Source: Neotamlana nanhaiensis (GTDB taxonomy: Bacteria > Bacteroidota > Bacteroidia > Flavobacteriales > Flavobacteriaceae). Taken from it: DNA of 64,000 nucleotides. The DNA is taken from the NCBI RefSeq assembly GCF_000943555.1, contig NZ_JTDV01000003.1, positions 1-64,000 on the forward strand. Direction: 5' to 3'. A program made the translations under genes and the position numbers. Shown piece by piece: positions 1 through 64,000 of this stretch (its first letter is position 1; the number at the start of each line of letters is the position of its first letter). The notes beneath the pieces were generated by a model that saw only the letters and a program-made list of their open reading frames with translations, was not told the origin of the DNA and searched no databases.

Positions 1-54
1 AGCCATATTTCAGGACTAGACATTTGACAGAACTACAACCAAAAAAAAATTACA

Positions 55-450
55 ATGGAATTAAAAGAATTCATAAAGACAACTCTAACACAAATTTCAC
101 AAGGAATAATTGAAGCTCAAGAAGAAATTGATGGAACTGATATGATAGTTAATCCATCAGGCTTAGCTACCAATCAAAATGGAGATAAATATTTGCGAAC
201 GGATGGTTGGAGATATGTCCAAAACATTGAAATTAATGTTGGAGTAACCGCACTTGAAAAAGAAGGTGAAAAAGCTGGAATTGGAATTGTAACTGGTTTT
301 TTATCAGGTGGAGCTCAAGCTTCAACTGATAATTCAAATCAAACCGTCAGCACTATAAAATTTGACATTCCAGTTGCACTGCCATCAATTCCAACACCTA
401 AAGGACATAAAGCTACTAGAAGTCTATCAATGAAATCGAGTGTTATTTAA
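55..450 (+). CDS. Conserved hypothetical protein, 131 aa
   Basis: I do not recognise a function with confidence. The protein begins with an amphipathic helix (MELKEFIKTTLTQISQGI, residues 1-18), followed by an INPSG-like turn (VNPSG near residue 33) and beta-rich segments ending in KFDIPVALP. It has no signal peptide and no membrane segment. The Gly/Ser-rich stretch near residues 75-90 looks like a flexible loop. The layout resembles small proteins sometimes labelled trypsin-co-occurring, but I cannot confirm that from sequence alone. It lies 12 nt ahead of the nuclease-like gene at 463-927 on the same strand, so the two are probably cotranscribed. The pair sits beside a transposase relic, which suggests an accessory position. 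An ATG start was chosen. The upstream promoter lies mostly outside the window. Confidence 0.6.
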   Translation: MELKEFIKTTLTQISQGIIEAQEEIDGTDMIVNPSGLATNQNGDKYLRTDGWRYVQNIEINVGVTALEKEGEKAGIGIVTGFLSGGAQASTDNSNQTVSTIKFDIPVALPSIPTPKGHKATRSLSMKSSVI

Positions 451-462
451 AATATTGACAAC

Positions 463-927
463 TTGAAATTAAATAAACAATTATCAGGAATAGCTGGCGA
501 ATATTACGTTGCTGCTGAATTATCAAGAAGAGGATATTTAGCTGCAATAACTTTAAGAAATTCTGACGGAGTTGATATTTTAGTGAGTAATTTGGATGGT
601 GACAAACTAATTTCTATTCAAGTCAAAAGCACTCAAAACAAACGGAAATGGATTTTATCAAAAAAAACGGAAACAGAATATTCTGAAAAAAAGTATTTTG
701 TATTTGTAAATATTCCCGCTGATATAAATATGCCACCGGAATATATAATTGTTCATTCAAAAGTATTAGCGAATCATATATACATCGGCCACAGAACTTG
801 GTTGTCAGAACCTGGAAGAAACGGAAAAAAAAGAAATGATTCTAATGTGAGGCAATTTGATCCTCGATATTTTAAACCAGAAGAATTATTAACTTGGGAT
901 GATTTGATAAAAGTAATTGAAAATTAA
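463..927 (+). CDS. PD-(D/E)XK nuclease-like protein, 154 aa (TTG start)
   Basis: The N-terminal half has the order expected of the PD-(D/E)XK nuclease fold of Holliday-junction-resolvase-like and DUF4365-like proteins. GIAGEYYVAAELSRRGY (around residues 9-25) holds the helix with the first acidic residue, SDGVDILV (around 34-41) the catalytic Asp, and ISIQVKST (around 50-57) the QxK strand. Such proteins bind or cut DNA, or are degenerate structural relatives. The C-terminal part has the RQFDPRYF and LLTWDDLIKVIEN segments often seen in small hypothetical family members. No ATG lies near the homologous N-terminus, so the TTG at 463 is taken as the start. It probably forms an operon with the gene at 55-450. 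No cognate methylase or toxin partner is visible in the window. The function is inferred from the fold only. Confidence 0.6.
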   Translation: MKLNKQLSGIAGEYYVAAELSRRGYLAAITLRNSDGVDILVSNLDGDKLISIQVKSTQNKRKWILSKKTETEYSEKKYFVFVNIPADINMPPEYIIVHSKVLANHIYIGHRTWLSEPGRNGKKRNDSNVRQFDPRYFKPEELLTWDDLIKVIEN

Positions 928-1293
928 AAACGTTTGCCAACAAAGAACTGAGTTAAAAACAAGTTTTTTTAGTTTAATTTTGACACATAATTTTCATGAT
1001 ATGGCAATCCGCTTTTTGCAATAGCAAAAGCCTGCTTAATTAATTTATTTACTACGGCTATTAATGCTAACTTTTTGCTCTTTCTGGTTAGAATACTAAT
1101 TAGATTTCAAACTTAAGATGGCTATAAGTAATTGCTTATTCTCGCCCCTAATTCTGAAAACCCACAAGGATTTTTAGCTTGATGTGTATCTGCCTGCATC
1201 TAGGCTTGCTAAGTTACGTTCTAAATTACGCAACTACTCATTGTTGAAAAGTGTTCTACAAATAAACCAAACCAATAAAACTTAAATGGAAGA
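928..1293. other. Gene-free stretch with a transposase relic
   Basis: This 366-base gap between the nuclease-like gene and the membrane protein has no intact gene on either strand. Its left third carries the transposase C-terminal relic annotated separately. The rest (about 1107-1293) is AT-rich, and I see no promoter, terminator hairpin or RNA gene in it. Confidence 0.6.
969..1106 (-). pseudogene. C-terminal relic of an IS110-like transposase
   Basis: On the minus strand this stretch reads SILTRKSKKLALIAVVNK, continues as LIKQAFAIAKSGLPYHENYV and ends SKLN plus a stop codon. That matches my memory of the extreme C-terminus of IS110/IS116/IS902-family transposases in Bacteroidota, where a K-K-x-A-L-x-A-V-x-N-K-L helix precedes a short AKSG tail. 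An in-frame stop lies just upstream (about 1107), and nothing on either side restores the DEDD or C-terminal Ser catalytic core, so this is a 40-codon fragment. I see no terminal repeats. It marks an old insertion and deletion at the accessory left edge of the window. Confidence 0.55.
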
Positions 1294-1743
1294 ATGAAAT
1301 TTCTAAGTAATAAACCACATTTAATTTTTTTAATTGCTATTCCGGTTCTACTATTGGTTGGAATTTTAAGTGAAGATGCCTCTTTAAATATCAATGTACA
1401 CGACACCTATTTTGTTATTTCTTTTTATCATTTATCAAAACTTACTGCTATACTTTTTGGAATCATTGGATTTGGATATTGGATAATGCGCAAAACCAAC
1501 AGAAAACTATCCAAATGGCTAAATTACATTCACATCGGGCTAACTTTTGGCGGTATTATACTTATTTTCATGCTTTCTCAATTATATCGAGAGCCAAAAG
1601 CCGAAAACATACTGCTTGATTTTAGATTTAATCAGAACCTAGAACTTATAATACTAATAATTTTATTGATTACGGTTATAGGGCAAGTAATTTATCCCAT
1701 CAACTTAATAAATGGAATATGCAAAAAAGCGAAAAATGATTAG
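1294..1743 (+). CDS. Small integral membrane protein, unknown function, 149 aa
   Basis: No function is recognised. The protein has four predicted transmembrane helices: about residues 8-25 (HLIFLIAIPVLLLVGIL), 45-64, 77-96 and 113-137. A loop after the first helix contains NVHDTYFVISFYHL, which loosely recalls the histidine-bearing DTYYVVAHFHY segment of heme-copper oxidase subunit I. The protein is far too short to be an oxidase subunit, and the similarity may be fortuitous. The C-terminus is basic (KKAKND), consistent with a cytoplasmic tail. It faces the downstream cbb3 cluster convergently, and no terminator is evident between them. ATG start. It probably belongs to the accessory edge. 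Confidence 0.6.
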   Translation: MKFLSNKPHLIFLIAIPVLLLVGILSEDASLNINVHDTYFVISFYHLSKLTAILFGIIGFGYWIMRKTNRKLSKWLNYIHIGLTFGGIILIFMLSQLYREPKAENILLDFRFNQNLELIILIILLITVIGQVIYPINLINGICKKAKND

Positions 1744-1835
1744 CGACTATTTTGTGTTGAATTTAGTTGTTATTTTTCAGTCTGATTGAGAAAATATAAG
1801 AGGGTTTCTAAAATTAGTCTTTGGATATTATAACC

Positions 1836-2537
1836 TCAATGACAACTCAAGTTATTAGAAACTATTTCCCTAACAGGAGCAGGCGAGATATACGGGATGC
1901 CTAATCCTAAACCGCGTAAAACAAATAAGAAACCAATAAGCACAACAAAACCAGGAATGGCTTTTTGAATACGTTGTTTTATAGTGGTATTTAAAAATTT
2001 ACCTAAATAAATTGCCGAAGTCATTAAAGGCATAGTACCTAAACCAAAAAGAGCCATATACAGCATACTTTCTGTTACACTATTATTTACCAAACTGCCA
2101 AAAACAGCCATATAAACCAAACCACAAGGCAAAAATCCGTTAAGGAAACCAATGGTTAAAAAGGTGTCGGCCGTTTTCTTTTTTAAAGCCAAACCAAGCT
2201 GCGTTTTTACTTTGTAAATGAGTTTATGTAGTGGTTTTGATAGGTTGTATTTATTAAAGACTTTATAAGGAATTAGCACTGTAATAATCATTAAAACACC
2301 AATAATAATAGATAATTGCTGCTGAAACCCAAAAAGGTATAGGTTTTTACCTATTACACCAAAAACGAATCCAATAAGGCTATAAGCTAATAATCTGCCT
2401 AAATGGTAAGTGGTTATTTGCGTTATTTTTTTTACCGAATTACTTCTATCTACTGGGAGCATAAATGCAATAGGACCGCACATGCCAACGCAATGAAAAC
2501 TTCCTAATAAACCTAATATAAAAGCAGACCAAAGCAT
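1836..2537 (-). CDS. TauE/SafE-like (DsbD_2 / UreH-type) membrane protein of the cbb3 cluster, 233 aa
   Basis: This is a polytopic membrane protein of the sulfite exporter TauE/SafE annotation group, also called the UreH-like or DsbD_2 domain. The signature GSFHCVGMCGPIAF lies near residues 12-25. The paired Cys and the Met-Cys in it could bind copper. A second family motif, NGFLPCGLVYMAV, lies near residues 133-145. Six or so transmembrane helices are apparent. In Bacteroidota this family commonly ends the ccoNOQP-GH cluster and is thought to serve metal supply or oxidase maturation. Its place here, last on the minus-strand cluster after ccoH, fits that role. The 5' leader is unusual: a GTTT tetranucleotide tract directly abuts the start codon (see 2538-2567). 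The family name is solid. The substrate is not known. Confidence 0.8.
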   Translation of the reverse strand: MLWSAFILGLLGSFHCVGMCGPIAFMLPVDRSNSVKKITQITTYHLGRLLAYSLIGFVFGVIGKNLYLFGFQQQLSIIIGVLMIITVLIPYKVFNKYNLSKPLHKLIYKVKTQLGLALKKKTADTFLTIGFLNGFLPCGLVYMAVFGSLVNNSVTESMLYMALFGLGTMPLMTSAIYLGKFLNTTIKQRIQKAIPGFVVLIGFLFVLRGLGLGIPYISPAPVREIVSNNLSCH

Positions 2538-2567
2538 GTTTGTTTGTTTGTTTGTTTGTTTGTTTGT
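2538..2567. repeat. Tetranucleotide tract (GTTT)7+GT abutting a start codon
   Basis: Seven uninterrupted GTTT units plus GT lie immediately before the ATG of the TauE/SafE-like gene. Seen from that gene the leader is (AAAC)n. Slipped-strand mispairing could change the leader length but not the reading frame. Confidence 0.9.
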
Positions 2568-2590
2568 CAGATCGAGCGCAGTCGAGATCC
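2568..2590. repeat. Fragment of a dispersed palindromic repeat
   Basis: The sequence CAGATCGAGCGCAGTCGAGA, with an internal TCGAGCGCAGTCGA inverted core, resembles the GC-richer interspersed repeats found between Flavobacteriia genes. It fills most of the gap between the ccoH and TauE/SafE-like genes. Confidence 0.5.
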
Positions 2591-3037
2591 TTAATAAATA
2601 ATTTCTTCAGTAAAACGATACGGTGTTTTGTTGTACTCCCAATCTATAGTAATGTTCCAGCGACCATCTAGCAAACGGGTTTTAGGTATGAGCAATTTGT
2701 GGTTTGATAATGAAATTTTAGTGTCAAAATCAAACTGTTTGTTAGATGGTCTGTAAAGGAACACTGTGCCTGTTATTTTTGATGCATCAAAGTCTTCTGG
2801 GAAACTAAAAAGTAATCCAGCTTCAGTTTTTTGATACCTAATGTTTTGTTTTAGTTGTTTCGAGTTTCTTTCGCTGTTTATGTGTTTCTGAAAATTTAAC
2901 TCCTGTTTATAGTAATCTTCGGTTACTAAATCGTGATCGTATTTGTTATCTGTGCTCATGGTTATCACAAAAAACATGATAAAGCCTATAAAACCTATAA
3001 AAGCTATTACAATTCCGGTACCCCAATTTATTTTCAT
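2591..3037 (-). CDS. ccoH: FixH family protein (CcoH), 148 aa
   Basis: This is a cbb3 oxidase assembly factor. An N-terminal transmembrane helix (residues 7-27) is preceded by KINWGTGIVIAF. It is followed by an acidic segment, VTEDYYKQELNFQKHI, typical of FixH/CcoH, and then by a beta-rich extracytoplasmic domain ending in a WNITIDWEY strand. CcoH is known to associate with CcoN and stabilise the assembling oxidase in proteobacteria. The flavobacterial form is equivalent by position and architecture. It lies 48 nt downstream of ccoG in the same orientation. The length is typical for the family. ATG start. Confidence 0.85.
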   Translation of the reverse strand: MKINWGTGIVIAFIGFIGFIMFFVITMSTDNKYDHDLVTEDYYKQELNFQKHINSERNSKQLKQNIRYQKTEAGLLFSFPEDFDASKITGTVFLYRPSNKQFDFDTKISLSNHKLLIPKTRLLDGRWNITIDWEYNKTPYRFTEEIIY

Positions 3038-3085
3038 AATGTTATTTGTTATTGTTAGTATTTAACTCAAATTTTAAATTCTGTA

Positions 3086-4516
3086 TCAATGATAACTCCG
3101 TGGTCCTAAAAAGTTAACCGAAGTGGTTTCAATACATTTTTCGTGGCTGTACACATCAATAATCAGTTTGTTTTTGTCGCCTTTTAATGCGTTCTTTTTT
3201 AATTCAATAAATAGTGTGCCTTCTGCAATACCTTGTTCAGGAACCGTAAAATCATCGGTAGTTGAAACGAGTTTTATATCACCTTTAAAATTTCTAAGTT
3301 TAAAACTCACGTTGTCAATTTCTTTTGTGGTTTTATTTATCAGTTTATAAGTAAACACATTGCTGATGATGTTGTTTTCTTTTTTCTCGTAAAGCTGACC
3401 TGGTAATCTTAAAATTCTAGCCTCAACATCGTTTCTTATTAACAACATACCGGTAAGCATACCAATTAAAATGACTAAAACGGCTATATAGCCTTTCATT
3501 CTGCAGGTGAGTTTGAATTTTTCTTTCTTTTCAATCTCATTTTCACTCGCGTAACGAATTAAACCTTTTGGTAAATTGATACTTTCCATAATATGGTCGC
3601 ATTCATCAATACAAGCAGTGCAGTTAACACATTCTAGTTGTGTGCCGTTTCTAATATCAATACCCGTTGGGCAAACGTTTACGCATTGTAAACAATCGAT
3701 ACAATCGCCATGACCTAAAGTTGTTCTGTCTTCGTTTTTTCTGAACTTTTTTCGTCCGTTTTCACCTTCACCTCGTTTATGGTCGTAGGCCACAACAATC
3801 GATTTATTGTCTAAAAGCACACCTTGTAATCTGCCGTAAGGACAAGCAATGATGCAAACCTGCTCTCTAAACCAAGCAAACACAAAATAAAATACAGCAG
3901 TAAAAATAAGTAGCGGGAATAGTGTGCTTAAATGTGAAGCAGGACCATCAACAACATAGCCAAGTAATTTATCGCTACCAATAATGTAGGCTAAAAATAT
4001 GTTGGCAATTAAAAATGAAATAACTAAAAAGATAAACCATTTTAAAAGGCGCTTTCTAATTTTTTCGGCATCCCATTTTTGGTTGTCGAGCTTGCGTTGT
4101 TTGTTTCGGTCGCCATCAATCCAATATTCAATACGTCGAAATACCATTTCTAGAAATATGGTTTGCGGACAAATCCATCCGCAGAAAATACGCCCAAAAC
4201 CTACGGTAAATAGCGTGATAAATACCACACCAATTATCATGGAAACAACAAACAAATGAAAATCTTGTGGCCAAAACGGAAATCCGAAAATGTTAAAACG
4301 ACGTTCAAGCACGTTAAACATTAAAAACTGATTGCCATTTATTTTTATAAAGGGCGCCAAAAACAAGAAGGCAAGCAAAACGTAACTAACCACTTTACGT
4401 TTTTCGTAAAATCTCCCATTCGGTTTTTTGGGGTAAACCCAAGCACGCTTGCCTTCGTTGGTAATAGTGCCAATAGAATCTCTAAAATTCTCGTTATGTT
4501 GATTTTGTTGGCTCAC
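3086..4516 (-). CDS. ccoG: Cytochrome c oxidase accessory protein CcoG (FixG/RdxA), 476 aa
   Basis: This membrane-bound iron-sulfur protein is implicated in copper reduction and handling during cbb3 oxidase assembly. Several transmembrane helices occupy the first 230 residues, with the CGWICPQTIFLEMVFRRIE motif near residues 112-130. A dicluster ferredoxin module follows (CIDCLQCVNVCPTG near 271-284 and CVNCTACIDECD near 294-305, giving two CxxCxxCxxxC/D sets). Another transmembrane helix lies near 340-362, and a C-terminal Ig-like extracytoplasmic domain completes the protein. This is the full expected architecture and length. It is encoded between ccoP and ccoH. The CIIACPYGRLQGV motif near 222-234 is also present, so all hallmark Cys motifs are intact. 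Confidence 0.93.
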   Translation of the reverse strand: MSQQNQHNENFRDSIGTITNEGKRAWVYPKKPNGRFYEKRKVVSYVLLAFLFLAPFIKINGNQFLMFNVLERRFNIFGFPFWPQDFHLFVVSMIIGVVFITLFTVGFGRIFCGWICPQTIFLEMVFRRIEYWIDGDRNKQRKLDNQKWDAEKIRKRLLKWFIFLVISFLIANIFLAYIIGSDKLLGYVVDGPASHLSTLFPLLIFTAVFYFVFAWFREQVCIIACPYGRLQGVLLDNKSIVVAYDHKRGEGENGRKKFRKNEDRTTLGHGDCIDCLQCVNVCPTGIDIRNGTQLECVNCTACIDECDHIMESINLPKGLIRYASENEIEKKEKFKLTCRMKGYIAVLVILIGMLTGMLLIRNDVEARILRLPGQLYEKKENNIISNVFTYKLINKTTKEIDNVSFKLRNFKGDIKLVSTTDDFTVPEQGIAEGTLFIELKKNALKGDKNKLIIDVYSHEKCIETTSVNFLGPRSYH

Positions 4517-4546
4517 AGAAATAATTTGGTTTACCGTTGTAATTTG

Positions 4547-5452
4547 TTATTGTTCGGTTGTTGCTTCGGTCGTGTTTTCTGCAACCCAAAGGTCGCCTTG
4601 AGGCGCTTTAGGTTCGGCTGGAGTTGTGCCTTGAAAACTTAAAACATAGCTTGCAACTTGCGCAATTTCTGATGGTTTTAAATTTTGTTTCCAAGCAATC
4701 ATACCTTTACCATCTCGACCACCTTCAGACACGGTTTTGAATACATTTTTAATGCCTCCGCCTAAAATCCAATATTCATCGGTAAGGTTTGGACCAATAC
4801 CGCCTCCGCCATCTGCTTTATGACAAGCAACACAATTGCCATCGAAAATTTTCTTACCCTTACTTAAATCTGAAGCATCGGTAAGTAATTCAACGGTATT
4901 AAAATCAACTAAATCTTTAGCGGTTTTCTTGTATTCTTCAATGGCAATTCTGGCTTCGGCATATTCTTGCTCAAGTTCATCAAATTGTCCTTCACCATTA
5001 AAGACATGATATTTTAAAAGATAAATGGCCGCAAAGACGATTGAAATGTAAAAACTGTAAATCCACCACGGTGGTAACGAATTATCTAATTCACGAATAC
5101 CGTCGTAATTATGGTCCAGAATTATTTCATGTTCTTCTTCAATAGGTTTGGAGCCCAAAAGTTTTTTGTAGGTGTTTTTAATCCAACAGATAAACTTAGA
5201 TGGTTTTGCTGTTTGAGCATCAAATCGCGCTTTGGCTTCTTCATCTAAACTTTGATAGACTAAGTTTTTCATGGCGCTTACAATGCCTTCAATAGCAATT
5301 AAAATAAGCAACACTAAAACTAAGAATAATGATAACAAAGGATATTCTATAAACGCTGGTTTGTCGCCTGAGTCTATAACATATTCCGCGAAAGCGGCAA
5401 TTAAAAAGAAGGCTACCGGAACTCGAATCCAAGAGGGAATATACTGTTTCAT
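4547..5452 (-). CDS. ccoP: cbb3-type cytochrome c oxidase subunit III (CcoP), mono-heme, 301 aa
   Basis: This is the electron-entry cytochrome c subunit of the cbb3 oxidase. The N-terminus has two transmembrane helices (about residues 9-26 and 36-56), and a third lies near 130-150, preceded by the FixP_N-type motif DGIRELDNSLPPWW. One c-type cytochrome domain follows, with CVACH near residues 207-211 and the distal Met expected near GMIAW. Proteobacterial CcoP usually carries two hemes. Only one CxxCH is visible here, which is the common Bacteroidota form. The C-terminus is acidic and Thr/Glu-rich. It overlaps ccoQ by 4 nt, suggesting translational coupling. Confidence 0.92.
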   Translation of the reverse strand: MKQYIPSWIRVPVAFFLIAAFAEYVIDSGDKPAFIEYPLLSLFLVLVLLILIAIEGIVSAMKNLVYQSLDEEAKARFDAQTAKPSKFICWIKNTYKKLLGSKPIEEEHEIILDHNYDGIRELDNSLPPWWIYSFYISIVFAAIYLLKYHVFNGEGQFDELEQEYAEARIAIEEYKKTAKDLVDFNTVELLTDASDLSKGKKIFDGNCVACHKADGGGGIGPNLTDEYWILGGGIKNVFKTVSEGGRDGKGMIAWKQNLKPSEIAQVASYVLSFQGTTPAEPKAPQGDLWVAENTTEATTEQ

Positions 5453-5631
5453 AATTGGCTAGGTTTTTTATCTAATGGTAATTGGCTAACAGTGTTTATA
5501 TAGTCCTTTTTTGCGGTGATTACCCACCAAAATAGGGCAACAAAAAAGATGAAAAATATAAGTAAGGAGATTAGCGGATATATTTCTATACCCGTAATGC
5601 TTTCCATATGATTTTTTACAAACTTCAACAT
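5449..5631 (-). CDS. ccoQ: CcoQ-like small subunit, 60 aa
   Basis: This is a single-helix membrane protein (helix about residues 17-41, PLISLLIFFIFFVALFWWV) with a short cytoplasmic tail beginning TAKKDY. That is the pattern of CcoQ/FixQ, which stabilises cbb3 oxidase complexes. It sits exactly between ccoNO and ccoP, 3 nt after ccoNO and overlapping ccoP by 4 nt. Sequence similarity within CcoQ proteins is always weak, so the call rests on size, topology and position. Confidence 0.8.
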   Translation of the reverse strand: MLKFVKNHMESITGIEIYPLISLLIFFIFFVALFWWVITAKKDYINTVSQLPLDKKPSQL

Positions 5632-5634
5632 AAC

Positions 5635-7830
5635 TTATGGGTTTAATGTGGTTAGATTTTCTTCTAATTCTTGTACCTTAATGTCGGTTCCTAAACGTTG
5701 TAGGTAGGCAATTAGCGCAGTTATTTCGCGGTTTCGCATTTCAACAAAGGCGTTTCCGCCAGCTTTTTTGTCGGCTTCGTAAGTTTCGGCAAAATCAGGA
5801 TCGGTATATAAGTTTTGTTCTATCTGCGTACCTTGTTCTAGCATGCTTTTTTGAGCATTCGCAATATCGTCTTTGGTATATGGCACGCCTAGTTTTACCA
5901 TGGCTTCCATTTTGCTTTCGGTCATCGATTTGTCTAGCTCATTTCTAATTAACCATTGATACGCCGGCATGATAGAACCCGATGAGGTACTTTGCGGATC
6001 GTACATGTGGTTAAGATGCCAGTTATCGGAGTATTTTCCGCCTACGCGATGTAAATCTGGTCCTGTACGTTTACTTCCCCATAGGAATGGATGGTCGTAA
6101 ACAAATTCTCCCGCTTTACTGTAATCGCCATAGCGCTCAACCTCACTTCTAAACGGACGAACCATTTGAGAATGACAACTAACACAACCTTCGCGAATGT
6201 AAATATCACGTCCTTCAAGCTCTAAAGGTGTATAAGGTTTTACGCTAGCAATTGTTGGGATGTTAGATTCTACCATAATAGTTGGTATAATTTGAATAAT
6301 ACCACCAATTAAAATGGTTATGGTTGCTAAAATGGTTAACTGTACCGGTTTACGCTCTAACCAAGTATGGAAGGTTTCACCCGAAATACGTCTTTTTGAA
6401 ACACGTTGAAGTGCGGGTGCTTCAGCCAATTCATCGGTTACTTGGCTACCTTTTTTCATGGTAACAATAACGTTGTAAGCTAAAACAAACATACCGATAA
6501 TGTATAGCGAACCGCCAATGGCACGCATCCAATACATTGGAATAATTTCAGAAACAGTTTCTAAAAAGTTACCGTAAACTAAAGTGCCATCAGGATTAAA
6601 TTGTTTCCACATACTGGCTTGTGTAAATCCGGCAACATACATGGGTAATGCATAAATAATGATGCCTAAAGTACCCATCCAGAAATGCAAGTTGGCTAAT
6701 TTTGTAGAGTATAATTTAGTTTTAAATAATCTGGGAATTAACCAGTAAATCATACCAAAAGCTAAAAAGCCATTCCAAGCTAAAGCGCCAACATGTACGT
6801 GGGCGATAACCCAATCGGTAAAGTGCGCAATAGCGTTTACGTTTTTAAGCGAAAGCATGGGGCCTTCAAAAGTAGCCATACCATAACCTGTAATGGCAAC
6901 CACCATAAATTTTAAAACAGGATCGGTGCGTACTTTATCCCAAGCGCCACGTAAGGTTAATAATCCGTTTATCATACCTCCCCAGGAAGGCATTAATAAC
7001 ATTACAGAAAATGCTACCCCTAAATTTTGAGCCCATTCTGGTAAGGCTGTGTATAATAAATGATGTGGGCCTGCCCAGATATAAATAAATATTAAAGACC
7101 AAAAGTGTACAATGGATAAACGATAAGAGTAAATAGGTCTGTCTGCCGCCTTTGGAACAAAATAGTACATTAACCCTAAAAATGGCGTGGTTAAAAAGAA
7201 TGCTACGGCATTATGCCCATACCACCATTGCACCAAAGCATCTTGAACACCAGCGTAAACGGAGTAACTTTTTAATCCGCTAATTGGCAATTCTAAACTA
7301 TTAAAAATATGAAGCACTGCAACAGTAACAAAAGTGCCGAGGTAAAACCAAATAGCAACATACATGTGACGCTGTCTTCTTTTTAAAATGGTTCCTATTA
7401 AATTCCAACCAAAAACCACCCAAACAGCAGCAATGGCAATATCGAAAGGCCATTCTAATTCGGCGTATTCTTTACTAGTTGTAAAACCTAACGGAAGTGT
7501 AATAGCGGCACCAACAATAATTAATTGCCAGCCCCAAAAGTTAATATTACTTAACACATCGCTAAACATTCTGGCTTTTAGTAAACGTTGAGACGAGTAA
7601 TACACACCTGCAAAAATGGCGTTACCCACAAAGGCAAAAATAACGGCGTTGGTATGCAAAGGTCTTAAGCGACCAAAGCTTAACCACGAAATGCCGTCGG
7701 TTAGGTTAGGGAACAAGAACATAAAGGCTAATAGTAAGCCTACTAGCATGCCTACAACACCCCAAAGCATGGTGGCGAGTAAGAATTTTTTAACAATCTT
7801 GTTGTCGTAATAAAATTGTTGTACTTCCAT
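5635..7830 (-). CDS. ccoNO: Fused cbb3-type cytochrome c oxidase subunits I and II (CcoN-CcoO), 731 aa
   Basis: This is the terminal oxidase core, reducing O2 to water with high affinity and pumping protons. Residues 1-460 form the CcoN part with about 12 transmembrane helices. Visible metal ligands include H59 (heme), H206 in GHNAV and the H256-H257 pair (Cu-B), and H344/H346 in HVHVG (hemes). Residues 490-731 form CcoO: one anchor helix (about 498-518), then a cytochrome c domain with the CVSCH heme motif at 549-553 and RPFRSEVERYGDYSKAGEF after it. In proteobacteria these are two proteins. The fusion is characteristic of Bacteroidota. It is the third gene of the minus-strand cluster, 9 nt after ccoS, and is predicted to be driven by the FNR-dependent promoter upstream of ccoS. 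Confidence 0.96.
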   Translation of the reverse strand: MEVQQFYYDNKIVKKFLLATMLWGVVGMLVGLLLAFMFLFPNLTDGISWLSFGRLRPLHTNAVIFAFVGNAIFAGVYYSSQRLLKARMFSDVLSNINFWGWQLIIVGAAITLPLGFTTSKEYAELEWPFDIAIAAVWVVFGWNLIGTILKRRQRHMYVAIWFYLGTFVTVAVLHIFNSLELPISGLKSYSVYAGVQDALVQWWYGHNAVAFFLTTPFLGLMYYFVPKAADRPIYSYRLSIVHFWSLIFIYIWAGPHHLLYTALPEWAQNLGVAFSVMLLMPSWGGMINGLLTLRGAWDKVRTDPVLKFMVVAITGYGMATFEGPMLSLKNVNAIAHFTDWVIAHVHVGALAWNGFLAFGMIYWLIPRLFKTKLYSTKLANLHFWMGTLGIIIYALPMYVAGFTQASMWKQFNPDGTLVYGNFLETVSEIIPMYWMRAIGGSLYIIGMFVLAYNVIVTMKKGSQVTDELAEAPALQRVSKRRISGETFHTWLERKPVQLTILATITILIGGIIQIIPTIMVESNIPTIASVKPYTPLELEGRDIYIREGCVSCHSQMVRPFRSEVERYGDYSKAGEFVYDHPFLWGSKRTGPDLHRVGGKYSDNWHLNHMYDPQSTSSGSIMPAYQWLIRNELDKSMTESKMEAMVKLGVPYTKDDIANAQKSMLEQGTQIEQNLYTDPDFAETYEADKKAGGNAFVEMRNREITALIAYLQRLGTDIKVQELEENLTTLNP

Positions 7831-7839
7831 AATAGTTAA

Positions 7840-8025
7840 TTAAACTTTAGTTTTATTAATGGTTTTGTTAGGTTTGGTTTTAACCAGTTCGTCTTCAAAA
7901 AGCATGCGTACCGATGGAGTATAATCGTCGTCGTATTGTCCCGATTTTACAGCTTTTATAAAGCCCACAAAAAAGACAATAGCAATGATGACGCTAATGG
8001 TTAGTAATACATAAATAACACTCAT
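7840..8025 (-). CDS. ccoS: cbb3 oxidase maturation protein CcoS, 61 aa
   Basis: This is a small membrane protein with one N-terminal helix (residues 3-26) followed by FIKAVKSGQYDDDYTPSVRM. The G-Q-[FY]-D-D motif is diagnostic of CcoS/FixS, needed for cofactor insertion into the cbb3 oxidase. The tail is longer and more basic than in proteobacteria. It is the first gene after a predicted promoter and FNR box (8046-8089) and lies 9 nt from ccoNO, so it leads the ccoS-NOQP-GH transcript. Confidence 0.9.
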   Translation of the reverse strand: MSVIYVLLTISVIIAIVFFVGFIKAVKSGQYDDDYTPSVRMLFEDELVKTKPNKTINKTKV

Positions 8026-8045
8026 ACCTACTTGAAGTTATGGTT

Positions 8046-8053
8046 CAAAATTA
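8046..8053 (-). promoter_or_regulatory. Predicted -7 box of the ccoS-ccoNOQP promoter
   Basis: On the minus strand this reads TAATTTTG, an exact match to the Bacteroidota -7 consensus TAnnTTTG. It lies 21 nt ahead of the ccoS ATG and would place the start site near 8040. The FNR-type palindrome at 8076-8089 is then centred about 42 nt upstream of the start site. Confidence 0.7.
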
Positions 8054-8075
8054 CACTGACATCTTTTTTTAAAAG

Positions 8076-8089
8076 ATGATATTTGTCAT
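8076..8089 (-). promoter_or_regulatory. FNR/CRP-type operator ahead of ccoS-ccoNOQP
   Basis: ATGATATTTGTCAT has the FNR-family arrangement TGAT-N4-RTCA with one half-site variant (GTCA instead of ATCA). Its position near -42 relative to the predicted start site is that of a class II activator site. Confidence 0.65.
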
Positions 8090-8104
8090 GTTTCATAAAG
8101 TTTT

Positions 8105-10477
8105 TCATTTTAATTTTCGACCTAAAATATTGGTGGCAATCGTTGTGAATACAACAATGCTAATGGAGCTTAATGGCATTAAAATAGCTGCAATTACAGG
8201 CATAAGTTGACCCGTGATGGCAAAGTATAAACCAATAGCATTGTAGAAAAAGGAGAACACAAAACTCCATTTTATAATTTTAATAGCTCCTTTTGAAGCT
8301 TTTATATAGTTGTATAATTGATTGAATTTTGAAGCGTCTAAAATGGCATCACATGCAGGCGAGAACACATTAATGTTTTCTGAAATAGCAATGCCAACAT
8401 TACTCTGTGCTAAAGCACCAGCATCGTTTAAACCATCACCAACCATGAGTACTTGAGCGCCGTTGTTTTGATGATGCTTAATGTATTCTAGCTTATCGTT
8501 TGGTTTTTGATTGAAAATAAGTTTGGTTTTGCTTGGGAGTAATTTTTTTAGATTATTTAATTCACTTGCATTGTCACCCGAAAGTATCGCTAAATCGTAG
8601 TCTTTTTTTAGTTTGTTAAACAGTTTTGAAATGCCTTTTCGGTATGCATTGTAAAAGGTGAATTTTCCTTTGTAAATATTGTTTGAACTAATATGAACCG
8701 CAGTGCTCAATTCGGTTTCAGGTTGAGGTTGTCCAACATATTTTGCAGAACCTATTTTAACTGATTGATTGTTACTTTCTCCATAAATACCTTCACCCAA
8801 ATGTTCTTCAAAATGATTTAAAGTTATAATGTTGTTTTGCTGAAGCAAGTTGTATAATGATCGGCTTAACGGATGGTTGGAATGTCTAAGCGTACTGCTT
8901 AAAATAGTGGTTTCATCTTCCGTAAGGGTTTCGCCTTGATATGCTGTTTTACTTTTTTGGTTGGAAGTAATTGTGCCTGTTTTGTCAAAAATAATGGTGT
9001 CTATTTTTGCCAACTGTTCAATGACCGAAGCGTTTTTTAAATAGAATTTCAATTTTCCAAAAATGCGTAACAAATTCCCTAAAGTAAAAGGAGCAGAAAG
9101 CGCAATAGCACAGGGGCAAGCAATAATTAACACTGATGTAAAAACGTTTAAAGCTTTGCTAGAATCGACAAACAGCCAGTATATTGTAGCTAAAAAAGCA
9201 ATGCTTAACACAGCAATAGTAAAACGTTTGCTTATCGTATTGGTTAAGGTTGTAAAGCCGTCTTCTTTGTTTTTGTTAAACACATCGTTGCTCCAAAGTT
9301 GAGTCAGGTAACTTTGTTCAACTGCATTTAAAGCTTCCATTTCAATGCTTCCAGAGGTTTGTTTGCCACCAGCAAAAAGTTTATCGCCAGATGATTTTTT
9401 AACAGCTTCAGATTCACCTGTAACAAAACTGTAATCTATATTAGCGTTTCCGTTAATTAAAATGCCATCAACAGGAATTAACTCTTCGTTTCTAATTAAT
9501 AATCGGTCGCCTTTTTTAATATCGTAAACCTGAATTGGAGTTTCAATGCCGTTTAAAATTTTAGTTACAGCAATAGGGAAATACGATTTGTAATCGCGCT
9601 CAAACGATAAGAAATTGTAGGTGCGTTGCTGAAAATATTTCCCAAGTAATAGGAAGAAAACCAAACCTGTTAAGCTGTCGAAAAAGCCTGTGCCTAGATC
9701 TAGAATAATTTCGGCTGTACTTCTTAAAAACAACACTAAAATACCAAGTGCTATAGGAATATCTATATTTAAAAGTTTCGCCTTTAAACCTTTATAAGCT
9801 GAAACAAAATAATCTTGAGCGGCATAAAAAACTACTGGCAGCGAAAATGTAAACATCAGCCAACGAAACACAGGTTTGTACTGCTCTAACCAGAACTCGT
9901 TAACCTCAAAATACTCTGGAAATGATAAAAACATCACATTTCCAAAGGCAAAACCAGCCACACCAAGTTTATAAATTAAGCTGCGGTTTACTTTGTTTTT
10001 TCCAGTGTTGAAATCTTCAAGAGAAATATAGGGTTCGTAACCAATTTTACTTAATAAAAGTACCGCTTCTTTTAATGAAAAAGCTTCAGTTTTATAAGTT
10101 ATTCTTACGGTCTTTTTTCCAAAATTTACCTGTGAAGCCGTAATATTTGCATTGAGTTTGTTGAGGTTTTCTAAAATCCAGATGCAAGAACTACAATGAA
10201 TATGCGGAATGGTTAAGGTTGCAATTTGGTGTTTACCATCATTAAATTCGGTGAGCTTTTCAATTATAGCGTCATCCGCCAGGAAATCGTATTTGCCTTG
10301 AATTTCTTTTGGGGTAGCTCCTGGTGCTTGTTGTAAATCGTAATAACAGGTTAAATCGTTTTCGGAGAAAATCTCGTAAACGGTTTTGCAGCCATTGCAA
10401 CAAAAGGCTTTGTTATCAAAAATTATAGGTGCATCTGTAGCATTTAAACCACAGTGGTAGCATGCGTTTGTTTTCAT
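8105..10477 (-). CDS. ccoI: Copper-translocating P1B-type ATPase (CcoI/FixI type), 790 aa
   Basis: This ATPase moves copper across the membrane for assembly of the cbb3 oxidase Cu-B centre. The N-terminus has a Cys-rich zinc-finger-like segment (C6xxC9, C26-C27xxC30). An HMA domain with CSSC at 95-98 follows. Downstream are transmembrane helices, the actuator TGES (353-356), the CPC ion-binding motif (454-456), the phosphorylated Asp in DKTGT (D498), and the hinge GDGLNDAGAL in the C-terminal third. The metal-binding head plus the location beside ccoS identifies the CcoI subgroup rather than a CopA exporter. A 79-nt gap holding its own promoter separates it from ccoS, and an FNR-type box lies upstream of its start at 10534-10547. 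Confidence 0.93.
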   Translation of the reverse strand: MKTNACYHCGLNATDAPIIFDNKAFCCNGCKTVYEIFSENDLTCYYDLQQAPGATPKEIQGKYDFLADDAIIEKLTEFNDGKHQIATLTIPHIHCSSCIWILENLNKLNANITASQVNFGKKTVRITYKTEAFSLKEAVLLLSKIGYEPYISLEDFNTGKNKVNRSLIYKLGVAGFAFGNVMFLSFPEYFEVNEFWLEQYKPVFRWLMFTFSLPVVFYAAQDYFVSAYKGLKAKLLNIDIPIALGILVLFLRSTAEIILDLGTGFFDSLTGLVFFLLLGKYFQQRTYNFLSFERDYKSYFPIAVTKILNGIETPIQVYDIKKGDRLLIRNEELIPVDGILINGNANIDYSFVTGESEAVKKSSGDKLFAGGKQTSGSIEMEALNAVEQSYLTQLWSNDVFNKNKEDGFTTLTNTISKRFTIAVLSIAFLATIYWLFVDSSKALNVFTSVLIIACPCAIALSAPFTLGNLLRIFGKLKFYLKNASVIEQLAKIDTIIFDKTGTITSNQKSKTAYQGETLTEDETTILSSTLRHSNHPLSRSLYNLLQQNNIITLNHFEEHLGEGIYGESNNQSVKIGSAKYVGQPQPETELSTAVHISSNNIYKGKFTFYNAYRKGISKLFNKLKKDYDLAILSGDNASELNNLKKLLPSKTKLIFNQKPNDKLEYIKHHQNNGAQVLMVGDGLNDAGALAQSNVGIAISENINVFSPACDAILDASKFNQLYNYIKASKGAIKIIKWSFVFSFFYNAIGLYFAITGQLMPVIAAILMPLSSISIVVFTTIATNILGRKLK

Positions 10478-10503
10478 TTTAATTGCTCGTAAAATACCTG
10501 CAG

Positions 10504-10511
10504 CAAAGGTT
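10504..10511 (-). promoter_or_regulatory. Weak predicted -7 box for ccoI
   Basis: The minus-strand sequence AACCTTTG differs from TAnnTTTG at one base. It is accepted only because it lies about 33 nt from the centre of the FNR-type palindrome 10534-10547, the same geometry as at ccoS and the stress-protein gene. Confidence 0.4.
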
Positions 10512-10533
10512 AGAAGTTAGCAGAGAATTAAAT

Positions 10534-10547
10534 ATGATATTTATCAT
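10534..10547. promoter_or_regulatory. Perfect FNR/CRP-type palindrome between ccoI and the kinase gene
   Basis: ATGATATTTATCAT is a perfect inverted repeat and matches TGAT-N4-ATCA, the FNR core. It lies in the divergent region between ccoI and the PAS kinase gene. The spacing fits activation of ccoI. An effect on the divergent kinase gene is also possible. Confidence 0.7.
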
Positions 10548-10633
10548 GGTTTCATTAATTTTACACGAAACCAAAGCGTATTACAATACAAAAACATATC
10601 GCTTTATTAGATTTTTTAAATATTTATAAAACA

Positions 10634-11836
10634 ATGACAGGAGTTAATAATGATACCTTTAGTGTACTTTTCGATGCCGTTAGTGAAGGTGTTATTGTGG
10701 TAAACACTAGCCAAAAAATTGTAGAAGTAAACCAATCCGTTTTACAACTTTTTGGTTATGAAAAAGACGAATTAATAAATCAGTCTATAGAGGTTTTAAT
10801 TCCGCATAGGTTTCATAAAAATCATAGTACGTATGTGTCAAAATTCATGGATAATAAAGAGAAGCGCCAAATGGGACACGGTCGTGATTTATATGGTGCT
10901 CGTAAGGATGGTTCTACGTTTCCTTTAGAGATTGGTTTAAATCCTTTGGAAGTAGAAGGAGAGTCGTTTGTTATGGCTATGGTAATTGATATTACCGTAC
11001 GAAAAGAGCAAGAAAACAAACTAAAAGAGCTTAACGACGAGCTAGAAAAAAAGGTTGAAGAACGTACAAAAACTTTAAGTATTACTGTAAATCAATTAAA
11101 AGAAGCTCAAGACGAAACCATAAAAGCATTAAAGAAAGAAAAAGAATTAAACGAATTAAAAACTAAATTCTTATCGCTGGTTTCGCACGAGTTTAAAACA
11201 CCTTTAAGTGGTATTTTAACCTCCACCATGTTGTTGGCTAAATACAAACTTTCTGAGCAGCAGGAAAAACGCGATAAACACATAAAAACAATAAGCGATA
11301 AAGTACATTATCTCAATAATATTTTAAATGATTTTTTATCTATTGAAAAACTAGAAACGGGTAAGATTAAATATAATTTCACATCTTTTAAAATAAGCAA
11401 AGTTGTTAACGAAGTTATTTATAACGCCAATATGCTATTAAAAGAAGGACAAATTATAAATTACCCTGAAAATATCGACGATTTTTCTATGTTTCAAGAT
11501 GAAAAAACACTTGAATTGGCACTTTCAAACTTGGTTAATAATGCCATAAAATACTCGCCAGAAAACACCATTGTAGACATAACCGTAAAGCAAGATGCTG
11601 TAAATACCACTTTTGAGGTAAAAGATAATGGCATAGGCATACCAGTAGAAGAACAAAAAAATATATTTAAACGCTATTTTAGGGCAGAAAATGCACTACT
11701 TACGCAAGGTACGGGCATTGGCTTAAATATAGTTAAAAGTCATTTAGAGAATTTAGGAGGCGCTATAAGTTTTACAAGCGAACAAGATAAAGGAAGCAAA
11801 TTTACATTCACATTACCAAACGAAGCCAAACAATGA
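10634..11836 (+). CDS. PAS-domain sensor histidine kinase, FixL-like, 400 aa
   Basis: This is a cytoplasmic sensor kinase with no membrane helix. A PAS domain spans about residues 8-125. A coiled coil runs from about 123 to 175, and a HisKA domain follows with phosphoacceptor H185 in SHEFKTP. The HATPase domain has the N box NLVNNAIKYSP, the G1 box DNGIGIP and the G2 box GTGIGLNIVKSHLE. In the PAS domain H64 (KNHSTYVSKF) and R84, 20 residues later, line up with the heme-proximal His and distal Arg of rhizobial FixL by my alignment from memory. Heme and O2 sensing are therefore plausible but unproven, because similar His occur in non-heme PAS domains. The stop overlaps the next ATG by 4 nt (ATGA). 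Its divergent place beside the cbb3 cluster supports an oxygen or redox role. Confidence 0.85.
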   Translation: MTGVNNDTFSVLFDAVSEGVIVVNTSQKIVEVNQSVLQLFGYEKDELINQSIEVLIPHRFHKNHSTYVSKFMDNKEKRQMGHGRDLYGARKDGSTFPLEIGLNPLEVEGESFVMAMVIDITVRKEQENKLKELNDELEKKVEERTKTLSITVNQLKEAQDETIKALKKEKELNELKTKFLSLVSHEFKTPLSGILTSTMLLAKYKLSEQQEKRDKHIKTISDKVHYLNNILNDFLSIEKLETGKIKYNFTSFKISKVVNEVIYNANMLLKEGQIINYPENIDDFSMFQDEKTLELALSNLVNNAIKYSPENTIVDITVKQDAVNTTFEVKDNGIGIPVEEQKNIFKRYFRAENALLTQGTGIGLNIVKSHLENLGGAISFTSEQDKGSKFTFTLPNEAKQ

Positions 11837-12882
11837 AAAAAGTTTTATTAATAGAAGACGACGCCGTTTTAAGAGAAAATACAGCAGAGTTACTAGAACT
11901 TTCAAATTTTAATGTAATTACAGCACCCAACGGTAGAGTTGGTGTAACTAAAGCTAAAACAGAATTACCAGACATTGTGGTTTGCGATATTATGATGCCA
12001 GAACTAGATGGTTATGGTGTTTTAAAAGACTTATCGGGTGTAGAAGACACAAAATACATTCCGTTTATTTTTCTTTCAGCAAAAACTGAGCGCAAAGACG
12101 TTAGAAGAGGAATGGATTTAGGAGCCGACGATTACATAACCAAACCTTTTGAGGAAGACGAACTTTTAAGCGCAATACATAGTCGTATTGCAAAAGCGGC
12201 TATTTTAAAAGATGAACGCGAACAATATAGTAATTCAGAAAATAATGAAGATGATTTACGCTCGTTAAACGATTTGAAAAATTTTTTTGAAGATAATGGT
12301 GATGAGGAAAGCTATAAAAAAGGCGATGTAATTTATGAGGAAGGTCAACACTCTAATAAGGTGTTTTTGATTTCGCGAGGTTTAGTAAAATGCAATAAAC
12401 TAGATGAACAAGGTAAATATTTAACAACTGCTTTATATAAAGAAGATGATTTATTTGGTTACAACTCTATAAACCAAACCACGCCTTATCAAGAAACGGC
12501 TACGGCGATGCAAGATTCAGAGTTAGTCGCATTGTCAAAACAAACTTTAGAAGATGTTTTAGATAGCAATCACAAAGTTACTTTAGAGCTCATTCAATTA
12601 CTAACCGACAATATTACTGACGTAAAAGATCAATTACTACAAATGGCTTACAGCTCTGTAAAACGACGCACAGCCAAAACATTGCTTAAGTTTGCCGAAA
12701 AAATAAACCGAAAACCCAACGATATTATTCGTGTGTCAAGAAACGATTTGGCAAGTGTTGCTGGTGTTGCACAAGAAAGTTTAATTAGAACCTTATCGAG
12801 TTTTAAAGATTTAGGACTTATTGAAATTGAAGGCAGAAATATAAAAGTACTCGACGAAAATAAACTGCATCAAGTCACTTAA
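11833..12882 (+). CDS. Response regulator fused to a CRP/FNR-type DNA-binding module, 349 aa
   Basis: The receiver domain (residues 1-122) has acidic residues D9/D10, phosphoacceptor D52 in CDIMMPELDG, the T/S position in FLSAK, and K104 in ITKPF. An acidic linker follows. A cyclic-nucleotide-binding-type beta roll (about 150-250; KGDVIYEEGQ, VFLISRGLVKC) leads to a C-terminal CRP-type helix-turn-helix (about 290-335) whose recognition helix reads VAQESLIRTL, with the family Glu and Arg. This joins FixJ-like input to FixK-like output in one protein. It is cotranscribed with the PAS kinase, its likely phosphodonor, and is a candidate regulator of the cbb3 cluster. No effector ligand can be read from the sequence. 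Confidence 0.88.
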   Translation: MKKVLLIEDDAVLRENTAELLELSNFNVITAPNGRVGVTKAKTELPDIVVCDIMMPELDGYGVLKDLSGVEDTKYIPFIFLSAKTERKDVRRGMDLGADDYITKPFEEDELLSAIHSRIAKAAILKDEREQYSNSENNEDDLRSLNDLKNFFEDNGDEESYKKGDVIYEEGQHSNKVFLISRGLVKCNKLDEQGKYLTTALYKEDDLFGYNSINQTTPYQETATAMQDSELVALSKQTLEDVLDSNHKVTLELIQLLTDNITDVKDQLLQMAYSSVKRRTAKTLLKFAEKINRKPNDIIRVSRNDLASVAGVAQESLIRTLSSFKDLGLIEIEGRNIKVLDENKLHQVT

Positions 12883-12904
12883 AAAATACCAAAGCATTTA
12901 AATA

Positions 12905-12918
12905 ATGATTTTGGTCAT
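12905..12918 (+). promoter_or_regulatory. FNR/CRP-type operator ahead of the universal stress protein gene
   Basis: ATGATTTTGGTCAT has the form TGAT-N4-GTCA, the same half-site variant as the box upstream of ccoS. Its centre is about 43 nt upstream of the start site predicted from the -7 box at 12941-12948. Confidence 0.65.
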
Positions 12919-12940
12919 ATTTTAAAAAAGCCTTCACGCT

Positions 12941-12948
12941 TACTTTTG
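12941..12948 (+). promoter_or_regulatory. Predicted -7 box of the universal stress protein gene
   Basis: TACTTTTG is an exact TAnnTTTG match, 15 nt ahead of the GTG start codon, giving a very short leader. Confidence 0.7.
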
Positions 12949-12963
12949 TAAAAAAATAATAGC

Positions 12964-13809
12964 GTGAAGACGAAGCATATTTTAATACCAACAGATTTTT
13001 CCGAAAATGCATGGAATGCCATAGTTTATGCTATTAATTTATATGGTAAAGAGGCTTGTAATTTTTTTATTTTACATGTTAGCGCAGAAAATGAATATGA
13101 AGTATATAACAATGTGCCTTTAACCCAGCAGTCATCAGCAACTAAAGTAGCATCAAAACCTTCGCAATTATTACTTCAAAATACAATAAAACGCATACAA
13201 GAAAATTTTGGTAAAAATTTATTGCATAGGTTTGTTACTATATCCGATAGTGATTCGTTAATAAAGGCCATAAGGCAGCAAGTACTTTTAAATAAAATAG
13301 ATGTTATTGTAATGGGGACTAAAGGTGTTTCGGGTTGTACCGAGCGCACTGTTGGTACAAATGCAGGAAATGTAATTACTAAAGTAAATTGTACTACGCT
13401 AGTAGTGCCAGAAAACGCAAAATTTGTAACGCCCAAAAAGATTGCCTTTCCAACAGATTTTTCAATTTTTTATAATGTTAATACATTACAACCGCTTGCC
13501 GATATTATTAAAAAGAATCATGCTGAGATTGAGTTTCTGCACATTAGTAAACGAGATTTAGTGTTAAATGAAAACCAACGCATAAATATTGAGTATTTAG
13601 AAGACTATTTTTCTGAAAACTCACATAGTTTTCATTTTTTAACTCACACAAAAATAGAGCATGCCATTCAAGATTTTGTCAACGATAAAGGCGTTACTTT
13701 AATTACCATGCTTGGGAAAAATCTCAATTATTTTCAGCATATTTTATTTCATCCATTAGCAAAAGAAATAAGTTATTATAAAGATGTTCCTTTTTTAGTG
13801 TTGCATTAA
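12964..13809 (+). CDS. Tandem universal stress protein, 281 aa (GTG start)
   Basis: Two UspA folds are joined in one chain. The first (about residues 1-145) begins KHILIPTDFSENAWNAI and contains VIVMGTKG followed by a G-x9-G-type nucleotide loop (GTNAGNVI). The second (about 155-281) begins KKIAFPTDFS and lacks a clear glycine loop, so only the first half may bind ATP. Tandem Usp proteins support stress endurance and are often induced under oxygen limitation. The start is GTG at 12964, since no ATG fits the conserved first strand. A predicted FNR-type box and promoter lie directly upstream. It sits between the REC-CRP fusion and the FNR-like gene, which supports membership of the same regulon. 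Confidence 0.85.
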   Translation: MKTKHILIPTDFSENAWNAIVYAINLYGKEACNFFILHVSAENEYEVYNNVPLTQQSSATKVASKPSQLLLQNTIKRIQENFGKNLLHRFVTISDSDSLIKAIRQQVLLNKIDVIVMGTKGVSGCTERTVGTNAGNVITKVNCTTLVVPENAKFVTPKKIAFPTDFSIFYNVNTLQPLADIIKKNHAEIEFLHISKRDLVLNENQRINIEYLEDYFSENSHSFHFLTHTKIEHAIQDFVNDKGVTLITMLGKNLNYFQHILFHPLAKEISYYKDVPFLVLH

Positions 13810-13855
13810 AATTAGGTATTCATTATTAACATTTTAATCACATAAATAAAAAGGT

Positions 13856-14533
13856 ATGAGCAAATGTGAGCAATGTATAATTAGGCAATTTAATGCCTTA
13901 AAATCACTGCATAAAGAAGATTTAGTACGAATAACAAGTTGTAAAACATCAAAAGTTATAAAAAAGGGCGCTGTAATTTTTGAAGAAGGTGAAAATATAA
14001 ATGGCGTATTTTGTATTCGCGAAGGCATTTGTAAATTAACAAAGTTAAGTCCAAACGGGAAGGAACAAATTGTTAGGCTAGTAATAAAAGGAGATTTACT
14101 TGGGCAAAGATCTTTGGTATCGAATGAGGTGGCAAATTTAACCGCTGTAGCCGCTAACGATATGGAGGTTTGTTTTATTCCTAAACAGGAAATTGTGCAC
14201 AATTTAAGTCGAAACATTAATTTTTCGATGGATATGTTAAAGAGTATGGCCGATGAGTTAAAGTTATCTGAGAATATTATTGTAGATATGGCACAAAAAA
14301 CTGTAAAACAGCGTTTAGCTGAAACTTTACTGTATTTAAGAGAGAACTTTGGCGAAGATATTAATGGCTTTTTAAATATTGTTTTAACTCGCGAAGATTA
14401 TGCTAATATAGTAGGCACCGCAACAGAATCGGCTATTCGGTTATTGTCTCAATTTAAAAAAGAAGGCTTAATAGCAACTGAAGGTAAAAAAATTAAAATA
14501 GAAAATTCTGAAGCTTTAAAACTTGTAGAATAA
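13856..14533 (+). CDS. CRP/FNR family transcriptional regulator, FNR-like, 225 aa
   Basis: The protein has an N-terminal Cys pair (C4xxC7), a cyclic-nucleotide-type sensor beta roll (about residues 25-120; VIFEEGENINGVF) and a long dimer helix. A C-terminal winged helix-turn-helix has the recognition helix GTATESAIRLLSQF, with Glu and Arg in the positions that read TGA half-sites. C106 in EVCFIP aligns with the internal cluster ligand of E. coli FNR, and C29 lies between. The strict C-x2-C-x5-C spacing is not kept, so a 4Fe-4S cluster is possible but not certain. It is the best in-window candidate to bind the three TGAT-N4-RTCA boxes. It follows the stress-protein gene by 46 nt. Confidence 0.87.
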   Translation: MSKCEQCIIRQFNALKSLHKEDLVRITSCKTSKVIKKGAVIFEEGENINGVFCIREGICKLTKLSPNGKEQIVRLVIKGDLLGQRSLVSNEVANLTAVAANDMEVCFIPKQEIVHNLSRNINFSMDMLKSMADELKLSENIIVDMAQKTVKQRLAETLLYLRENFGEDINGFLNIVLTREDYANIVGTATESAIRLLSQFKKEGLIATEGKKIKIENSEALKLVE

Positions 14534-14539
14534 TTTGGG

Positions 14540-15115
14540 CTACCAATTCCCTCTAGATTTTATGTTGTTTGCACAAAGTTTAATAATTTCTGCAATACGT
14601 TTTTGTCTTGTAGTGTCTCGTTTTGCTTGATTTAGCCAGTATAAATAACTTTTGCGATATGATGGTGCAAAATTGTTATAATTGGCATACGCTTGAGCAT
14701 TTTTATTAAATGCCGTTTGCAAATCTTGGGGGATTATACCATTTTCAACATCATCTAAAGCAAACCAACTTTTATTTTCTTTAGCAATTTCAATGGTTTT
14801 TAGGCCGCTTTCGTGCATTAAATCTTCAGCAATTAAATCATTAATGTAACGTTTATTTACCGCGCTCCAAACGCTTTTGGGATTTCGAGGCGAAAAGTAT
14901 TGCCTGCGTTTACCATCGCCTAAACTTTTTACTGTAGAATCTATCCAACCATAACAAAGCGCTACTTTTACGGCTTCTTCCCAACGCATCGATTTGGCGT
15001 CGTGGGTTACTTTATAAAATATAAGATAAACACCGTTTGAAACGGCGTGATTGTTATGCAACCACGCCCGCCATTCGGTGTCAGTTTTAAAATAAAGCGC
15101 TTCGTTTTCTGGCAT
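14540..15115 (-). CDS. YdeI/OmpD-associated family protein, 191 aa
   Basis: Features are an N-terminal TDTEWRAWLHNNH helix, VYLIFYKVTHDAKSMRWEEA, and the central VALCYGWIDSTVKSL motif followed by the R-rich YFSPRNPKSVWSAVNK segment. The latter two are the conserved core of the bacteriocin-protection YdeI-like family. The tail has SYRKSYLYWLNQAKRDTTRQ, also typical. The protein is cytoplasmic with no signal peptide. The biochemical role of the family is not established, although some members affect resistance to antimicrobial agents. Its start codon overlaps the stop of the upstream M1 peptidase gene by one base (15115), so they may share a transcript. It converges with the FNR-like gene, leaving only 6 nt between stops. 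Confidence 0.82.
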   Translation of the reverse strand: MPENEALYFKTDTEWRAWLHNNHAVSNGVYLIFYKVTHDAKSMRWEEAVKVALCYGWIDSTVKSLGDGKRRQYFSPRNPKSVWSAVNKRYINDLIAEDLMHESGLKTIEIAKENKSWFALDDVENGIIPQDLQTAFNKNAQAYANYNNFAPSYRKSYLYWLNQAKRDTTRQKRIAEIIKLCANNIKSRGNW

Positions 15116-16761
15116 TATATGTTTTCAGATTCAATGTAAAAATCTCTGTCAACTTCAAACTTAGGATTTTTTGCATCAAGCTCAAGTGTTTGCCAATTTG
15201 CATTCGGTTGAATCCATTGCGATTTATCATCAATTTCTACTTGAATAGGCATATCGAAATTTTCAACAACGTTGGTGTAACGATATTTTAAGGTTTTTCC
15301 TTTTATACTATATTCTAGTTTTGGAATACGAATATCTCTTAAATATTGGTTGAAAAATTCGGTTAAATCAATTCCAGATTCTTCACTCAAAAAGTCCTCA
15401 ATTTGTTTGGTTGAAACAGTTTGGTGATAAAACGTCACGTTCATTTTACGTAATATTTGACGCCATTTTTCATCATCTTCAATTAATTGTCTTAAAGTGT
15501 GAAGCATATTACCACCTTTTGGGTACATGTCGCCAGAACCTTCTTTGTTTACATCGTAAAAACCAATGATTGGTCGGTCGTTATTAATATCTTTTCTTGT
15601 ACCAATTACGTAATCAGCTCCAGCTTCTTTTCCGTAATAATATTCTACAAATAAGTTCTCCGAATAGTTTGTGAAGCTTTCGTGAATCCACATATCTGCA
15701 ATGTCAATGTAAGTGATGTTATTGGCAAACCACTCATGCCCAGATTCGTGAATTATAATAAAATCGAATTTTAATCCCCAGCCAGTTCCCGATAAATCAC
15801 GACCTAAATAACCGTTCATGTATTTGTTGCCGTAGGTTACAGAACTTTGATGCTCCATGCCTAAATAAGGTACTTCAACTAGTTTATAACCGTCTTTGTA
15901 AAACGGATATTGTCCAAACCAATGTTCGAACGCTTTCATCATCTTAGGAGCGTCTTTAAAATGTTCTTTGGCTTTTTCAAGATTATCTTTTAAAACATAA
16001 TAATCCATATCTAAGTTTCCTGCCATACCATCAAAGACTTCATGGAAATGTGCGTAATCACCAATATTTACGTTAACACCATAATTGTTAATAGGGTTAT
16101 CAACGTACCACGAGTAGGTTTTTGTATCACCAATTTGTTCTACTTTTCTCAGTCTTCCGTTTGAGATATTCATAAGTTTTGACGGTACGTTTACACTAAT
16201 AAGCATACTATCTACCTCGTCGTACATATGGTCTTTACAAGGCCACCAAACGCTAGCACCTAAACCTTGACAAGATGTGGCTATAAAATGATTGCCGTTA
16301 TCGTCTTTTTTCCAAGAAAAACCCCCGTCCCATGGTGCGCGAACTGCTTCTTTTGGATGACCTTTGTAAAACACCTCTAAACTTTGAATACTACCAATTT
16401 CTTGATTGTTTTTTAAGGTGATAAAATGCGCGTTGCCATCATGCTTTATTGGTAACGTGTCGTTATTTTGAATGGCATAAGTAAGCTCTAACGGTGCTTG
16501 CAAATCGATTTGCATGACGTTATTGTTTTCTAACACTTTATACTGAATGGTGTTTTTTCCAGAAATATATTTTTCATCTGGATTTACCTTAATATCTAAG
16601 TGATAATAGGTTAGATCCCACCACGAGCGTTCTGGAGTTATGGTACCGCGTAAAGTATCTTGATGTGTGAAATGTGTTTTTTCAGACATTAATCCTTGTG
16701 CGTTTACCGATGCGATGGATAAGAATAATGAGAGTGTTAATAATAGATAAAGGTGTTTCAT
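15115..16761 (-). CDS. Exported M1-family metallopeptidase, 548 aa
   Basis: This is a zinc aminopeptidase-type enzyme. The signal peptide is residues 1-21 (cleavage after SVNA). A beta-sandwich N-domain is followed by the catalytic domain, with the exopeptidase-loop equivalent GMEHQSS (canonical GxMEN altered to GMEHQ), zinc motif HESGHEWFANN and the downstream WIHESF Glu ligand. The Tyr-bearing MYPKGGNML segment is also present. The length is short for the family, without the large C-terminal ARM domain, as in many Bacteroidota members. It probably trims peptides in the periplasm. A T9SS tail is not evident. It is followed by the YdeI-like gene with a one-base overlap. Confidence 0.88.
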   Translation of the reverse strand: MKHLYLLLTLSLFLSIASVNAQGLMSEKTHFTHQDTLRGTITPERSWWDLTYYHLDIKVNPDEKYISGKNTIQYKVLENNNVMQIDLQAPLELTYAIQNNDTLPIKHDGNAHFITLKNNQEIGSIQSLEVFYKGHPKEAVRAPWDGGFSWKKDDNGNHFIATSCQGLGASVWWPCKDHMYDEVDSMLISVNVPSKLMNISNGRLRKVEQIGDTKTYSWYVDNPINNYGVNVNIGDYAHFHEVFDGMAGNLDMDYYVLKDNLEKAKEHFKDAPKMMKAFEHWFGQYPFYKDGYKLVEVPYLGMEHQSSVTYGNKYMNGYLGRDLSGTGWGLKFDFIIIHESGHEWFANNITYIDIADMWIHESFTNYSENLFVEYYYGKEAGADYVIGTRKDINNDRPIIGFYDVNKEGSGDMYPKGGNMLHTLRQLIEDDEKWRQILRKMNVTFYHQTVSTKQIEDFLSEESGIDLTEFFNQYLRDIRIPKLEYSIKGKTLKYRYTNVVENFDMPIQVEIDDKSQWIQPNANWQTLELDAKNPKFEVDRDFYIESENI

Positions 16762-16830
16762 CTGTATGAGTTTAAATTTTTGACTAAATTAGCTAAAAAG
16801 GATTATAAAGATTTGTTAAATATTATCCAG

Positions 16831-18165
16831 TTATTTTCGGAAAATACCATTTGGAAAAACCACAACGCTTTCCGTACCGTTTTCTCCAACGGCTGCTACT
16901 CCAAATAAATAGTTATCAATAACAATACCATTTAAAGTAAATTCGGTTACATCACCCACATAGCGACTGTAATTCCAAGTAGGAGAGGTGGTGTCTCGCC
17001 AATAAATTTTGTAACCTTTTGCGCCTTCAACGTTGTCCCATTTAAGTTTTACTGATGCTTCTACAATGCCACCAATAGCAACACTTTTAGGTTGAGGTGG
17101 TGCCCATGCTAAACTAGCCAAATTAATAGTGTTAACTGCAGTGAGTTTTTTTGCGTAATCGAAGTTTACATGTTCTATAACATCGCCGTATTTTATACCG
17201 TTTTCTTCGCGAATATCTTGATGCTGTTGGGTGTAGTTTTCGTGCGCTTCCATAATTCTAATACCAGCAAATCCTAAATCGTTAAACGGACGATGATGCC
17301 CGCCACGACCAAAACGATCTAACCTATAAATCATCATAGGGTTCATGTCTGGCATGTATGTTTTTACATTTTTATGCACATAACGTGCTAATTGTCTGGA
17401 AATACCATCAACTTCACCACCGTAAAAACGACGCATATTGCGTTCTTTTTCAGTTTCGGTTGGAGGTACAGGTTCAGAGAAAATTCTAAATGATTTGTTA
17501 TCGATAAATCCATCAACACCTTTAATATTTCCAATCATGTCGTTATTAAAAATGCCAATAATGTCCCAATTATTGTCCTTTGCATATTTGGCTAAACCTG
17601 CACCACCAAAAAGCCCTTGTTCTTCACCAGAAAGTCCTACGTAAATGATGCTGTTTTCAAAAGTATACTGACTTAAAACTCTGGCAGCTTCAATTGTTCC
17701 TGCCATTCCGGAAGCGTTATCGTTTGCTCCTGGAGCATCTGCAGTGAAATCCATAGTGTCGCTTGCGCGAGAATCAATATCACCACTCATAATAATATAT
17801 CGGTTTGGGTATTTTGTGCCTTTTTGAATAGCTACTACATTAACCACCCAAGCATCATGGGGAACACGTCTGTTGCCAGCTTTCGAAACAAAATCCTTTT
17901 GATAAAATACATCGAGACAATTATTACAAGTTTTAGAGATGGTTTCGAATTCTTTTTTTATCCAACGTCTTGCAGCGCCAATACCTCGAGTGTTTGAAAC
18001 AGTATCACTGAAAGTGTTTCGAGTACCAAAATTAACTAAAGTTCGAATGTCGTTTTCTATACGTTTTGCTGAAACGGCATCAATGATATCGTAAATTTTA
18101 GGGTTTGTTTGTCCAGTAAAGGTTGTTGTTAAAAGTAGTGCAGCTATTAGTTTTAGGTATTTCAT
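16831..18165 (-). CDS. Exported M28-family peptidase with a C-terminal fibronectin-like domain, 444 aa
   Basis: The signal peptide is about residues 1-19 (MKYLKLIAALLLTTTFTG). The M28 catalytic domain has PGANDNASG (bridging Asp), SGEEQGLFG (general base and ligand Glu), FNNDMIGN (Asp ligand) and a late GGHHRPFND (His ligand). The first ligand, usually His in GxHxDS, reads GDIDSR here, so a zinc-binding His is replaced by Asp, as I recall for some flavobacterial members. A C-terminal fibronectin type III-like domain (about residues 350-440; VKLKWDNVEGAKGYKIYWRD) follows. It is likely a periplasmic or surface aminopeptidase. It is encoded alone between the M1 gene and the beta-oxidation terminator. 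Confidence 0.85.
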   Translation of the reverse strand: MKYLKLIAALLLTTTFTGQTNPKIYDIIDAVSAKRIENDIRTLVNFGTRNTFSDTVSNTRGIGAARRWIKKEFETISKTCNNCLDVFYQKDFVSKAGNRRVPHDAWVVNVVAIQKGTKYPNRYIIMSGDIDSRASDTMDFTADAPGANDNASGMAGTIEAARVLSQYTFENSIIYVGLSGEEQGLFGGAGLAKYAKDNNWDIIGIFNNDMIGNIKGVDGFIDNKSFRIFSEPVPPTETEKERNMRRFYGGEVDGISRQLARYVHKNVKTYMPDMNPMMIYRLDRFGRGGHHRPFNDLGFAGIRIMEAHENYTQQHQDIREENGIKYGDVIEHVNFDYAKKLTAVNTINLASLAWAPPQPKSVAIGGIVEASVKLKWDNVEGAKGYKIYWRDTTSPTWNYSRYVGDVTEFTLNGIVIDNYLFGVAAVGENGTESVVVFPNGIFRK

Positions 18166-18220
18166 AATTGAGAATTATATTTTAAAACACTTTAAATTTT
18201 ATTTAAAGGTAATTAAAATA

Positions 18221-18252
18221 AAAACGTCCTAAGAATTACCTCAGGACGTTTT
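18221..18252 (-). terminator. Rho-independent terminator of the beta-oxidation operon
   Basis: A perfect 10-bp stem, AAAACGTCCT / AGGACGTTTT, has a 12-nt loop and A/T flanks. It lies 38 nt after the acyl-CoA dehydrogenase stop codon. Confidence 0.85.
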
Positions 18253-18290
18253 AAAAATTTGAATTAGTCACTCAAAAACTACTTTCAATA

Positions 18291-20102
18291 TTAAAAGCAG
18301 TATTTATTTTCGCTTATTACTTTATTAGCAATAATATTTCTTAGTTCAATTATGTTAGGCATGTTTACATATTTAATGTAACGTTTTAAGCCCATTAACA
18401 TCATACGTTGTTCATCTCCAGAAGAGAACGAAATAATCGAGTGTTTACCCGCAGTTTCAATAACATCGATAGCGTGGAAAAGGTTTAATTTAGCCATAGC
18501 TATTTGTTCTTTAACTTTATCTTCGCCTTCTTTTTTAGCCAGTTTTTCAGCGCGTAAAATAGCTGATTCTGCTAAATAAATTTGGATTAAAATATCTGAA
18601 GCGGCTAGCATAAGCTGTTGCTGACTTTCCATTTTCTCGCCATATTTCTCTAACGCTGCTCCAGAAACCATTAAAAATAACTTTTTTAAGTTTTTAATGA
18701 TACTTTTTTCTTCAGAAAATAATTCTGAATAATCTGGAGTATCAAAAGATGGAATACCCATCAACTCATCTTTAACTGCCATGGCAGGTGTTAATACATC
18801 TACATGACCACGCATAGCTTTTTTAATAAGCATACCAATACTTAACATACGGTTAATTTCGTTGGTACCCTCATAAATTCTTGCAATACGTGCATCTCTC
18901 CAAGCTGATTCAATAGGAGTTTCCTCTGAAAAGCCCATACCTCCAAAGATTTGAATGCCTTCGTCGGTACATTTTTGAGTATGTTCTGAAACGGCTACTT
19001 TTAAGATAGAACATTCAATGGCATATTCTTCAACACCTTTGAGTTCTGCTTCTTGGTGTGTGTCTTTGCCTTCACTCTTACGAATTTCAATGCGGTCTTC
19101 GATATTTTTAGCAGCACGATAACTTGCCGATTCGCCAACCCAACAGTTTGTTGCCATTTCAGCAATTTTTTGGCGGATAGCACCAAAGCTAGAAATAGGT
19201 GTTTTAAACTGAATACGTTCGTTCGCATATTTAACCGATTCTGAGATAGTACGACGTTGGGCATCTAAACATGCCGCAGCTAGTTTTATTCTACCAACGT
19301 TAAGTGCGTTCATGGCAATTTTAAAGCCGTTACCGCGTGTTGAAAGCATATTTTCGGCAGGAACAACGGTGTCATTAAAAAAGACTTGACGTGTTGAAGA
19401 CGCGCGAATTCCTAGTTTATGCTCTTCTTCTCCTAAAGTAATTCCGTTAGGATTGTTCGGGTCGTACTCAACAATAAACCCAGTGATGTATTTATCGTCT
19501 TCAATACGTGCAAAAACAATCATTAAACTACAGAAACCTGCGTTTGAAATCCACATTTTCTGTCCTGTAATTTTATATGATTTTCCGTCTTCGGATAAAA
19601 TAGCCTTTGTTTTACCAGAATTAGCGTCACTACCGGCACTTGGCTCGGTTAAACAGTATGAACCAAACCATTCACCTGAAGCTAATTTAGGTACGTATTT
19701 TTTCTTCTGTTCTTCGGTACCATAAAGTGTAATTGGCATGGTGCCAATACCTGTATGCGCACCAAAGGCGGTACTAAAAGAACCTGTTGCTCCAGAAATA
19801 TAATCGCAAACGAGCATGGTAGAAACAAAGCCCATACCCATGCCACCATATTCTTCTGGTACCGAAATACCTAAAAACCCAAGTTCTCCTGCTTTACGCA
19901 TTACATCTTCAGTAAGTGCATAATCTTTCTTTTCAAATTGAGGTTTTTTAGGCCAAATTTCTCTGTCAACAAATTCGGTAACAGCTTCTTTCATCATCAG
20001 CTGTTCTTCGTTAAAATCTTCTGGGGTAAAAATATCTTCGCAATCAATTTCTTTAACTAAGAATTGTCCGCCACGAAGTATGTCTTTTTCTATATCTGCC
20101 AT
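18291..20102 (-). CDS. Acyl-CoA dehydrogenase, 603 aa
   Basis: This enzyme carries out FAD-dependent alpha,beta-dehydrogenation of acyl-CoA, the first step of beta-oxidation. Visible family signatures are GFLGISVPEEYGGMGMG (N-domain), WFGSYCLTEPSAGSDANS (FAD/substrate loop), KMWISNAGFC, IQIFGGMGFSEETPIE, and YEGTNEINRMLSIGM carrying the catalytic Glu region. At 603 aa it is longer than the roughly 380-aa short- and medium-chain enzymes. The extra C-terminal helical domain (residues about 430-603) is that of the VLCAD/ACAD9-like group, which suggests long-chain substrates. It is the last gene of the marR-fadB-like-thiolase-ACAD operon, 25 nt after the thiolase gene. Confidence 0.94.
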   Translation of the reverse strand: MADIEKDILRGGQFLVKEIDCEDIFTPEDFNEEQLMMKEAVTEFVDREIWPKKPQFEKKDYALTEDVMRKAGELGFLGISVPEEYGGMGMGFVSTMLVCDYISGATGSFSTAFGAHTGIGTMPITLYGTEEQKKKYVPKLASGEWFGSYCLTEPSAGSDANSGKTKAILSEDGKSYKITGQKMWISNAGFCSLMIVFARIEDDKYITGFIVEYDPNNPNGITLGEEEHKLGIRASSTRQVFFNDTVVPAENMLSTRGNGFKIAMNALNVGRIKLAAACLDAQRRTISESVKYANERIQFKTPISSFGAIRQKIAEMATNCWVGESASYRAAKNIEDRIEIRKSEGKDTHQEAELKGVEEYAIECSILKVAVSEHTQKCTDEGIQIFGGMGFSEETPIESAWRDARIARIYEGTNEINRMLSIGMLIKKAMRGHVDVLTPAMAVKDELMGIPSFDTPDYSELFSEEKSIIKNLKKLFLMVSGAALEKYGEKMESQQQLMLAASDILIQIYLAESAILRAEKLAKKEGEDKVKEQIAMAKLNLFHAIDVIETAGKHSIISFSSGDEQRMMLMGLKRYIKYVNMPNIIELRNIIANKVISENKYCF

Positions 20103-20127
20103 ATTAATATTTTTATAAAGTTTAGTA

Positions 20128-21318
20128 TTAGTTTAAAAATTCAAAAATTCCGCAGGCACCTTGTCCTGTACCAACACACATGGTTACGGCTCCGTATTTA
20201 CCAACCATATTACGTTTGCGCATTTCATCAAATAACTGCACGGATAATTTAGTTCCTGTACAACCCAGCGGGTGACCAAGAGCAATGGCACCACCGTTTA
20301 CATTTACCAAATCTGGATTTAACCCCAGCTCGCGAATCACGGCAATAGACTGCGATGCGAAAGCTTCGTTAAGTTCTATAAGTTCTAAGTCGTTTTGTTT
20401 TAAGTTGGCTTGAGATAAGGCTTTAGGAATTGCTTTTACAGGACCTATACCCATAATTCGTGGCTCTACACCCGCAGCGGCATAACTCACTAATCTGGCT
20501 ATAGGTTTTAAGCCTAATTCGTTAACCATATCTTCGCTCATTACCATTACAAAAGCGGCACCGTCACTCATTTGCGATGAGTTTCCGGCAGTGACACTTC
20601 CGCCTTGAGCGAAAACAGGACGAAGTTTAGCTAAAGCTTCTAAATTAGTCCCTTTTCTTGGGCCTTCATCTTTATTAACCGTATAGGTTTTTGTTGCTTT
20701 TTTACCGTTGACGTCAATGTAAGTTTGTTCAACTGAAATAGGAACAATTTGATCTTGAAAACGGTCTTCGGCTTGTGCTTTAAGTGCTTTCATGTGAGAG
20801 TTATATGCAAACTCATCTTGGTCTTCACGAGAGACTTTAAACTGGTTTGCAACAGCCTCAGCTGTATTTCCCATGCCCCAATAATAATCTTCGTGACCAG
20901 CTTTTACGGTATCGTAGTTTAATTCTGGTTTAAAGCCCGTCATTGGTACCGAACTCATACTCTCTGCACCACCGGCGATAATACAATCGGCCATTCCTGC
21001 TTGAATTTTTGCTGTTGCCATACCAATGGTTTCAATCCCTGAGGAACAAAAGCGGTTTACGGTAACACCTGGCACATCAACAATATCTAATCCCATTAAG
21101 GAAATTAAACGAGCCATATTTAAGCCTTGAGCACCTTCAGGCATGGCGTTACCCACGATAACATCGTCGATGCGTTTTGGGTCTAAATTAGGCAGTTCTT
21201 TCATCATGTGTTTAATGGTTTCTGCTGCCAATTCATCGGTTCTTTTAAAGCGGAACAATCCCTTTGGTGCTTTACCAACGGCGGTTCTATATGCTTTTAC
21301 TATATATGCTGTTTTCAT
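20128..21318 (-). CDS. Acetyl-CoA C-acyltransferase (3-ketoacyl-CoA thiolase), 396 aa
   Basis: This enzyme carries out thiolytic cleavage of 3-ketoacyl-CoA, the last step of beta-oxidation. The nucleophilic Cys lies in [11 protein letters not shown] (about residue 91), the His in [15 protein letters not shown] (about 353), and the second Cys in [11 protein letters not shown] (about 383). Length and order are standard for thiolase I. The gene is 5 nt downstream of the multifunctional dehydrogenase/hydratase gene, and the two products probably act as a complex, as FadA and FadB do. ATG start ([16 protein letters not shown]). Confidence 0.95.
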
Positions 21319-21323
21319 TTTTC

Positions 21324-23732
21324 TTAGTTTCTTAAAGGTTTTCCTGTTTTAAGCATGTGCTGAATACGCTCTAGCGTTTTGCGTTCGGTACAAAGACTTA
21401 AAAAGGCTTCGCGTTCTAGATCTAATAAGTATTGTTCGCTTACTGCGGTTGGTTCACTTAAATCGCCACCGGCCATAACGTAAGCTAGTTTATTGGCAAT
21501 TTTTTGATCGTGTTCGCTTATGTAGTTACTGGCTTCCATAGAATCGGTACCTACTAAAAACATACCTAAAGCTTGCTTACCTAAAACTTTTACATCTTTA
21601 CGTTTTATAGGTTGGGTGTAACCTTGTTCTGCCATTAATTTGGCATAGGCTTTGGCCGTTGCTATTTGGCGGTCTTTATTTACCACGACAACATCTTTTC
21701 CTTTTTGAAGTACGCCCAAATCGAAAGCTTCGTAGGCAGAAGTAGATACTTTCGCCATACCAATAGTTAAGAAATATTCCTGAAGCACGTTGAGTTTTAC
21801 ATCGCCTTTATGGAATAAATCTGAAGCACGTAAAGCCATTTCTTTAGAGCCACCGCCACCAGGAATTACACCAACACCAAATTCTACAAGTCCGATGTAA
21901 GTTTCGGCAGCAGCCACAACTTTATCTGCGTGAAGCGATAATTCGCAACCACCACCAAGTGTCATACCATGTGGGGCAGCCACCGTTGGAATAGAGGAGT
22001 AGCGCATGCGCATCATGGTATCTTGAAAGTATTTAATAGCCATGTTCAACTCATCATATTCTTGCTCTACAGCCATCATGAAAATCATACCAATATTGGC
22101 ACCAACAGAGAAATTTGCAGCTTGATTACCAATAACTAATCCTTGGAAATCTTTTTCGGCCAAATCAACAGCCTTATTTAACCCTGCAAGTACATCGCCA
22201 CCAATGGTGTTCATTTTACTTTGGAATTCGCAGTTTAATATGCCATCGCCTAAATCTTCTATAACAACACCAGAATTTTTGAATACTTCTTTCGATTTTC
22301 TGATGTTATCTAAAATGATAAATGCATCTTGACCAGGAACTTTTGTTTGTGTTTTTGAAGGGATGTCGTAAAAATATGAAGCACCATCTTTTACGGTGTA
22401 GAATGATTTACTTCCAGAAGCCAACATTTCTGTAACCCACGAAGCAGGTTCTTTGCCTTCAGCTTTCATTATTTCTAAACCTTTTTCTACGCCTATAGCA
22501 TCCCAGATTTGAAACGGACCATGTTCCCAACCAAAACCAGCTTTCATAGCATCATCAATCTTGTAAAATTCGTCGGTTATTTCGGGTACACGGTGCGACA
22601 CATAAGCAAACATTGCCGCGAAGTTTTTTCTGTAAAAATCGCCAGCTTTGTCTTTACCGCCTACTAAAATAGGAAAACGGTTTATAACCTTATCTACCGA
22701 TTTAGTAAGTTCTAAAGTGGCAAATTTTGCTGATTTTTTTGATCTATATTCTAACGTGTCGAGGTCTAAGGATAAAATTTCGCTTTTACCATTATCGCCT
22801 TTTACTTTTTTGTAAAATCCTTGACCAGTTTTACTGCCTAACCACTTGTTTTCCATCATAGTGTTGATGAAATCTGGTAGTTTAAACAGGTCGTGAGCTT
22901 CATCATCAGGACAATTATCGTAAATACCGTTGGCAACATGTACCAAAGTATCTAATCCAACCACATCAACAGTTCTGAAGGTTGCCGATTTTGGTCTGCC
23001 AATAACAGGTCCTGTTAATTTATCAACTTCTTCAATAGTTAAACCTAAATCTTTCACTTGATGAAATAACGATTGAATGCCAAAAATTCCAATACGGTTT
23101 CCAATAAAAGCAGGTGTGTCTTTAGCTATTACTGAAGTTTTTCCGAGGAATTGTTCGCCATAACCGTTTAAGAAATCAAGTACATCTTGAGAGGTTTTTG
23201 GCCCAGGAATAATTTCGAATAATTTTAAGTAGCGCGCTGGATTGAAAAAGTGGGTTCCGCAGAAATGCGCTTGAAAATCATCGCTTCTACCTTCGCTCAT
23301 AAACTTAATAGGAATACCGGAAGTGTTTGAGGTAATTAGGGTTCCAGGTTTGCGGTGCTTATCAAGATTTTCAAACACTTTCTTTTTAATATCTAAGCGT
23401 TCTACTACTACCTCAATAATCCAATCTACATCGGCAACTTTAGTAATATCATCTTCTAAATTACCTGTAGAGATTCTGCTTGCAAAACTTTGGTGATAAA
23501 TAGGTGATGGTTTCGATTTTAAAGCGGTTTGTAACGAGGTGTTTACCAAACGGTTTCTAACCACTTTGTCTTCTAGCGTTAAACCTTTAGCTTTTTCAGC
23601 ATCGGTAAGGTCGCGCGGAACAATGTCTAAGAGTAATACTTCCACACCAATATTGGCAAAGTGGCAAGCAATACCGCTACCCATAATTCCGGATCCAATA
23701 ACTGCTACTTTATTAATAATTCGTTTGCTCAT
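21324..23732 (-). CDS. 3-hydroxyacyl-CoA dehydrogenase / enoyl-CoA hydratase bifunctional protein, 802 aa
   Basis: This protein carries out the hydration and NAD-dependent oxidation steps of beta-oxidation. The N-terminal Rossmann domain has VAVIGSGIMGSGIACHFANIG (NAD loop) and ITSNTSGIPIKFM. The dehydrogenase C-domain carries GNRIGIFG and WEHGPFQIWDAIG. The hydratase (crotonase) domain is C-terminal, with oxyanion-hole segments QAANFSVGANIG and HGMTLGGGCELSLHAD plus VGVIPGGGGSKEMALR. The order is the reverse of E. coli FadB/FadJ, where the hydratase comes first. That is a known alternative arrangement. It lies 12 nt downstream of the MarR gene and 5 nt upstream of the thiolase gene. Confidence 0.94.
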   Translation of the reverse strand: MSKRIINKVAVIGSGIMGSGIACHFANIGVEVLLLDIVPRDLTDAEKAKGLTLEDKVVRNRLVNTSLQTALKSKPSPIYHQSFASRISTGNLEDDITKVADVDWIIEVVVERLDIKKKVFENLDKHRKPGTLITSNTSGIPIKFMSEGRSDDFQAHFCGTHFFNPARYLKLFEIIPGPKTSQDVLDFLNGYGEQFLGKTSVIAKDTPAFIGNRIGIFGIQSLFHQVKDLGLTIEEVDKLTGPVIGRPKSATFRTVDVVGLDTLVHVANGIYDNCPDDEAHDLFKLPDFINTMMENKWLGSKTGQGFYKKVKGDNGKSEILSLDLDTLEYRSKKSAKFATLELTKSVDKVINRFPILVGGKDKAGDFYRKNFAAMFAYVSHRVPEITDEFYKIDDAMKAGFGWEHGPFQIWDAIGVEKGLEIMKAEGKEPASWVTEMLASGSKSFYTVKDGASYFYDIPSKTQTKVPGQDAFIILDNIRKSKEVFKNSGVVIEDLGDGILNCEFQSKMNTIGGDVLAGLNKAVDLAEKDFQGLVIGNQAANFSVGANIGMIFMMAVEQEYDELNMAIKYFQDTMMRMRYSSIPTVAAPHGMTLGGGCELSLHADKVVAAAETYIGLVEFGVGVIPGGGGSKEMALRASDLFHKGDVKLNVLQEYFLTIGMAKVSTSAYEAFDLGVLQKGKDVVVVNKDRQIATAKAYAKLMAEQGYTQPIKRKDVKVLGKQALGMFLVGTDSMEASNYISEHDQKIANKLAYVMAGGDLSEPTAVSEQYLLDLEREAFLSLCTERKTLERIQHMLKTGKPLRN

Positions 23733-23744
23733 TTAGTTACGTTG

Positions 23745-24188
23745 TTATTTATCTTGATTATATATTTTTTTATTTGAAACGAGTTCGTTTATGGTTTCTG
23801 TTACTTCAAAAAAATGTTTTAGTTTTTCTTCTGAAACGCTTTTTCTAATAGTGTCGTTAAACGTGAGTACTTTTTCTTTGGAGTAGTTACGTTTTTCAAG
23901 TCCAAATTCGGTTAGGGATATAATAACACCACGACCGTCATCAGGATTCGGATTTCTTTCTATAAGCCCTTTTTCTTCCATTTTTTTTAAAATACGTGAA
24001 AGACTTGTGGCTTCCATTCCCATTTTTGGGCCAAGAGCTGTTGAGGGTGTGCCTTTTTCGGGGTCTATACTTAATAAAGTAAAGCCTGTGGCCATCGTAC
24101 TTTCAAATTTGGCAGCTTCTTCATTATACATTTTCTGAACCGTAAGCCACGTAGTACGAAGGATGTAGTCGATGGTTTTGTCTTTCAT
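23745..24188 (-). CDS. MarR family transcriptional regulator, 147 aa
   Basis: This is a winged helix-turn-helix repressor of the MarR type. The recognition region reads TSLSRILKKMEEKGLIERNPNPDDGRG (about residues 80-106), including the D-x-R wing characteristic of the family. Flanking N- and C-terminal helices form the dimer interface. Encoded first in the beta-oxidation operon, it is the likely local repressor, probably released by acyl-CoA or fatty acid. The inducer is inferred from context. A perfect palindrome, TATGCATGCATA, lies directly upstream of its predicted -7 box and is the obvious operator candidate for autoregulation. Confidence 0.9.
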   Translation of the reverse strand: MKDKTIDYILRTTWLTVQKMYNEEAAKFESTMATGFTLLSIDPEKGTPSTALGPKMGMEATSLSRILKKMEEKGLIERNPNPDDGRGVIISLTEFGLEKRNYSKEKVLTFNDTIRKSVSEEKLKHFFEVTETINELVSNKKIYNQDK

Positions 24189-24203
24189 AGTTTAATATAT
24201 TAT

Positions 24204-24211
24204 CAAAGATA
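24204..24211 (-). promoter_or_regulatory. Predicted -7 box of the beta-oxidation operon
   Basis: The minus-strand TATCTTTG is an exact TAnnTTTG match 16 nt upstream of the MarR ATG. Confidence 0.65.
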
Positions 24212-24221
24212 GAAAAAATAT

Positions 24222-24233
24222 TATGCATGCATA
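24222..24233. promoter_or_regulatory. Palindromic MarR operator candidate
   Basis: TATGCATGCATA is a perfect 12-bp palindrome. It lies between the predicted -7 box and the -33 region of the MarR-led operon, so binding there would block RNA polymerase. Confidence 0.6.
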
Positions 24234-24484
24234 GTAAATTAATGTTAAATTATAAATTTTTTCAAAATAAAAGTATGGTTTAGGTTTAAACAGAAATACT
24301 TTTATTAAGTTTTAAAGAAATTACGAAAGTTTAACATAAAACGTTAATAGGGTTACTAACGTTAAAATAATAATTTAACAATTTACAAGAGCATAAATTT
24401 TAGCATCTAGTTAGTTGGTTGATAATAAAAGTAATAAAAAATAATGAAATTAATAAAATAAGCGAGGTTAAATTGCGGTATGTG
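24234..24484. other. AT-rich intergenic region without a recognised gene
   Basis: About 250 bases between the MarR promoter and the 3' end of the acyl-CoA synthetase gene hold only AT-rich sequence. I see no hairpin strong enough to call a terminator and no RNA gene. Confidence 0.6.
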
Positions 24485-26260
24485 TTAAGAACGGTAAATT
24501 TTTTCAACTAAGTTGTTGTATTTTTCTTTAACCACTGCGCGTTTAATTTTCATTGTTGGCGTTAAATGTCCACCATCAATTGACCAAATATCAGGTGTCA
24601 ACTCAAACTTTTTTATTTGTTCCCAACGTCCAAATTTAGCATTGCAAGCATCAACTTCTTGTTGAATTCTTTCGTGAATAATATCAGATGTAGCAATTTC
24701 TTTTTCAGATAAACCTACGTTTTTTTGTTTGCGTTGTATCCAATCTCTAATAAACTCGAAATTTGGTTGTATTAAAGCTGCTGGCATTTTTTCGCCTTCC
24801 CCAATAACCATAATTTGTTCAATAAAACGCGATTGTTTCAAGTCGTTTTCAAGTAAAGTAGGAATAATGTATTTACCACCAGAAGTTTTAAACATTTCCT
24901 TTTTACGACCAGTGATTTTTAAGAAACCTTCGGAATCCAGTTCGCCTTTATCTCCAGTGTGGAAGTAGTCGCCAGTCATAACACTAGCCGTTTTTTCGTC
25001 ATCTTTATAATAACCCATCATAACATTTGGGCCTTTAATAAGGATTTCGCCGTCGTCGGCTATTTTAACTTCAACGTTACGAATTGGTTTGCCAACAGTT
25101 CCTATTTTAAAACTTTTATCACGATACATGCCAACACCAATTACGGGCGAGGTTTCTGTTAATCCGTAACCTTCCATAACATGCATGCCCGCGGCGCAGA
25201 AAATTCGTGATAAGCGCGGTTGCAATGCCGCACTACCAGAAACCATGGTGTGCAATTCGCCTCCTAAAGCTTCTCGCCATTTGCTAAAAATTAATTTATT
25301 GGCAATTTTTAATTGAAACTCATACCAAGCTCCATTCTTGTTGTAAGGTTCCCATTGTTCACCTAATTTTACAGCCCAGAAAAATAGAGCCTTCTTAATA
25401 CCAGAAAGTTCTGCGGCTTTAGCCATAATTTTATCGTATACTTTTTCAAGTAAACGTGGAACCACACTCATAAGGTTTGGTTTTATTTCTTTGGCGTTAT
25501 CTCCAATTTTATCGATGGCTTCGGCGAAATAAATAGACAAACCAGCATATTGATAAATATAAATTAAGACGCGTTCGAAAATATGACAAATAGGTAAGAA
25601 GCTTAAAACTCTGTTTTGATTTGGATTTAACGGTAACCTAGGAAAACTATCTAAGGCATTACTGGTAATGTTCCAATGCGATAGCATAACACCCTTGGGT
25701 TTTCCGGTGGTTCCAGACGTATAAATAATAGTTGCTAAATCATCCGATTTTACATCGTTTTTTCTAGCTTCTACTTCGGGTTGATTGCTTTCGTCTTTAC
25801 CTAATTCAAATAATTCGGAATAATGCTTACAACCTTCAATATGATCAAAAGAATACACCTCTTTTAATTTGGTGTTTGCTTTTACTTTATTGACTTTTTC
25901 TAGAACTTCTTCATCTGAAACAAAACAATAAATGGACTCACTATGATTTAAAACATACTCGTAATCTTCCGCACAAATAGTTGGATAAATAGGAATATTT
26001 TGCGCACCTAATTGTAGCACACCAATATCCATAATATTCCATTCGGTACGATTTGTAGATGAAATTACAGCAATTTTATCGTTTTTATTAACGCCAAGTC
26101 TTAACAAAGCTCTACTAATAGCGTTAGCCTTATTTATATATTCTTGAGTTGATGTTTTTACCCATTCGCCATTGTATTTGGTTACCAAAGCGGCATCGGT
26201 AGGGTTATTTTCCAGTTGGTAATACGGAAAATCGAAAAGTCTCTTTAGTTCAGTCATCAT
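24485..26260 (-). CDS. Long-chain fatty acid-CoA ligase (AMP-forming), 591 aa
   Basis: This enzyme activates fatty acids to acyl-CoA through an acyl-adenylate. ANL-superfamily motifs are YTSGTTGKPKGVMLSHWN (P-loop-like, about residues 181-198), EGYGLTETSPVIGVG (A5), TGDYFHTGDKGELDSEG (A7) and ITGRKKEMFKTSGGKYI (A8). Length and motif order match the FAA1-type long-chain acyl-CoA synthetases common in Bacteroidota. It supplies substrate to the adjacent beta-oxidation operon but is separated from it by 296 nt and presumably has its own promoter. The gene starts MMTEL, and either Met could be the initiator. The purL terminator lies just upstream of it. Confidence 0.93.
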   Translation of the reverse strand: MMTELKRLFDFPYYQLENNPTDAALVTKYNGEWVKTSTQEYINKANAISRALLRLGVNKNDKIAVISSTNRTEWNIMDIGVLQLGAQNIPIYPTICAEDYEYVLNHSESIYCFVSDEEVLEKVNKVKANTKLKEVYSFDHIEGCKHYSELFELGKDESNQPEVEARKNDVKSDDLATIIYTSGTTGKPKGVMLSHWNITSNALDSFPRLPLNPNQNRVLSFLPICHIFERVLIYIYQYAGLSIYFAEAIDKIGDNAKEIKPNLMSVVPRLLEKVYDKIMAKAAELSGIKKALFFWAVKLGEQWEPYNKNGAWYEFQLKIANKLIFSKWREALGGELHTMVSGSAALQPRLSRIFCAAGMHVMEGYGLTETSPVIGVGMYRDKSFKIGTVGKPIRNVEVKIADDGEILIKGPNVMMGYYKDDEKTASVMTGDYFHTGDKGELDSEGFLKITGRKKEMFKTSGGKYIIPTLLENDLKQSRFIEQIMVIGEGEKMPAALIQPNFEFIRDWIQRKQKNVGLSEKEIATSDIIHERIQQEVDACNAKFGRWEQIKKFELTPDIWSIDGGHLTPTMKIKRAVVKEKYNNLVEKIYRS

Positions 26261-26320
26261 TATCTATTAATCAGTATTGCAAAATAGCAAATAAAATAAG
26301 ATTTTCAAATATCGAGCCAA

Positions 26321-26352
26321 AAAAAGAGGTTAGTGTTAATTAACCTCTTTTT
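26321..26352 (-). terminator. Terminator downstream of purL
   Basis: The stem AAAAAGAGGTTA / TAACCTCTTTTT has an 8-nt loop and is followed on the minus strand by a U-rich run. It lies 21 nt beyond the purL stop codon. Confidence 0.85.
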
Positions 26353-26372
26353 ATTTTAAGAATATGTTAAAA

Positions 26373-29300
26373 TTACTTCTTTTCAATCCATTTTCTGGCG
26401 TTAACAAAAGCTTCTAACCAAGGTGATACTTCGTCTTTACGTCCGTTAGGGTAATTTGCCCAGTTCCATTGGAAGGTAGAACGCTCAATATGTGGCATGG
26501 TTACTAAGTGACGACCAGTTGAATCACACATCATGGCGGTGTTAAAATCAGATCCGTTTGGATTGTGAGGGTAACCTTCATAACCGTATTTAGCAACAAT
26601 ATGGTATTTATCTTCACCATAAGGTAAACTAAATTTACCTTCACCATGCGAAATCCAAACTCCTAAAGTACTTCCTGCCAAAGTAGAAAGCATTACAGAA
26701 TTATTCTCCTGAATTTTTACAGAAGTGAATGAACTCTCATGTTTATGCGAATCGTTATGCATCATTTTACCGTGTTGCTCATGGTCTGGATTGATTAAAT
26801 CTAATTCCATCCAAAGCTGACACCCATTACAAATACCAACTGAAAGTGTATCTTCTCTTGCAAAGAAGTTTTTTATGACTTCGTTGGCTTTTTCGTTGTA
26901 TTTAATGGCGCCTGCCCAACCTTTTGCAGAACCTAAAACGTCCGAATTTGAGAAACCACCAACGGCACCTAAAAACTGAATGTCTTCTAAAGTTTCACGA
27001 CCAGAGATTAAATCGGTCATGTGTACATCTTTTACATCAAAACCAGCTAAATACATAGCATTTGCCATTTCGCGCTCAGAGTTACTTCCTTTTTCACGAA
27101 GGATGGCTGCTTTTGGTCTTTTGTCATTGCGAGGAGTGTGCGACGTGGCAATCTCAGATTCTTCGCTAGCGCTCTGAATGACATCGGATAATTTACCCGT
27201 AAAATGCTCAGGAAACTCAAATTGTAATGGTTGATTTTTATAATTATCAAAACGGTCTTTTGCTAAACCGTTTGCGGTTTGTTTTTGGTCGAGTAGGAAA
27301 GAGGTTTTATACCACGTATCACGCAGTTCAGAAATGCTTAAACTGAAATTATCATCACCATTTGCAATGTTTAAAGTATCAGCACTTGTTACTTTTCCTA
27401 TGTTGAAAAATTCAATATTTGCTTCAGCTAAAGCAGGTTCAATAGATGCGTCGGCCGCTTGAATAACAAGACCTGCATTTTCAGCAAATAATAATTTGAA
27501 TGAATCGTTTTCAGCTAAAGTCGATAAATTTAAGTCAGCACCTACATTGTTATCAGCAAAACACAATTCTAGAAGTGTGGTGATTAATCCACCAGAAGCC
27601 ACATCGTGTCCAGCAACAATTTTATCATCTAAAATTAATTTCTGAATCGTGTTAAATACTGTTTTTACATAATCGGCACTTTTTACTGTTGGCGCTTCGG
27701 TTCCAATTTTATTTACAATTTGCGCGAACGAGCTACCACCTAACTTAAAGTTGTCTTGCGATAGGTTGATGTAATAAATATCGCCGCCATTTTTCTGTAA
27801 AACAGGTTCAAGCACTTTTGTAATATCGATACAGTTGGCACCTGCAGAAATAATAACCGTTCCTGGAGAAATCACCTCTTCGTTAGCATATTTTTGCTTC
27901 ATTGAAAGTGAATCTTTCCCAGTTGGAACATTCACACCTAAATCTATCGCAAAATCTGATACCGCTTGTACAGCTTCGTATAAACGCGCATCTTCACCTT
28001 CATTTTTACAAGGCCACATCCAGTTTGCCGAAAGTGAAACATTTTTTAAACCATCTTTTAATGGCGCCCAAATAATGTTGGTTAAGGCTTCAGTAATCGA
28101 ATTTCTACTACCAGCAATTGGATCGATTAATGCCGAAACAGGCGAGTGCCCAATTGAGGTTGCAATACCTTCTTTTCCTTTAAAATCTAAAGCCATTACA
28201 CCTACGTTGTTCAACGGAATTTGTAACGGACCAACACATTGTTGTTTCGCAACTTTACCACCAACGCAGCGGTCTACTTTATTAGTTAACCAATCTTTAC
28301 AAGCTACGGCTTCAAGCTGTAATAACTGATTTAAATAATCATTAAAATCAGCTTTATTATAAGCAACATCGGTGTAGTTTCTGGTCACCGTGTTGTCTGT
28401 CATTATTGTTTTTGGCGAGCTACCAAACATATCTTCCATAGCCAAATCCATAGGTTTGTTACCTTTGGTTTGCGACTCGAATGTAAATCTATTATCACCC
28501 GTAACATTACCAACGGTGTACATTGGCGAACGCTCTCTGTCGGCAATTTTTTGTAAAGTTTCAATATGTTTTTCAGAAATAACAAGTCCCATACGCTCTT
28601 GCGACTCGTTACCAATAATTTCTTTATCAGAAAGTGTTGGGTCTCCAACAGGTAACTTATCTAAATCAATGTGTCCACCAGTCTCTTCAACCAATTCACT
28701 TAAACAATTTAAGTGTCCGCCAGCACCATGATCGTGGATTGAAACAATAAAGTTTTCGTCGCTTTCTACCATACCACGAACCGCATTTGCAGCACGTTTT
28801 TGCATTTCAGGGTTCGAACGTTGTACCGCATTAAGCTCAATACCCGATTCAAACTCACCCGTATCGGCACTAGAAACCGCAGCGCCCCCCATACCAATGC
28901 GATAGTTTTCACCACCAAGAATAACCACTTTGTCATCTTTTTTAGGCGTGTCTTTTAAAGCTTGATCTGCTTTACCGTAGCCAATACCGCCAGCTTGCAT
29001 AATCACTTTGTCGAAACCAATTTTTCGGCCTTCTTCCTCATGCTCAAAAGTTAATACCGAACCCGTGATAAGTGGTTGCCCGAATTTGTTACCAAAATCC
29101 GAAGCACCATTACTAGCTTTAATTAAAATATCCATTGGAGTTTGGTACAACCAATCACGCTCTTTAACCGCTTGTTCCCAAGGACGATTTTCTTCTAAAC
29201 GCGAATATGACGTCATGTAAACCGCAGTTCCAGCTAAAGGAATAGACCCTTTTCCGCCGGCTAAACGGTCGCGAATTTCACCACCCGAACCCGTTGCAGC

Positions 29301-30080
29301 ACCGTTAAAAGGCTCAACTGTAGTCGGGAAGTTGTGCGTTTCGGCTTTAATTGAAATTACCGAATCGAAATCTTTAGTCTCGTAAAAATCAGGAATATCG
29401 GCACGTTTTGGCGCAAATTGTTCCACTTTTGGGCCTTTTATAAAAGCCACATTATCTTTGTAAGCCGAAACAATATCGTTAGGATTTGCTTCAGATGTTT
29501 TTCTGATTAATTTAAATAACGACGTTGGTTTTTCTTCACCATCAATAACAAACGTACCGTTAAATATTTTGTGGCGACAGTGCTCACTATTCACCTGCGA
29601 GAACCCAAAAACTTCAGAGTCGGTTAATGGTCTGCCAATTTTTTTGGCAACACCTTCTAAATAATCAACTTCCTCATCACTTAGCGATAAGCCTTCTTGC
29701 TGGTTGTAAGCCGCAATATCCTCAATATTTAAAATAGGTTCAGGTTGAATATCTATAGTGAATGATTCTTGGCCTAAACCCTTAAATTTCTCCGAAATCA
29801 TTGGGTCGTAACCTTTAAAATCTTCGGCAACAGCGGTAAATTCTTCAATACGTACAATGCCGTCAATTCCCATGTTTTGGGTAATTTCCACCGCATTAGT
29901 ACTCCATGGCGTAATCATTGCAGCACGCGGACCAACAAAAAAAGCATCCAACGATGCTTGCTCTATTTTAGGCTGGTTGCCAAATAACCAGGATAATTTC
30001 GAAATGGTTTCTGCAGAAAATTCTTTTGTTGCTTGAACAGCAAACACTTTGCTGTTTTGGTTTCCAAAGAAATGAATCAT
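26373..30080 (-). CDS. purL: Phosphoribosylformylglycinamidine synthase (large type), 1235 aa
   Basis: This is the fourth step of de novo purine synthesis, glutamine-dependent conversion of FGAR to FGAM. The order is PurS-like N-domain, linker, two AIR-synthase-type halves (HNFPTTVEPFNGAATGSGGE; SIHDHGAGGHLNCLSELV; GKDSLSMKQKY) and a C-terminal glutamine amidotransferase with VGICNGCQLWMEL (nucleophile Cys) and the final His/Glu region. The ATG at 30080 (MIHFFGNQ) is preferred over one 81 nt further upstream, because the exact -7 box at 30112-30119 lies between them and the conserved N-terminus begins here. The linker before the amidotransferase carries an inserted palindromic repeat (27123-27182) read in frame. 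Confidence 0.94.
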   Translation of the reverse strand: MIHFFGNQNSKVFAVQATKEFSAETISKLSWLFGNQPKIEQASLDAFFVGPRAAMITPWSTNAVEITQNMGIDGIVRIEEFTAVAEDFKGYDPMISEKFKGLGQESFTIDIQPEPILNIEDIAAYNQQEGLSLSDEEVDYLEGVAKKIGRPLTDSEVFGFSQVNSEHCRHKIFNGTFVIDGEEKPTSLFKLIRKTSEANPNDIVSAYKDNVAFIKGPKVEQFAPKRADIPDFYETKDFDSVISIKAETHNFPTTVEPFNGAATGSGGEIRDRLAGGKGSIPLAGTAVYMTSYSRLEENRPWEQAVKERDWLYQTPMDILIKASNGASDFGNKFGQPLITGSVLTFEHEEEGRKIGFDKVIMQAGGIGYGKADQALKDTPKKDDKVVILGGENYRIGMGGAAVSSADTGEFESGIELNAVQRSNPEMQKRAANAVRGMVESDENFIVSIHDHGAGGHLNCLSELVEETGGHIDLDKLPVGDPTLSDKEIIGNESQERMGLVISEKHIETLQKIADRERSPMYTVGNVTGDNRFTFESQTKGNKPMDLAMEDMFGSSPKTIMTDNTVTRNYTDVAYNKADFNDYLNQLLQLEAVACKDWLTNKVDRCVGGKVAKQQCVGPLQIPLNNVGVMALDFKGKEGIATSIGHSPVSALIDPIAGSRNSITEALTNIIWAPLKDGLKNVSLSANWMWPCKNEGEDARLYEAVQAVSDFAIDLGVNVPTGKDSLSMKQKYANEEVISPGTVIISAGANCIDITKVLEPVLQKNGGDIYYINLSQDNFKLGGSSFAQIVNKIGTEAPTVKSADYVKTVFNTIQKLILDDKIVAGHDVASGGLITTLLELCFADNNVGADLNLSTLAENDSFKLLFAENAGLVIQAADASIEPALAEANIEFFNIGKVTSADTLNIANGDDNFSLSISELRDTWYKTSFLLDQKQTANGLAKDRFDNYKNQPLQFEFPEHFTGKLSDVIQSASEESEIATSHTPRNDKRPKAAILREKGSNSEREMANAMYLAGFDVKDVHMTDLISGRETLEDIQFLGAVGGFSNSDVLGSAKGWAGAIKYNEKANEVIKNFFAREDTLSVGICNGCQLWMELDLINPDHEQHGKMMHNDSHKHESSFTSVKIQENNSVMLSTLAGSTLGVWISHGEGKFSLPYGEDKYHIVAKYGYEGYPHNPNGSDFNTAMMCDSTGRHLVTMPHIERSTFQWNWANYPNGRKDEVSPWLEAFVNARKWIEKK
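27123..27182. repeat. Palindromic interspersed repeat inserted in frame within purL
   Basis: A 60-bp unit is bounded by GTCATT and AATGAC inverted ends. Its right half, GATTCTTCGCTAGCGCTCTG, is nearly identical to part of the intergenic repeat at 31499-31578. Read on the purL strand it adds 20 codons (about VIQSASEESEIATSHTPRND) at the junction between the synthase and amidotransferase domains, without a stop or frameshift. Confidence 0.75.
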
Positions 30081-30111
30081 TATGTATGAGTTATAGTTGT
30101 TTTTAAAAACG

Positions 30112-30119
30112 CAAAAATA
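30112..30119 (-). promoter_or_regulatory. Predicted -7 box of purL
   Basis: The minus-strand TATTTTTG is an exact TAnnTTTG match 31 nt before the ATG at 30080. It also argues against the longer upstream start. Confidence 0.6.
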
Positions 30120-30202
30120 CACTTTTTTAAGCGATAACACAGCTATTTTTAATTGAAACACAATAGGTTTTTAACAAGTTTTTTAACAGTAGATTATTTA
30201 TG

Positions 30203-30289
30203 GCGTTACCCCGCTTGGGGGAGGTCGGGCTTTCGGTAGTCGCTGCCTCCTGCGTCGGCGAGCTTCAACAATACCTCAATCCCTAACGC
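30203..30289. repeat. GC-rich interspersed repeat with GCGTTA/TAACGC ends
   Basis: This is a block of markedly higher GC than its surroundings (CCCCGCTTGGGGGAGGTCGG and TCCTGCGTCGGCGAGC), bounded by GCGTTA and TAACGC. It is non-coding, between purL and the fructosamine kinase gene. Similar blocks ending in CCCTAACGC recur in Flavobacteriia by my recollection. Confidence 0.5.
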
Positions 30290-30304
30290 AGCTGGCCTCA
30301 TGGT

Positions 30305-31162
30305 TTAAAAATATTTGGTAAGTATGTGCTTAACCGATGTGTAATAACTTCGTCCAAATAAATTTAAATGTACTAGTAAATAATACAACTGATATATTTC
30401 TATTCTGGCATTCGTAAACGCATCAAACGGAAGATGTTTTTGGTAAGCACTATAAAAGGTCGTGTTAAAACCACCAAATAATTTACTTAAAGCAATATCA
30501 ACTTCGTTGTGGCCGTAATAAACCGCAGGATCGATAAGAAACGGCGTGCCATCTTTAGAAATTAAAAAATTACCGCTCCACAAATCGCCATGAAGTAGCG
30601 CAGGTTTTATGTTTTCAAACCAAGGTGTAAGTACGGTTTCAAATACGTTTGTTGACGGAATTTCGTAAGCTTGCAATAAACCTTGCGCTTTAGCCATGTG
30701 AAGTTGCGGTAACAACCGTTCGTTAATGTAAAAATCCGTCCAATTATCATGAAAATGATTTTGCTGCGGTAAGCTACCAATAAAATTATTGGTTTCTAAA
30801 CCAAATGTATTTGCGGTTGTGCTGTGTAATTTAGCCAATTGCTCGCCTAATCGGTTAAAATCGGTGTCGTTGGGTTGTTTTGTTTCTATAAACTCCAAAA
30901 TTAAATACGCATTTTCTTCAAAGTTGCCAACATATATAACCTTTGGGGTAGCAATGGTATTACTGTGTTTTATGGTTTCAAGACCATGTTTTTCAACTTC
31001 AAAAATGCCTTTTGCTTCTAAGGTGTTTACTTTTAAAAAATAGGAGTTGTTTGATGTTTCAATTTTAAAAGCTTCAGAAATATCGCCACCAGAAACTGAA
31101 CTATAATTAATTATTGTTTCATTTAAAACCGAAGCGATATGGTCGAGGAATGCTTTTTGCAT
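30305..31162 (-). CDS. Fructosamine kinase family protein, 285 aa
   Basis: This is an aminoglycoside-phosphotransferase-like kinase that phosphorylates ketoamines on glycated amines or proteins, a deglycation repair role. Visible features are an N-lobe Lys in SNNSYFLKVN, the catalytic loop LLHGDLWSGNF (about residues 189-199) and the metal-binding segment PFLIDPAVYYGHNEVDIA (about 207-224). That last segment, with its DPAVYYGHxE pattern, is specific to the fructosamine kinase family. The length is standard. It is monocistronic, between the GC-rich repeat and another palindromic repeat. Confidence 0.9.
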   Translation of the reverse strand: MQKAFLDHIASVLNETIINYSSVSGGDISEAFKIETSNNSYFLKVNTLEAKGIFEVEKHGLETIKHSNTIATPKVIYVGNFEENAYLILEFIETKQPNDTDFNRLGEQLAKLHSTTANTFGLETNNFIGSLPQQNHFHDNWTDFYINERLLPQLHMAKAQGLLQAYEIPSTNVFETVLTPWFENIKPALLHGDLWSGNFLISKDGTPFLIDPAVYYGHNEVDIALSKLFGGFNTTFYSAYQKHLPFDAFTNARIEIYQLYYLLVHLNLFGRSYYTSVKHILTKYF

Positions 31163-31255
31163 TTAAAATAGTGATATTTTACTTCAGAAAATATATTAAG
31201 ACTTTGTAGAGGTTTAAGTTATTATTTTTTTAATTAAATGCATCTTGAATGCTGT

Positions 31256-31340
31256 TGTCAACCTGAACTTGTTTCAAGTTCTCAATTAATGCCGCGATTT
31301 TAAAGTTTTGTTGAGATGCTGAAACAAGTTCGGCATGACA
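31256..31340. repeat. Long imperfect palindromic repeat, 85 bp
   Basis: The left arm TGTCAACCTGAACTTGTTTC and the right arm GAAACAAGTTCGGCATGACA are inverted copies with a few mismatches. The GAAACAAGTTC core recurs in the repeats at 35931-36068 and 59393-59490. Confidence 0.7.
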
Positions 31341-31407
31341 TAAAATTAATAAAGTTTTGGCTATAAAGTGATGTTGATAGGGGGATGCTTTACCTTTTAA
31401 AAACAAA

Positions 31408-31439
31408 AAAGGTCATCAAAATAATGCTTGATGACCTTT
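31408..31439 (-). terminator. Terminator of the endonuclease I gene
   Basis: The stem AAAGGTCATCAA / TTGATGACCTTT has an 8-nt loop and poly-T on the minus-strand 3' side. It lies about 145 nt beyond the stop, with a palindromic repeat in between. Confidence 0.75.
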
Positions 31440-31498
31440 AGTTTTATAAGTTTATTCGACTCCGAAAATATAAGTAGGATACTTAACTAAGATTCCAT

Positions 31499-31578
31499 TG
31501 TCATGCAGAACGAGGCACGACTGAAGCATATTAATCACTGAAAACTCAAGAGATTCTTCGCTACGCTCTGAACGACAA
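31499..31578. repeat. Palindromic interspersed repeat related to the purL insertion
   Basis: This roughly 80-bp block begins TGTCATGCAGAACGAGG and ends GATTCTTCGCTACGCTCTGA then ACGACA. The end matches the right half of the element inside purL with two or three differences. Confidence 0.7.
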
Positions 31579-31583
31579 AACAA

Positions 31584-33374
31584 TTATTTTTTAACCAATT
31601 TCTTGGTTACTTGCTGTGAGCCATTTGATAATTTTAAAATATAAACACCAGCTCTTAAACCTTCAACCGAAATGTTTTGATTGTTGATTTTTCCTTTGCT
31701 AACGCGTTTGCCAAGGATGTTATAAATCTCAAATGCTAAATCGTCGTTACTTGTAACGGTAATGCGGTTATCATTTACCGGATTCGGATAAATATTAATA
31801 TTATTTAAGTTTGGTTTTTCCACGCTTAATGTAGAATAGCAAGTCCAAGATAAATCATCAATTCTCACACGGTTTGAAGTTGATTGATTATCGAATACAA
31901 CAGTAACATCTCCTTCAATATTAATGTTTGAAATTGTTGTTGTAGTTGATGAAGTGTTATTTTCAGAATAAGGAATGCTTCCTACTGAGTTTCCATTAAC
32001 AAGTACATCAAAAGTTCCTGCTGAGCCACTAAAGGTTAACTGAGTCGTTACAGTAAGATTTCCAATTCCACCAGAAATTGTTGGTGAAGTTAAATTACCG
32101 TTTCTAATACAAATCGCTCTTGAGTTTAAGGTCTGGTCGGTTCTAGCATCGGTAGCTTCCCAAGTACCGCCATCATCACCTGTCCAAGTTCTTGTAGCAT
32201 AGTTTGAAGCGTTAGTTGGAATGCTTTCAAACGTTTCACTTAAACAATTATCACCAGAAGCAGGCGCTTCAAGTGTCGTTTCAGGTACCGAATTACTTAA
32301 TGTTGACGTATTATTTGCAGCATCAACAGCTAAAATCGCAAATTGATAAGTCGTTTCAGCAGATAAATCTGTTACTGTAAATGTTGTAGCCGTTGAATTT
32401 GTTGATACATAATAACTGCCATCTACATAAATATTATATGCTACAACAGCTTCGTTGTCGGTTGAAGCCGTCCAAGATAAATCTACAGTCGACGAAGTTG
32501 GGTTTGATGCGACTAAATTTGTTGGAGTAGTTGGCGCTTCAGTATCAGGATCTGGAGTGCTTCCCCAACGATTTTCAGCAGGAGTACCACCCCAAATTAC
32601 TGTGGCTAAATAGGGGTTATCAATAAACGGATTTCTATTACCTTGGGCATACGTGTTGCTCGTATTAGAATGATAGGTGTTTCGATTATCTTCGATGGTT
32701 GAAACAGGATCTTCAGCATTCCATTCTAATAATACATTAATCATGTTTGCATCTATAGAATTACTGGTTCCCACACAAACGTTTGACGGTAAACAGCGTG
32801 AGCCGTAACGGGCGTACATATACATTATCATGCGGGCAACATCGCCTTTCCATTCATCACCAGGATACCAATTACTCGATACAGTTCCTGCATTTCCAGA
32901 ACCATCAGCAAATTTTCTATTACCTCTATTGGAATTCATAGTTACATCCGAAGGGCGTAAATGATGCGCATCCGAACCAGGACCTGATTCACCAAGATTT
33001 GGGTTTCCTAAAGATTTAGGATAGGTGTGTTCGCGGTTCCAATCGCTTCCTGAGGTTCCTCCAGTTTCATTTTTATCTCGAGTTCTATCGGTAATATAAT
33101 TACCGTCAGTATCGCTGTAACCATATAATAGAATCACATTATTACTATTTACAGGATCTAAATCGGTGGCCTTACTTGCTTCCCAAATACCAGGTGTGTA
33201 GCTTAAAAAGTTGGTGTGCTTATCGGTGGTTTTTGTAGCTAAATCGTCAAATAAAGCCGTACCTGTTTTATTAAAATCAACTCCAGAATAGTAGGCTTGT
33301 TGATTTGCAGGCGGCGTAAGTTGCGCAAAAGCAATGCTAGAGATTAATAAAAAAAGAATGTAAAAGTGTTTCAT
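31584..33374 (-). CDS. Secreted endonuclease I with fibronectin III domain and T9SS sorting tail, 596 aa
   Basis: The signal peptide is residues 1-17 (MKHFYILFLLISSIAFA). The endonuclease I domain (about 20-255) has DWNREHTYPKSLGN (His-metal motif), AHHLRPSDVTMNSNRGN and EWKGDVARMIMYMYARYG, the known signature stretches of EndA-like nucleases. A fibronectin type III domain follows (about 275-365), then a beta-sandwich domain (about 375-510). The type A T9SS sorting domain (about 518-596) contains NIYPNPVNDNRI and ends QQVTKKLVKK. It likely degrades extracellular DNA for nutrient use. It is monocistronic, with a terminator at 31408-31439. Confidence 0.92.
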   Translation of the reverse strand: MKHFYILFLLISSIAFAQLTPPANQQAYYSGVDFNKTGTALFDDLATKTTDKHTNFLSYTPGIWEASKATDLDPVNSNNVILLYGYSDTDGNYITDRTRDKNETGGTSGSDWNREHTYPKSLGNPNLGESGPGSDAHHLRPSDVTMNSNRGNRKFADGSGNAGTVSSNWYPGDEWKGDVARMIMYMYARYGSRCLPSNVCVGTSNSIDANMINVLLEWNAEDPVSTIEDNRNTYHSNTSNTYAQGNRNPFIDNPYLATVIWGGTPAENRWGSTPDPDTEAPTTPTNLVASNPTSSTVDLSWTASTDNEAVVAYNIYVDGSYYVSTNSTATTFTVTDLSAETTYQFAILAVDAANNTSTLSNSVPETTLEAPASGDNCLSETFESIPTNASNYATRTWTGDDGGTWEATDARTDQTLNSRAICIRNGNLTSPTISGGIGNLTVTTQLTFSGSAGTFDVLVNGNSVGSIPYSENNTSSTTTTISNINIEGDVTVVFDNQSTSNRVRIDDLSWTCYSTLSVEKPNLNNINIYPNPVNDNRITVTSNDDLAFEIYNILGKRVSKGKINNQNISVEGLRAGVYILKLSNGSQQVTKKLVKK

Positions 33375-33474
33375 CTGTTTAGGATTTAAGTTCAGATGCT
33401 ATGTGTTGTTATGCTTTTTTACTTGTTTAAAGTGGCTTTAAAACACATTTCATGCTATTAATAAAGGGTTTAAT

Positions 33475-34689
33475 TTACTGTTTTTTTTCAAGTAGTGCCA
33501 TGTAAAATCCGTCAAAGCCAGATTCATGAGCCAATACTTTTTTATCTTTTACAAAAGTAAATTCTTTTCCAGATTCCGATGTTAAGAATTTGTCAACTTG
33601 TTTCTGGTTTTCCGATGGTAATACAGAACACGTTGCATACACCAATTTGCCGCCAGATTTTACCATTTTAGAATATTGCTGTAAAACTTCTTGTTGTGTA
33701 TTTCTTATTTTATCTAAAAACTCAGGTTCCAGTTTCCACTTGGCGTCAGGGTTTCTGCGCAGTACGCCTAAGCCAGAACATGGCGCATCAATTAAAACTC
33801 TATCGGCTTTACCATGTAGTTTTTTTATCGGTTTTGTGGAGTCGATTACGCGTAAATCGAAGTTGTGAACACCATTACGTTTCGCTCTAATTTTAAGCTT
33901 TTTAAGTTTACTTTCGTAAATATCCATAGCAATCACTTGCCCTTTATTTTGCATTAAAGCTGCAATATGAAGTGTTTTACCTCCAGCGCCAGCACAGGTA
34001 TCTACGACTTTCATGCCTGGTTTTACATCAAGGAAATCTGCCACCAGTTGAGATGAAGCATCTTGTACTTCAAACAACCCATTTTTAAAAGCATCGGTAA
34101 CAAATACGTTGGCACGTTCTTTAAGTTTTAATGCGTATGGATAACCTTTAATAAATTCGGTTTCAATATTTTGATCGAAAAGTATGTTTTGAAGTTTCTC
34201 TTTGGTGGTTTTTAAAGTGTTTACACGTAAAATAACATCGGCTTGCTCGTTTTGCATCGCGATTTCTTTGGTCCAAGTGGCTTCACCAAGTTCTTCTAAG
34301 CCTACAGCATCAATCCAATCGGGGATAGCTTCACGGAATTTTCTAATTTTAGAAAGCTCGTCAAATCGACCTTTAATTTTACGGGTTGGTGTATCTACAA
34401 AATATTTCCAATCGGGTAATTTTATACCTTTTAAAGTCGCCCACACAGCAAACAGTCGCCATAAGTTATCACGATCAAACGGTGCTTTAACTTCGGCAAT
34501 TTCGGCATACAAACGTTTCCAACGAACAATATCATAAGTGGTTTCGGCTACAAAAGCACGATCTCTGCTTCCCCAACGTTTATCACGTTTAAGCAGTTGT
34601 TGTATCACCCTATCGGCATATTGATCTTCATTAAAAATTTGGGTTAAACCATCAATAACCGCAAAACATAAATTTCTGTGTAATCGCAT
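33475..34689 (-). CDS. RsmB/NOP family class I rRNA (cytosine-5) methyltransferase, 404 aa
   Basis: This SAM-dependent enzyme methylates rRNA cytosine through two cysteines. The N-terminal RNA-binding region is like NusB/RsmB. The methyltransferase fold shows DTCAGAGGKTLHIAALM (SAM motif I), VLIDAPCSGLGVLRRNPDAKW (motif IV, DAPCSG cysteine, about residues 296-316) and YATCSVLPSENQKQV (motif VI, TC cysteine). Both catalytic cysteines are intact. The target site cannot be fixed from sequence: RsmB (C967) is the usual annotation, and RsmF-like is the alternative. It is monocistronic and divergent from the YCF48-like lipoprotein gene. Confidence 0.9.
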   Translation of the reverse strand: MRLHRNLCFAVIDGLTQIFNEDQYADRVIQQLLKRDKRWGSRDRAFVAETTYDIVRWKRLYAEIAEVKAPFDRDNLWRLFAVWATLKGIKLPDWKYFVDTPTRKIKGRFDELSKIRKFREAIPDWIDAVGLEELGEATWTKEIAMQNEQADVILRVNTLKTTKEKLQNILFDQNIETEFIKGYPYALKLKERANVFVTDAFKNGLFEVQDASSQLVADFLDVKPGMKVVDTCAGAGGKTLHIAALMQNKGQVIAMDIYESKLKKLKIRAKRNGVHNFDLRVIDSTKPIKKLHGKADRVLIDAPCSGLGVLRRNPDAKWKLEPEFLDKIRNTQQEVLQQYSKMVKSGGKLVYATCSVLPSENQKQVDKFLTSESGKEFTFVKDKKVLAHESGFDGFYMALLEKKQ

Positions 34690-34841
34690 ATTTTTAAGTA
34701 ATCAGTTTTTAGTCGTAGTATGCAAATTAACCAGACCGTGACTAAAATTTAAGCATGCAAAGTTACGTTAAATGCCACGAATTCACGAATGTTTTTATTT
34801 TTATGTAGATAAGGTTTATCTTAACCGAAAATTAATTTTAT

Positions 34842-35930
34842 ATGAAACATTTTTTTGCAGTTTTAACCGTGGTATTTCTGTTGATGTCGTGTGAACAGAA
34901 AAACGTTTTTAAACCTAAAAACTTTACTAAAGTTGAAGTTGGAACACTTTTACAAGATTCACTTTTGAATGTTAGGGCGATTGAACTTGTTAAGAATGAA
35001 AAATATAAATTATGGAGTTTGTTTTACTCAGGTAGTGAAAAGCGAACAGGTGAATTTCAATTTAATGATGTATTTCAATATAAAGAGGAAGATAAAGGTT
35101 TTTTTGAATTCGATTTTGAAGAAGATTCCTTAAATGTATATTTCCGTTCAATAGCAAATACTTCGAAGAATACTTTTGTTTTAAGTATTGAATCTCCAGC
35201 AAGATTATATAAAAAAGGAACGTTTAATAGAAATTTTAAATTAGTCTACCAAGAAAACCACCCCAAAGCCTTTTACGATGCGATGGATTTTTGGAATGAT
35301 GAAGAAGGCATTGCCATTGGCGATTCAACAGATGGTTGTTTAAGTGTAATAATAACTAGAGATGGTGGTGAAACTTGGACGAAGTTGACCTGTGATCAAT
35401 TACCAAAAGGTGTTGAGAATGAAGGCGCTTTTGCTGCCAGCGATACCAATATTGCTATTGTTGGCAATAAAACTTGGGTTGCCACAACTGCTGGTCGTGT
35501 TTATTTTTCGGCTGATAAAGGAAAAACTTGGGAGGTTTTTGAAACACCAATTGTAAAGGGAAAAGACACTGAAGGAATTTATTCTATAGATTTTTATGAT
35601 GAATTAAACGGTTTTGCTATTGGTGGCGATTATACCAAACCCGATAATAACGCTGCGAACAAAATTAAAACTACCGATGGTGGTAAAACATGGCAATTGG
35701 TTGCGCAAAACCAAACACCAGGATATCGCAGTTGTGTACAATATATACCAAATAGAAATGGTAAGGAATTAGTAGCTTTAGGTTTTAAAGGTATAGATTT
35801 TAGTAATGATGGTGGCGAAACATGGAAACATTTAAGCGACGAAGGTTTCTACACGTTACGCTTTTTAAACGATAGTATTGCTTATGCTGCTGGAGCAGGA
35901 AGAATAAGTAAATTAACGTTTAGGGAATAA
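34842..35930 (+). CDS. YCF48-like beta-propeller lipoprotein, 362 aa
   Basis: The lipoprotein signal is MKHFFAVLTVVFLLMSCEQ, with the lipobox Cys near residue 17. The body has repeated SxDGGxTW-type blades (RDGGETWTKL, SADKGKTWEVF, TTDGGKTWQLV, SNDGGETWKHL), which are BNR/Asp-box or YCF48-type propeller repeats. They are spaced by turns such as GFAIGG and IAYAAGAG. Databases often call flavobacterial relatives oxidoreductase without evidence. The photosystem-II-stability name comes from a cyanobacterial relative and should not be carried over. It is probably a periplasmic or outer-membrane protein of unknown binding partner. It converges on the Spy-like gene with a long hairpin repeat between. 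Confidence 0.85.
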   Translation: MKHFFAVLTVVFLLMSCEQKNVFKPKNFTKVEVGTLLQDSLLNVRAIELVKNEKYKLWSLFYSGSEKRTGEFQFNDVFQYKEEDKGFFEFDFEEDSLNVYFRSIANTSKNTFVLSIESPARLYKKGTFNRNFKLVYQENHPKAFYDAMDFWNDEEGIAIGDSTDGCLSVIITRDGGETWTKLTCDQLPKGVENEGAFAASDTNIAIVGNKTWVATTAGRVYFSADKGKTWEVFETPIVKGKDTEGIYSIDFYDELNGFAIGGDYTKPDNNAANKIKTTDGGKTWQLVAQNQTPGYRSCVQYIPNRNGKELVALGFKGIDFSNDGGETWKHLSDEGFYTLRFLNDSIAYAAGAGRISKLTFRE

Positions 35931-36068
35931 AAAAGAGGCTGTATAAAAAGTGTGAAACCTGTCATTCTGAATTTATTTCAGAATCTTAAATAATTGATTC
36001 TCAAAACACATTAGAATCTGAAACAAGTTCAGATTGACAACAATGTGACTTTTTTTACAGCCTCTTTT
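35931..36068. repeat. Bidirectional hairpin repeat between convergent genes
   Basis: The outer arms AAAAGAGGCTGTATAAAAAG and CTTTTTTTACAGCCTCTTTT pair almost completely. Inside are GTCATTCTGAATTTATTTCA and GAAACAAGTTCAGATTGACA. The poly-T ends on both strands suit transcription termination from either side. It is related to the element at 59393-59490. Confidence 0.8.
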
Positions 36069-36512
36069 TTATTTGCGTTCACGACGCATTTTTTTCCATT
36101 GATCGAACATTTTTCGTTTAAAATCTTCCTCGGCTACTTTAAGCATTAAAATCTTTTTAGGCGAAATTATTTTTTTCAATTTTGTAATTAATTTGTCTTC
36201 TTCGGCGTGCAATTTGTTTTCGGCTGTAACCAATTGGTTTAAAAGATCGCTAGCTTGATTGCTTGATAGTGTTGCTGTATGTTCTTTAATATCGCGGCGT
36301 ATAGCTCTAAGATCTTCAAACTTTATTTTATTGGTAATATCGTCGTATGCATTATAAACAGGCCAAAATTCTTGGGCTTCTTTTTCTGTGAGTTCTAAAC
36401 GTTCGGTAATGAAGGCTACCTTAAGTGCTTTAATTTTATCTTTTTTATCTTGAGAGATTCCTTGAAAGGCGATAAAAAATAGTAGTACGGGGAGTATTAT
36501 TTTTTTCATCAA
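36069..36512 (-). CDS. Spy/CpxP-like periplasmic protein of an ECF sigma operon, 147 aa
   Basis: The signal peptide is residues 1-20 (MMKKIILPVLLFFIAFQGIS). The mature protein is almost entirely charged alpha helix (ITERLELTEKEAQEFWPVYN and further heptad-like stretches). The L-T-x-x-E/Q-A-x-x-F-W-P-x-Y segment recurs in Spy/CpxP-like and sensor-of-ECF proteins from Bacteroidota. It is likely a periplasmic chaperone or sensor. Third gene of the sigma/anti-sigma-like/Spy-like trio, 70 nt after the membrane protein gene, so its product may feed the signal of the operon. The function is inferred from context. Confidence 0.75.
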   Translation of the reverse strand: MMKKIILPVLLFFIAFQGISQDKKDKIKALKVAFITERLELTEKEAQEFWPVYNAYDDITNKIKFEDLRAIRRDIKEHTATLSSNQASDLLNQLVTAENKLHAEEDKLITKLKKIISPKKILMLKVAEEDFKRKMFDQWKKMRRERK

Positions 36513-36582
36513 AATTATAATTTATTGTGAGTTTGTAGTTATATTTTTCACCAATTAAGGTTTGGTAAACCATGATGTTGTG

Positions 36583-37083
36583 TTACTCAACAAAATCTTC
36601 AATATCGAAATTGTTAAGTAAATACGTTTCCATATTTTCTTCGTTAAACGTTGAGGAAATAAAGTTTTCTTCGGTTAAATCGTCTTCTGTAAGTAATGAG
36701 GCTATTTCGTAAGTTGAAATGTCATCATTTAAAACATAATTTTCAACGGTGTCAATATCCAATGTGTTCCAGTTATTGCTCGTATTTTTAAAAAGTGTTA
36801 AGCTGAAAAGTAACACCACTGCCGCAGCAATACTTGTGGCATAAAGCAGATTTTTTTTGTTGAAAATTGAAATTACCTTTACAGGTTCTTTTTGTTTTAA
36901 TACATTTTGTAATACCGCTGTTTCTAAATTTTCAAAATATTTGTCTGGTACCTTAAAGCCAGAGTTTTCAACATTGTTTTTTAGTTTAGAAACAGTAAAA
37001 AAAGTATCGTCAAGATTATTGAAGTAATCTTGAGGTGTTTTAAAACCTGAATTTTTAATGTTATGTAAACTGTTATTTTTCAT
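36583..37083 (-). CDS. Putative anti-sigma factor with one transmembrane helix, 166 aa
   Basis: No strong family match comes to mind, but position and topology fit an anti-sigma factor. The cytoplasmic N-terminal part has a duplicated motif (NSGFKTPQDYFNNLDD near residues 11-26 and NSGFKVPDKYFENLET near 41-56). The transmembrane helix LLYATSIAAAVVLLFSLTLF lies near 89-108, and an acidic extracytoplasmic tail follows (EDDLTEENF, NFDIEDFVE). The gene starts 33 nt after the ECF sigma gene. No zinc-binding HxxxCxxC motif is seen, so it is not a ZAS-type anti-sigma factor. Membrane sequestration of the sigma factor is the most likely role. Confidence 0.65.
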   Translation of the reverse strand: MKNNSLHNIKNSGFKTPQDYFNNLDDTFFTVSKLKNNVENSGFKVPDKYFENLETAVLQNVLKQKEPVKVISIFNKKNLLYATSIAAAVVLLFSLTLFKNTSNNWNTLDIDTVENYVLNDDISTYEIASLLTEDDLTEENFISSTFNEENMETYLLNNFDIEDFVE

Positions 37084-37116
37084 CTTATTTATAAGACTGT
37101 TTTTTTTGCTAAAGGT

Positions 37117-37659
37117 TTAATTGTTGGATAAATGGGCTTCAATTTTTTTTACAGCTAAATGATATGACGCTTTAAGTGCGCCTTCGCTGGTTTCTAAAAT
37201 ATCGGACATTTCGCTGTATTTTAAATCTTGAAAATACTTCATGTTAAAAACTAATTGTTGTTTTTGCGGCAATGTAGCAATAGCCTTTTGTAATTTTAAT
37301 TGTATAACATCGCCTTCAAAATAAACATCCGATGTTAAGTTGTTTATTGCCAGTTCTTGTACTTCGTCGTTGCTAATTTGAAGTCGTTTTGCTTTTTGAT
37401 TTAAAAAGGTAATCGCTTCGTTAGTTGCAATACGGTACATCCATGAGAATATTTTGCTATCACCTTTAAATTTATCAATGTTTTTGTAAACTTTTATAAA
37501 CGTGTTTTGAAGCACGTCATCTGCATCGTCATGCGACTTCACAATATTTCTAACGTGCCAATACAGACGCTCTTTGTAAAGATTTAGCAAATCTTTAAAA
37601 GCTTGCTCTTTATGGTTTGTAGATTTTAATTGTTGAAGTAATTGGGCTTCTTCTATCAC
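37117..37659 (-). CDS. ECF-type RNA polymerase sigma factor, 180 aa
   Basis: Region 2 (about residues 22-90) holds DDADDVLQNTFIKVYKNIDKF and FSWMYRIATNEAITFLNQ. Region 4 (about 120-175) holds LPQKQQLVFNMKYFQDLKY and ILETSEGALKASYHLAVKKI. Regions 1.1 and 3 are absent, as in extracytoplasmic-function sigma factors. It directs RNA polymerase to a stress or envelope regulon that is not identifiable here. First gene of a three-gene minus-strand unit with an anti-sigma-like membrane protein and a Spy-like periplasmic protein, a common Bacteroidota envelope-stress arrangement. Confidence 0.92.
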   Translation of the reverse strand: MIEEAQLLQQLKSTNHKEQAFKDLLNLYKERLYWHVRNIVKSHDDADDVLQNTFIKVYKNIDKFKGDSKIFSWMYRIATNEAITFLNQKAKRLQISNDEVQELAINNLTSDVYFEGDVIQLKLQKAIATLPQKQQLVFNMKYFQDLKYSEMSDILETSEGALKASYHLAVKKIEAHLSNN

Positions 37660-37814
37660 GAATAATGTTTGATGTTTAGACTAATAAATTTACTAAAAGT
37701 TTAATTGTTTTAAGGATGATAATTAATTGATAATGCTAAGTGGTTTATTATCAGAATTTTAATTTTTAAATCATCGACAAAACGCAATAAATTACGATAA
37801 AATACATTTTTTTC

Positions 37815-37845
37815 TTGTGAAGTAAGTATTTATGTATTATGTTTG
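37815..37845 (+). promoter_or_regulatory. Candidate plus-strand promoter with no downstream gene
   Basis: TTG at 37815-37817 and TATGTTTG at 37838-37845 match the Bacteroidota -33/-7 elements with a 20-nt spacer. The only thing transcribed would be the 90-nt stretch up to the terminator. Confidence 0.5.
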
Positions 37846-37851
37846 TATCAG

Positions 37852-37940
37852 AAACCTACTTATGATTGTTAGTCGTCCCCAAGTCTAGCATAAACTTAAA
37901 AAAAAGGATAGTTGCCCAAATCACTATCCTTTTTCTTTTT
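37852..37940 (+). ncRNA. Candidate small RNA, about 90 nt
   Basis: A consensus promoter (37815-37845) is followed after about 90 nt by a strong hairpin and poly-T on the plus strand. The stretch has no open frame of useful length. The boundaries come only from promoter and terminator positions. I do not recognise the RNA. Confidence 0.35.
37901..37935. terminator. Bidirectional terminator after the ABC exporter
   Basis: The stem AAAAAGGATAGT / ACTATCCTTTTT has a roughly 10-nt loop. The plus-strand side continues into TCTTTTTT. It lies on the upstream side of the ABC exporter gene's 3' end, and A/T runs flank both arms. Confidence 0.75.
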
Positions 37941-37958
37941 TATCCTTTTTTTAAAACT

Positions 37959-39818
37959 TTATTCGAAGCTTTGCATATCAACCAACTTCTTGTAAGTGCC
38001 ATTTAAGGCGATAAGTTCGTTGTGTTTGCCTTGTTCTACTATTTCGCCTTTGTTGAGCACAACAATTTCATCGGCATTTTGAATGGTAGAAAGCCTGTGT
38101 GCAATAACAATAGATGTTCTGTTTTTCATCATGTTTTCAAGTGCGACTTGTACCAAACGTTCGCTTTCGGTATCTAGTGCCGAAGTGGCCTCGTCTAATA
38201 CCATTATTGGAGGGCTTTTTAATACCGCTCTAGCAATACTTAAGCGTTGTTTTTGTCCGCCAGAAAGTTTGTTACCAGAATCTCCAATATTTGTTTCAAT
38301 GTCTTCTGGTAGTTCTTTAACAAATTCCCAGGCGTTAGCTATTTTTAAGGCCTCAATAATTTGCTCGTCAGTAGCGGTTTCGTTACCTAATTTTAGGTTG
38401 TTTTTTATACTATCGTTAAATAAAATAGCATCTTGAGTAACAATACCTAATTGTGCTCGTAACGAAGCCATACTTAAATCGCGAATATCTGTACCATCAA
38501 TAGCAATGCTACCTTTATTTACATCGTAAAAACGTGTAATAAGGTTGGCAATTGTAGATTTTCCGCTACCTGATTGCCCAACTAAAGCTACTGTTTTGCC
38601 TTTAGGAATCATTAAGTTGAAATCTTTTAAAACATAATCTTTATCATATTTAAATGATAGATTTTTAAATTCAATTTGAGAATCGAAACTTGTTTTATCA
38701 ATGGCGTTGGGTTTGTCTTGCAACGGATTTTCTGCCATCAAAATTTCTTGAATACGTTGTGCAGCAGAACCTCCTTTTTTTACGTTAACTAAACCTCTGG
38801 AAAAAGCCTTGGCTGGCGTAAGTATATTGTATGCTAAACCAATGTAAACTAAAAATTTACTGCCTGTTAAGAATGAGCCAGAATCATCGTTTAAAATTAA
38901 ATTTCCACCAAACCATAAAATCACAGCAATCATGCAAATACCTAAAAATTCGCTTGCAGGTGATGCTAAACTTTGTCTGATTAATAGTTTGTTAGAAAAG
39001 TTATAGAAACGTTGGGTTGAATCTTTAAACTTGTTATTGAAAATATGCTCAACATTGAAACCTTTTATGATGCGTAATCCGCCTAAAGTTTCTTCTAAAG
39101 TCGATAAAAATAAGCCTTGTTCGCGTTGTACACGATCGGATTTGCGTTTTAAACTTTTCCCAATTTTAGAGATAACAAAACCAACAATTGGGATAAAAAT
39201 AAATACAAAAATGGTAAGTTTTGTACTTATGATTATCATGGCAATTAATGAAAACAATATGGTAAGTGGTTCTCTTACAATTAATTCTAAAACGGGCAGC
39301 ATAGAATATTGCAAATCGTTAACGTCGCCTGTAACACGTGCCATAATATCGCCTTTTCGTTTCTCTGAAAAATAAGATAGCGGCAAGTCTAAAATCTTTT
39401 TATAGACTGTGTTTCTAATATCGCGAATAACGCCATTACGCAAAAACACCATAAAATAGTTGGCTAAGTAACCCGAAATGTTTTTTAGTAAAAACGCCAC
39501 TACAATAAGCAGTATAACGAAAATTAAAGCTTTCGATTTGTCGCCATCGGTAAATAAGTGCATGCGGTAGGCTAAAAGATCGCCAAAATAATCGCCCATG
39601 TCCCAAATACCAGTGTAAATAGGTTCGGTTGGGTTACTAACAATAATTTTACCTGTACACGGATCGACATTTTTTTCGAAAATAACATCAAGCATGGGCT
39701 TTAATGCTACGAAAGAAAGTGTCCCAAATAACGCAAAAAACACATTAGAAATAATGTGTCCTATTGCATATTTTTTATAAGGCTTTGCGTACCTTAATAT
39801 TTTAAAAAATTCGTTCAT
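37959..39818 (-). CDS. ABC transporter, fused permease and ATPase (MsbA-like), 619 aa
   Basis: This is a type IV ABC exporter half-transporter. The N-terminal transmembrane domain (about residues 1-345, six helices) includes LSYFSEKRKGDIMARVTGDV, the typical coupling-helix-adjacent motif. The nucleotide-binding domain has Walker A GQSGSGKST (about 411-419), Q-loop VTQDAILF, signature LSGGQKQRLSIARA, Walker B IMVLDEATSALD and the H-loop VIAHRLST. All catalytic residues are intact. Lipid A or another hydrophobic substrate is likely but not provable. It lies 4 nt downstream of the phosphohexomutase gene, so the two are cotranscribed. Confidence 0.92.
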   Translation of the reverse strand: MNEFFKILRYAKPYKKYAIGHIISNVFFALFGTLSFVALKPMLDVIFEKNVDPCTGKIIVSNPTEPIYTGIWDMGDYFGDLLAYRMHLFTDGDKSKALIFVILLIVVAFLLKNISGYLANYFMVFLRNGVIRDIRNTVYKKILDLPLSYFSEKRKGDIMARVTGDVNDLQYSMLPVLELIVREPLTILFSLIAMIIISTKLTIFVFIFIPIVGFVISKIGKSLKRKSDRVQREQGLFLSTLEETLGGLRIIKGFNVEHIFNNKFKDSTQRFYNFSNKLLIRQSLASPASEFLGICMIAVILWFGGNLILNDDSGSFLTGSKFLVYIGLAYNILTPAKAFSRGLVNVKKGGSAAQRIQEILMAENPLQDKPNAIDKTSFDSQIEFKNLSFKYDKDYVLKDFNLMIPKGKTVALVGQSGSGKSTIANLITRFYDVNKGSIAIDGTDIRDLSMASLRAQLGIVTQDAILFNDSIKNNLKLGNETATDEQIIEALKIANAWEFVKELPEDIETNIGDSGNKLSGGQKQRLSIARAVLKSPPIMVLDEATSALDTESERLVQVALENMMKNRTSIVIAHRLSTIQNADEIVVLNKGEIVEQGKHNELIALNGTYKKLVDMQSFE

Positions 39819-39822
39819 TAAA

Positions 39823-41559
39823 TTATATAAGCTTCATATCTTTTAAGATGTCTTCAGCTTTTTTATCAAGTTCTGTTTCAGTGTTTTTAAAATTAGCTAC
39901 GCTATCTAAACCAGTGTTTACACTTACGTAGAATTTAATTTTTGGTTCGGTACCACTTGGGCGTAATGCCACTTGGCTACCATCTTCGGTGTAATAAATT
40001 AACACGTTAGATTTTGGTACATCAATTGTCTTTTCCTCACCGGTTGCTAAATATTTAGCAGTTGATGATTGGTAATCTTCAATTTTTACCACTTTAGAGC
40101 CGTTAATTTCTGTAAATGGGTTTTCGCGAGCGTCAACCATCATTTGTTTAATTTCTTCGGCACCTTCAATACCTTTTTTAGTAAGCGAAACTAATTTTTC
40201 TTTGTAGCAACCAAATTGTGTGTAAAGTTTTAGTAATTCTTCATAGAAAGAGCTTCCTTGAGATTTTGCAATAGCAGCAATTTCGCAAGCTAAAAGGGTA
40301 GAGGTAACCGCATCTTTATCGCGCACAAAATCGCCAACCATAAAGCCAAAACTTTCTTCGCCTCCACCAATAAAATCTAATTCTGGGTAGTCGTAAATAA
40401 GTTTAGCAATCCATTTAAATCCTGTTAAAACAATTTTTATGTCCACATTGTAAGCTTCTGCAAGTTTTACAAGCATTGGCGTAGATACAATCGTTGTTGC
40501 AATAAACTCTTTGCCTTTTATTTTTCCTTCCGCTTTCCATTGTTTTAAAAGGAAATCGGTCATCATAATCATGGTTTGATTTCCGTTTAAAAGCTGTAAT
40601 TCGCCTTCAGTATTTCTAACAGCGACACCTAAACGGTCGCAATCAGGATCGGTACCAATAACAATATCCGCATCAATATCGTTAGCTAATTCTAAAGCCA
40701 TTTTTAAAGCTGCAGGTTCTTCTGGGTTTGGAGATTTTACCGTCGGAAAGTCACCATTTGGTACTTCTTGTTCTTTTACAATATGTACGTTTTTAAAACC
40801 AGCACGTTTTAAGGTTTCTGGAACTGCGGTGATTGATGTGCCGTGAAGCGACGTGAATACTATTTTTAGGTTGTCTTTAGCATCTTGAGTGGCTCCAACA
40901 CAGCCGTTTTCAACAGAGGCGTCAACAAAAACATCATCTACATCTTTACCAATGAAGTTGATTAAGCTGTCGTTAGCTTCAAATTTAATATCTGCATAAT
41001 CTAATTCATTTATTACTTTAATTAAAGCAGAATCGTGCGGCGGTACTAATTGTCCGCCATCTTGCCAATAAACTTTATAGCCGTTGTATTCTGGTGGATT
41101 GTGTGATGCAGTTAAAACAATACCACAGTGACAATTTAAATGACGAACTGCGAATGATAATTCTGGAGTTGGGCGTAAATCTTCAAATAAAAATACCTCA
41201 ATACCGTTTGCTGAAAATACATCGGCAACTACCTTTGCAAGCGATTTACTATTGTTTCTACAATCGTAAGCAATTACTGTTTTTAATTGTTCTCCTGGGA
41301 ATGATGTTTTTAAGTAATCACTTAAACCTTGTGTGCTTTTTCCTAGTGTATATTTATTAATTCGGTTGGTACCCACGCCCATAACACCGCGCATACCGCC
41401 TGTGCCAAATTCTAAATCTTTATAAAAACTTTCTTGAATGTCTTTTGGGTTGTTTGCAATACTGTCTTTGATTTTTTCTTGAGTATCGGCATCAAAAGTT
41501 GGTGTTAACCATGAATTTATTCTTTCTAAAATTTTTGGTTCTATGTGTATCATAATCAA
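39823..41559 (-). CDS. Phospho-sugar mutase (phosphoglucomutase/phosphomannomutase), 578 aa
   Basis: This alpha-D-phosphohexomutase interconverts hexose 1- and 6-phosphates. The active-site serine loop is [16 protein letters not shown] (about residues 140-155), the metal-binding loop is [12 protein letters not shown] (about 300-311), the sugar-binding loop GGGEESFGF (about 394-402), and the C-terminal phosphate-binding loop [12 protein letters not shown] (about 536-547). Its length fits the PgcA-like group with broad substrate range. It has a predicted promoter at 41576-41583 and leads an operon with the ABC exporter. The pairing suggests supply of sugar phosphates for envelope glycans. Confidence 0.93.
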
Positions 41560-41575
41560 TTAATAAATATTGTTC

Positions 41576-41583
41576 CAAAAATA
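41576..41583 (-). promoter_or_regulatory. Predicted -7 box of the phospho-sugar mutase operon
   Basis: The minus-strand TATTTTTG is an exact match 17 nt upstream of the ATG. Confidence 0.6.
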
Positions 41584-41643
41584 AACAATTTGTAAAGGAA
41601 TACCTTTTAAAAAGCTGTCGTTTTAACGATTAAATAGGCTTAT

Positions 41644-42594
41644 TTAACCTAAATTTAATTCCTCTTTAACTAAATAGCGCTTTTTGTCTTGTTTGTTTCT
41701 TAAAATAAGTTCGCCTAAAAATCCGGCTACAAAAAATTGCGAGCCTATAACCATTGTAGATAGCGCGAGGTAAAATTGCGGACGTTGCGTAATTAAGCGT
41801 CCTGTTGGGTTTAAAAATAATTTATCGATGCCCAAATAGAAGGCAAAGCCAAAACCAATGGCAAACATAATAACGCCTAAAGCGCCAAATAAATGCATGG
41901 GGCGCTTACCAAATCGCGATAAAAACCAAATAGTAATAAGGTCTAGAAAGCCATGAATAAAACGATTCATGCCGAATTTAGTCTCACCATATTTTCTAGC
42001 CTGGTGTTGCACCACCTTTTCGCCAATTTTTGTGAAACCAGCGTTTTTAGATAATACCGGAATGTAACGATGCATTTCGCCGTTAACATCAATGTTTTTA
42101 ACTACGTTAATATGGTAGGCTTTTAAGCCACAATTAAAGTCGTGTAGTTTTACGCCCGATGTTTTTCGAGCTGCCCAATTAAACAATTTTGAAGGTAAAT
42201 TTTTTGCAATAACCGAGTCGTAACGCACTTTTTTCCAGCCCGAAACCAAATCGAAGCCATCGTTTACGATCATTTTGTAAAGTTCGGGGATTTCGTTGGG
42301 GTTATCTTGTAAATCGGCATCCATGGTGATAATTACGTTACCTTGTGCTGCATCGAAACCCGCATGTAAGGCTTGCGATTTTCCAAAGTTTTTTAAAAAC
42401 CGAATACCTTTTACGTTTCTATCTTTTTTAGAAAGTTGTGTTATAATCTGCCAAGAATCGTCTGTGCTACCATCATCTATAAAAATGATTTCATAAGAAA
42501 AATGATTGGACTGCATAACGTTTGCAATCCAATCATGTAATTCTGTTAAAGATTCTTCTTCGTTAAGTAGTGGTATGACTACTGATATGTTCAT
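41644..42594 (-). CDS. Family 2 glycosyltransferase, polyprenyl-phosphate hexose type, 316 aa
   Basis: This is a GT-A fold transferase of the DPM/DPG-synthase type. Motifs are VVIPLLNEEESLTELHDWI at the N-terminus, EIIFIDDGSTDDSW (nucleotide-binding Asp), ITMDADLQDNPNEIPEL (DxD-like DADLQD), and HDFNCGLKAYH. Two C-terminal transmembrane helices (about residues 228-254 and 273-300) anchor it. Such enzymes usually load a sugar onto undecaprenyl phosphate for glycan or lipid modification. The donor sugar is not predictable. It is monocistronic with a predicted -7 box at 42625-42632, and is followed by the mutase operon in the same orientation. Confidence 0.9.
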   Translation of the reverse strand: MNISVVIPLLNEEESLTELHDWIANVMQSNHFSYEIIFIDDGSTDDSWQIITQLSKKDRNVKGIRFLKNFGKSQALHAGFDAAQGNVIITMDADLQDNPNEIPELYKMIVNDGFDLVSGWKKVRYDSVIAKNLPSKLFNWAARKTSGVKLHDFNCGLKAYHINVVKNIDVNGEMHRYIPVLSKNAGFTKIGEKVVQHQARKYGETKFGMNRFIHGFLDLITIWFLSRFGKRPMHLFGALGVIMFAIGFGFAFYLGIDKLFLNPTGRLITQRPQFYLALSTMVIGSQFFVAGFLGELILRNKQDKKRYLVKEELNLG

Positions 42595-42624
42595 TTATAT
42601 GTTTTCTGAAAATAAATTAGTTTT

Positions 42625-42632
42625 CAAAAATA
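42625..42632 (-). promoter_or_regulatory. Predicted -7 box of the glycosyltransferase gene
   Basis: The minus-strand TATTTTTG is an exact match 31 nt upstream of the ATG. Confidence 0.55.
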
Positions 42633-42652
42633 CAGATTTTATTTTTAGAAAA

Positions 42653-43168
42653 TTACTCCTGCTTTTTCATTATTAATCCAGAAATTAATGAATAGAATAG
42701 GCCAAAGAATAGGCTTAGGGCAATCCAAAAAGCGCTTCCAAGTAACGGATTTGACAATTTTTTTACCCAGGCTAACTGCTGTTCAGCTACTTCTGGTGGT
42801 ATGTTTGGGGTTCCCATTAGTTTTTCTTCGGTAACTGCTATTATTTTGTTTACAAATTCTGGGTCTATAACATAATGAAATAGTATATTGTATAAACCGT
42901 AAACAATGGCGCTTATCAATGCTGTTGTAATACCAGCTTTTAGTGCTTCTGATAAACTTAAAAGATTACCGTTATTCTTTTTGTATTGCATTATACAATA
43001 TATTATTATTACAGGGAAAAGGATGTAATAAATAATCATTGGCCATTGTTTACCCTCTAGCATCATGCCGCTAAAATACATTAGCACAGCAATCAATATC
43101 ATAATGACACCTAGAACTAAGCCATAATTAGTTGCAAACTTAGAGGGGGAATGCGTGTTGTGTTCCAT
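42653..43168 (-). CDS. DUF4199 membrane protein, 171 aa
   Basis: Four transmembrane helices lie at about residues 14-34, 42-60, 78-100 and 142-165. The loop GNLLSLSEALKAGITTALIS precedes the third, and a charged extramembrane segment (NKIIAVTEEKLM, PPEVAEQQ) lies between the third and fourth. This pattern is that of DUF4199, a family restricted mainly to Bacteroidota and usually encoded beside the polyprenyl-phosphate glycosyltransferase seen here. Its function is unknown. A role with that enzyme is suggested only by gene order. Predicted -7 box at 43208-43215. Confidence 0.82.
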   Translation of the reverse strand: MEHNTHSPSKFATNYGLVLGVIMILIAVLMYFSGMMLEGKQWPMIIYYILFPVIIIYCIMQYKKNNGNLLSLSEALKAGITTALISAIVYGLYNILFHYVIDPEFVNKIIAVTEEKLMGTPNIPPEVAEQQLAWVKKLSNPLLGSAFWIALSLFFGLFYSLISGLIMKKQE

Positions 43169-43207
43169 AATATTTTGGTTTTAATAATTAGTTATTAAGT
43201 TTGTAGT

Positions 43208-43215
43208 CAAATGTA
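43208..43215 (-). promoter_or_regulatory. Predicted -7 box of the DUF4199 gene
   Basis: The minus-strand TACATTTG is an exact match 40 nt upstream of the ATG. Confidence 0.55.
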
Positions 43216-43260
43216 GAAAAACGTTACACATAATTTTTAAATATTTTTTTAAATAAATTG

Positions 43261-43290
43261 TTGTACGTTAGATAAAAAAGTGTACATTTG
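43261..43290 (+). promoter_or_regulatory. Promoter of rpmE2
   Basis: TTG at 43261-43263 and TACATTTG at 43283-43290 give a 19-nt spacer. This is a textbook Bacteroidota promoter ahead of a ribosomal protein gene. Confidence 0.8.
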
Positions 43291-43324
43291 CACTCCAAAA
43301 TTGATTAGATAAAAGTATTTAGCG

Positions 43325-43576
43325 ATGAGAAAAGGTATACACCCAGAAAATTATAGAGTAGTAGCATTTAAAGATATGTCTAACGACGATGTTTTTTTAA
43401 CAAAGTCTACTGCAGTAACTAATGAAACTATTGAGGTTGATGGTGTGGAGTATCCGTTAGTAAAAATGGAAATTTCTAGAACATCTCATCCTTACTACAC
43501 TGGTAAATCTAAATTAGTAGATACTGCTGGTCGTATTGATAAATTCAAAAACAAATACGCGAAATTCAAAAAATAA
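43325..43576 (+). CDS. rpmE2: Type B 50S ribosomal protein L31, 83 aa
   Basis: This is a large-subunit ribosomal protein. It begins [19 protein letters not shown] and contains [15 protein letters not shown] and [16 protein letters not shown], all characteristic of L31. It has no cysteine, so it is the zinc-independent type B form. It has its own strong promoter and a terminator at 43601-43628. The length is normal for type B. Confidence 0.97.
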
Positions 43577-43600
43577 TTTTCGAGTTTTAAAACTTTTATA

Positions 43601-43628
43601 AAGCCTTTCAGAAATGAAAGGCTTTTTT
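43601..43628 (+). terminator. rpmE2 terminator
   Basis: The stem AAGCCTTTCA / TGAAAGGCTT has a short loop and is followed by TTTTT, 25 nt after the rpmE2 stop codon. Confidence 0.85.
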
Positions 43629-43645
43629 ATTTTATGCAATTCGCA

Positions 43646-43653
43646 TACATTTG
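43646..43653 (+). promoter_or_regulatory. Predicted -7 box of the GlmU-like gene
   Basis: TACATTTG is an exact match 65 nt before the ATG. The 5' leader then contains a heptanucleotide repeat. Confidence 0.6.
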
Positions 43654-43674
43654 TTTTAAACAAAGTTTAAGGGC

Positions 43675-43709
43675 GAAGTAGTACTTCAAACTTCAAACTT
43701 CAAACTTCA
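43675..43709 (+). repeat. Palindrome and ACTTCAA heptamer tandem repeat in a 5' leader
   Basis: GAAGTA-G-TACTTC (43675-43687) runs into three ACTTCAA units plus ACTTCA (43683-43709), ending 8 nt before the start codon of the GlmU-like gene. Confidence 0.85.
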
Positions 43710-43717
43710 TTTTAGCT

Positions 43718-44893
43718 ATGAATTACATACTTTTTGATGGGCCTTCGCGCAATAGCTTATTGCCATTTACCTATACACGTCCTGTTGCCGATATTCGCGT
43801 GGGTATTTTAACCATTCGAGAAAAGTGGGAATCGTACCTAGACACTACCACAACCACTGTAACCGAAGATTATTTGGCCGATAAATTCCCTATGGTTGAA
43901 ATGGATGAAAATGTTATGATAAACGCGTCGTTTTTACCTAATTTAGAATTGGTTGAAATGATTCGAGATTTAAAAGAAAATCAAGCTATTTTTAAAGATG
44001 AAGATGTCATTGCTTTTTTTGCAAAGGAAGCCCAAGAAGATATAAATTTTGAAACTTTTGAAGCGTTAGAATACAACGACGAAATAATTAAAATTGAAAA
44101 TACTTGGGATATATTCTCGAAAAATGATGAAGCCATACAAGAAGATTTTAACTTTTTAACGCATAATAGAAAATCGCAACCCATACCATCGAGTAATAAT
44201 GTTATCGCTGCCGAAAATATTTTTATAGAAGCTGGCGCAAAACTGGAGTTTACAACTTTGAATGCATCAACTGGTCCTATTTATATTGGTAAAAACGCCG
44301 AAATTATGGAAGGCACTGTAGTTCGCGGGCCTTTAGCCTTATGCGAGGATGCAATTATTAAATTAGGAGCTAAAATTTACGGCGCAACTACAATTGGTCC
44401 TGGCAGTAGGGTTGGTGGCGAAGTAAAAAATGCCGTACTTTTTGCAAATTCCAATAAAGGTCACGAAGGTTATTTAGGTAATGCGGTATTAGGCGAGTGG
44501 TGTAATTTAGGCGCAGATACCAATAACTCCAACTTAAAAAATAATTATGCCGAAGTAAGGTTGTGGAGCTACGAAACCGAGGGTTTTGCCAAAACAGGCT
44601 TGCAATTTTGTGGGTTAATCATGGGCGATCACAGTAAATGTGGTATTAATACTATGTTTAATACAGGAACCGTTGTTGGGGTAAGCGCTAATATTTTTGG
44701 TAGTGGTTTCCCAAGAAATTTTATACCAAGTTTCAGTTGGGGTGGTAGCTCGGGGTTTTCGAACTATTTAACCAATAAAGCTATAGAGGTTGCTAAACTT
44801 GTAACTTCAAGGCGCAATATAGAATTTACCAAAGTAGACGAAGCTATTTTTGAGCATATTTTTGAAGAAACTCAAAAATATCGTAGGTATTAA
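43718..44893 (+). CDS. GlmU-like sugar nucleotidyltransferase/acetyltransferase family protein, 391 aa
   Basis: This is a Bacteroidota-type GlmU-family protein. It has an N-terminal nucleotidyltransferase-like region (MNYILFDGPSRNSLLPFTYT, with VADIRVGILTIREKW) and a C-terminal left-handed beta-helix with hexapeptide turns (IYIGKNAEIMEGTVVRGP, IIKLGAKIYGATTIGPGSRV, MGDHSKCGINTMFNTGTVVG). It probably works in UDP-GlcNAc or related sugar-nucleotide formation, but the N-domain lacks the classical G-x-G-T-R-M pyrophosphorylase loop, so the exact reaction is open. Its stop overlaps the stop of the convergent peptide-binding lipoprotein gene by 4 nt. Confidence 0.82.
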   Translation: MNYILFDGPSRNSLLPFTYTRPVADIRVGILTIREKWESYLDTTTTTVTEDYLADKFPMVEMDENVMINASFLPNLELVEMIRDLKENQAIFKDEDVIAFFAKEAQEDINFETFEALEYNDEIIKIENTWDIFSKNDEAIQEDFNFLTHNRKSQPIPSSNNVIAAENIFIEAGAKLEFTTLNASTGPIYIGKNAEIMEGTVVRGPLALCEDAIIKLGAKIYGATTIGPGSRVGGEVKNAVLFANSNKGHEGYLGNAVLGEWCNLGADTNNSNLKNNYAEVRLWSYETEGFAKTGLQFCGLIMGDHSKCGINTMFNTGTVVGVSANIFGSGFPRNFIPSFSWGGSSGFSNYLTNKAIEVAKLVTSRRNIEFTKVDEAIFEHIFEETQKYRRY

Positions 44894-46518
44894 TTAGCAG
44901 GATCTTTTTTTACGTACCTTAAATCCAGCATATCAACAGGGTTTATACCTAAACCCTCAATGTTTTTTCGGGTAAACCTAATTACTTCATCATAATAAAG
45001 CGGAACCATAATAGCTGCATCCATAGCTAAAGAATCCATTGTTGTGTATAAATGTTTGCGTTGCTCAATATTATTAATTGTGAAGGCTTTATTGTAAAGA
45101 CTATCGAAGATCGTGTTTTTAAAATGAAAGTAGTTTGAACCTTTAGGAGCAAAATTTTTGCTGTAAAAAATGGAAAGATAATTTTCAGCGTCTAAATAAT
45201 CGGCAATCCATGAGCTTCTAAACATGTCTACTTTTCCGTTAGAACGGGCACTTCTTAAAGTAGATTCTGGCATAACATCGACGTGTATTTTTAATCCAGC
45301 TTTTTCTAGTTCACGTTGTATAAACTCACAAAAACTAAGGTAATTGCTTGTGGTGTTCAAAGTGATTTCTGGGTTTATAATACCGCTTTCTTTTTTAAAC
45401 TGTTCAACTAAAGCCTTGGCTTTTTGCGGTTGGTAAGTAAACCCAATGGAAGTATCGTGTCCTGGTAAACCCATTGGAATAAAACCTCCGTTGGCAGGGT
45501 TACCAATGCCGTTACGCAAATACAAAATCATTTTTTTACGATCAAAACCATAATTAATGGCTTTTCTAATAAGTGGTGATTTAATTTCGGGTGTTTTAGA
45601 ATCTAAATAAAAACCTAAATATTCCGAATTTAAATAGGGGCCACGAATCATATTAACCGATTTAGAATATTGCGCTCTTAGCGAGCCACTGCTAGTTAAA
45701 AGTTCATCTTTATACGACACATCTAAACTGTTTAAAAAATCGATGTTACCTTGTACAAACTGTAAAAATTCACTTTGTTTATCGGGTAAAAACGTAATAG
45801 CAACAGCTTCTAAATAGGGGAGTTGTTTGCCGTTTTTGTCGGTTTCAAAATAGTGTTTGTTTTTTCTAAAAACTAGTTTTACATTTTCTTCCCAACGTTT
45901 AAATTTAAATGGTCCTGTACCAATGGGTTGCGATCTAAAGTCTATACCGTATTGTTCTACAACTTCTTTGGGTACAACCGAGCAATATTTCATACTTAAT
46001 AAACCAATAAAAGCAGGAAATGGTTGCTTTAGGTTTATTTTAAAAGTACTGTCGTTTACCGCTTTAAAATCGTCAACTTTATTTAAAACCCAACTTCCAG
46101 GAGCGGCAAGTTTTTTATCACGTAAACGGTTTAAACTATATTCAAAATCATGAGCAGTTACTGTTCGTGTGGAGTCTTTACCAAAAGCAGGGTGTTTATG
46201 AAAAAAAACATCGTTTCTTAGGTTAAACGTATAGGTGATGGCATCATCAGAAATGTTCCAACTTTTAGCAATACTAGGCACAATGTTTAAAACACTATCC
46301 ATTTGTACAAGTCCGTTAAATAGCTGGTTGGCCACACGAATATCTTGTAGTGTACGTGCAAAAGCAGGGTCTAAGGTGTTAATATTGGCGTGTTCATTGT
46401 AACGAAAAACAAGATGGTCTTTGTTTTTACTATTATTGTTGGAACAAGAAGAAAGTGAAAAAAAGATGCAACTAATTGATAAATAAAATATTACTTGTTT
46501 TAAAATGGGTTTTATCAT
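44890..46518 (-). CDS. Peptide ABC transporter substrate-binding lipoprotein, 542 aa
   Basis: This is a family 5 extracellular solute-binding protein. The lipoprotein signal has the lipobox LSSC (Cys near residue 25). The body contains FNGLVQMDSVLNIVPSIAKSW, TYTFNLRNDVFFHKHPAF, TAHDFEYSLNRL and PIGTGPFKFKRW, which are the standard DppA/OppA/NikA-like motifs. No permease or ATPase genes lie beside it, so it either serves a transporter encoded elsewhere or has an orphan role. It may bind oligopeptides. Its 3' end overlaps the convergent GlmU-like gene by 4 nt. A divergent promoter for mtaB lies just upstream. Confidence 0.9.
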   Translation of the reverse strand: MIKPILKQVIFYLSISCIFFSLSSCSNNNSKNKDHLVFRYNEHANINTLDPAFARTLQDIRVANQLFNGLVQMDSVLNIVPSIAKSWNISDDAITYTFNLRNDVFFHKHPAFGKDSTRTVTAHDFEYSLNRLRDKKLAAPGSWVLNKVDDFKAVNDSTFKINLKQPFPAFIGLLSMKYCSVVPKEVVEQYGIDFRSQPIGTGPFKFKRWEENVKLVFRKNKHYFETDKNGKQLPYLEAVAITFLPDKQSEFLQFVQGNIDFLNSLDVSYKDELLTSSGSLRAQYSKSVNMIRGPYLNSEYLGFYLDSKTPEIKSPLIRKAINYGFDRKKMILYLRNGIGNPANGGFIPMGLPGHDTSIGFTYQPQKAKALVEQFKKESGIINPEITLNTTSNYLSFCEFIQRELEKAGLKIHVDVMPESTLRSARSNGKVDMFRSSWIADYLDAENYLSIFYSKNFAPKGSNYFHFKNTIFDSLYNKAFTINNIEQRKHLYTTMDSLAMDAAIMVPLYYDEVIRFTRKNIEGLGINPVDMLDLRYVKKDPAN

Positions 46519-46533
46519 GTGGGTAATTAGTTG

Positions 46534-46541
46534 TAAATTTG
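46534..46541 (+). promoter_or_regulatory. Predicted -7 box of mtaB
   Basis: TAAATTTG is an exact TAnnTTTG match 62 nt upstream of the mtaB ATG. The -33 element is weak. Confidence 0.5.
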
Positions 46542-46603
46542 CACTCTTTTAAATGAGATAGGTAAATATAATGAGATTTCCGTGGTTGCGGAAATGAAAG
46601 CCA

Positions 46604-47932
46604 ATGAAAAAGAACGTTGCATTTTATACTTTAGGTTGTAAGTTGAATTTTTCTGAAACCTCTACCATAGCCAGAAGCTTTAAAGATGAAGGCTTTAACC
46701 GTGTAGATTTTTCTGAAAAAGCCGACATTTATGTGATTAACACCTGTTCGGTAACCGAAAATGCAGATAAACGTTTTAAAACCATTGTTAAGCAAGCCCA
46801 AAAAGCAAACCCTGAAGCTTTTGTGGCTGCTGTTGGTTGTTATGCGCAGTTAAAACCTCAAGAACTAGCCGATGTTAATGGGGTAGATTTGGTACTTGGT
46901 GCTACCGAAAAATTTAAAATTACCGACTATATAAATGACCTTTCTAAAAATGATTATGGCGAAGTGCATTCCTGCGAAATTGAAGATGCCGATTTTTACG
47001 TAGGAAGTTATTCTATTGGCGATAGAACGCGTGCGTTTTTAAAAGTGCAAGATGGATGCGATTACAAATGTACTTACTGTACCATTCCATTAGCACGTGG
47101 TATTTCGCGAAGCGATACCATGGATAATGTATTGAAGAATGCTAGAGAGATTTCGGCAAAAAACATCAAAGAAATTGTTTTAACAGGTGTTAATATTGGC
47201 GATTACGGTAAAGGTGAATTTGGAAACAAAAAGCACGAACATACCTTTCTAGATTTAGTAACTCAATTAGATACCGTTGAAGGTATTGAGCGGTTAAGAA
47301 TCTCATCAATTGAACCTAATTTACTAAAAAATGAAACCATCGATTTGGTTTCGCAATCTAGAGCTTTTGTGCCGCATTTTCACGTGCCGTTACAATCTGG
47401 AAGTAACGACATTCTTAAAAAAATGAAGCGTCGTTACATGCGCGAATTGTATGTAAATCGTGTTGAAAAAATTAAAGAAGTAATGCCTCACGCCTGTATA
47501 GGTGTTGATGTTATTGTTGGTTTTCCAGGTGAAACCGACGCGCATTTTTTAGAAACATATAACTTTTTAGCCGAACTCGATATTTCATACCTACATGTGT
47601 TTACGTATTCTGAGCGTGATAATACCGAAGCTGCCAAAATGGACGGTGTTGTTGCTAAAAATGTTCGTAACAAGCGCAGTAAAATGCTTCGAGGGTTATC
47701 GGTTAAGAAGCGTCGTGCGTTTTACGAAAGCCAAATAGGAACGGTGAGAACGGTACTTTTTGAAAGTGAAAATAAGGAAGGTTATATTCATGGATTTACC
47801 GAAAATTACGTAAAAGTAAAAGCGCCTTGGAATCCAGAAATAGTTAATACGCTTCATAAGGTAAAACTTACTAAAATTGATGATGACGGTTTGGTAAGAT
47901 TCGATTTTGCCGAAACTTTTGTCGAGAATTAA
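46604..47932 (+). CDS. mtaB: tRNA (t6A37) methylthiotransferase MtaB, 442 aa
   Basis: This radical-SAM enzyme converts t6A37 to ms2t6A37 in ANN-decoding tRNAs. The N-terminal UPF0004 domain carries the auxiliary-cluster cysteines in TLGCKLNFSE, INTCSVTENAD and AAVGCYAQL. The radical SAM motif is CDYKCTYCTIPLARG (CxxxCxxC, about residues 149-163). The core LRISSIEPNLL, HVPLQSGSNDILKKMKRRY and VDVIVGFPGETDAHF follows, and a C-terminal TRAM domain ends the protein. N-terminal features favour MtaB over MiaB or RimO. The length is standard. It is monocistronic, divergent from the peptide-binding lipoprotein gene. Confidence 0.93.
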   Translation: MKKNVAFYTLGCKLNFSETSTIARSFKDEGFNRVDFSEKADIYVINTCSVTENADKRFKTIVKQAQKANPEAFVAAVGCYAQLKPQELADVNGVDLVLGATEKFKITDYINDLSKNDYGEVHSCEIEDADFYVGSYSIGDRTRAFLKVQDGCDYKCTYCTIPLARGISRSDTMDNVLKNAREISAKNIKEIVLTGVNIGDYGKGEFGNKKHEHTFLDLVTQLDTVEGIERLRISSIEPNLLKNETIDLVSQSRAFVPHFHVPLQSGSNDILKKMKRRYMRELYVNRVEKIKEVMPHACIGVDVIVGFPGETDAHFLETYNFLAELDISYLHVFTYSERDNTEAAKMDGVVAKNVRNKRSKMLRGLSVKKRRAFYESQIGTVRTVLFESENKEGYIHGFTENYVKVKAPWNPEIVNTLHKVKLTKIDDDGLVRFDFAETFVEN

Positions 47933-48024
47933 ATCGGCTAGCCCTGTTTTTTTACTTTTAATCGATTTAATTCATAAGTGTTTATTTCTCATATTACTTT
48001 TAAGCTGTTATTAACATATTATAA

Positions 48025-48423
48025 GTGAAAATCCTCTCAAAGTTATATTTAATTTTATGCTGTTTTGTTTGTTTATGCGCCTGCCATAAAGATAATGACG
48101 ATACCTTAACAAGCGACAGTTTATTAGGGGTTTGGGAGTTTCAAAAGGAAGAAGGTTCAACGCAATACACATTTCAGCTTGTTTTGGCTCCAAATAGTAG
48201 GGCTGGAGAAAATGTACGTTATAAATATAGTAGCGGAGAAGTAACCTCTAGTTTTAATGAGCGACATTGGAATAAAGTTGATAGCAATACAATTGAAATT
48301 GAAGAATCTACCACTTCGGTTAGTTATCAATTAACTTCAGATAATCATCTCGTTTCAAACACCGATGCGACTTTGGTATTAATTAAAATTTCTGAAAATT
48401 ACGGGTTGTATTTAGCGGAATAA
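48025..48423 (+). CDS. Lipocalin-like lipoprotein, 132 aa (GTG start)
   Basis: The lipoprotein signal has a Cys-rich hydrophobic core and lipobox LCAC near residues 17-20. The mature part, DSLLGVWEFQKEEGSTQYTF followed by alternating beta strands, resembles small lipocalin-like (DUF4923/lipocalin_4-type) Bacteroidota lipoproteins. The GTG at 48025 gives a complete signal peptide, and no better ATG is present. The ligand and function are unknown. It converges on the small acetyltransferase-like gene, with an inverted repeat in the gap. Confidence 0.7.
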   Translation: MKILSKLYLILCCFVCLCACHKDNDDTLTSDSLLGVWEFQKEEGSTQYTFQLVLAPNSRAGENVRYKYSSGEVTSSFNERHWNKVDSNTIEIEESTTSVSYQLTSDNHLVSNTDATLVLIKISENYGLYLAE

Positions 48424-48426
48424 AAA

Positions 48427-48499
48427 AAGTTGTTTCAAAATGCTAAAAAGGTGTAGTACTTTGTAATACTAAACAGCCTATAACATTTAAAAACAACTT
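48427..48499. terminator. Possible bidirectional terminator between convergent genes
   Basis: AAGTTGTTT (48427-48435) and AAACAACTT (48491-48499) are inverted, with an inner TAGTA/TACTA hairpin. The large loop makes this less certain than the other terminators. Confidence 0.4.
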
Positions 48500-48522
48500 G
48501 TTTATTTTTTTTGTAAAATTAT

Positions 48523-48819
48523 TTAAATTCTCACGCCCACAGGAAGCATGCGTTTGTATTTGCGATTACTTCTTACAAATTTCGCAATTTCAGGGCTTGT
48601 TGGTACCATGCTTAAGTTGCGTTCTCTAATCTGTTCGAAAACAATTTCTAAAAAATCTTTTTTAAATTCAGCATCATTAATGTTGCTAGGAATAACAAGT
48701 TTGGTTAAAAATATTTTTCGTTCTTGCAACGAGTATTCAATCGTAGCTAATTCATTATCAACCTTTAATTCAAATTGGCGTAAAAAGTCATTGTCAATTA
48801 GTTCAGCCGTCTCAACCAT
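48523..48819 (-). CDS. Small GNAT-like (YidJ/Gcn5-related) protein, 98 aa
   Basis: This is a compact acetyltransferase-like protein. Features are the strands FELKVDNELATIEYSLQERKIFLTKLVIP, a central helix ending FEQIRERNLSMVP, and a conserved tail EIAKFVRSNRKYKRMLP. The A-x-F-x-[KR]-x-[NH]-x-x-[YF] end and the sub-100-residue size are those of the GCN5-related N-acetyltransferase-like family (human GNAT domain-containing 1 and bacterial YjdJ types). The acyl acceptor is unknown. Two divergent -7 boxes lie upstream (48873-48880 plus strand, 48886-48893 minus strand). Confidence 0.7.
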   Translation of the reverse strand: MVETAELIDNDFLRQFELKVDNELATIEYSLQERKIFLTKLVIPSNINDAEFKKDFLEIVFEQIRERNLSMVPTSPEIAKFVRSNRKYKRMLPVGVRI

Positions 48820-48872
48820 GTTATAAAATTTTTAAATTATGCGGAATAGGGAAAATAGTGAAGACTATTTTA

Positions 48873-48880
48873 TAAGTTTG
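48873..48880 (+). promoter_or_regulatory. Predicted -7 box of the alpha/beta hydrolase gene
   Basis: TAAGTTTG is an exact match on the plus strand, partly facing the minus-strand box at 48886-48893. Confidence 0.45.
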
Positions 48881-48885
48881 CGGTG

Positions 48886-48893
48886 CAAATATA
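48886..48893 (-). promoter_or_regulatory. Predicted -7 box of the small GNAT-like gene
   Basis: The minus-strand TATATTTG is an exact TAnnTTTG match 67 nt upstream of the ATG. Confidence 0.55.
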
Positions 48894-48988
48894 CGAAAAA
48901 TTTCGTTGTTTTTTGTTAAAACTTAAGTTAATCTGTTAGTTTATAAATAATTAACTATTTTTTGCTTCAAATAAAATGATTACCTTAA

Positions 48989-49657
48989 ATGGAAAATACG
49001 CCACTTATTCACGTTTATTTAATGCCAGGAATGGCAGCGAGCCCTAAAATATTTGAAAACATTAGTTTACCTAAAAATCAGTTCAAAATTCATTTATTAG
49101 AATGGATAATACCTTCTGAAAACGAATCCATTACAAGTTATGTTTTACGTTTATCTAAACACATTAAACATGACAATATAGTACTTTTAGGTGTGTCGTT
49201 TGGAGGTGTTATTGTGCAAGAATTAAGTAAGATAATTAAGGTTAAGAAACTTATTATAGTCTCCAGTGTAAAGTCAAAAAACGAGTTTCCAAAACGTATG
49301 AAGTTTGCCAAAACAACAAAAATTTACAAATTGGCACCAACAAAACAAGCACAAAATATAGATAAGCTATCTAAATATACTTTTGGTAAACAGGTAACCA
49401 AGCGCATCGATCTTTACAAAAAGTATTTATCGGTAAACGATGAACACTATTTAAATTGGGCTATTGAAAATATGCTGTGTTGGAATCAAATAGAATATCA
49501 ACCAAATATTGTGCATATTCATGGCGATGCCGATACTGTTTTTCCTATAAAAAATATTGAAAATTGCATGATTATTAAAGGCGGAACACATGTTATGATT
49601 TTGAATAAATACCGTTGGTTTAATAAACATTTACCACAGATTATTTTAGACGACTAG
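48989..49657 (+). CDS. Alpha/beta hydrolase, 222 aa
   Basis: This is a small alpha/beta hydrolase-fold protein. The nucleophile elbow is GVSFGGVIVQEL (Ser near residue 73). The catalytic Asp region is IHGDADTVFPIKN (about 176-188), and the His candidate is in GGTHVMILNKY (about 200-210). The N-terminal oxyanion segment is VYLMPGMAASPKIFENI. There is no signal peptide, so it is cytoplasmic. The substrate cannot be predicted. The gene precedes the lytic transglycosylase gene by 48 nt on the same strand and may be cotranscribed with it. Confidence 0.83.
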   Translation: MENTPLIHVYLMPGMAASPKIFENISLPKNQFKIHLLEWIIPSENESITSYVLRLSKHIKHDNIVLLGVSFGGVIVQELSKIIKVKKLIIVSSVKSKNEFPKRMKFAKTTKIYKLAPTKQAQNIDKLSKYTFGKQVTKRIDLYKKYLSVNDEHYLNWAIENMLCWNQIEYQPNIVHIHGDADTVFPIKNIENCMIIKGGTHVMILNKYRWFNKHLPQIILDD

Positions 49658-49705
49658 TACCACATTTTCGATAATTTTCATTAATTTTAGCAAAACTTTT
49701 TAAAC

Positions 49706-50626
49706 ATGAAGATAGTAAAGAATGCCTTAGCGTTTGTGGGATTATTAAGTTTATGTGGCCTTTTTATTTTTGCCTTACAAGATGCACCTACCGACGAAAA
49801 CTTTGAAAAAAAATTAATAAACGATTATAACGTTTATGCCCTCCAAATTCCTGAAAATTTAGATTTTGCTGGCGAGCCTATGCCCTTAAAAAATCCAGAC
49901 ATTCACGAACGTATGGATAGAGAATTATTGGTAAATACCTATTGGCAATCTAACGGATTGTTAATGTTTAAACGCGCTAAAAAATATTTCCCAATTATTG
50001 AGCCTATTTTGGCTAAACATGGCGTTCCAGACGATTTTAAATATTTAGCCGTTATAGAAAGTGGTTTAACTAATGCGGTTTCACCGGCTGGAGCACGAGG
50101 TGTATGGCAAATTATGAAAGCTACTGGGCGCGAAAATGGTCTAGAGATTAATGACAATGTCGATGAGCGTTATCATTTAGAAAAAGCCACGGAAGTAGCG
50201 TGTAAATATTTAAAAAAATCGAAAGAGCGTTTAGGTTCTTGGACACTGGCGGCTGCGGCCTACAATGCTGGTAACGCTGGAGTTGCAAGACGCCTAAGAG
50301 AACAAAATGTAACCGATTATTACGATTTGTTACTAGGCGAAGAAACAGGGCGTTATATGTTTAGAATTGTTGCTTTAAAAGAAATTTTATCGCATCCAGC
50401 TAAATATGGTTTCAATTTTAGAGATAAAGATTTATATAAAAATATTCCAACCTTTAAAGTAGAAGTTGATACTGCAGTTACCGATTTTTCAAAATTCGCT
50501 CAAGATTTTAATATCAATTACAAAATATTAAAACTGCATAACCCTTGGTTAAGAGAGCCGCATTTAAATAATAAGTCTAGAAAATTATATCATATCGAAA
50601 TACCTAAGGAAGGTTATTACCAGTAA
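49706..50626 (+). CDS. Lytic transglycosylase (SLT domain), 306 aa
   Basis: This is a murein-cleaving enzyme. The N-terminal signal or anchor is residues 5-23. The SLT catalytic domain (about 105-215) has LAVIESGLTNAVSPAGARG (catalytic Glu in IESG), VWQIMKATGR and WTLAAAAYNAGNAGVARRL, the GxWQ and AYNAG motifs of MltD/Slt-type enzymes. C-terminal to it is a partial LysM-like segment (NINYKILKLHNPWL). It probably acts in cell-wall turnover in the periplasm. It is followed by the cardiolipin synthase gene after 9 nt, suggesting an envelope operon. Confidence 0.9.
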   Translation: MKIVKNALAFVGLLSLCGLFIFALQDAPTDENFEKKLINDYNVYALQIPENLDFAGEPMPLKNPDIHERMDRELLVNTYWQSNGLLMFKRAKKYFPIIEPILAKHGVPDDFKYLAVIESGLTNAVSPAGARGVWQIMKATGRENGLEINDNVDERYHLEKATEVACKYLKKSKERLGSWTLAAAAYNAGNAGVARRLREQNVTDYYDLLLGEETGRYMFRIVALKEILSHPAKYGFNFRDKDLYKNIPTFKVEVDTAVTDFSKFAQDFNINYKILKLHNPWLREPHLNNKSRKLYHIEIPKEGYYQ

Positions 50627-50635
50627 GGTTTTTAT

Positions 50636-52090
50636 ATGCTCGATTTTGTATCGCAAAATATCTGGACCTTACTTATTGTTTTAAACTACCTACTTGCTAC
50701 ATCGGCAGTAATTACAGTAATATTAAAAAATTTAAATCCAACAAAAACACTATCCTACATTGTAGTTTTAGTGTTTTTTCCATTTTTAGGGGTTTTGGTT
50801 TATTATCTTTTTGGGCAAGAATACAGGAAGAATAAAATTTTTTCAAGAAAGCATATTCTCAATAAAAATGTAATAAAATCTATAAAAGAAGAATTACAAT
50901 TTTCAAAACGCGAGTTAGAAACGGTTAATGATTATTTAGATGAAAAAGTAAAGTTAGTTAAACTGTTACATAGCAATCAAGATGAACCCCTTACCTTAAA
51001 TAATTATATTGATATCATTAGCAATGGAGATGAAAAATTTAAACAACTCTTAAGCGATATTGAAGCAGCCAGTCATCATATACATTTAGAGTATTATATT
51101 GTAAAAGACGATGATATTGGTGCTAAACTCCTTAATTTACTTTGTAAAAAGGCTAAAGAAGGTGTAACGGTAAGGTTAAGTTACGACGATGTTGGAAGCA
51201 AAATTTCTAAGCAAATGAAAGCGCAATTAACAAATTCGGGTGTTAAGCATTTTGCTTTTATGCCTGTTTTATTACCGCGATTTACAGGAAAAATGAATTA
51301 TAGAAACCATAGAAAAGTTGCTGTAATTGATGGTGAAATAGGTTACGTAGGAGGTATTAACATAGGCGATGAGTATTTAAATAAAAACGGAACAAGCTTT
51401 TGGCGCGATACTCATTTACGAATTAAAGGCGATGCAGTTAAATCGTTGCAAATTCATTTTTTATCTACTTGGGATTTTGTTTCAAACGAAAAATTAAAAA
51501 TATATAAAACCTTTTTTCCTAAAACAGAACCTTTTGAAACCAAAGTGGGTGTGCAAATAGCGGCAAGTGGTCCCGATACCGATTGGGCAAATATTATGGA
51601 GTTAACACTTACGGCTATTGTTACTGCAAAAGATTATGTGTACATTACAACGCCTTATTTTGTGCCTAACGACGAAATTTTAAAAGCCTTGCAAATAGCT
51701 TCAAAAAGTGGCGTTGATGTAAGGTTAATGATTCCTAAAAAATCTGATTCCTGGGTAGTTAAACATGCATCAAACTCGTATTTAGGCGCACTTTTAAGAG
51801 CAGATATTAAAGTATATAAATACAAAAAAGGTTTTGTGCATGCTAAAACGATGGTGGTCGACGATATTTTTTCAACTGTAGGAACCTCAAATATGGATTA
51901 CAGAAGTTTCAATATCAATTTTGAGATTAATTCGGTTATTTATCACAAAGCCAATAGTAAGCTATTAAAAAATCATTTTTTAGAAGATTTAAAAAGCTGC
52001 GAAGAAGTGCAATACAAAACGTATTTAAACCGACCTAAGTTTGATAAACTCAAAGAATCGTATTGCAGACTTTGGTCTCCTTTAATATAA
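50636..52090 (+). CDS. cls: Cardiolipin synthase, 484 aa
   Basis: This phospholipase-D superfamily enzyme makes cardiolipin from two phosphatidylglycerols. Two N-terminal transmembrane helices (about residues 10-28 and 40-60, with TLSYIVVLVFFPFLGVLVYY) precede two HKD-type motifs. These are NYRNHRKVAVIDGEIGYVGG (about 220-239; HRKxxxxD) and VHAKTMVVDDIFSTVGTSN (about 400-418; HAKxxxxD). Both catalytic His-Lys pairs fit, although the first reads H-R-K. The family length is about 480. The last gene of an apparent hydrolase-transglycosylase-cls unit, with a hairpin terminator at 52090-52124. Confidence 0.93.
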   Translation: MLDFVSQNIWTLLIVLNYLLATSAVITVILKNLNPTKTLSYIVVLVFFPFLGVLVYYLFGQEYRKNKIFSRKHILNKNVIKSIKEELQFSKRELETVNDYLDEKVKLVKLLHSNQDEPLTLNNYIDIISNGDEKFKQLLSDIEAASHHIHLEYYIVKDDDIGAKLLNLLCKKAKEGVTVRLSYDDVGSKISKQMKAQLTNSGVKHFAFMPVLLPRFTGKMNYRNHRKVAVIDGEIGYVGGINIGDEYLNKNGTSFWRDTHLRIKGDAVKSLQIHFLSTWDFVSNEKLKIYKTFFPKTEPFETKVGVQIAASGPDTDWANIMELTLTAIVTAKDYVYITTPYFVPNDEILKALQIASKSGVDVRLMIPKKSDSWVVKHASNSYLGALLRADIKVYKYKKGFVHAKTMVVDDIFSTVGTSNMDYRSFNINFEINSVIYHKANSKLLKNHFLEDLKSCEEVQYKTYLNRPKFDKLKESYCRLWSPLI

Positions 52091-52124
52091 AAAAGCCTCA
52101 AAATTAAAATCTTGAGGCTTTTTT
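52090..52124. terminator. Bidirectional terminator between cls and the TPR protein gene
   Basis: The stem AAAAAGCCTCA / TGAGGCTTTTT has a 12-nt loop and poly-A/T on both sides. The two flanking genes converge here. Confidence 0.85.
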
Positions 52125-52148
52125 ATGCTTTAAATTTAAAAACAAATT

Positions 52149-52727
52149 TTATCTAGAACGACGCTTTTGCGAACGTAACGATCCACCAGCACCAAATTGT
52201 TGATTAGGTCCTGTAGCACGTTTCATGTTTTGTTTCATCATTTTAATTTGTTCGGTAAGCATGCCTTGTTTATCAAGTTTACTAGCTTCATTAAGTAGTT
52301 TTTGCGCTTCTTGTTTTCTGCGTTTTGAAAATGCAATACCTGCTAAGTTTAATTTTGCCATAGCTAAATCATGATCCATCGACAACCCTAAACTAATAGC
52401 TTTTTTAAAATATTTTTCAGCATCAGTCATATTAGTTTGCGATACCATAATACCGTGTAAATAGTTGTAGTAACCTTGTTGTTTGGTAACTAAGGCGGTT
52501 TCAGGGTTTTTAATTTTGTTAAGCCATTTTTTTGCGCCTTCAAAATCTTGCTTTCTTAAACGTAAAAAAGCTAATAAAATAAATTCGTTTTTAAAATAAA
52601 GAAAAACAAAAATTGAAGCTAACAGAATAAACATAATACCGTTACCAATATAACCTTCGGTAAATTGATAAACAGCATAGGCCAAAATTCCAGCTGCAAT
52701 TATTAATTTTATAATTTTATTGTACAT
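52149..52727 (-). CDS. Membrane-anchored TPR-like protein (DUF2892-type), 192 aa
   Basis: Two adjacent N-terminal membrane helices (about residues 7-22 and 30-50) are followed by tetratricopeptide-like helices (QDFEGAKKWLNKIKNPE, TDAEKYFKKAISLGLSMDHD, RKQEAQKLLNEASKLDKQG). The C-terminus is Arg/Gln-rich and basic (GPNQQFGAGG, SQKRRSR). It probably serves as a protein-interaction scaffold at the inner membrane. No enzymatic motif is visible. It is encoded convergently with cls and has a predicted -7 box at 52757-52764. Confidence 0.7.
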   Translation of the reverse strand: MYNKIIKLIIAAGILAYAVYQFTEGYIGNGIMFILLASIFVFLYFKNEFILLAFLRLRKQDFEGAKKWLNKIKNPETALVTKQQGYYNYLHGIMVSQTNMTDAEKYFKKAISLGLSMDHDLAMAKLNLAGIAFSKRRKQEAQKLLNEASKLDKQGMLTEQIKMMKQNMKRATGPNQQFGAGGSLRSQKRRSR

Positions 52728-52756
52728 AACAGTTTAATTAAAGGTTGAAAAAAGCC

Positions 52757-52764
52757 CAAAAATA
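52757..52764 (-). promoter_or_regulatory. Predicted -7 box of the TPR-like gene
   Basis: The minus-strand TATTTTTG is an exact match 30 nt upstream of the ATG. Confidence 0.5.
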
Positions 52765-52933
52765 AATGGAATTAGCTTTTTTTTGATTGTTTTAGTTTGC
52801 AAATAAACTAAAATTTTATGAGAAAAAGTATATTGCTATTGGGTTTAAATAAGGTGTGAAGTCAATTAAATATAGGAAAACATTAGGCTTTTCTAAGCTT
52901 CAAAAAAATAATTAAAATTTTTATAAAAATGAT

Positions 52934-52963
52934 TTGCAAAGTAATAAAGGCTTTGTATATTTG
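52934..52963 (+). promoter_or_regulatory. Promoter of rpmH
   Basis: TTG at 52934-52936 and TATATTTG at 52956-52963 are separated by 19 nt, 62 nt ahead of the rpmH ATG. It is identical in layout to the rpmE2 promoter. Confidence 0.8.
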
Positions 52964-53025
52964 CCCTCGGTTTTTAAGGAAGCCCAATTACATTAAAATT
53001 TTTCAGAATTTAAAGATATAAGATA

Positions 53026-53187
53026 ATGAGTAAGAGAACATTTCAGCCTTCTAAAAGAAAGAGAAGAAACAAACACGGTTTTAGAGAAAGAATGGCTTCT
53101 GCTAACGGTAGAAAAGTATTAGCTCGTAGAAGAGCTAAAGGTAGAAAAAAATTATCTGTGTCTTCTGAAACTAGACATAAGAAATAA
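53026..53187 (+). CDS. rpmH: 50S ribosomal protein L34, 53 aa
   Basis: This is a very basic ribosomal protein that starts [20 protein letters not shown], continues [20 protein letters not shown] and ends HKK. These are all invariant L34 features. The usual bacterial length is about 44-53 aa. It has a strong consensus promoter upstream and a terminator at 53213-53245. It precedes carB, an order recalled from other Flavobacteriia. Confidence 0.98.
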
Positions 53188-53212
53188 TATGATTAACAAT
53201 TGTTTATAAATT

Positions 53213-53245
53213 AAAGGTGTTGCTTAAGTGTAACGCCTTTTTTTA
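53213..53245 (+). terminator. rpmH terminator
   Basis: AAAGGTGTT / AACGCCTTT pair with one wobble position and a 10-nt loop, followed by a T run. Confidence 0.75.
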
Positions 53246-53259
53246 TATCTACTGATTAT

Positions 53260-53267
53260 TATTTTTG
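53260..53267 (+). promoter_or_regulatory. Predicted -7 box of carB
   Basis: TATTTTTG is an exact TAnnTTTG match 35 nt upstream of the carB ATG and downstream of the rpmH terminator. Confidence 0.55.
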
Positions 53268-53302
53268 CATAAAAACATATTAACTCCATATAAAACAAGC
53301 AA

Positions 53303-56155
53303 ATGCCAAAGAATTCAAAACTAAAGTCGATACTAATTATTGGGTCTGGACCAATTATTATTGGGCAAGCCTGCGAATTTGATTATTCAGGATCGCAAGC
53401 TTTAAGATCATTACGTGAAGATGGAATTGAAACGATTTTAATTAACTCCAATCCGGCAACTATTATGACCGATCCTTCAATGGCCGATCATGTTTACCTT
53501 TTGCCGCTTAATACAAAATCGATAATAAAAATATTAAAAGAACACCCTCAAATTGATGCAGTTTTACCAACTATGGGTGGGCAAACGGCATTAAATTTAG
53601 CTATTGAAGCCGATGAAAAAGGAATTTGGGAAGATTTTGGTGTAGAGTTAATTGGTGTTAATATTGATGCAATTAATATTACCGAAGATAGAGAGCAGTT
53701 TAGAGAGCTTATGGGTAAAATTGGTATTCCAATGGCACCTCAAGCTACGGCAACATCATTTTTAAAAGGTAAAGAAATTGCTCAAGAGTTTGGTTTTCCA
53801 TTATGTATCCGTTCATCATTTACTTTAGGCGGTGCAGGTGCAGCCATAGTTTACGAAGAAAAAGATTTTGATAAATTATTACGCAATGGTTTAGAAATTT
53901 CTCCTATACATGAGGTAATGATTGATAAAGCCTTATTAGGATGGAAGGAGTACGAGTTAGAGTTACTTCGCGATTCTAACGATAACGTGGTAATTATTTG
54001 TTCAATCGAGAATATGGATCCAATGGGAATTCACACTGGAGACTCAATTACTGTTGCTCCAGCCATGACTTTAAGCGATAGAACTTACCAACGTATGCGT
54101 GATATGGCAATTCACATGATGCGTAGTATTGGTGATTTTGCGGGTGGTTGTAACGTACAATTTGCGGTTTCTCCAGACGAAAACGAAGATATTATTGCTA
54201 TTGAAATTAATCCGCGTGTATCGCGTTCTTCGGCATTAGCGAGTAAAGCAACGGGGTATCCTATTGCAAAAATTGCAGCAAAATTAGCTTTAGGTTATAG
54301 TTTAGATGAATTAAATAACCAAATTACAAAATCTACTTCGGCATTATTCGAGCCAACTTTAGATTATGTTATTGTAAAAATACCACGTTGGAACTTCGAT
54401 AAATTTGAAGGTTCAGATCGTACTTTAGGGCTTCAAATGAAAGCCGTAGGTGAGGTTATGGGTATTGGGCGTTCGTTTCAAGAAGCGCTTCACAAAGCAA
54501 CCCAATCACTTGAAATTAAACGTAATGGATTAGGTGCTGATGGTAAAGAAAATACCAATTACGAACAAATTATCGAGAAATTAACGCATGCTTCTTGGGA
54601 TCGTGTTTTCATCATTTACGATGCTATTAAAATGGGTATTCCGTTAAGCAGAATATACGAAATTACTAAAATAGATATGTGGTTCTTAAAACAATACGAA
54701 GAGCTGTATTTCTTAGAAAAAGAAATTTCGAACTTTAAAATTGATTCCATTGAAAAGGAATTGTTACTTGAAGCTAAACAAAAAGGTTATGGCGATCGCC
54801 AAATAGCCCATATGCTTGGTTGCTTAGAAAGCGAAGTGTATACCAAGCGTGAAGATTTAGGTATTAACCGTGTTTATAAGTTAGTTGATACGTGTGCTGC
54901 CGAGTTTGAAGCAAAAACACCATACTACTATTCTACCTTTGAAAGCGATATGGAAACTGCCGATGGCGTGCGTTATGCACACAACGAAAGTGTGGTTTCT
55001 GATAAGAAGAAAATTATTGTTTTAGGATCTGGACCAAACCGTATTGGGCAAGGTATTGAATTCGATTACTGTTGTGTTCACGGGGTTTTAGCTGCAGCTG
55101 AATGTGGTTACGAAACCATCATGATTAACTGTAATCCAGAAACGGTTTCAACCGATTTTGATACGGCTGATAAATTATATTTCGAACCTGTTTTCTGGGA
55201 ACATATCTACGACATTATCAAGCATGAAAAACCAGAAGGTGTTATCGTTCAGTTAGGAGGTCAAACGGCATTAAAACTTGCTGAAAAATTAGATCGTTAC
55301 GGTATAAAAATTATCGGTACAAGTTTTGAATCTTTAGATTTAGCTGAAGATAGAGGAAGTTTTTCAACATTATTAAAAGAAAATAACATTCCTTATCCTA
55401 AATTCGATACTGCTGAAACTGCCGATGAAGCCTTAGCCGTAGCAAAAGAATTAGATTTCCCAATTCTTGTAAGACCATCTTATGTATTAGGAGGTCAAGG
55501 TATGAAGATTGTAATTAACGAAAAAGAGCTTGAAAAGCATGTTGTAAGTTTATTACAAAGCATACCAAATAACAAGTTACTTTTAGATCACTATTTAGAA
55601 GGTGCTATTGAAGCTGAAGCTGATGCTATTTGTGATGGAGAAGAAGTTTACATTATTGGTATCATGGAACATATCGAACCATGTGGAATTCACTCTGGCG
55701 ATAGTAACTCAACGTTGCCACCATTTAACTTAGGTGAGTTCGTGATGCAACAAATTAAAGACCACACCAAAAAGATTGCGTTAGCATTAAATACAGTTGG
55801 TTTAATAAACATCCAGTTTGCTGTTAAAGATGATGTGGTTTATATTATTGAAGCAAACCCAAGAGCATCTAGAACGGTGCCATTTATTGCAAAAGCTTAC
55901 GGTGAGCCTTACGTAAATTATGCGACTAAATTAATGTTAGGTGAGAAAAAGGTAAAAGATTTTACGTTTAACCCGCAATTAGAAGGTTACGCAATTAAGC
56001 AACCAGTATTCTCGTTTAATAAATTCCCGAATGTAGATAAAACTTTAGGTCCTGAAATGAAAAGTACAGGAGAAAGTATTTTATTTATAGATAGTTTAAA
56101 AGACGATGAGTTTTACGATTTATATTCAAGACGTAAAATGTACTTGAGTAAGTAA
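53303..56155 (+). CDS. carB: Carbamoyl-phosphate synthase large subunit, 950 aa (no allosteric domain)
   Basis: This subunit combines bicarbonate, ATP and ammonia into carbamoyl phosphate for arginine and pyrimidine synthesis. It has two homologous ATP-grasp halves. The first has SILIIGSGPIIIGQACEFDYSG and GWKEYELELLRDSNDN. The second has KIIVLGSGPNRIGQGIEFDY and GAIEAEADAICDGEEVY. Both nucleotide-binding loops and the acidic metal ligands (ENINPR-like IEINPR and IEANPR) are present. It ends near residue 950, about 120 residues short of the E. coli enzyme. The missing part is the C-terminal MGS-like allosteric domain that binds UMP and ornithine. This truncated form is common in Bacteroidota. 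carA is not in this window. Confidence 0.95.
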   Translation: MPKNSKLKSILIIGSGPIIIGQACEFDYSGSQALRSLREDGIETILINSNPATIMTDPSMADHVYLLPLNTKSIIKILKEHPQIDAVLPTMGGQTALNLAIEADEKGIWEDFGVELIGVNIDAINITEDREQFRELMGKIGIPMAPQATATSFLKGKEIAQEFGFPLCIRSSFTLGGAGAAIVYEEKDFDKLLRNGLEISPIHEVMIDKALLGWKEYELELLRDSNDNVVIICSIENMDPMGIHTGDSITVAPAMTLSDRTYQRMRDMAIHMMRSIGDFAGGCNVQFAVSPDENEDIIAIEINPRVSRSSALASKATGYPIAKIAAKLALGYSLDELNNQITKSTSALFEPTLDYVIVKIPRWNFDKFEGSDRTLGLQMKAVGEVMGIGRSFQEALHKATQSLEIKRNGLGADGKENTNYEQIIEKLTHASWDRVFIIYDAIKMGIPLSRIYEITKIDMWFLKQYEELYFLEKEISNFKIDSIEKELLLEAKQKGYGDRQIAHMLGCLESEVYTKREDLGINRVYKLVDTCAAEFEAKTPYYYSTFESDMETADGVRYAHNESVVSDKKKIIVLGSGPNRIGQGIEFDYCCVHGVLAAAECGYETIMINCNPETVSTDFDTADKLYFEPVFWEHIYDIIKHEKPEGVIVQLGGQTALKLAEKLDRYGIKIIGTSFESLDLAEDRGSFSTLLKENNIPYPKFDTAETADEALAVAKELDFPILVRPSYVLGGQGMKIVINEKELEKHVVSLLQSIPNNKLLLDHYLEGAIEAEADAICDGEEVYIIGIMEHIEPCGIHSGDSNSTLPPFNLGEFVMQQIKDHTKKIALALNTVGLINIQFAVKDDVVYIIEANPRASRTVPFIAKAYGEPYVNYATKLMLGEKKVKDFTFNPQLEGYAIKQPVFSFNKFPNVDKTLGPEMKSTGESILFIDSLKDDEFYDLYSRRKMYLSK

Positions 56156-56173
56156 GAAAGTTCAAATAAACGT

Positions 56174-56203
56174 AAAAAAGTCGCTTTTTAGCGACTTTTT
56201 TTG
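56174..56203 (+). terminator. carB terminator
   Basis: AAAAAAGTCGCT / AGCGACTTTTTT form a perfect stem with a 4-nt loop, about 20 nt after the carB stop. Confidence 0.88.
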
Positions 56204-56296
56204 TGTTTTACAGATTACTTTTTCGGAAAAATATTATAAATTGCGTACTGATTTTAACTGTTAACCATAATTTTTATCTAACCAATTCTACTAATT

Positions 56297-59200
56297 ATGA
56301 AAACCAACCATTACTTATTGTTGCTCTTTTTTGCAGCTTTTTTTGCTTTTCGACCGCAGTTTTTTGCTCAAGAAAAAGAGCAAGCGCTTAGTAATCCAGA
56401 ACTTTGCGGTACTACTTTTTTTCATAATCAAAAAATGAAAACTGATGCCGATTATAAGGCAAGACACCTTAATGCAATATCAGCTTTTAGTAAAGTAACT
56501 GCAAAAAATTCTAAAAAGCCTAACGGAATTTTACAAGTACCAGTTGTAGTTCATGTTATGCATAAAGGCGAAGCTATTGGTAGCGGTACAAATATATCTG
56601 ATGAAGATGTAAAGAGAGGTGTGCAATATTTAAATAATTTTTGGAGAAAAGTAGCAGGTTCACATGGCGACGGCGATGGTGTAGATATGCAAATTGAATT
56701 TGCTTTGGCTGTGCAAGATGAAAACGGAAATTGTACCAACGGTATAAATCGTGTTGATATGAGCAGTGTACCGGCCTATGTAAATAATGGGGTAAATCGA
56801 TCAAATACTGGAGGGATTCCTGATTATTCTGGAGATTCCGAGCTAAACTCGTTAAAAGAATACGCTAATTGGAATCCTAATAACTATTATAACGTTTGGC
56901 TTGTAGACGAAATAGATAATAAAAACTGTTCTAGCGGCGGATCATACACTGCGGGATATGCTTATTTTGCTGGTGCTCACGGCGCCGCTTACGATGGCTC
57001 GGTAGTGTTAATTTGTTCATTTTTAAGCGAAACGTCATCTACATGGGCGCACGAAATGGGACATGCTTTTAATTTACAGCATACGTTTAATGGAGACGAT
57101 GCCGAAAATGGTATTTGTGGTGACGATGGAATTTTCGATACACCAAGTCATATTAGAACATCCGATATTAGCCCTTCAATCTATTTTGATTGTGATAATA
57201 GCGATGTAAATACTTGCGATTCAGCGTTTAATGAAATCATTAATCCTGATACCGGTTTTGTTCGAAATACAGGAACTCATCAAGATCATATGCATAATTA
57301 TATGGACTATACGGGGTGCGCATCAGAATTTACAGGAGGTCAACGTACTGTGGCAAACAATGCCTTAAATACTACCAGAGCTTCTTATTTAACTAGTCCA
57401 GCATTAACACCAGCAAATCCAGCTACGGTATTTTTCTCGGCTTCTGCTACAACGGCTTGTTTAGGTGAAAGTATAACGTTTCTAGATGAATCTAGTTGTA
57501 CTCCAAATACCTATACTAATAATGGTTATGATAATGTTAGTTTTTTATGGACTATCGATAATGGTGTCGATTCGCCTTATACATCAACTTTACAAAATCC
57601 AACAATTAATTTTACAAACTCGGGAATTTACAATGTTACGTTGCAAATTACCAATCCTCAAGGTGTTACCAATTTAACTAAAACGAGTTATGTAGCAGTG
57701 TCTTCGGGTGTTATAAGCGGTTGTGCAATATCGAGTACCAATGATGATGCTAATTTTGGATGTGGTGTTACAAATGTTAGTTTTAATACCCTAAATAATA
57801 GTACAACAACTTCAATTCCGTTAGGTGCTTTACAAGATTTTTCTTGTGATTATAATACTTCTGTTTTTGTAGGTGAAGCTTATGATTTAGAGGTAAATTA
57901 TAAATCTAGATCTGGTGGAAATCAATATCTGGAAGTTTGGATAGATTGGGATAATAGCGGTTCTTTTGAAGCTATTAATTCTCAAAGTGATAGCGAAATG
58001 GTTTTAGCTGATAATATTGTGGCGAGTAGCACTGGTACAGCAACAGTAAGCGTAACACCGCCAGCCACAGCAACTTTAAATACGTTATTGCGTATGCGTG
58101 TAGTAAGCGATTATACCCAAGCGCCGGTAACCTGTGGCAATGGTTATATATTACGTGCCGATGATTATGGTGTTTATGTTAAACCTGCCTGTACGCCGCC
58201 TTCAGCAGGAATTACCAATAACTCCGCTACTACTGTTTTAACTTGTTTAGAACCATCAATAAGCTTAACGGCTACAGGTGGAGCAAGCTACAGTTGGGAT
58301 AATAATAAAGGCATTGATGCCACTATTTCGGTGACAGAACCTGGTACTTACACGGTAATCGTTACATCGTCAAATGGGTGTACGGATACCGAAAGTATTG
58401 TTATTACAGAAGATAAACCAACTCCAACTGCCGAAATTACACCTGCTGATGGTACCACGGCTTTTACTTGCGATATTTCATCTATAAGCTTAACGGCTTC
58501 TGGCGGTGTAAGTTACAATTGGGATGATGGTTTAGGTACTAATGAGACAATTTCTGTTACACAGCCTGGAACTTATACAGTAACGGTTACCGCCGCGAAT
58601 GGATGTACAGATACCGAAAGCATTGTAATTAGTAATAATAAAACTACCGAAACTTGCGAAGTTTCGAGTACTAACGATAATGGTAATTTTGGTTGTGGGG
58701 TTACAAATGTGAGTTTTAATACCATTTCAAATGCTACTTCAACAATTATCCCACTTGGCGCAACTAACGATTTTGTTTGTTCGGATAATACAACGTTAAC
58801 CTCAGGAAATGGTTACCAATTAGATGTTACTTACAAATCTAGAAGCGATGGAGCTCAATATTTAGAAGTGTGGATTGATTGGGATAGTAATGGTGAGTTT
58901 GAAACTTCTAATTCTAACGGAAACAACGAACAAGTATTATTAAATAATATTTCGGCGAGTACAACATTTACAGCGAGTACAATTGTAACACCTCCCGCAA
59001 CAGCAACTTTAAATACGTTATTAAAAATGCGTGTGGTAACCGACTATAATCGTTCGCCTGTTACTTGTGGCAATGGTTTTGTGTTGCGTGCAGACGATTA
59101 CGGCGTAACCGTTTCTAATGCTTTAAGTGTTGCTGATTTGGCTGCGGATGATGATAGTTTTAAAATTTATCCAAATCCAGTTAACAATTATTTGAATGTA

Positions 59201-59383
59201 ACTATTAGTCATTCAGAATCTATTAAATCATTAAAAATTTATGATGTTTTTGGAAAAACAATTTTAGAAAATGAGTTAAATAGAAGTGAGCCAATTGATG
59301 TTTCAGGGCTTCAAAAGGGACTTTATTTTATAAAAGTTGAAACCGAAACCAAGGCTTATGTTAGAAAGTTTTTAAAAGAATAG
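56297..59383 (+). CDS. Secreted M43-type metalloprotease with two GEVED domains and T9SS tail, 1028 aa
   Basis: The signal peptide is about residues 1-24 (MKTNHYLLLLFFAAFFAFRP). The pappalysin-like M43 domain has AHEMGHAFNLQH (HExxHxxxxxH zinc site) and a downstream Met-turn region, HMHNYMDYTGCASEFTGGQ. A PKD-like domain (about 375-470) follows. Two copies of a GEVED-type domain, each starting with an SSTNDxxxFGCGVTNVSFNT segment and including YLEVWIDWD, lie near 475-625 and 795-940. Two Ig-like PKD repeats sharing GTYTV and NGCTDTESIVI sit between them. The tail KIYPNPVNNYLNVTI and the final basic end form a T9SS sorting domain. It is a secreted or surface protease with binding modules. The substrate is unknown. 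Confidence 0.9.
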   Translation: MKTNHYLLLLFFAAFFAFRPQFFAQEKEQALSNPELCGTTFFHNQKMKTDADYKARHLNAISAFSKVTAKNSKKPNGILQVPVVVHVMHKGEAIGSGTNISDEDVKRGVQYLNNFWRKVAGSHGDGDGVDMQIEFALAVQDENGNCTNGINRVDMSSVPAYVNNGVNRSNTGGIPDYSGDSELNSLKEYANWNPNNYYNVWLVDEIDNKNCSSGGSYTAGYAYFAGAHGAAYDGSVVLICSFLSETSSTWAHEMGHAFNLQHTFNGDDAENGICGDDGIFDTPSHIRTSDISPSIYFDCDNSDVNTCDSAFNEIINPDTGFVRNTGTHQDHMHNYMDYTGCASEFTGGQRTVANNALNTTRASYLTSPALTPANPATVFFSASATTACLGESITFLDESSCTPNTYTNNGYDNVSFLWTIDNGVDSPYTSTLQNPTINFTNSGIYNVTLQITNPQGVTNLTKTSYVAVSSGVISGCAISSTNDDANFGCGVTNVSFNTLNNSTTTSIPLGALQDFSCDYNTSVFVGEAYDLEVNYKSRSGGNQYLEVWIDWDNSGSFEAINSQSDSEMVLADNIVASSTGTATVSVTPPATATLNTLLRMRVVSDYTQAPVTCGNGYILRADDYGVYVKPACTPPSAGITNNSATTVLTCLEPSISLTATGGASYSWDNNKGIDATISVTEPGTYTVIVTSSNGCTDTESIVITEDKPTPTAEITPADGTTAFTCDISSISLTASGGVSYNWDDGLGTNETISVTQPGTYTVTVTAANGCTDTESIVISNNKTTETCEVSSTNDNGNFGCGVTNVSFNTISNATSTIIPLGATNDFVCSDNTTLTSGNGYQLDVTYKSRSDGAQYLEVWIDWDSNGEFETSNSNGNNEQVLLNNISASTTFTASTIVTPPATATLNTLLKMRVVTDYNRSPVTCGNGFVLRADDYGVTVSNALSVADLAADDDSFKIYPNPVNNYLNVTISHSESIKSLKIYDVFGKTILENELNRSEPIDVSGLQKGLYFIKVETETKAYVRKFLKE

Positions 59384-59392
59384 TGATGTAAT

Positions 59393-59490
59393 GAGGCTAT
59401 CTAAAAAGTGTGAAATCTGTCATTCTGAATTTATTTCAGAATCTGAAACAAGTTCAGATTGACAAAAATGTGACTTTTTAGATGGCCTTT
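59393..59490. repeat. Bidirectional hairpin repeat between convergent genes
   Basis: The arms AGGCTATCTAAAAAGT and ACTTTTTAGATGGCCT pair at 15 of 16 positions. The interior GTCATTCTGAATTTATTTCA and GAAACAAGTTCAGATTGACA match the interior of the element at 35931-36068 almost base for base. It lies between the stops of the M43 protease and thioesterase genes. Confidence 0.8.
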
Positions 59491-59493
59491 ATT

Positions 59494-60030
59494 TTATAAA
59501 TCAATCATAACATTGTGTTGCTTTACAACATCTAAATAGTTTTCAATATTAAATTGTGAAGCGTTGTATTTTGTGGTTCGGGTTCTAGATTGTTCTTGGC
59601 GTTCAATACTTCTAGCAAATCGCCTTACGCTATCAACTGTATTTAAAATAATACCTGGTACTTTTACGTTTTTGCCCTGTTCATCTTTGGCAACCATTGT
59701 AAAATACGAAGAGTTACAATGCTTTTTTTTACCCGTTTGAATGTTTTCCGATTCTACGCGTAAACCAACAACCATCGAGGTGTTTCCTGTAAAATTTACA
59801 GAAGCTTTTAAGGTTACTAATTCACCAACATCAATCGGATTTAAAAAATCTACCCGATTTACCGATGCAGTAACACAGTAATGCCCTGAATGTTTCGAGG
59901 CACAAGCAAATGCAATTTGATCCATTAAATTTAAAATGTAACCACCGTGAATCTTTCCACTAAAATTCGAGTGCGATGGCAGCATAAGTTCGGTTATGGT
60001 TATTTGAGAATCTTCAATGTTTTTAAACAT
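59494..60030 (-). CDS. Acyl-CoA thioesterase (hotdog fold, BACH/YciA type), 178 aa
   Basis: This hotdog-fold thioesterase hydrolyses acyl-CoA. Core motifs are MLPSHSNFSGKIHGGYILNL (catalytic N/D-bearing loop and hotdog helix with MDQIAFACASKHSG), VASVNRVDFLNPIDVGELV and a hydrophobic strand SMVVGLRVESE. A charged C-terminal helical extension (residues about 125-178) follows. The family ranges from medium- to long-chain acyl-CoA. The product probably controls acyl-CoA pools, but no operon partner indicates chain length. It lies 12 nt downstream of rmuC on the same strand. Confidence 0.9.
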   Translation of the reverse strand: MFKNIEDSQITITELMLPSHSNFSGKIHGGYILNLMDQIAFACASKHSGHYCVTASVNRVDFLNPIDVGELVTLKASVNFTGNTSMVVGLRVESENIQTGKKKHCNSSYFTMVAKDEQGKNVKVPGIILNTVDSVRRFARSIERQEQSRTRTTKYNASQFNIENYLDVVKQHNVMIDL

Positions 60031-60042
60031 AATTTACAATTT

Positions 60043-61428
60043 TTAGTCGTCTTCTTGAGCACGTTTTATAATAGCTTCGGGTAAAGCTTTTTTAGCTTTG
60101 GCTCCCATTTTTTTCAATTTTTCTACGCTGGTTATCAGGTTACCTCGACCTTCAACCAATTTATTCATGGCTGCCGAATAATCGGTTTTTGCAGCGTCTA
60201 TTTTTTTACCAACACCAGTCAAATCCTTTACTAAACCTTCAAATTTATCATAAAGTGCACCCGCTTGTCTAGCAATTTCTATGGCATTTTGTTGTTGTTT
60301 TTCATTGGTCCACATGGTATCTATGGTACGTAAGGTGGCCAATAGGGTTGATGGTGTTACAATAACAATATTTTTCTCGAAGGCTTTATTGTAAATGGAT
60401 GTGTCTTCGTTTACAACCACCGCAAAAGCAGGTTCTATCGGGATAAACATCAATACAAAATCGGGAGATTCCATATCGTATAAATCTTGATAGTTTTTTT
60501 CTGAAAGCTGATCGACATGGCGTTTCACCGAATTTACGTGCGCTTTTAAAAACGGTAGTTTTTCATCGTCATCAGCATTTACCAAGCGTTCATAATCGGT
60601 TAAAGATACTTTACTATCAATAATCATTTTTTTACCGTCTGGTAAATGTAAAACCACATCGGGCATAACGCGTGAATTATCGTCTCTTGTAAAACTTTGC
60701 TGTACAAAATATTCACGATCTTTCTCTAATCCAGATTTTTCTAACACGCGCTCTAAAACCAATTCGCCCCAATTACCTTGCATTTTGCTGTCACCTTTCA
60801 AGGCGCGCGTGAGGTTGGTAGCTTCTTTGGTCATTTGCTGATTTAAATCTTTTAAACCAAGCAATTGCTCTTTTAAAGCCGAATGCATACTGATGCTTTC
60901 CTTTTGAGTTAAATCGACTTTTTCCTCGAAGGTTTTTATTTTTTCCTGTAACGGACTTAAAATATTCTTGATATTTTCCTTATTCTGCTCGGTAAATTTA
61001 TTCGATTTCTCTTCCAGAATTTTATTCGCTAACAGTTCAAAATCTTTACGCAACTGTTCTTGGCGTTGCTCTAATTCTTTATCGCGTTTTAAGTTTTGTT
61101 GTTGTAGATTTTCGAATTCGGAGTTTCTTCTAGCTAATTCGGTGTTTAAAAAATCTTTTTCACGACGAATAGCTTCACGTTCTTTTTCAATTTTAGTAAC
61201 CGTTTCTTTAAGCTCGTTTATTTTTAAATCGAAATTTTGGTTTTGTTTCTCATTTTCGGAAGCATGAAGCGTTTTTAAATCTTCAATTTGAAGGTTTAAA
61301 TTGTTGTTACGTTCTTCAAGCGTACTTTTTTCGGTTTTACTTTTTAGTTTGCTAATAGTTAAACCAATATAGCCGCCAACTAAGGCTGAAATAAGTATGG
61401 AAATGATAAGAATTAGGCTGTCGTTCAT
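60043..61428 (-). CDS. rmuC: DNA recombination protein RmuC, 461 aa
   Basis: An N-terminal membrane helix (about residues 5-25) is followed by a long coiled coil (about 30-205, rich in E, K, Q and L heptads). The RmuC domain (about 215-440) contains GNWGELVLERVLEKSGL, VMPDVVLHLPDGKKMIIDSK and LYDMESPDFVLMFIPIEPAF, its conserved nuclease-like core. RmuC limits inversions and recombination at repeats and has been linked to phage restriction in some bacteria. The length is typical. It is flanked by the thioesterase gene (12 nt downstream) and the reverse transcriptase gene (43 nt upstream), all on the minus strand. Confidence 0.92.
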   Translation of the reverse strand: MNDSLILIISILISALVGGYIGLTISKLKSKTEKSTLEERNNNLNLQIEDLKTLHASENEKQNQNFDLKINELKETVTKIEKEREAIRREKDFLNTELARRNSEFENLQQQNLKRDKELEQRQEQLRKDFELLANKILEEKSNKFTEQNKENIKNILSPLQEKIKTFEEKVDLTQKESISMHSALKEQLLGLKDLNQQMTKEATNLTRALKGDSKMQGNWGELVLERVLEKSGLEKDREYFVQQSFTRDDNSRVMPDVVLHLPDGKKMIIDSKVSLTDYERLVNADDDEKLPFLKAHVNSVKRHVDQLSEKNYQDLYDMESPDFVLMFIPIEPAFAVVVNEDTSIYNKAFEKNIVIVTPSTLLATLRTIDTMWTNEKQQQNAIEIARQAGALYDKFEGLVKDLTGVGKKIDAAKTDYSAAMNKLVEGRGNLITSVEKLKKMGAKAKKALPEAIIKRAQEDD

Positions 61429-61471
61429 TTATAGAATGTTTATTTTGTAAATTTAGTAATAATTAGAGCAT

Positions 61472-62980
61472 TTAATTTTTCTTCACATTTGAAAAATTAT
61501 ATTTTTTTAGTGTCTGTTGAAGAATTTTCCAATGATTCCGAAGTTGTCTTTTTATTTCAGGTGCATTTAAGTCTTCTGAAGCTTTGTAGGCATATCGTAT
61601 ATAGTTGCCTCTATATTTTTTTTCGAAATAGTCCGTTTTAGGTTCTCCATCAATAAAATCAGTTCGTTTTGATGGTAATTTTCTTGTTTTTACGCCCTTG
61701 AAAGAATATAAACGATAAATTTTTCTTTTAAAAATAGCACCTTCATCTATTAGTTTAACTTCCTTCAAGTTTTCAACTCGCTTATTTTTTCTTTTGACGG
61801 CCTGTTTCATTCTCCTATAAAATGAAGCAAGGTTTTTAGATTTAATAAGAGTTTGATAACCGTAAAACTCAAAGCCTAAATAATTTAGAGGTACATTTTC
61901 TTTTAAAGAACCATCGTCTTCAATTTTGTAAGATTGTAAGCGATTTTTATTTGGTCTGAACAGAGTTTTTTCTGTTTTTTCAAAGGAAATTGTAAGGTCT
62001 ATTTTTTCAATTTGTTTTTTTACAAATTTTTCAACGAAATTGATTTGTTCTTTGTTACAAAGTAAGATAATATCATCAGAATATCTCCTGTAAAAAATTT
62101 TATGTTTTTGGGTGAGTTCATTAACGATAGATTCGTCAAATGATAACATATAAATATTGGCTAAAATTGCACTAATTGGAAGTCCTTGTGGTATACCTTT
62201 TAATAAACCGTTTTTGTCTTTTTTTTGGTTCTTATAAATTATGATATCACTTTCAATCAAGTCTTTTATGCTTTCAAAAAAAGCGTGTTTTCCATTTTTT
62301 TTGTTCTCAGCAAGTTTTTTTTCATCGAAATGACCATTTTTAGTTTTTAGGTCGCTGAGTTTAACATATGAAAATCGCGTAGTTGCTTTAAACAAATTAT
62401 AATGATCTTTAGGCAATGTTTTCGAACCTAAAGTTTTCGCCCAAGCAAGTTTTAACTTTTTATGGTTTAAACTTGGAAAAAAATTTTCAATATCTAAAAC
62501 TAGAGCTACACAATTTTGTCTTCGTTTAATTTCATCAAAAACATCTTTTGCAAAATGAACATTATTTTTAAACTTTAAATCATCATCTGTTTTTATTTGT
62601 CGATACGCTGTTATGGTATTTGACAAAATAGGATTTTTATCTAAATAGCTTTCGTATTTTGGAGTAATTAATTGCTGAGTATAGTACGAAAATATATGGG
62701 CATCAATATGTGTGGCAAATAAAATCTCTCTTACTTTAGCATTGGATGTTATTTTACCATTTTTATTTTTCTTGTGAGATCGTTTAAAGATTCCGTTGTG
62801 ATTGGATAGTTTATAGCGCCTTTGTTTTAATTCTTTAAAGATTAAAGGAAAAAAGGAATGTTTAGTTATGTTTTTGGGATTAGAAATGTATTTAAAAACT
62901 TTTCCTCTAGAAGCATGTGGTGTTCTATTAGAAAAATGAATATAACCTCTGTCTTTAAACCAATCTTTTTTTTGCTTCAT
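61472..62980 (-). CDS. Reverse transcriptase of the UG/DRT class, probably DRT2-like, 502 aa
   Basis: This is a group-unknown reverse transcriptase with all polymerase motifs. RT motif A is VLDIENFF (161-168, catalytic D163), motif B is GIPQGLPISAILANIYM (262-278), and motif C is YRRYSDDIILL (297-307, YxDD at 300-303). Motif D/E lies at LNYLGFEFYGYQTLIKSK (365-382). The N-terminus, with WFKDRGYIHF (7-16), KHSFFPLI and NNVHFAKDVF (139-148), and the C-terminal thumb, with IFKRKIYRLY and NYIRYAYKASEDLNAPEIKR, resemble UG2/DRT2 proteins as I remember them. There is no maturase X domain, endonuclease or retron msr-msd. DRT2-class RTs copy an upstream ncRNA and defend against phage. Upstream lies a 456-nt structured, gene-poor region, as expected. 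The assignment to DRT2 rather than another UG group is tentative. Confidence 0.85.
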   Translation of the reverse strand: MKQKKDWFKDRGYIHFSNRTPHASRGKVFKYISNPKNITKHSFFPLIFKELKQRRYKLSNHNGIFKRSHKKNKNGKITSNAKVREILFATHIDAHIFSYYTQQLITPKYESYLDKNPILSNTITAYRQIKTDDDLKFKNNVHFAKDVFDEIKRRQNCVALVLDIENFFPSLNHKKLKLAWAKTLGSKTLPKDHYNLFKATTRFSYVKLSDLKTKNGHFDEKKLAENKKNGKHAFFESIKDLIESDIIIYKNQKKDKNGLLKGIPQGLPISAILANIYMLSFDESIVNELTQKHKIFYRRYSDDIILLCNKEQINFVEKFVKKQIEKIDLTISFEKTEKTLFRPNKNRLQSYKIEDDGSLKENVPLNYLGFEFYGYQTLIKSKNLASFYRRMKQAVKRKNKRVENLKEVKLIDEGAIFKRKIYRLYSFKGVKTRKLPSKRTDFIDGEPKTDYFEKKYRGNYIRYAYKASEDLNAPEIKRQLRNHWKILQQTLKKYNFSNVKKN

Positions 62981-63436
62981 AACTATTTAAAGTAAGAGAA
63001 GTTCTCGCGCGTATTTATTGCAGAATAAAACTTACATCTTACTAGAAGACTGAACCAATAGCCGAATTCTCGACCCACGCTGCAATTATACGTAACAAAT
63101 AAATACATATACAATATGATAGTAAATATTCTTCTGATAGTAAACATAGCTTTAGAAATCTCCAATTTATCCATGTACTGGGGAGTTATCAAAGACCTAG
63201 CAAGAATTTGTTCAACACTATTAATAGTGGCAGGACAAAGTTCTTGTGTATTAAATTCTAATAGTTTAACTTACAGTATACTTAATCTCCATATTTATTA
63301 AACCCTCTGAAGGTCGGATTAAGTGATTAACCTATTGTTAATACAGTAGTTCAACAAATGTTTTATTCCCTTTAACTAAAGAACTTCCTTACTTTGAGGT
63401 AAATATATATATTTAATTGATTTTAAAATATTTATA
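62981..63436 (-). ncRNA. Candidate template ncRNA region upstream of the RT (structured)
   Basis: This 456-nt interval has no conventional gene. In the RT sense it contains, in order, the hairpin ATTAAC-N5-GTTAAT (63326-63342), a stem ACTTAATC/GATTAAGT (63280-63287 with 63317-63324), and a 46-nt hairpin (63201-63246). That hairpin has 6-bp and 5-bp segments, one bulge, and an apical CACTA-TTAA-TAGTG. A stop-free frame of 95 codons (63270 down to 62986) overlaps the hairpin and ends 2 nt before the RT start codon. DRT2-type loci have a structured ncRNA of roughly this size in exactly this place, copied by the RT. The ncRNA boundaries are not determined here and no exact promoter box was found, so the call is inference from structure and position. 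Confidence 0.5.
62983..63174 (-). CDS. Possible short ORF upstream of the RT, 63 aa
   Basis: Within the stop-free frame the first ATG (63174) would give a 63-residue protein with one hydrophobic segment (RRIFTIILYMYLFVTYNC) and a basic aromatic-rich tail. Its stop is 2 nt from the RT start codon. It could be a small coupled gene. Alternatively, the frame may matter only in a repeated cDNA (see finding). No family is recognised. Confidence 0.3.
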   Translation of the reverse strand: MDKLEISKAMFTIRRIFTIILYMYLFVTYNCSVGREFGYWFSLLVRCKFYSAINTRENFSYFK

Positions 63437-64000
63437 ATGCCGAAAAATAAATTTAATTTGGGTGAAATAGTTACATTTAAGTCTCATCCATTATTGTATG
63501 ATTATTATATAAGAGGAGATGGTAAATTAGTACCTCCATTTCTGGTTATTTCAGAGATTGAGTTTGAAAATAAAAGTAAAAAAGTAGTTGAAGAAGTAAC
63601 AGGTTCTAAAATTGCTGAAAAAGTAAAGTATAAATGTGTGTTTTTTGATGATAATAGGTCTCAATTTAAAGAGGTTTTTGTTTATCAAAGTATGTTGGAG
63701 AGTTTTAAAAGCATATGTATCGCTAGAAATAATGAAGTTGATAAAAAAGAAACCTATGAAAGTCTTATTTCAGAGGCATCATTATACACTGTTCCTAATT
63801 ACGAGTATTCAAAAATAGTTTATTTTAAAACTAAAAAGTTTGAGATTTTTAAAAAGCGAATCTCTGTTAGACAGATAAAGAAGAAAAATAAAATTATAGA
63901 CAAAGAGATTATTCAATATGTTGTTAACTATGCAACTCCAGATTTTGTTTTAACCGGTATAAAAAAGCAGATTCCTGAGAACAAATTTTATTCAAATGGA
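63437..64000 (+). CDS. Unrecognised protein, partial (runs off the window), at least 188 aa
   Basis: The frame is open from the ATG at 63437 to the window end with no stop. The N-terminal sequence starts MPKNKFNLGEIVTFKSHPLL, continues YDYYIRGDGKLVPPFLVISE, and includes KVKYKCVFFDDNRSQFKEVF, KIVYFKTKKFEIFKKRISVR and IIQYVVNYATPDFVLTGIKK. It looks like a beta-rich N-terminal domain with Lys/Phe-rich strands. I recall similar lone proteins in Bacteroidota but no function. It is divergent from the RT locus. Promoter unclear. Because only the N-terminus is visible, it could belong to a larger nuclease, helicase or other effector in the same accessory region. Confidence 0.6.
   Translation, partial: MPKNKFNLGEIVTFKSHPLLYDYYIRGDGKLVPPFLVISEIEFENKSKKVVEEVTGSKIAEKVKYKCVFFDDNRSQFKEVFVYQSMLESFKSICIARNNEVDKKETYESLISEASLYTVPNYEYSKIVYFKTKKFEIFKKRISVRQIKKKNKIIDKEIIQYVVNYATPDFVLTGIKKQIPENKFYSNG

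Follow-up and report, generated by a model that had tools for sequence, protein, structure and literature searches.

A separate flavobacterial clade of DRT2 reverse transcriptases with a structured upstream RNA, a predicted endless neo frame and a YodC-like partner gene

The studied DRT2 system of Klebsiella pneumoniae is described as a reverse transcriptase (RT) and a noncoding RNA (ncRNA) (PMC12596737). Published accounts (PMC11100668, PMC12039810) place the ncRNA directly upstream of the RT gene and describe a variable template between conserved arms, bounded by matching ACA trinucleotides of which the first lies inside the template, and a repeat that is divisible by three and endless in a hydrophobic antisense frame, neo. 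The reported repeats are 111-129 nt long. Among close Klebsiella relatives, 42 of 42 are reported to be divisible by three and stop-free (PMC12039810), and for DRT2 clades of greater divergence neo is reported to have been more difficult to annotate (PMC11100668). DRT9 and DRT10 are likewise class 2 RTs with ncRNA-templated repetitive cDNA (PMC12632851).

We analyzed a 64,000-nt stretch of the flavobacterium Neotamlana nanhaiensis (contig NZ_JTDV01000003.1, positions 1 to 64,000; hereafter the window), which very probably holds a chromosomal three-part DRT2 anti-phage cassette that writes a neo gene (Table 1). The locus resembles the Klebsiella system in RT family and fold, in the position of the ncRNA, in a variable template between conserved arms with matching trinucleotides at both ends, and in a repeat divisible by three with an endless hydrophobic antisense frame. 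The flavobacterial clade differs in (i) template bounds that are mostly GTA, (ii) repeats of 105-207 nt, (iii) a YodC-like gene within the unit, (iv) terminating open reading frames (ORFs) in four loci, and (v) a Bacteroidota-type promoter form in some relatives. Because GTA stands in place of ACA, we file the system as a separate DRT2 clade and not as a member of the Klebsiella type.

PADLOC-DB 2023 already names the associations RTasYodC, RTasWYL-YodC and RTasRmuC; our analysis goes beyond them in placing the YodC-like gene inside an inserted unit, with rmuC merely flanking it. In the accessible parts of the literature on DRT2 in Bacteroidota and flavobacteria, we found no flavobacterial neo, GTA motif or terminating neo. 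The same sources yielded no YodC component of DRT2/UG2 systems.

Table 1. Features of the DRT2 locus and its flank, in window positions
Feature	Position	Strand	Basis or remark
rmuC, flanking host gene outside the system	60043-61428	-	adjoins the empty site in three congeneric genomes
Inserted unit: RT, ncRNA and YodC-like gene	61432-64000 (to contig 64177)	.	empty site in congeners
DRT2-type (UG2) reverse transcriptase, 502 aa	61472-62980	-	intact ORF, ATG start, profile and fold matches
3' scaffold of ncRNA	62981-63093	-	covariance model R1, 119 bits
DRT2 ncRNA	62985-63396	-	alignment, covariation and covariance models; outer ends approximate, two ends pair together
Right GTA jump motif, just 3' of template	63089-63091	-	trimer pair comparison
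Predicted template, 183 nt (61 codons)	63092-63274	-	best identical-trimer pair and stop-free limits
neo ORF, linear part from ATG to repeat junction	63116-63274	+	continues at 63092-63115 of the next repeat
Candidate neo promoter at junction, TTG-N20-TAACTTAC	63244-63274	+	weak fit to Bacteroidota consensus
Left GTA jump motif, within template	63272-63274	-	best of 4200 offset pairs
5' handle of ncRNA	63273-63396	-	covariance model R2
Possible -7 element TATATTTA of ncRNA promoter	63400-63407	-	form TAnnTTTR near anchor
YodC-like partner gene, 244 aa	63437-64000 (ends at contig 64171)	+	PADLOC RTasYodC, E 3e-90

The reverse transcriptase and its upstream RNA

The initial annotation, made from the sequence alone, had read RT motifs with D163 and YSDD at positions 300-303, and both are located in the ORF, D163 within LDIENFF. 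It had also seen no maturase or integrase features; in agreement with this, RVT_1 is the sole Pfam family above cut-off in the protein, and no maturase or integrase domain was seen at the Pfam family cut-offs. Its call of a DRT2-like class came with proposed checks, among them a comparison with DRT2 profiles and a placement in an RT tree, and both of these bear it out. The two PADLOC Drt2 models score 448 and 317 bits (profile E-value 9e-135), and the next class, the DRT10 (UG17) profile, lies far lower at 88 bits. The NCBIfam Drt2 equivalog NF041746 gives 370 bits, under its cut-off of 390, which fits a divergent DRT2 clade. Among solved proteins, DRT2 enzymes are the closest (E 8e-54 in a single-sequence search, 1e-77 with a profile), and a PDB fold search with an AlphaFold2 model (mean pLDDT 76.8) ranked the DRT2 structure 9c0i at the top (E 8.6e-33, TM 0.81 by target), followed by a group II intron RT (E 1.7e-10). 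Both PADLOC Drt2 models match all 20 of the RTs scanned, the window RT among them; the 2023 models already recognize the RTs of this flavobacterial clade. The window RT belongs to DRT2, but to a distant clade.

In a tree of 66 RT rows, from which 17 duplicate, partial or very distant rows were excluded, 42 rows form one group (support 98/95), and 41 of these have the ncRNA. This group, which includes the window RT, adjoins eight other Bacteroidota rows and is separate from the gammaproteobacterial DRT2s. The tree was rooted at the midpoint for drawing only, and the program gave a long-branch warning, for example for L076. We gathered 41 RT loci from genome contigs. Of 397 family genomes, 25 have an RT match at E 1e-30 or better, and of 116 genomes of one genus, 6 have one at E 1e-100. 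Within the window's own genus it is one genome of four, and the N. nanhaiensis genome has a single match. The RT system is an accessory element.

Several other RTs were also seen. Loci L055-L063 form a second flavobacterial DRT2 clade at 31-35% identity, with no matches to the RNA models described below or to the YodC-like gene. For L023/L049 and L031, the RT search matches extend over a stop; the RT frames themselves are open, at about 490 aa each, and these are probably just shorter C-termini. DRT2-like RT matches were found in a Clostridioides phage record and two faecal phage records (H30-H32), and on plasmids of lactic acid bacteria (hits such as H15 and H18-H24). A search of viral contigs gave 24 pattern matches, none of them a relative.

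Upstream regions were available for 44 loci. We analyzed 34 of them, with anchors set by hand in two (the window and L005); the other ten had no anchors (L025, L030, L032, L036, L042 and L050-L054). The 34 aligned regions are conserved at both ends, in a 5' handle and a 3' scaffold, and variable in between. Klebsiella-type ncRNAs are characterized by a pseudoknot, a tower and a buttress. For the flavobacterial RNA, RNAalifold, in a prediction that took in nested pairs only, gave 44 pairs with at least one compensatory change in 20 of the 44, the end-to-end pairing included. Covariance models of the scaffold (R1) and the handle (R2), built on 28 of the 34 loci, match the window at 62981-63093 and 63273-63392, respectively, and up to E 0.001 R1 has no second match in the genome. 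Neither Rfam at gathering thresholds nor tRNA scanning found anything in the window.

With the two models, we also located the ncRNA next to the RT in nine additional loci. These nine are our first held-out set: eight of the ten anchorless loci, found by the RNA models, together with L069. The weakest matches in held-out loci were E 8e-6 for R1 (L052) and E 0.14 for R2 (L036). At E 1e-6, R1 finds the ncRNA in 5 of 279 family genomes, and the RT is present in all five; genome G013 gave no R1 match in this strict scan, and its RNA (L052) was found at the looser level. Neither model matches L025 or L042. L025 (Tenacibaculum dicentrarchi) has the RT and a partial YodC-like match, and its ncRNA seems to have been lost. 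A conserved, structured ncRNA thus lies directly upstream of the window RT.

The predicted template and its antisense frame

Trimers to the left and right of the variable part were compared at 4200 offset pairs in the 34 loci. One offset pair was far ahead of the rest, with identical trimers in 26 loci (24 GTA, one GTT and one GTC) and unlike trimers in eight. Per base, these boundary trimers match in 34, 29 and 29 of the 34 loci, and the neighboring positions shown match in 4-20. We rejected the next-best pair, with 18 of 34 identical trimers, as being in the wrong phase (divisible by three in 3 of 34 loci); the next pair in the right phase had 14 identical trimers. Among the right-phase pairs whose openness was examined, 17-20 of the 34 loci were open for three pairs and 29 for a one-base shift (23,-11). 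A stop-free criterion that is independent of the trimers requires the antisense concatemer to stay open in 29 loci or more. Its outer limits, +20 and -8, lie at nearly the same ends: the longest templates that it admits exceed the GTA-pair template by one codon, while by itself it also passes shorter templates (158 offset pairs). In the held-out loci, the trimers are identical in seven of nine in the first set and two of two in a second set.

The window template is 183 nt long, and its antisense frame is endless in the head-to-tail concatemer; the predicted Neo is a 61-residue hydrophobic repeat beginning MIVNILLIVNIALEISN. Of the 34 loci, 29 have a repeat divisible by three, and in every one of these the antisense frame is endless, where dinucleotide shuffles lead us to expect 0.37 of 29. 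A template coding on the sense strand was rejected, as only 2 of 29 were open (0.47 expected). With ends taken from the RNA models alone, the repeat was divisible by three and endless in nine of nine loci of the first held-out set and then in two of two of the second, at lengths of 105-204 nt. This gives 40 endless frames in 45 distinct loci and leaves five of the 34 not endless; 32 of the 40 have repeats of 183-189 nt. L030, a Chitinophagales metagenome-assembled genome, has the shortest template seen in the clade (105 nt), and it is endless. Four further loci (L083, L086, L087 and L088) were not counted, as their templates are those of L003, L018, L016 and L022, respectively. Since loci share ancestry, these counts are not independent events; the held-out loci lessen the effect of kinship and do not remove it, being partly kin to one another themselves (L051-L054).

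The neo frame has a mean hydropathy of +0.83 versus -0.14 in the other antisense frames, and T stands at codon position 2 in 47% of its 1801 codons versus 27% and 30%. Substitutions between close template pairs fall on the three codon positions at 225/214/235 (15 overlapping pairs), so that purifying selection on Neo was not seen by codon position in these pairs. The exact Neo sequence is therefore not visibly under purifying selection, only its openness and hydrophobicity, and the exact residues seem free to drift.

As a control, we examined an Escherichia coli drt2 locus (L077, NZ_CM132658.1). Its ACA/ACA pair at 117 nt gives an endless frame, like those of the flavobacterial loci. Seven ACA pairs are open there in all, and we chose the 117-nt one for its literature-reported length and fitting promoter. 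Unlike the flavobacterial loci, L077 has ACA on both sides and a sigma-70-like promoter, TGGACA-N17-TATAAT, that spans the repeat ends at the junction. Two gammaproteobacterial plasmid loci, L074 and L075, have one open ACA pair each and were left uncounted, as their true boundaries are not established. At the level of sequence, the flavobacterial locus carries the DRT2 "neo" signature. The initial annotation had made its suggested extension of the host range depend on the template mechanism holding, and the bounded template and stop-free concatemer frame lend that condition computational support.

Candidate promoters were sought in two places. By plain count, a candidate TAnnTTTR element lies within 35 nt of the anchor before the ncRNA in 30 of 34 loci; the exceptions are two loci without an anchor and L031 and L035, which have no match and whose YodC-like genes are codirectional rather than divergent. 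Across the repeat junction, TTG-N19/20-TAnnTTTR, which we take to be a relaxed Bacteroidota promoter form, occurs in 7 of 34 loci (0.05 expected); 3 of 34 carry the strict form TTTG-N19/20-TAnnTTTG. In the window locus and in four relatives, the junction is instead spanned by TTG-N20-TAAnTTAC (5 of 34, 0.01 expected). Both junction patterns were settled after the junctions had been inspected, and the loci are related. The neo promoter of the window locus, a weak match, is an unproven candidate.

A YodC-like partner, an empty site and probable template exchange

The initial annotation had described the RT as encoded alone in a gene-poor locus next to rmuC. While rmuC does adjoin it, the RT is not alone, as the ncRNA and a YodC-like gene are present as well. 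All 45 distinct loci with the ncRNA have a YodC-like homologue next to it (38 divergent, 7 in the same direction), including loci without any rmuC match. In the short flanks available for the gammaproteobacterial loci L074, L075 and L077, no YodC-like gene was found. Longer YodC-like relatives occur in seven of eight sister-clade loci (L039, L041, L070-L073 and L078), and one of them, L041, has a WYL domain, while L070 shows none. R1 matches in the sister clade are weak (L078, E 0.0016; L039, E 0.95).

In all three congeners without the RT, homology to the window breaks off at 61431 and begins again at 64178, the two stretches being 56 bp apart. This empty site indicates that RT, RNA and YodC-like gene were gained or lost together as a 2746-bp unit; across the four congeners, RT and YodC-like gene are present or absent together. 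We rejected rmuC as a component, as it flanks the empty site too. Of 45 loci, whose flanks differ in length, 28 have it downstream of the RT, and its place beside the empty site means that the PADLOC RTasRmuC association reflects the insertion site here. The other flank is a gene just past the window (64178-64972 of the contig), presumably ABC transporter ATPase-like. Further off, at 56297-59383, the window encodes a large secreted-looking protein with an HEMGH motif, which we take to be metallopeptidase-like, and a C-terminus that we take to be a sorting-like end.

A structure model of the YodC-like relative in L013 shows small beta domains (mean pLDDT 90.5) and has no fold counterpart in PDB or BFVD up to E 0.001; the YodC-like protein has no PDB sequence match up to E 1. 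The idea that it is an immunity protein matched to the template type was rejected, since YodC and template types do not go together. Perhaps it binds nucleic acid or regulates the system.

Four of the five loci whose repeats are not divisible by three carry terminating ORFs: L003, L006, L009 and L013, with repeats of 182, 181, 181 and 185 nt. In each, an ATG in its customary position starts an ORF of 56-58 aa that crosses the junction and stops 13-16 nt past it; the same ATG of the next repeat follows 4-11 nt further on. Their templates cluster with those of endless loci such as L008, L024 and L034, and the loci are scattered in the RT tree (four label changes). The fifth, L022 (Tenacibaculum finnmarkense), has a 172-nt template that is neither endless nor of the terminating type and may be damaged.

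Close relatives can differ sharply in their templates. L003 and L010 are 92% identical in the RT, 91% in the handle and 97% in the scaffold, and 55% in the template, which is the level of shuffled templates (mean 0.55, maximum 0.61 in 60 comparisons). Identity drops and then returns near the template ends. The nearest template kin of L003 are L006 (74%) and L009 (73%), and that of L010 is L005 (85%; RT 84%); these closer kin elsewhere argue for exchange rather than fast drift. The pattern speaks for replacement of the template between L003 and L010. L018 and L022, at 94, 97 and 98% identity, present a similar picture, but their templates, at 62%, are just over the shuffled range. In both pairs, the YodC-like proteins (74% for L003/L010 and 82% for L018/L022) are less alike than the RTs.

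These observations led us to a broader reading, which, taken as a joint claim, we regard as evenly balanced between right and wrong: a separate, modular Bacteroidota DRT2 lineage that acts as a general gene-writing machine. RT, handle and scaffold would be the machine, and the template a cartridge, exchanged whole, that gives unrelated Neo proteins to close relatives. Some cartridges would write rows of complete short genes, each with its own start and stop, the stop coming into frame only after two copies are joined, and the YodC-like protein would be a dedicated third component.

A proposed gene-writing cassette and its alternatives

Because the anatomy matches DRT2 gene writing, we take over the Klebsiella mechanism with GTA for ACA. 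The RT would bind the upstream ncRNA and reverse transcribe the 183-nt template. The nascent cDNA would end in TAC at the 5' end of the template, and this TAC could re-anneal to the second GTA, where the scaffold begins, so that copying restarts and tandem cDNA repeats are formed. After second-strand synthesis, the repeats would make up a gene that is complete nowhere in the genome, with a junction promoter and an endless ORF. Its Neo product is predicted to halt cell growth and thereby limit the phage, with the YodC-like protein as third component. The promoter in the window locus and the role of the YodC-like protein are the least supported parts of this scheme.

The least probable of four alternatives that we weighed sees in the antisense frame a normal small gene that faces the RNA leader and has nothing to do with reverse transcription. 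The antisense strand of the window does hold an ATG-initiated 61-aa ORF even in the unrepeated genomic DNA, as such a gene would. Ordinary genes, however, do not need a repeat divisible by three (29 of 34, and 11 of 11 held-out loci) or an open frame before the ATG; the leader is open in the 29 endless loci against 6.8 expected if unconstrained, although this openness is implied by endlessness and is not an independent test. The open frame is also placed differently relative to the conserved anchors in different loci. It is very unlikely, too, that the frame is a by-product and that the repeat DNA acts as effector or sensor in its own right, as it does in DRT9 or DRT10. Substitutions that show no codon-position bias would suit this account, as would the fact that related class 2 RTs make noncoding repeat DNA (PMC12632851). 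Against it stand the 29 of 29 endless frames versus 0.37 expected, the excess of T at codon position 2 together with a hydrophobicity confined to that frame, and an RT whose profile and fold are nearest to DRT2. Unlike DRT9 (UG28) and DRT10, the flavobacterial loci show no homopolymer or short-repeat template.

A shade less probable than a DNA effector is that the window copy is a decayed or transcriptionally silent relic. The weak junction promoter, the presence of the system in only one of four genomes of the genus and the relative L025, which has no ncRNA model match, all point that way; yet the RT is open throughout with its catalytic residues, the ncRNA model scores 119 bits, a candidate ncRNA promoter element is present, and the neo frame and partner gene are open. 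The remaining alternative concerns one part of the cassette. The Klebsiella system is described as RT and ncRNA (PMC12596737) and YodC types do not follow template types, as might be expected if the YodC-like gene were a passenger at the insertion site. We consider this unlikely, but less so than the other three, given that the gene accompanies the ncRNA in every one of the 45 loci, also where there is no rmuC match, is present or absent with the RT as one block in four congeners, and has longer relatives in seven of eight sister-clade loci.

Under the preferred reading of a three-part, gene-writing DRT2 cassette, the known DRT2 antiviral trick probably exists also in Bacteroidota, with another jump signal and an extra partner protein. 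A divergent DRT2 clade is now resolved, and its boundary rule held in 11 of 11 held-out loci. The comparison suggests that the jump motif, the repeat length and perhaps the promoter can change while the endless-frame rule stays, and in the terminating cartridges nature itself offers a test of whether endlessness matters. A clear next target is the YodC-like gene. Template replacement between close relatives suggests that these systems can be re-loaded with other coding sequences.
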